Positions 1-10,126 of a DNA stretch of 10,126 bases are shown piece after piece (position 1 is the stretch's first letter; each line of letters opens with the position of its first letter). Under the pieces are notes generated by a model. That model had not been told where the DNA came from and made no database searches. It worked only from the letters and a program-made list of their open reading frames with translations. Where the stretch lies: assembly GCA_904420255.1 (NCBI GenBank), contig CAJFUT010000180.1, positions 1 to 10,126 of the forward strand. The letters run 5' to 3'. The DNA is from an uncultured Angelakisella sp. (lineage in GTDB: Bacteria; Bacillota; Clostridia; Oscillospirales; Ruminococcaceae). Both the position numbers and the translations under genes were made by a program.

Positions 1-543
1 GTCGTACTGGCTGGTGCCGAAGATCCGGCGGAACAGCACCATCTTTTCCTTGCTGGGGGCCTCCAGCAGCTGCCGGAATTCCCCCTGAGCCAGCATGACG
101 ATCTTCCGGAACTGGTCGCAGTCGATGCCCAAAAGGTCCCGGAGCCGCTCCTCCACCTGGGTCAGGGAATCGATGACCCGCCCGTCGGGGAGGGTCAGCT
201 CCGCCCTGTGGCTGAGGCTCTTGAGGCCGCCGCTTTTCTTGGCCATCTGCTGGGCGGGGCGGCGGCGGACCCGGTACCGCTTTCCCTCCAGCAGGAATTC
301 CAGCTCCACATAGCATTCCCGGTCGGGGGAGGCGGTGTGGCAGCGGAAGTCCTCGCTCCGGCGGCGGCTGCCGCTGGCCTTGCCGAAGAGGGCGAAGGTG
401 AGGGCGTCAAAGAGGGTGGTTTTGCCGGCCCCGGTGGGTCCGCTCACCAGGAAGATGCCGTCCCGGACGGCGTTTTCAAAATCCAGGGTTTCGGTATCCT
501 GGAAAGGCCCGAAGGCGCTGAGGGTCATCCGCAGCGGCTTCAT
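1..543 (-). CDS. sbcC: SbcC, nuclease-complex ATPase subunit (N-terminal part, cut by window edge)
   Basis: This is the first 181 codons of the SMC-like ATPase of the SbcCD (Mre11-Rad50-type) complex, which processes hairpins and blocked DNA ends in the cytoplasm. The translation starts MKPLRMTLSAFGPFQDTE. It has a Walker A P-loop GPTGAGKT at residues 35-42 (K41) and the family's Q-loop region LAQGEFRQLLEAPSKEK near residues 151-167, then FRRIFGTSQYD. The coiled coil and C-terminal ATPase half lie beyond base 1, and no stop codon is visible. The ATG (543-541) overlaps the sbcD stop as ATGA, so the two are probably translationally coupled and made from the promoter at 1740-1768. The P-loop plus the sbcD neighbour make the identification firm. 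Whether the distal part of the gene is intact cannot be seen. Confidence 0.95.
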   Translation of the reverse strand, partial: MKPLRMTLSAFGPFQDTETLDFENAVRDGIFLVSGPTGAGKTTLFDALTFALFGKASGSRRRSEDFRCHTASPDRECYVELEFLLEGKRYRVRRRPAQQMAKKSGGLKSLSHRAELTLPDGRVIDSLTQVEERLRDLLGIDCDQFRKIVMLAQGEFRQLLEAPSKEKMVLFRRIFGTSQYD

Positions 544-1706
544 GGCTCATCCCTCCCTTCTCCGGCCTCCCGGGCCAGCTTGTCCAGGATGCGCCCCGGC
601 TCCGGCTCCAGGGGGTGTCCCGTCACCTGGAGGTAGAATTTCCGGTAGGCCTCCCCCAGGCTCATCCGGGCCAGCTCCCCGTGGCCCTCCAGCTCCAGCC
701 GGCGCTGGGCCGGGTTCTGGTAGCGGATTTGGAGATAATTGGGGTAGACGTTCCGCAGCCGCTGGGCCGCCCCCACCTCGGTGCCCTGGGTGAGGAGGGT
801 GATCTGGACATAGTCCTCCGAGGCCAGGGTGCCCCCGGTGGGAGCCAGCAGTTCCTCCATGGTGCCCCGGACCGACCGCACCTCCCGCAGGGGCGGGAAG
901 GACACCCGCTCCACCGAAACCTCCCCGCCGCCGTTCAGCGTCACCGAGAGGACGCATTTCTCCTGATGCTCCTCGGATACCGAATATTTCAGGGGGCTGC
1001 CGCAGTAGCGGGCCCGGGGGCCGCCCGCCTCCTGGCAGGAGTGGAGGTGGCCCAGGGCGCAGTAGGAAAAGCCCGCCAGCTGCCCGGCGTCGATGAGGTC
1101 CAGCCCCCCCACCTGGATTTCGGAATCGCAGGTGACAAGGCCGCTGTGCTCCGGGTCCCCGCCCCGGGCGAAGAACCCGTGGGCCAGGAGGACCCGCCTG
1201 GGGCAGCGTTCCAGCTCCTCCCGGTTTTCCTCCAGGACGGCCCCGAAGGCGTCGTCAAAGGTGCGGATTTCCCGGTCGGGGAAGAGGGTCCGGGCGTCCC
1301 CGGGGGAAAGGTAGGGCAGGAGGAAAAAATCCACCTCCCCCCACTGGTCCCGGAGGGTGACCCGCTCCAGGCGCCTTTGGGGCCGGGCCGCCATATAGAG
1401 GCCGCCGGCCCGGTAAAGGCGGCTGCCGAAGCCCAGGCGCTGGGGGCTGTCGTGGTTGCCGGCGATGCAGAGCACCGGGAGGCGCCGCTCTCCGGCCAGC
1501 TCCCCCAGGAACCAGTCGCAGAGGTCCACGGCGTCCCCGCTGGGGACCGAGCGGTCGTAAAGGTCCCCGGCGATGAGCACCCCGTCGTGGGGGACCCGGT
1601 CCAGGTATTCCAGAAGCTGCCCGCACCAGTGGCGCTGGTCAGGCAGCAGGCTGTATTCATAGAGGTTTTTGCCGAAGTGCAGGTCGGAAAGGTGCAGCAG
1701 CCGCAC
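540..1706 (-). CDS. sbcD: SbcD, exonuclease subunit of the SbcCD complex
   Basis: A 388-residue Mre11-type metallophosphoesterase that supplies the nuclease activity of the SbcCD DNA-repair complex. The calcineurin-like metal-site motifs are all present in order: DLHFG (D8, H10), GDLYDR (D48), GNHD (N84, H85, D86), LLAHG (H176) and GHLH (H220, H222). The length is normal for SbcD. The C-terminal ~130 residues would form the capping and SbcC-interaction region. The start is GTG at 1706-1704, supported by an AAGGGGGG ribosome binding site 6 bases upstream and by the conserved opening RLLHLSDLH. The gene overlaps sbcC by 4 bases and has a consensus promoter upstream. The active site appears complete. 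Confidence 0.97.
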   Translation of the reverse strand: MRLLHLSDLHFGKNLYEYSLLPDQRHWCGQLLEYLDRVPHDGVLIAGDLYDRSVPSGDAVDLCDWFLGELAGERRLPVLCIAGNHDSPQRLGFGSRLYRAGGLYMAARPQRRLERVTLRDQWGEVDFFLLPYLSPGDARTLFPDREIRTFDDAFGAVLEENREELERCPRRVLLAHGFFARGGDPEHSGLVTCDSEIQVGGLDLIDAGQLAGFSYCALGHLHSCQEAGGPRARYCGSPLKYSVSEEHQEKCVLSVTLNGGGEVSVERVSFPPLREVRSVRGTMEELLAPTGGTLASEDYVQITLLTQGTEVGAAQRLRNVYPNYLQIRYQNPAQRRLELEGHGELARMSLGEAYRKFYLQVTGHPLEPEPGRILDKLAREAGEGRDEP

Positions 1707-1712
1707 GGGACG

Positions 1713-1720
1713 CCCCCCTT
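1713..1720 (-). promoter_or_regulatory. Ribosome binding site deciding the GTG start of sbcD
   Basis: On the minus strand AAGGGGGG sits 6 bases before the GTG at 1706. No ATG lies at the proper place, and the conserved family N-terminus begins directly after this GTG, so the non-ATG start is well supported. Confidence 0.75.
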
Positions 1721-1739
1721 TGGAAATTTTTCAGCTTTT

Positions 1740-1768
1740 ATTGTACTCTGTTTCCCCGGGCAAGTCAA
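1740..1768 (-). promoter_or_regulatory. Sigma-A promoter of sbcDC
   Basis: Read on the minus strand, TTGACT (1768-1763) and TACAAT (1745-1740) are separated by exactly 17 bases. The -10 box lies 33 bases ahead of the sbcD GTG, giving a short leader of roughly 25-30 nt. Both hexamers differ from consensus at one position. Confidence 0.85.
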
Positions 1769-1772
1769 AAGC

Positions 1773-1802
1773 TTCCGGGAGCCCGCTCCCCGGGGGTATA
1801 GA
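1773..1802 (+). promoter_or_regulatory. Possible weak promoter for the glycosyltransferase-PBP pair
   Basis: TATAGA at 1797-1802 resembles a -10 box, with a poor -35 (TTCCGG, 1773-1778) 18 bases upstream. The stretch also holds a GGGAGC/GCTCCC inverted repeat (1777-1790), and just downstream a perfect 10-bp palindrome ATGCCGGCAT (1811-1820). Nothing better is visible between the divergent sbcD promoter and the GTG at 1864, so transcription of this pair must start here or rely on an unusual promoter. Low certainty. Confidence 0.3.
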
Positions 1803-1850
1803 GGCAAAGAATGCCGGCATACTACAAAAGCGGCCAGGACTGAGCTTGGG

Positions 1851-1860
1851 AAGGGGGAGG
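1851..1860 (+). promoter_or_regulatory. Ribosome binding site deciding the GTG start of the glycosyltransferase
   Basis: AAGGGGGAGG ends 3 bases before the GTG at 1864. The reading frame is open well upstream of this site, but the conserved family opening (NILIINHYAGS) begins immediately after this GTG. That makes this the likely start despite the slightly short spacing. Confidence 0.6.
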
Positions 1861-1863
1861 CCT

Positions 1864-3111
1864 GTGAATATCCTCATCATCAACCATTACGCGGGCAGCC
1901 GCGCCCTGGGGAGCGAAACCCGGCCCTGGCGGCTGGCCCTGGAATTCCGCAGGGCGGGGCACAGGACCCTCATCGCCGCGGCGGATTTCAGCCACAAGCG
2001 GGCCCGGAATCCCGCCATCCGGCCGCCCCGCCAGGAGATGACGGTGGACGGGGTGGAGTTCTGCTTTTACGCCACCCCCTCCTACGAAAACGACGTGGGG
2101 GGCCGGGAGGGGAACATCGCGGCCTTTGCCCGGGGGCTTTGGCGGGACGCCCCCCGGCTGGCGGAGGAGTTCCGGCCCCAGGCGGTGGTGGCGGCCTCCA
2201 CCCATCCCTACGATTTTTTCGGGGCGGCCAGGGTCGCCCGCCGGGCCGGGGCGCCCCTGGTGCTGGAGCTGCGGGAAATCTGGCCGGAGTACCAGCGGGA
2301 GCTTTACCACTGCGACCGGAAGGACGCCTCCTTTTTCCTGGGGGAGTGGGCCCTGGACCGGGCCCTCCGCCGGGCGGACGCGGTGGTGTCCCTGCTGCCC
2401 CACGGGGAGCGGTACCTGACCGCCCGGGGCATCTCCGCGGGGAAGTACCTGGAAATCCCCGAGGCGGCGGGGCCGCCGGGAAGGGGCTCCCTCTCGGAGC
2501 GCCGGCGGGATTACCTGGAGCGGCTGCGCCGCAGCTATGATTTCCTGCTGGTCTATCAGGGGTATATCGGGGAGGAGAAGTGCCTGCGCCCCCTGGTGGA
2601 GGCGGCAAAGCTGCTGGAGGGGGAGAACGCGGCGGTGCTGATGGTGGGCAACGGCGGCTATAAGGTCAGCATCAAGCGGGCCATGCGGGAGGCGGGGGCC
2701 CGGAATGTTTACCTCATGGACCGGGTGGAGGAATCGGAGAAGGGCGCCCTCTGCGCCATGGCGGACTGCCTCTTTTACGGGGACCGGCGGCGCTCCGCCG
2801 GGGTGTACGGGGTCCGCAGCAGCAAGCTGCTGGAATATATGTCCTGGGGGCGGCCGGTCCTCACCGCCCTGGCGGCCGGGGAGAGCCCCGTCACCCTGGC
2901 CGGCTGCGGCTTCAACGTGCCGGACCCCTCCCCGGAGGCCCTGGCGGCAGGAATCCGGCGGATGGCGGCCCTCACCCCCGGGGAGCGGGAGGAGATGGGC
3001 CGGCGGGGGGCGGCCTACCTGGCGGAGCATCACAGCTATCCCCGGGCGGCGGAGCGGTATCTGGAGCTGTTCCGGCGGTTGGGAGAGGAAAAAGAAAAGG
3101 GAAAGGGGTGA
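1864..3111 (+). CDS. GT4-type glycosyltransferase (WbuB/WcaI-like)
   Basis: A 415-residue cytoplasmic GT-B fold glycosyltransferase that would move a sugar from a nucleotide donor to an envelope polymer or lipid-linked acceptor; donor and acceptor cannot be read from the sequence. The N-terminal acceptor half opens with NILIINHYAGS and ETRPWRLALEF, typical of WbuB-like GT4 enzymes, and contains LREIWPEYQRE (residues 136-146). The C-terminal donor half starts near VYQGYIGEEK (230-239) and has the signature YGVRSSKLLEYMSWGRPVL (315-333), with E324 in the place of the usual donor-binding glutamate. No membrane segment is visible. The tail is rich in Lys/Glu. It ends 6 bases before the PBP start and its stop codon lies inside the PBP's ribosome binding region, so the two are almost certainly co-translated. 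The family call is firm; the biological role is unknown. Confidence 0.85.
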   Translation: MNILIINHYAGSRALGSETRPWRLALEFRRAGHRTLIAAADFSHKRARNPAIRPPRQEMTVDGVEFCFYATPSYENDVGGREGNIAAFARGLWRDAPRLAEEFRPQAVVAASTHPYDFFGAARVARRAGAPLVLELREIWPEYQRELYHCDRKDASFFLGEWALDRALRRADAVVSLLPHGERYLTARGISAGKYLEIPEAAGPPGRGSLSERRRDYLERLRRSYDFLLVYQGYIGEEKCLRPLVEAAKLLEGENAAVLMVGNGGYKVSIKRAMREAGARNVYLMDRVEESEKGALCAMADCLFYGDRRRSAGVYGVRSSKLLEYMSWGRPVLTALAAGESPVTLAGCGFNVPDPSPEALAAGIRRMAALTPGEREEMGRRGAAYLAEHHSYPRAAERYLELFRRLGEEKEKGKG

Positions 3112-3117
3112 GGCGCC

Positions 3118-4740
3118 ATGGAGCGCCGGGTGGTTTGGGTCTACAGCATGGTGCTGTTCTGCATGACCATCCTCATGGTGCGGCTGTCGGTGCTGGGGCA
3201 GGGGGAGAGCCTGGCCCAGGCGGCGGCCCGCCAGAGCAGCTCGATGCTGGAGCTGGGCAGCAGCCGGGGCACCATTTACGACCGCAACGGGAAGCCCCTG
3301 GTGAACCGGGAGTACGTCACCGCCCTGGCGGTTTCCCCCACCCCCGAGGCGGCGGAGGCCCTCAAGGGGCTTCTGCCCCAGGAGGAGTTCGAGGCCACCC
3401 TGGCGCTGCTGCGCCAGGGCAGGCCGGTGGCGGTCCGCAGCGAAAGCTGGCTGCCCGAAAGCAGCTGGGAGGGGATCGTATCCTTCCAGCTGCCGGTGCG
3501 CTACGGCAGGGAGCAGCTGGCGGTCCACCTGCTGGGGTATGTGGACGAAAGCGGCTCCGGCGTCACCGGGGTGGAAAAGGGGTATGACCAGCTTCTCCGG
3601 GCGGACGGGGGCAGCGTCTACTGCCGGTATCTTGTGGATGCCAACCGCGGCGCGGTGGAAGGGGAGGCCGCCCAGGTGGTGGACCAGCGGGCCGCCCCCA
3701 AGGGAGGCGTGGTGCTGACCCTGGACCGGGAGATCCAGGAGGCGGCGGAGCGGGCCATGGACGGCATCGAGAAGGGGGCCGCCGTGGTGATGGATGTGGA
3801 GAGCGGGGAAATCCTGGCCATGGTCAGCCGCCCGGCCTACGACCTTCTCAATATGGGGGCTTCCCTGGAGGACGAGGACAGCCCCTTTTTCAACCGGGCC
3901 ACAGCGGCCTACAGCGTGGGCTCCACCTTCAAGATCTGTGTGGCCGCCGCCGCCCTGGAAATGGGCTATTCCACCGGCTATTCCTATGAGTGCGACGGCT
4001 GCTACGAGCTGGAGGACCAGAATTTCCACTGCCACAACCGCTACGGCCACGGCTGGCTGGACATGGCGGGGGCCCTGCGGCGTTCCTGCAACCCCTATTT
4101 CATCAACCTGGGCCTCCATGTGGGGGGGCAGGCCATTTATAACATGGCCTACGCCATGGGGTTCGGTTCCGCCAGCCGCCTGGGCAGCGGCGTCACTTCG
4201 GCGGCGGGGGAGCTGCCGGAGATCAGCCAGCTGACGGGGGGAGAGCTGGCCAACTTCTCCTTCGGCCAGGGGAAGCTCACCGCCACCCCGGTCCAGGTGG
4301 CCCAGATGGTGGCCTCGGTGGCCAACGGCGGGATGTCGGTAAGCCCCACCGTCTATCTGGGCACCACCCGGGACGGGGGCAGCGTCCTCCGGGACGGGGA
4401 AACGGTCCCCAGCCGCCGGGTCATGTCGGAGGCCACTGCCGCCACCCTGCGGGAAATGCTCATCGGCGTGGTGGAGGAGGGGAGCGGCGGCAACGCCCGG
4501 CCCGACCGGGGCGGGGCCGGCGGCAAAACCGCCACCGCCCAGACCGGCGCCTATGTGGGGGAGGAGGAGGTGATCCACGGATGGTTTGCCGGCTTCTATC
4601 CGGCCCGGGAGCCCCGCTACGCCGTGGTGGTGCTGGCGGAAGGGGGCGGCGAGGGCAGCGAGAAGCCGGCCGAGGCCTTTGCCGCCATCTGCGACGGCAT
4701 CGCGGACCGCCTGTACCCGGATTCAGCATTCCCCTTTTGA
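3118..4740 (+). CDS. Class B penicillin-binding protein (peptidoglycan transpeptidase, FtsI/PbpA/SpoVD-like)
   Basis: A 540-residue membrane-anchored D,D-transpeptidase that would cross-link peptidoglycan on the outer face of the membrane. A single N-terminal signal-anchor (about residues 5-21) is followed by the dimerisation/pedestal domain with RGTIYDRNGKPL (50-61), then the penicillin-binding domain. The active-site motifs are STFK (S269-K272, nucleophile S269), SCN (323-325), and GKTATAQTG (K470 onward). In the third motif the classic KTG is KTA, a variant I recall from clostridial class B PBPs. A Cys/His-rich stretch (YECDGCYELEDQNFHCHNR) lies between motifs one and two. The ATG is preceded by GGGGTGAGG, which overlaps the stop of the glycosyltransferase. 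The length is slightly short for SpoVD, and no C-terminal PASTA domain is present. Whether it acts in division, elongation or sporulation cannot be told. Confidence 0.93.
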   Translation: MERRVVWVYSMVLFCMTILMVRLSVLGQGESLAQAAARQSSSMLELGSSRGTIYDRNGKPLVNREYVTALAVSPTPEAAEALKGLLPQEEFEATLALLRQGRPVAVRSESWLPESSWEGIVSFQLPVRYGREQLAVHLLGYVDESGSGVTGVEKGYDQLLRADGGSVYCRYLVDANRGAVEGEAAQVVDQRAAPKGGVVLTLDREIQEAAERAMDGIEKGAAVVMDVESGEILAMVSRPAYDLLNMGASLEDEDSPFFNRATAAYSVGSTFKICVAAAALEMGYSTGYSYECDGCYELEDQNFHCHNRYGHGWLDMAGALRRSCNPYFINLGLHVGGQAIYNMAYAMGFGSASRLGSGVTSAAGELPEISQLTGGELANFSFGQGKLTATPVQVAQMVASVANGGMSVSPTVYLGTTRDGGSVLRDGETVPSRRVMSEATAATLREMLIGVVEEGSGGNARPDRGGAGGKTATAQTGAYVGEEEVIHGWFAGFYPAREPRYAVVVLAEGGGEGSEKPAEAFAAICDGIADRLYPDSAFPF

Positions 4741-4750
4741 AGAATAAAAA

Positions 4751-4782
4751 AACCGCCCCCCCGAAAGGCTCGGAGGGCGGTT
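4751..4782. terminator. Bidirectional intrinsic terminator between the PBP gene and thiT
   Basis: AACCGCCC (4751-4758) pairs with GGGCGGTT (4775-4782), and inside it CCGA (4761-4764) pairs with TCGG (4770-4773) around an AAGGC loop. On the minus strand the hairpin is followed by a run of seven T, an excellent terminator for thiT. On the plus strand the following tract is TTCTTGTCCGTTTT, weaker but suited to ending the glycosyltransferase-PBP transcript. The convergent gene ends at 4740 and 4805 fit a shared terminator. Confidence 0.88.
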
Positions 4783-4804
4783 CTTGTCCGTTTTCAGCCG
4801 GGGC

Positions 4805-5374
4805 TCAGGCGGCGGCGCGGACAGGGCGCTGCCGGTCCAGGATTTTCATGACGATGACGGCGGCCACGGCGGTGAGGATGATCTCGGGGATCATGTAGCT
4901 GCCGTTGTAGGTGAGGGAGTAGAGCCAGACGGGCATCCCCTCGGGGGCATAGCCGCCCCAGATAAGAACGCCGGAAAGGAAGCTGCACAGGTACCGAAGC
5001 AGGCCGGTGACCACTGTCCCAACGGCGGTTTTCACCGAGGTGTTCTTGAAGGGGGCGCCGAAGACGCAGGCCAGGCCCATGACGGTGTAGGCCACCACAT
5101 AGTCCAGCAGGATGCACAGCAGCATGGCGCCGAAGGTGGTGCAGTAGAGGACGTTTTCAAAGCCCAGCAGCATCTGGATGAGGCTGAAGATAAAGCCGGT
5201 GAAAAGCCCCCACTTGGGGCCGTGGCGGAAGGAGGCCACCACCAGGGGCATCATGCTGCAGGCGGTGATGGAGCCCCCCTGGGGCAGCTCGAAGATGGGG
5301 ATATAGCCCAGGATGGTGGCGAGGGCGATCATCAGGGCGCATTCGACAAGGGTTTTGGTTTTGGTGCTTCTCAT
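4805..5374 (-). CDS. thiT: ThiT, thiamine-specific S component of an ECF transporter
   Basis: A 189-residue integral membrane protein with about six hydrophobic segments. It would capture thiamine and deliver it to the shared ECF energising module (EcfA, EcfA', EcfT), which is not in this window. Family signatures are ELPQGGSIT (29-37), FRHGPKWGLFTG (49-60), RYLCSFLSGVLIWGGYAPEG (127-146) and YNGSYMIPEI (156-165). N157, Y152 and W139 fall at the spacing I recall for thiamine-contacting residues of the Lactococcus protein. The contact histidine expected 26 residues before N157 is Ser131 here. The ATG has a strong TTAGGAGGAA ribosome binding site. A TPP riboswitch upstream makes thiamine uptake the likely job and predicts repression when TPP is abundant. 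Confidence 0.93.
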   Translation of the reverse strand: MRSTKTKTLVECALMIALATILGYIPIFELPQGGSITACSMMPLVVASFRHGPKWGLFTGFIFSLIQMLLGFENVLYCTTFGAMLLCILLDYVVAYTVMGLACVFGAPFKNTSVKTAVGTVVTGLLRYLCSFLSGVLIWGGYAPEGMPVWLYSLTYNGSYMIPEIILTAVAAVIVMKILDRQRPVRAAA

Positions 5375-5416
5375 GTTTGGTTCCTCCTAAAAAACTTCGC
5401 CTGGAAACGCGTCGAG

Positions 5417-5459
5417 CGGGAAAAAGGAAAGGCGCCTTGCGGGATCAGCCGCAGGGCGC
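5417..5459 (-). terminator. Expression-platform terminator of the thiT TPP riboswitch
   Basis: On the minus strand GCGCC (5459-5455) and TGCGG (5453-5449) pair with CCGCA (5442-5438) and GGCGC (5436-5432), with one C/A mismatch and a CTGATC loop. This is followed by the T-rich tract CTTTCCTTTTT. It lies between the aptamer and the thiT ribosome binding site, where a TPP-dependent transcription terminator is expected. Confidence 0.8.
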
Positions 5460-5477
5460 GCACGGAAAAAACATATG

Positions 5478-5570
5478 TCCCTTCCTACGCTGGCATGATC
5501 CAGATCAGGTTGAAGGGTCATGGGATACCGTCCCATATCTCAGCCCGCACATACGGACCCCCCTGGTTGC
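5478..5570 (-). promoter_or_regulatory. TPP riboswitch (THI box) controlling thiT
   Basis: The minus strand carries the hallmark THI-box elements in order. GGGGGGTCCG with CGGGCTGAGA forms the arm containing the conserved CTGAGA. Next is a stem GGGAC/GTCCC-like (ATGGGACGGTATCCCAT), then ACCCTTCAACCTGATCTGG, ATCATGCCAGC and GTAGGAAGGG. The aptamer starts at about the predicted transcription start of the promoter at 5577-5605 and is followed by a terminator hairpin, so binding of TPP should stop transcription before thiT. Confidence 0.95.
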
Positions 5571-5576
5571 TGCACT

Positions 5577-5605
5577 ATCATACCACCCTTTGGTTTGACT
5601 GTCAA
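5577..5605 (-). promoter_or_regulatory. Sigma-A promoter of the thiT riboswitch transcript
   Basis: On the minus strand a perfect TTGACA (5605-5600) is 17 bases from TATGAT (5582-5577). Initiation would fall near 5570, exactly at the 5' edge of the TPP aptamer. The -35 box overlaps that of the divergent HAD-phosphatase promoter. Confidence 0.85.
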
Positions 5606-5623
5606 GGGCGGAACGGCTATAAT
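5595..5623 (+). promoter_or_regulatory. Sigma-A promoter of the HAD phosphatase gene
   Basis: TTGACT (5595-5600) and a perfect TATAAT (5618-5623) are separated by 17 bases. Transcription would start near 5630, leaving a leader of about 60 nt before the ATG at 5692. The -35 hexamer is half of the palindrome TTGACTGTCAA shared with the opposite promoter. Confidence 0.87.
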
Positions 5624-5636
5624 GGGTACCGTAAGG

Positions 5637-5660
5637 CCCGGGGGCTTTCTCCCCCCCGGG
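5637..5660 (+). other. GC hairpin in the 5' leader of the HAD gene
   Basis: CCCGGGGG (5637-5644) can pair fully with CCCCCGGG (5653-5660) around an 8-base loop, just downstream of the predicted transcription start. No T-run follows on the plus strand, so it is not a plain terminator. It may stabilise the 5' end or affect translation. Confidence 0.45.
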
Positions 5661-5691
5661 AAATCGGTGAAGAAAGCACAGGTGAGCCCAT

Positions 5692-6366
5692 ATGAAACAG
5701 GCGGTCCTTTTTGATCTGGACGGGACGCTGCTGGATTCCCTGGAGGACATCGCCCTCTGCGGCAATACCGCCCTGGAGATTTCCGGCCTTCCCCAGCACA
5801 CCCTGGAGGAGTACCGGGGCTATATCGGCAACGGGGTGGACGCCCTGATCCGCCGGATGCTGCGGCCGGAGGACTACCCCCGCCACGCCGCAAAAGTGAA
5901 GCTGGATTATATGGCCCTTTACGGGGACCTCTGCGCCCAGGGCTGCAGAACCTACCCCGGGGCGCTGGAGATGCTCCGCGCCCTGCGGGAAAAGGGGTTT
6001 GTCACGGCGGTGATCTCCAATAAGCCCGACCCCCAGGTCCGCATGGTGTGGGCCAGCACCTTTGGGGACGCCCTGGACCTGGCCGTGGGCCAGATGGAAG
6101 GGGTGCCGGTCAAGCCGGACCCCGCCGGGCCCAGGGAGGTGCTGCGGCGGCTGGGGGAGGACGTCCGCTGCGCCGCCTATGTGGGGGATTCCGATGTGGA
6201 TATGCAGACCGGGAAAAACTGCGGCTTTTATACCATCGGCGTCACCTGGGGGATGAAGCCCCGGCGGGTGCTGGTGGAGAACGGGGCGGACAGCATCGCC
6301 GGCACCATGGATGAGCTGGCCGGGCTGCTGGAGCTGTGCCGGGCGGCCCCGGCGGGCGCGCCGTGA
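5692..6366 (+). CDS. HAD-family phosphatase (phosphoglycolate-phosphatase-like)
   Basis: A 224-residue cytoplasmic haloacid-dehalogenase-type hydrolase that removes phosphate from a small metabolite. All four HAD motifs are present: FDLDGT with nucleophile D8 and acid/base D10, ISN (S109), K141 within VPVKPDP, and GDSDVDM (D166, D170). A helical cap domain sits at about residues 16-80. These features fit the Gph/PgmB-like subfamily, but the substrate of such enzymes cannot be assigned from motifs. The ATG is preceded by AGGTGA at a spacing of 6. It is transcribed alone from a strong promoter that faces the thiT promoter. A link to thiamine metabolism (for example TMP dephosphorylation) is possible from context only. 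Confidence 0.88.
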   Translation: MKQAVLFDLDGTLLDSLEDIALCGNTALEISGLPQHTLEEYRGYIGNGVDALIRRMLRPEDYPRHAAKVKLDYMALYGDLCAQGCRTYPGALEMLRALREKGFVTAVISNKPDPQVRMVWASTFGDALDLAVGQMEGVPVKPDPAGPREVLRRLGEDVRCAAYVGDSDVDMQTGKNCGFYTIGVTWGMKPRRVLVENGADSIAGTMDELAGLLELCRAAPAGAP

Positions 6367-6440
6367 GGAAGGCCCCCGGCAGGTGCGCCGTAAAGGGGAA
6401 GCCTCCTGAAACGTCAGAAAAGCGGGTAACTGGGCCGGAT

Positions 6441-6455
6441 GCAACCTAGGGTTGC
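6441..6455. repeat. Inverted repeat, candidate operator of the membrane XRE regulator
   Basis: GCAACC-TAG-GGTTGC is a perfect 6-bp inverted repeat with a 3-base centre, just upstream of the putative promoter of the XRE gene. Such a site fits a dimeric HTH regulator, so autoregulation is plausible, but this is inferred from position only. Confidence 0.45.
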
Positions 6456-6462
6456 CGGGCAG

Positions 6463-6494
6463 TTGGTGGAAAAAGTCCCTGCTTTTGGTAAAAT
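6463..6494 (+). promoter_or_regulatory. Possible extended -10 promoter of the membrane XRE gene
   Basis: TGGTAAAAT (6486-6494) has the TG-N extension before TAAAAT. The only -35-like hexamer is TTGGTG at 6463-6468, with a long 20-base spacer. The 6367-6460 stretch after the HAD gene shows no convincing terminator with a T-run, so read-through from the HAD gene is also possible. Confidence 0.4.
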
Positions 6495-6500
6495 AGCGGC

Positions 6501-6509
6501 AGGAGGTGA
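6501..6509 (+). promoter_or_regulatory. Ribosome binding site deciding the XRE gene start
   Basis: AGGAGGTGA, a near-perfect anti-16S match, ends 4 bases before ATG 6514. An in-frame ATG at 6439 lies inside the inverted repeat region and has no such site, so 6514 is chosen. Confidence 0.85.
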
Positions 6510-6513
6510 GCCC

Positions 6514-7173
6514 ATGACCCTTGGAGAAAAGCTGAAAATGTACAGGACAGGCAGGGGACTGTCCCAGGAAAAAGTGGCGGAGCTGGTGGGCGTGAGCCGG
6601 CAGGCGGTGACGAAATGGGAAAACAACCAGACGGTCCCCAGCACAGATAATTTGATGGCCCTGGCGTCCATTTATCAGGTATCCCTGGATGATCTGGCGG
6701 AGGGCAGGCGGGACGGCAGGAAAAAGGAGAAGGAAATCCTCCATGCCAACCTGACCCTGATTGGGATTATCCTCCAGACAGCCTTTTTGAACGCGGCCAT
6801 GCAGCCCTTTCAGTTGCCCCCCTCCCTGAGGGCCGCGGAGATTGCGGTCAAGCTGGTCCCGCTGTTCGCCGCGTCTGTTTGGATGGCACTTAACCTGCGG
6901 TACGAAAAGGACCCGGCGCGGCGGAGCAGAAACGCCCGGATCGAGCTGCTTTACTGCCTGGTTCAGGCCGGCATCGCCCTGTTCGGCCATTACAGCGGCT
7001 GGCACTGGGCGGGGACCCTGCTGCTGATGGCGATTGCCCTGCTCTATATTTTTGTCGTCAACCCCAGGTATATGAACCGGCGGCTGACCAGGGGCTTTGG
7101 GGAGCCGGCGGGCAGCGGGGACCCGCTGGGCGTTTCCCGGGGCTGCCCTCCCGGAAAATCAAAAAAAGATTGA
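6514..7173 (+). CDS. XRE-family HTH regulator with C-terminal membrane domain
   Basis: A 219-residue protein with an N-terminal helix-turn-helix of the XRE/Cro type (about residues 5-61). The typical core LSQEKVAELVGVSRQAVTKWE (16-36) is followed by VPSTDNLMALASIYQVSLDDL. A charged linker (RRDGRKKEKE) leads to about four hydrophobic segments (roughly 76-96, 107-127, 143-160, 164-183) and a polar tail. It would be a DNA-binding protein tethered to the membrane, perhaps reporting envelope state, a layout common in Clostridia. The target is unknown; the inverted repeat at 6441-6455 is a candidate self-operator. Codons such as AAA, ATT and TTT seem more frequent here than in the PBP or ligase genes, which could mean a different origin. 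The last codon overlaps the -35 box of the next operon. Confidence 0.85.
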   Translation: MTLGEKLKMYRTGRGLSQEKVAELVGVSRQAVTKWENNQTVPSTDNLMALASIYQVSLDDLAEGRRDGRKKEKEILHANLTLIGIILQTAFLNAAMQPFQLPPSLRAAEIAVKLVPLFAASVWMALNLRYEKDPARRSRNARIELLYCLVQAGIALFGHYSGWHWAGTLLLMAIALLYIFVVNPRYMNRRLTRGFGEPAGSGDPLGVSRGCPPGKSKKD

Positions 7174-7198
7174 CATTTCCGGCGGGATGGTTTATCAT
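7170..7198 (+). promoter_or_regulatory. Sigma-A promoter of the T-box operon
   Basis: A perfect TTGACA (7170-7175) is 17 bases from TATCAT (7193-7198), with an A/T-rich stretch after it. The -35 box includes the TGA stop codon of the preceding XRE gene. Transcription should begin near 7205, at the 5' edge of the T-box leader. Confidence 0.88.
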
Positions 7199-7204
7199 AA
7201 GAAA

Positions 7205-7490
7205 AAATTCAATCCCCAAGCAAAGCGATGATAAGGACGCGGCAGCTCCATAAGGGCCTGCAGAGAGTATGCGGTTGGTGCAAGCATACGGATCCGGGAG
7301 CTGTCCAATCACCTTGGAGCCGGGACTGGAACGCCTGAGGGCAAGTATAGCATCCCCGTTTGGCCTCGTTATCGGCCGGGAATTGTTGGATTCCTCATGA
7401 GGGGCACGGCCTTGGCCGTGCAAATTGGGTGGTACCGCGAGCTGATTGCAGCCCGTCCCATGCTTTGGCGTGGGATGGGTTTTTTGTTGT
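7205..7490 (+). promoter_or_regulatory. T-box leader riboswitch (tRNA-sensing), probably isoleucine
   Basis: All core T-box parts are visible. Stem I has the kink-turn side GATGA and AAGG (7233-7236) facing CCTT (7312-7315), a helix CAGCTCC/GGAGCTG (7243-7249 with 7297-7303), the AGAGAG motif (7262-7267), and the distal hairpin GTATGC/GCATAC with loop GGTTGGTGCAA. A stem III-like hairpin GCACGGC/GCCGTGC is at 7404-7421. The T-box sequence GGGTGGTACCGCG (7427-7439) and CGTCCC (7454-7459) form the antiterminator. The specifier, aligned to the base before the CCTT strand, reads ATC (7308-7310, Ile). The UGGU bulge fits a discriminator A73, as in tRNA-Ile, and argues against the Ser or Asn readings in other frames. 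Uncharged tRNA would favour antitermination and expression of the two downstream genes. Confidence 0.95.
7451..7486 (+). terminator. T-box regulatory terminator
   Basis: CCCGTCCCATGC (7452-7463) pairs with GCGTGGGATGGG (7468-7479), with two G/T wobbles, around a TTTG loop, followed by a run of T. Its left arm contains the CGTCCC needed for the antiterminator, so the two structures exclude each other. Confidence 0.93.
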
Positions 7491-7539
7491 TTTTGGACCG
7501 GGAAGCAGTGGGTAAGACGAAGAAAGGAAGGTTTTTGGG

Positions 7540-8136
7540 ATGGAAGTCAAGCTGTATGAAATCGCGGAGCGAATTCGGTGCCTGCGGGAGATTCTGGGCA
7601 TTTCGGTGGAGGAGATGGCGGAGGCCTGTATGGTCAGCCCGGAGGAATATGCCCGGCTGGAGGAGGGAAACGACGATTTCTCCTATTCCTTCCTGGTCAA
7701 GTGCGCCGAAACCCTGGGGGTGGACACGGTGGAGCTGATTACCGGGGAAACCCCCAAGCTCTCCTTCTACAGCATCATCCGCAAGGGCCGGGGGCTGCCC
7801 ATCAAGCGCCGGAAGGGCTTTACCTACGACCACATGGGTTACCTCTTCCGGAGCCGGGAGTGCGAGCCCATGCTGGTGGTGGCCCCCTATTCCGAGGAGG
7901 AGCAGGACGCCCCCATCCATCTTTCCCACCACTCCGGCCAGGAGTTCGACTATATCCTCAAGGGCTCCCTGAAAATCCAGTTTGAGGGGGGCGGCAGCCA
8001 CATCCTCAACGAGGGGGACTGCGTCTATTACGACTCCGGCCACGGCCATGGCATGATCGCTGTGGGAGGCGAGGACTGCCAGTTTTTGGCCATCGTCCTC
8101 AAAAAGGACAAAAAGGACAAAGGGGAGGGGAAGTAA
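7540..8136 (+). CDS. XRE-cupin transcriptional regulator
   Basis: A 198-residue regulator with an N-terminal XRE-type helix-turn-helix (about residues 7-66: IRCLREILGISVEEMAEAC, then SPEEYARLEEG) and a C-terminal cupin sensor domain (about 105-188). Cupin motif 1 is around HLSHHSGQEFDYILKG (127-142, with H130, H131 and E135). Motif 2 is GDCVYYDSGHGHGM (159-172, with H170), so metal or small-ligand binding is plausible but the pattern is not fully canonical. The tail is Lys/Asp-rich (KKDKKDKGEGK), encoded by a perfect 9-base tandem duplication. AAGGAAGG precedes the ATG. It is the first gene after the T-box and ends 4 bases before the acyl-CoA synthetase, so it is probably the operon's own ligand-responsive regulator. 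The ligand is unknown; the neighbour's substrate or product is a fair guess. Confidence 0.87.
   Translation: MEVKLYEIAERIRCLREILGISVEEMAEACMVSPEEYARLEEGNDDFSYSFLVKCAETLGVDTVELITGETPKLSFYSIIRKGRGLPIKRRKGFTYDHMGYLFRSRECEPMLVVAPYSEEEQDAPIHLSHHSGQEFDYILKGSLKIQFEGGGSHILNEGDCVYYDSGHGHGMIAVGGEDCQFLAIVLKKDKKDKGEGK
8101..8118 (+). repeat. Perfect 9-base tandem duplication
   Basis: AAAAAGGAC occurs twice in a row, followed by a partial third copy (AAAGG). In the regulator it encodes the KKDKKDK tail, and it lies just before the next gene's ribosome binding site. Slippage here would change the tail length by 3 residues without breaking the frame. Confidence 0.8.
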
Positions 8137-8140
8137 GCCC

Positions 8141-9805
8141 ATGGAAAAGATGGAGCTTTTGTATCAGAAATACTGCCGGGAGGAATTTGACGAAAAGGGG
8201 ATGCTGGTGAAGTTCCAGCCGGTGGTGCCGGAGGATTTCAACTTCGCCTACGACTGCGTGGACTATATCGCGGACCACCAGCCGGACCGCCGGGCCATGG
8301 TCTGGTGCGACGACAAGGGCCACGAGCGTACCTTTTCCTTTGAGGATATGCGCCGCTGGAGCAACAGGACCGCCAATTACTTCCTCAGCCAGGGAATCAA
8401 AAAAGGCGACATGGTGATGGTGATCCTCAAGCGCCACTATCAGTTCTGGTTCACCATCCTGGCTCTCCACAAAATCGGGGCGGTGATCATCCCCGCCACC
8501 AACCTTCTCACCAAGAAGGATGTCATCTACCGGGTCAACGCCGCCGACGTGGCCGCCATCGTCTGCACCGCCGACGGGGAGGTTTCCCACGCTGTGGAGG
8601 AGGCGGAGCCGGAGTTTGGCGCCCCGGTGAAGAAGTTCCTGGTCCACGGCGGCCGGGAGGGCTGGCACGACTTTGACCGGGAGCTGGAGGGGTACTCCCC
8701 TGAGCTGGAGCGGATCCCCAATAAAAGCGCCGACCCCATGCTCCTCTACTTCACCTCCGGCACCACCGGCTACCCCAAAATGGTGATCCACAACTACGCC
8801 TATCCCATCGGCCACATCATCACCGCCCGGCACTGGCACAACGTGGTGCCGGACGGCCTCCATCTCAGCGTGGCGGACACCGGCTGGGGCAAGGCGGTTT
8901 GGGGGAAGCTCTACGGCCAGTGGCTCTGCGGCGCAGGGGTCTTTGTCTACGATTTCGATAAATTCACCCCCAAGGACCTGCTGCACAAAATCGAGCAGTA
9001 CCGCATCACCACCTTCTGCGCTCCTCCCACCATCTACCGCTTCTTCATCAAGGAAGGGATGGAGGGCTACGACCTTTCCAGCCTGGTTTACGCCACCACC
9101 GCCGGGGAGGCCCTGAACCCCGAGGTCTATAACCGCTTCCTGGAATACACCGGCCTCAAGCTGATGGAGGCCTTCGGCCAGACCGAAACCACCGTCCAGC
9201 TGGCCAACCTGGTGGGCTCCACCCCCAAGCCCGGCTCCATGGGACGGCCCAGCCCCCTCTACGACATCGCCGTAGTGGACAGCGACGGCCAGCCGGTTTC
9301 CACCGGCGACGTGGGTGAGATCGTCATCCGGGCGGACCGGGAGAACCCGCCCACCGGCCTTTTCATGGGCTACTACCGGGACGGGGAAAAGACCCTGGAG
9401 GCCTGGCACGATGGCTATTATCACACCGGGGACACCGTCTGGCAGGATGAAGACGGGTATTACTGGTATGTGGGCCGCACCGACGACGTCATCAAGGCCT
9501 CGGGCTACCGCATCGGCCCCTTCGAGATCGAGAGCGTCCTGATGGAGCACCCGGCGGTGCTGGAGTGCGCCGTCACCGGGGCGCCGGACCCCATCCGGGG
9601 CACGGTGGTGAAGGCCACCATCGTCCTGATGAAGGGGTATGAGGCCACCCCGGAACTGACCAAGGAGCTTCAGGACTATGTGAAGCACCAGACCGCTCCC
9701 TATAAATACCCCCGGATCGTGGAGTATGTGGAGAGCCTTCCCAAAACCCTCAGCGGCAAAATCCGCCGGGTGGAGCTGAAGGAAGGACGCCAGCCCCAGG
9801 GCTGA
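8141..9805 (+). CDS. AMP-forming acyl-CoA synthetase, medium-chain (ACSM/MACS) type
   Basis: A 554-residue adenylate-forming enzyme that activates a carboxylic acid with ATP and CoA to acyl-CoA, AMP and PPi. Its motifs run in the family order: TSGTTGYPK (205-213), DTGWGKAVWGKLYGQW (ACSM-like), CAPPTIYRFF, TTAGEALNPE, EAFGQTET (343-350), YHTGD (427-431), VGRTDDVIKASGYRIGP with R446, and TLSGKIRR with the catalytic lysine K540. The intact A10 lysine and the GWGK stretch favour the medium-chain/branched-acid group over plain acetyl-CoA synthetase. The start is preceded by GGGGAGGGG. It is the last gene of the T-box operon, so its expression should rise when the sensed aminoacyl-tRNA is scarce. 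2-methylbutyrate is a reasonable substrate guess given the Ile-type specifier; isobutyrate, isovalerate or an aryl acid are alternatives. Confidence 0.92.
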   Translation: MEKMELLYQKYCREEFDEKGMLVKFQPVVPEDFNFAYDCVDYIADHQPDRRAMVWCDDKGHERTFSFEDMRRWSNRTANYFLSQGIKKGDMVMVILKRHYQFWFTILALHKIGAVIIPATNLLTKKDVIYRVNAADVAAIVCTADGEVSHAVEEAEPEFGAPVKKFLVHGGREGWHDFDRELEGYSPELERIPNKSADPMLLYFTSGTTGYPKMVIHNYAYPIGHIITARHWHNVVPDGLHLSVADTGWGKAVWGKLYGQWLCGAGVFVYDFDKFTPKDLLHKIEQYRITTFCAPPTIYRFFIKEGMEGYDLSSLVYATTAGEALNPEVYNRFLEYTGLKLMEAFGQTETTVQLANLVGSTPKPGSMGRPSPLYDIAVVDSDGQPVSTGDVGEIVIRADRENPPTGLFMGYYRDGEKTLEAWHDGYYHTGDTVWQDEDGYYWYVGRTDDVIKASGYRIGPFEIESVLMEHPAVLECAVTGAPDPIRGTVVKATIVLMKGYEATPELTKELQDYVKHQTAPYKYPRIVEYVESLPKTLSGKIRRVELKEGRQPQG

Positions 9806-9907
9806 CGGGGCGCCCGGGCAATTTTATAGCCGTGCCGCCGGAGGCGGCACATGGCCGTTTGCGATGCTTTTGCATAGCAATAAGCCCTTCCCCAAAAGGG
9901 AAAGGGC
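9806..9907 (+). other. Non-coding stretch with clustered hairpins after the ligase gene
   Basis: No supported gene lies between 9806 and the window end (321 bases). This first part holds a possible short stem overlapping the ligase stop codon (9796-9802 with 9812-9818) followed by ATTTTAT. Next comes a perfect 8-bp hairpin GTGCCGCC-GGA-GGCGGCAC (9832-9850), then a small ATGC-TTTT-GCAT hairpin (9866-9877). Last is a GCCCTTCCC/GGGAAAGGGC hairpin with one bulge (9884-9907). The function is unknown; the set may include the operon's terminator or be part of a dispersed repeat. Confidence 0.5.
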
Positions 9908-9922
9908 ATCAGGATACAGGCA

Positions 9923-9968
9923 GCCCCCAGCGGTTATGCAGACGCCGCCGGGGGCGCCAGCATTTTTT
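9923..9968 (+). terminator. Possible terminator hairpin downstream of the acyl-CoA synthetase
   Basis: GCCCCC and GCGG (9923-9933) pair with CCGC and GGGGGC (9945-9955) with one A/C mismatch. A run of six T follows at 9963-9968, but it starts 7 bases after the stem, later than ideal. It may end the T-box operon or be one module of the hairpin cluster. Confidence 0.4.
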
Positions 9969-10007
9969 GCCGCGATTGGTAAAGCGCACCCTACGGACCG
10001 GGCCGCA

Positions 10008-10053
10008 GAGAGCGGGGCGCAGAGCGAGGCTCTTGAAAGCTTTCTCTCACGGA
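10008..10053 (+). repeat. 46-nt imperfect direct repeat, copy 1
   Basis: The first 11 bases (GAGAGCGGGGC) and the last 14 (CTTTCTCTCACGGA) are identical to the copy at 10081-10126, with a diverged 21-base centre. Within each copy GAGAG can pair with CTCTC. The period is 73 bases. The spacer holds GCCGG/CCGGC. Confidence 0.8.
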
Positions 10054-10080
10054 CTTGGCAGCCGGCCCTCGCCGGCCCAA

Positions 10081-10126
10081 GAGAGCGGGGCACAAGCCAA
10101 CGATTCTGGAAACTTTCTCTCACGGA
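10081..10126 (+). repeat. 46-nt imperfect direct repeat, copy 2 (at window edge)
   Basis: The same conserved ends as the copy at 10008-10053. It reaches the last base of the window, so further copies may lie beyond the edge. Confidence 0.8.

Follow-up and report, generated by a model that had tools for sequence, protein, structure and literature searches.

The window, which is the whole stretch of 10,126 nucleotides that was analysed, contains a T-box leader that is preceded by a putative promoter and followed by two genes, one for an XRE-cupin protein and one for an acyl-CoA synthetase (Table 1).

Table 1. Features of the T-box locus, with positions in the window
Feature	Position	Strand	Basis
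Putative sigma-70-like promoter, TTGACA-17 nt-TATCAT	7170..7198	+	Consensus match by direct reading
T-box leader RNA (RF00230), Stem I to antiterminator	7219..7463	+	Rfam covariance model
Specifier codon ATC (AUC in the RNA; Ile)	7308..7310	+	Rfam alignment and Stem I model
Antiterminator T-box core GGTGGTACCGCG	7428..7439	+	Read from the sequence
Intrinsic terminator: hairpin 7450-7481, then T-run	7450..7494	+	Folding and sequence
Protein of 198 aa with XRE-type HTH and cupin domains; putatively a regulator or the ligase's sensory partner	7540..8136	+	Pfam HTH_19, Cupin_2
AMP-forming acyl-CoA synthetase of 554 aa, probably a 2-methylbutyrate-CoA ligase	8141..9805	+	Pfam AMP-binding, AMP-binding_C

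An earlier note on this DNA had described the leader as a T-box of the Ile type, and both parts of this description are confirmed. RF00230 matches the window over the full length of the model with 92.1 bits (E 5.3e-21). The default Rfam scan omitted the T-box, because this score is 0.9 bit below the gathering score of 93; the match was found with a restricted scan. On the same model, 95.0 is reached in a relative (L351) by the leader before its first ligase unit. AUC, a branched-chain codon, was placed at the specifier position by two routes, the Rfam alignment and a family-specific Stem I model. The leader is conserved among its relatives, in which the Stem I pairs covary. The terminator hairpin is strong and overlaps the 3′ arm of the antiterminator (arm taken from the Rfam alignment); judged by sequence and folding, the leader thus has the UGGN antiterminator and the competing terminator of a T-box. 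The UGGU at 7430-7433 would presumably base-pair with the ACCA terminus of tRNAs whose discriminator is A. When isoleucine is short, this leader should respond by switching on the genes downstream.

According to the same note, the cargo is a cupin regulator and an AMP-forming acyl-CoA ligase and neither a tRNA synthetase, a classical biosynthetic enzyme nor a transporter, which is borne out by the Pfam domains of both genes. The ligase contains the motifs TSGTTG, FGQTET, YHTGD and SGK. Its closest solved relative in a PDB comparison is 3ETC (722 bits, query residues 12-552), MacsMa from Methanosarcina acetivorans, which is the archaeal synthetase, reported to prefer 2-methylbutyrate, that the note had mentioned. 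MacsMa is an archaeal enzyme and the ligase analysed here a bacterial one; the homology is close and nearly full-length, and the ligase has a Gly in FGQTET at what we take to be the site of the Trp in acetyl-CoA synthetases. A preference of MacsMa for 2-methylbutyrate and a Trp-to-Gly rule for acyl-CoA synthetases are reported (PMC10455477). The best NCBIfam match is MbcS (NF047394) with 480.6 bits, which does not reach the cut-off of 850. Readings as an acetate-specific ligase and as an aryl-CoA ligase were dropped, since the homology to 3ETC and MbcS speaks against them. The ligase probably captures a branched short-chain acid, likely 2-methylbutyrate, and the XRE-cupin protein might be a sensor of the acid or its adenylate. 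In some relatives, cupin and ligase are fused in one ORF. Relatives with as much as 58.6% identity turned up in a plasmid search, in Bacteroides and allied bacteria.

The order T-box, XRE-cupin gene, ligase gene was looked for in related genomes and found again in many relatives. Altogether, the specifiers of 138 ligase-linked T-boxes were read: 105 are ATC (Ile) and 33 are Val codons (28 GTA, 5 GTC), and no other specifier occurs among the 138. The Stem I model is not restricted to Ile and Val: other T-boxes gave TTC, TAC, TGG, GCC, ATG and Leu codons with it. The genome from which the window comes contains a Val T-box before a second ligase, a 52%-identical paralogue. By eye, the specifier of this paralogue could be read as GTA or as the stop codon TAG; the stop codon was rejected, because the aligned Stem I gave GTA/GTC. 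In the Val paralogues of the genus (L101-L103), the T-box lies directly before the ligase, with no cupin relative detected upstream. In the ligase tree, Val control turns up in three or more separate places. The tree comprises 124 sequences with a minimum length of 450 aa, long open frames having been trimmed to 575, and the position of L066 in it is poorly supported.

A T-box search with the core motif was too strict and lost leaders starting with AGTGG, and the Stem I model was used instead. One model match (L148, 39 nt, E 0.54) was discarded as noise, and for L014 (thrS by eye) the specifier is off by one base in the model reading. The count excludes T-boxes that lie at another place in the locus or in front of other genes; A2 lost two rows for this reason, A3 eight (including L148), A4 four and A5 three. 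Of the 80 loci in the named set, the model was run on 79 (L243 was excluded), and 40 of these 79 ligase loci have a T-box, so that about half of the related ligases are without a detected one. No T-box was detected at the ligase loci of the Ruminococcus flavefaciens strains L263 and L270 and none was found in G089; L288 has a T-box core near the contig start and no Stem I match. Several loci end at contig ends, and the absence of a T-box there therefore means little.

Reductive carboxylation of isoacids in rumen anaerobes was reportedly described by Robinson and Allison in 1969 and by Allison and Peel in 1971. The product of this route is branched-chain amino acids, according to PMC2812497 and PMC7356843. 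The chemistry proposed here is the same and leads from the acid via the CoA thioester and the 2-oxoacid to the amino acid. We consider it very likely that the locus is a switch by which isoleucine starvation turns on the first step of an alternative route to isoleucine, one that starts from 2-methylbutyrate. Uncharged tRNA-Ile would bind to the leader, the terminator would not form, and the XRE-cupin protein and the synthetase would be made. The synthetase would convert 2-methylbutyrate, presumably released by the fermentation of other gut microbes, with ATP and CoA to 2-methylbutyryl-CoA. A VorB-type oxidoreductase, running in what we infer to be the reductive direction, would add CO2 to yield 3-methyl-2-oxopentanoate, from which an aminotransferase would generate isoleucine. 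The paralogue behind the Val T-box would similarly convert isobutyrate to its CoA thioester, and reductive carboxylation and transamination would lead to valine; 2-oxoisovalerate could also supply LeuA for leucine. The comparative tests support the isoleucine-salvage reading put forward in the earlier note and extend it to valine.

The note had raised the question of whether the genome has a complete ilv pathway. Neither ilvB, ilvC nor ilvD was found in the three searched genomes of the genus Angelakisella, in which the isoacid route may replace the acetohydroxyacid pathway. The genome of the window (G000) is a MAG that is 81% complete. ilvC was searched for in 148 genomes of the family and 40 of the order (the "present" entry of G011 is a fragment under the cut-off); for the other genes, chosen sets of genomes were searched (ilvD 22, HMGL 22, ilvB 18, Aminotran_4 18, POR_N 14). 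Among the 93 family genomes with a ligase, ilvC is missing in 28 of the 39 with a T-box ligase and in 11 of the 54 others (p 8e-7, Fisher test, kinship ignored). At a completeness of at least 95, the numbers are 19 of 29 and 6 of 39 (p 3e-5, again Fisher with kinship ignored). The presence of the ligase per se showed no link with ilvC among the family genomes tested. Fourteen genomes have both Ile and Val T-boxes; ilvC is missing in all of them, ilvD is over the cut-off in none and ilvB in one. Some observations count against the isoacid route as the explanation: 11 of the 39 genomes with a T-box ligase keep ilvC; ilvD exceeds the cut-off in G078, a genome that has an Ile T-box and lacks an ilvC match; and the genome of the window has a citramalate synthase over the cut-off, the product of which could not become isoleucine without ilvB, ilvC and ilvD.

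The 2-oxoacid:ferredoxin oxidoreductase on which the salvage reading depends is encoded in the genome of the window. Contig C88 has a VorB (NF005507) with 535.2 bits at a cut-off of 399 and a beta subunit; a gamma subunit is not listed on this contig. C88 is outside the nine T-box places found in the genome, which lends no support to co-regulation with the ligase there. All 14 genomes with Ile and Val T-boxes encode a VorB-sized POR_N protein, and NCBIfam VorB was confirmed in both of the two proteins tested. Aminotran_4, a Pfam-level assignment to a family that also spans other aminotransferases, is found at G000:C91 and in 13 of these 14 genomes, and equally in four comparison genomes that have ilvC.

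Loci with ligases in tandem number at least 20, a visible pair at a contig end (G291) being excluded; 19 of the 20 analysed are in other families. Both the loci and the prediction for them were fixed before inspection, and the prediction held in part: among the matches listed, 16 of the 20 loci have Ile and then Val T-boxes and none contradicts this order, whereas one or both T-boxes are missing in the other four. Downstream, again among the matches listed, genes for ATPase-VorB-VorA-VorC are present in all 20 loci and an aminotransferase gene in 15. ilvC is missing in 19 of the 20 tandem-locus genomes among the matches listed, compared with 6 of 20 comparison genomes in which no ligase matched strongly (p 4e-5, Fisher test, kinship ignored); the latter are a non-random set, the first listed without a ligase match at E 1e-180, and three of them belong to the family set as well. 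In some relatives, all steps of the pathway appear to be encoded in a single gene cluster. With less confidence, we favour the view that many clostridia of gut and rumen, in the Oscillospiraceae and families close to them, have one operon that replaces the acetohydroxyacid pathway and turns fermentation isoacids into isoleucine, valine and leucine. The T-box codon of each ligase would then label its acid, a Leu T-box on a LeuA-like gene would complete the set, and the XRE-cupin protein, fused in some species, would be the acid or adenylate sensor in a trigger enzyme.

The main rival explanation is that the ligase acts like MbcS and supplies the synthesis of branched membrane fatty acids with 2-methylbutyryl-CoA and isobutyryl-CoA as primers; the T-box would spare the amino acids by switching it on when Ile or Val is low. 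MbcS of S. aureus is selective for exactly 2-methylbutyrate and isobutyrate and feeds fatty-acid synthesis, as stated in PMC10026030, and Ile and Val specifiers without Leu on the ligases fit this selectivity equally well. Against primer supply stand the tandem loci, among the matches listed, where genes for Vor subunits follow in 20 of 20 and an aminotransferase gene in 15 of 20: if these downstream genes are co-transcribed, low Val would under oxidative flow induce amino-acid breakdown. An association with ilvC loss would not be expected either, and we regard primer supply as unlikely. A reading of the locus as amino-acid breakdown was itself rejected as illogical under T-box control. Primer supply and amino-acid synthesis could both occur.

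It is very improbable that the ligase forms propionyl-CoA, which would be carboxylated to 2-oxobutyrate and enter the usual isoleucine pathway. This carboxylation is cited as known in PMC7476758, and the genome of the window retains citramalate synthase, another source of 2-oxobutyrate, but 2-oxobutyrate needs ilvB, ilvC and ilvD, none of which was found in the three searched genomes of the genus, and the Val T-boxes (33 of 138) would be left unexplained. There is likewise very little to be said for a general short-chain or aryl-acid CoA ligase with a T-box whose main target is the XRE-cupin protein, then a nutritional regulator: the XRE-cupin gene does come first after the leader and a T-box was detected for only about half of the related ligases, but the Val paralogue of the genus has its T-box directly before the ligase with no upstream cupin found (L101-L103), cupin and ligase form one ORF elsewhere, and a restriction to Ile and Val codons would not be expected.

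The leader shares with other Ile-type T-boxes (RF00230) the Stem I with its specifier, the antiterminator core and the competing terminator. It differs in its cargo, which is an acyl-CoA synthetase here and ileS, ilv genes or a transporter elsewhere; the term acyl-CoA is absent from the main text of the T-box surveys compared. MbcS, the best NCBIfam match, serves fatty-acid synthesis, in contrast to the amino-acid synthesis proposed here. To our knowledge, gut clostridia do not in general have assigned genes for the isoacid route, and in the open-licence papers searched none was found that joins isoacid carboxylation to T-boxes. Compared with isoacid carboxylation in the rumen, what is seen together here is the gene set, the tRNA-coded control and the missing ilvC. 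The T-box codon is an independent label, within the sequence, of the amino acid that each ligase serves, and the operons supply candidate genes for every step of the proposed isoacid route. Branched-chain amino acid "auxotrophs" that were scored by a missing ilvC may be isoacid-dependent prototrophs, and if so, cross-feeding in the gut would have to be predicted differently. A direct test of the route is offered by Angelakisella massiliensis, for which a named strain and a genome record exist.

The leader in the window was matched by the Rfam T-box model RF00230 with 92.1 bits (E 5.3e-21; the gathering score is 0.9 bit higher), and the Rfam alignment places AUC in the specifier position. Sequence and folding reveal an antiterminator core together with a terminator, followed by a T-run, that would compete with it. 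The upstream protein contains the domains HTH_19 and Cupin_2 and the ligase AMP-binding and AMP-binding_C, which agrees with the earlier note, where an isoleucine-type T-box was described with an XRE-cupin regulator and an acyl-CoA synthetase as cargo. Among named organisms, the ligase has its nearest relatives in records of Angelakisella (Oscillospiraceae); the window's own genome is a 1.98 Mb MAG (331 contigs, 81% complete). The window also contains an ordinary TPP riboswitch preceding a gene for the thiamine transporter ThiT, and a 53-nt repeat in two imperfect direct copies (75% identical) at the contig end.

Positions and gene orders of the features discussed (G, genome; C, contig; L, locus; G000 is the window's own genome)
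Feature	Location	Basis or remark
Promoter-like site, T-box leader, XRE-cupin gene, acyl-CoA synthetase	G000:C180, 7170-9805	read from the window
RF00230 match	G000:C180, 7219-7463	Rfam
Specifier AUC	G000:C180, 7308-7310	Rfam alignment
TPP riboswitch	G000:C180, 5465-5574 (-)	64.6 bits
ThiT gene	G000:C180, 4805-5374	
Repeat at contig end	G000:C180, 10001-10126	
Val T-box (GTA), L101	C143:1430-1702	precedes ligase paralogue; Stem I model
Ligase paralogue	C143:1832-3454	52% identical to window ligase
Citramalate synthase and LeuA, L212	G000:C257, 2871-5998 (-)	adjoining
Third T-box, L351	10217-10455	122 bits
L209 (G105)		order: Ile T-box, cupin-ligase ORF, Val T-box, cupin-ligase ORF, ATPase, VorB, VorA, VorC, LeuA-like
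L210 (G037)		order: Ile unit, Val unit, carbon-nitrogen hydrolase, class IV aminotransferase, ATPase-like, 4Fe-4S ferredoxin, VorB, VorA, VorC

To read specifiers across relatives, Stem I was aligned for 27 sequences from related loci. For each of the four pairs in the lower helix beside the specifier (columns 27-30 with 115-118), one or more sequences carry a change of both partners, and this anchors the register in which the specifier is read. The resulting covariance model was scanned against 61 sources, 77 sources, 79 of the 80 named loci, 20 tandem loci and 27 further loci. The family set contributed 53 ligase-linked T-boxes, of which 37 read ATC and 16 GTA or GTC. All 40 from the named set read ATC, as did all 10 from the further order loci; the 35 of the tandem set split into 18 ATC and 17 GTN. 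Pooled, these are 138 T-boxes (133 distinct sequences; the sets overlap in species) with 105 ATC, 28 GTA and 5 GTC; the Stem I model read no other codon on any of them. On T-boxes that do not precede ligases the same model reads TTC, TAC, TGG, GCC, ATG and Leu codons, and it is therefore not restricted to Ile and Val; the gene downstream of the TTC leader at L010 resembles pheS, as judged by eye rather than with an HMM. Among named organisms, Soleaferrea (L240), Anaerotruncus colihominis (L241) and a MAG of Ruminococcus flavefaciens (L265) are examples with an Ile leader; with the Stem I model no leader was detected in the named-set loci of R. flavefaciens SAb67 (L263) or 007c (L270). Two other T-boxes of the window's own genome, L006 (C18) and L012 (C312), read TTC and TGG, and each lies before a TrpX-type substrate-binding-protein-like gene (by eye).

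Altogether, nine T-box matches were obtained in the own genome, and one of them is a Val T-box preceding a ligase paralogue. The same Ile/Val pair is present in both other searched genomes of the genus (L102, L103). A tree built from 124 ligases places Val T-boxes in a separate paralogue clade, on the second members of the tandem pairs at L125 and L131, and at L074 next to an Ile relative; the position of an additional case, L066, is poorly supported. L074 (G116) has the order Val T-box, cupin, M20 amidohydrolase-like gene (by eye), ligase, and the amidohydrolase could possibly release the acid from an N-acyl conjugate.

Of the 148 family genomes, 89 have a match to ilvC (TIGR00465), a gene of the classical pathway; none of the three searched genomes of this genus does. 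Ligase-bearing genomes (match at E 1e-150 or better) number 93, and 39 of these have a T-box on the ligase. ilvC was not found in 28 of the 39 and is present in 11, against 11 and 43 of the 54 other ligase genomes (p 8e-7; Fisher tests here are uncorrected for phylogeny). At completeness of at least 95, genomes without and with ilvC number 19 and 10 with T-box against 6 and 33 for the others (p 3e-5). Ligase presence as such is unlinked to ilvC, which is missing in 39/93 ligase-bearing and 20/55 ligase-lacking genomes (p 0.6). Where Ile and Val T-box ligases occur together, the ilvC match is missing in all 14 genomes; ilvD exceeds its cut-off in none (weaker matches in G066 and G105) and ilvB in one (G067; weaker matches in G017 and G039). 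A POR_N protein of VorB size (about 356-363 aa) is encoded in all 14 and an Aminotran_4 protein in 13 (absent from G105); the latter was found too in four of four ilvC-bearing genomes tested. G078, which has an Ile T-box but gave no match to ilvC, runs against the pattern: its ilvD is over the cut-off. The earlier note had tied its proposal to a 2-oxoacid:ferredoxin oxidoreductase and raised the question of a complete ilv pathway; the own genome encodes a VorB with 535 bits (cut-off 399) and gave no match to ilvB, ilvC or ilvD. Its LeuA and citramalate synthase, encoded side by side, are both over their cut-offs, and retention of citramalate synthase in a genus without ilvB, ilvC and ilvD matches counts as a point against the proposal.

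The order of T-box, cupin and ligase recurs in relatives, and at L209 and L210 an Ile and a Val unit are found with vor genes downstream. The P-loop-like ATPase of L209 was recognized by eye and has no family match; the L210 genes are tightly spaced on a single strand. Among the matches listed in a search of 247 order genomes, 20 loci were chosen that hold two ligases spaced by about 1 kb, and a prediction modelled on L209 and L210 was written prior to inspection. The order Ile then Val was read in 16 of the 20; only the Ile T-box was detected at L346 and L347 and only the Val T-box at L353, which ends at a contig edge, and L360 has three ligase matches and no detected T-box. No ligase at the 20 tandem loci carried a T-box for another amino acid. 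Relatives of ATPase-VorB-VorA-VorC lie downstream on the same strand in all 20, and an aminotransferase lies within the examined stretch in 15. Nineteen of these genomes are outside the window's family (inside: G373), and ilvC was not found in 19 (exception G219) versus 6 of 20 comparison order genomes with no ligase match at E 1e-180 (p 4e-5). Leu T-boxes also occur at tandem loci: at L351 a third T-box reads CTC and precedes a gene that encodes HMGL-like and LeuA_dimer domains, and at L346 and L347 divergent Leu T-boxes on the opposite strand adjoin the Ile/Val ligase operon upstream; judged by eye from the first residues, the genes behind these two are tentatively LeuA-like. T-box-less ligases at L064, L071, L077 and L079 lie near homoserine dehydrogenase-, homoserine kinase- or aspartokinase-like genes (by eye).

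The window ligase contains the motif FGQTET, the Gly of which we take to occupy the position of the acetyl-CoA synthetase Trp. Its best solved relative is 3ETC, the Methanosarcina acetivorans synthetase, which according to PMC10455477 prefers 2-methylbutyrate and has Gly at the position held by Trp in acetyl-CoA synthetases; it is the archaeal enzyme mentioned in the earlier note. The best NCBIfam is MbcS, with a score under the cut-off. Staphylococcus aureus MbcS is reported to use 2-methylbutyrate as well as isobutyrate, to act poorly on butyrate and isovalerate, and to show no detectable activity on acetate (PMC10026030). The two acids that it accepts well correspond to Ile and Val, and the poorly used isovalerate to Leu; the ligase specifiers are likewise Ile and Val without Leu. 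Ligase relatives 55-59% identical were found in a plasmid collection (hits H1-H4) in Bacteroides, Parabacteroides, Phocaeicola and Prevotella records.

We propose that little charged tRNA-Ile would lead to read-through into the cupin and ligase genes; the ligase would generate 2-methylbutyryl-CoA, Vor would carboxylate it with reduced ferredoxin, and an aminotransferase would perform the last step to isoleucine. This carboxylation route has been described for rumen anaerobes (Robinson and Allison, 1969; Allison and Peel, 1971, as cited in PMC2812497 and PMC7356843). The ligase might possibly also supply primers for branched fatty acids, as MbcS does, alongside the isoleucine/valine route. For that route the control logic favours the reductive direction, because genes switched on when valine runs short would be expected to serve its synthesis. 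Among the matches listed from titles and abstract starts of the open-licence literature, none joined T-boxes with isoacid ligases, and "acyl-CoA" occurs zero times in the main text (without supplements) of the T-box surveys PMC3766115 and PMC2494555.

Cupin and ligase are fused into a single reading frame of about 750-800 aa at nine loci (L084, L085, L088, L090-L093, L209, L210). Two fused ORFs were tested and gave no Pfam match to an HTH at E 1e-5, which suggests that the fused cupin part may sense the acid or its adenylate instead of binding DNA.
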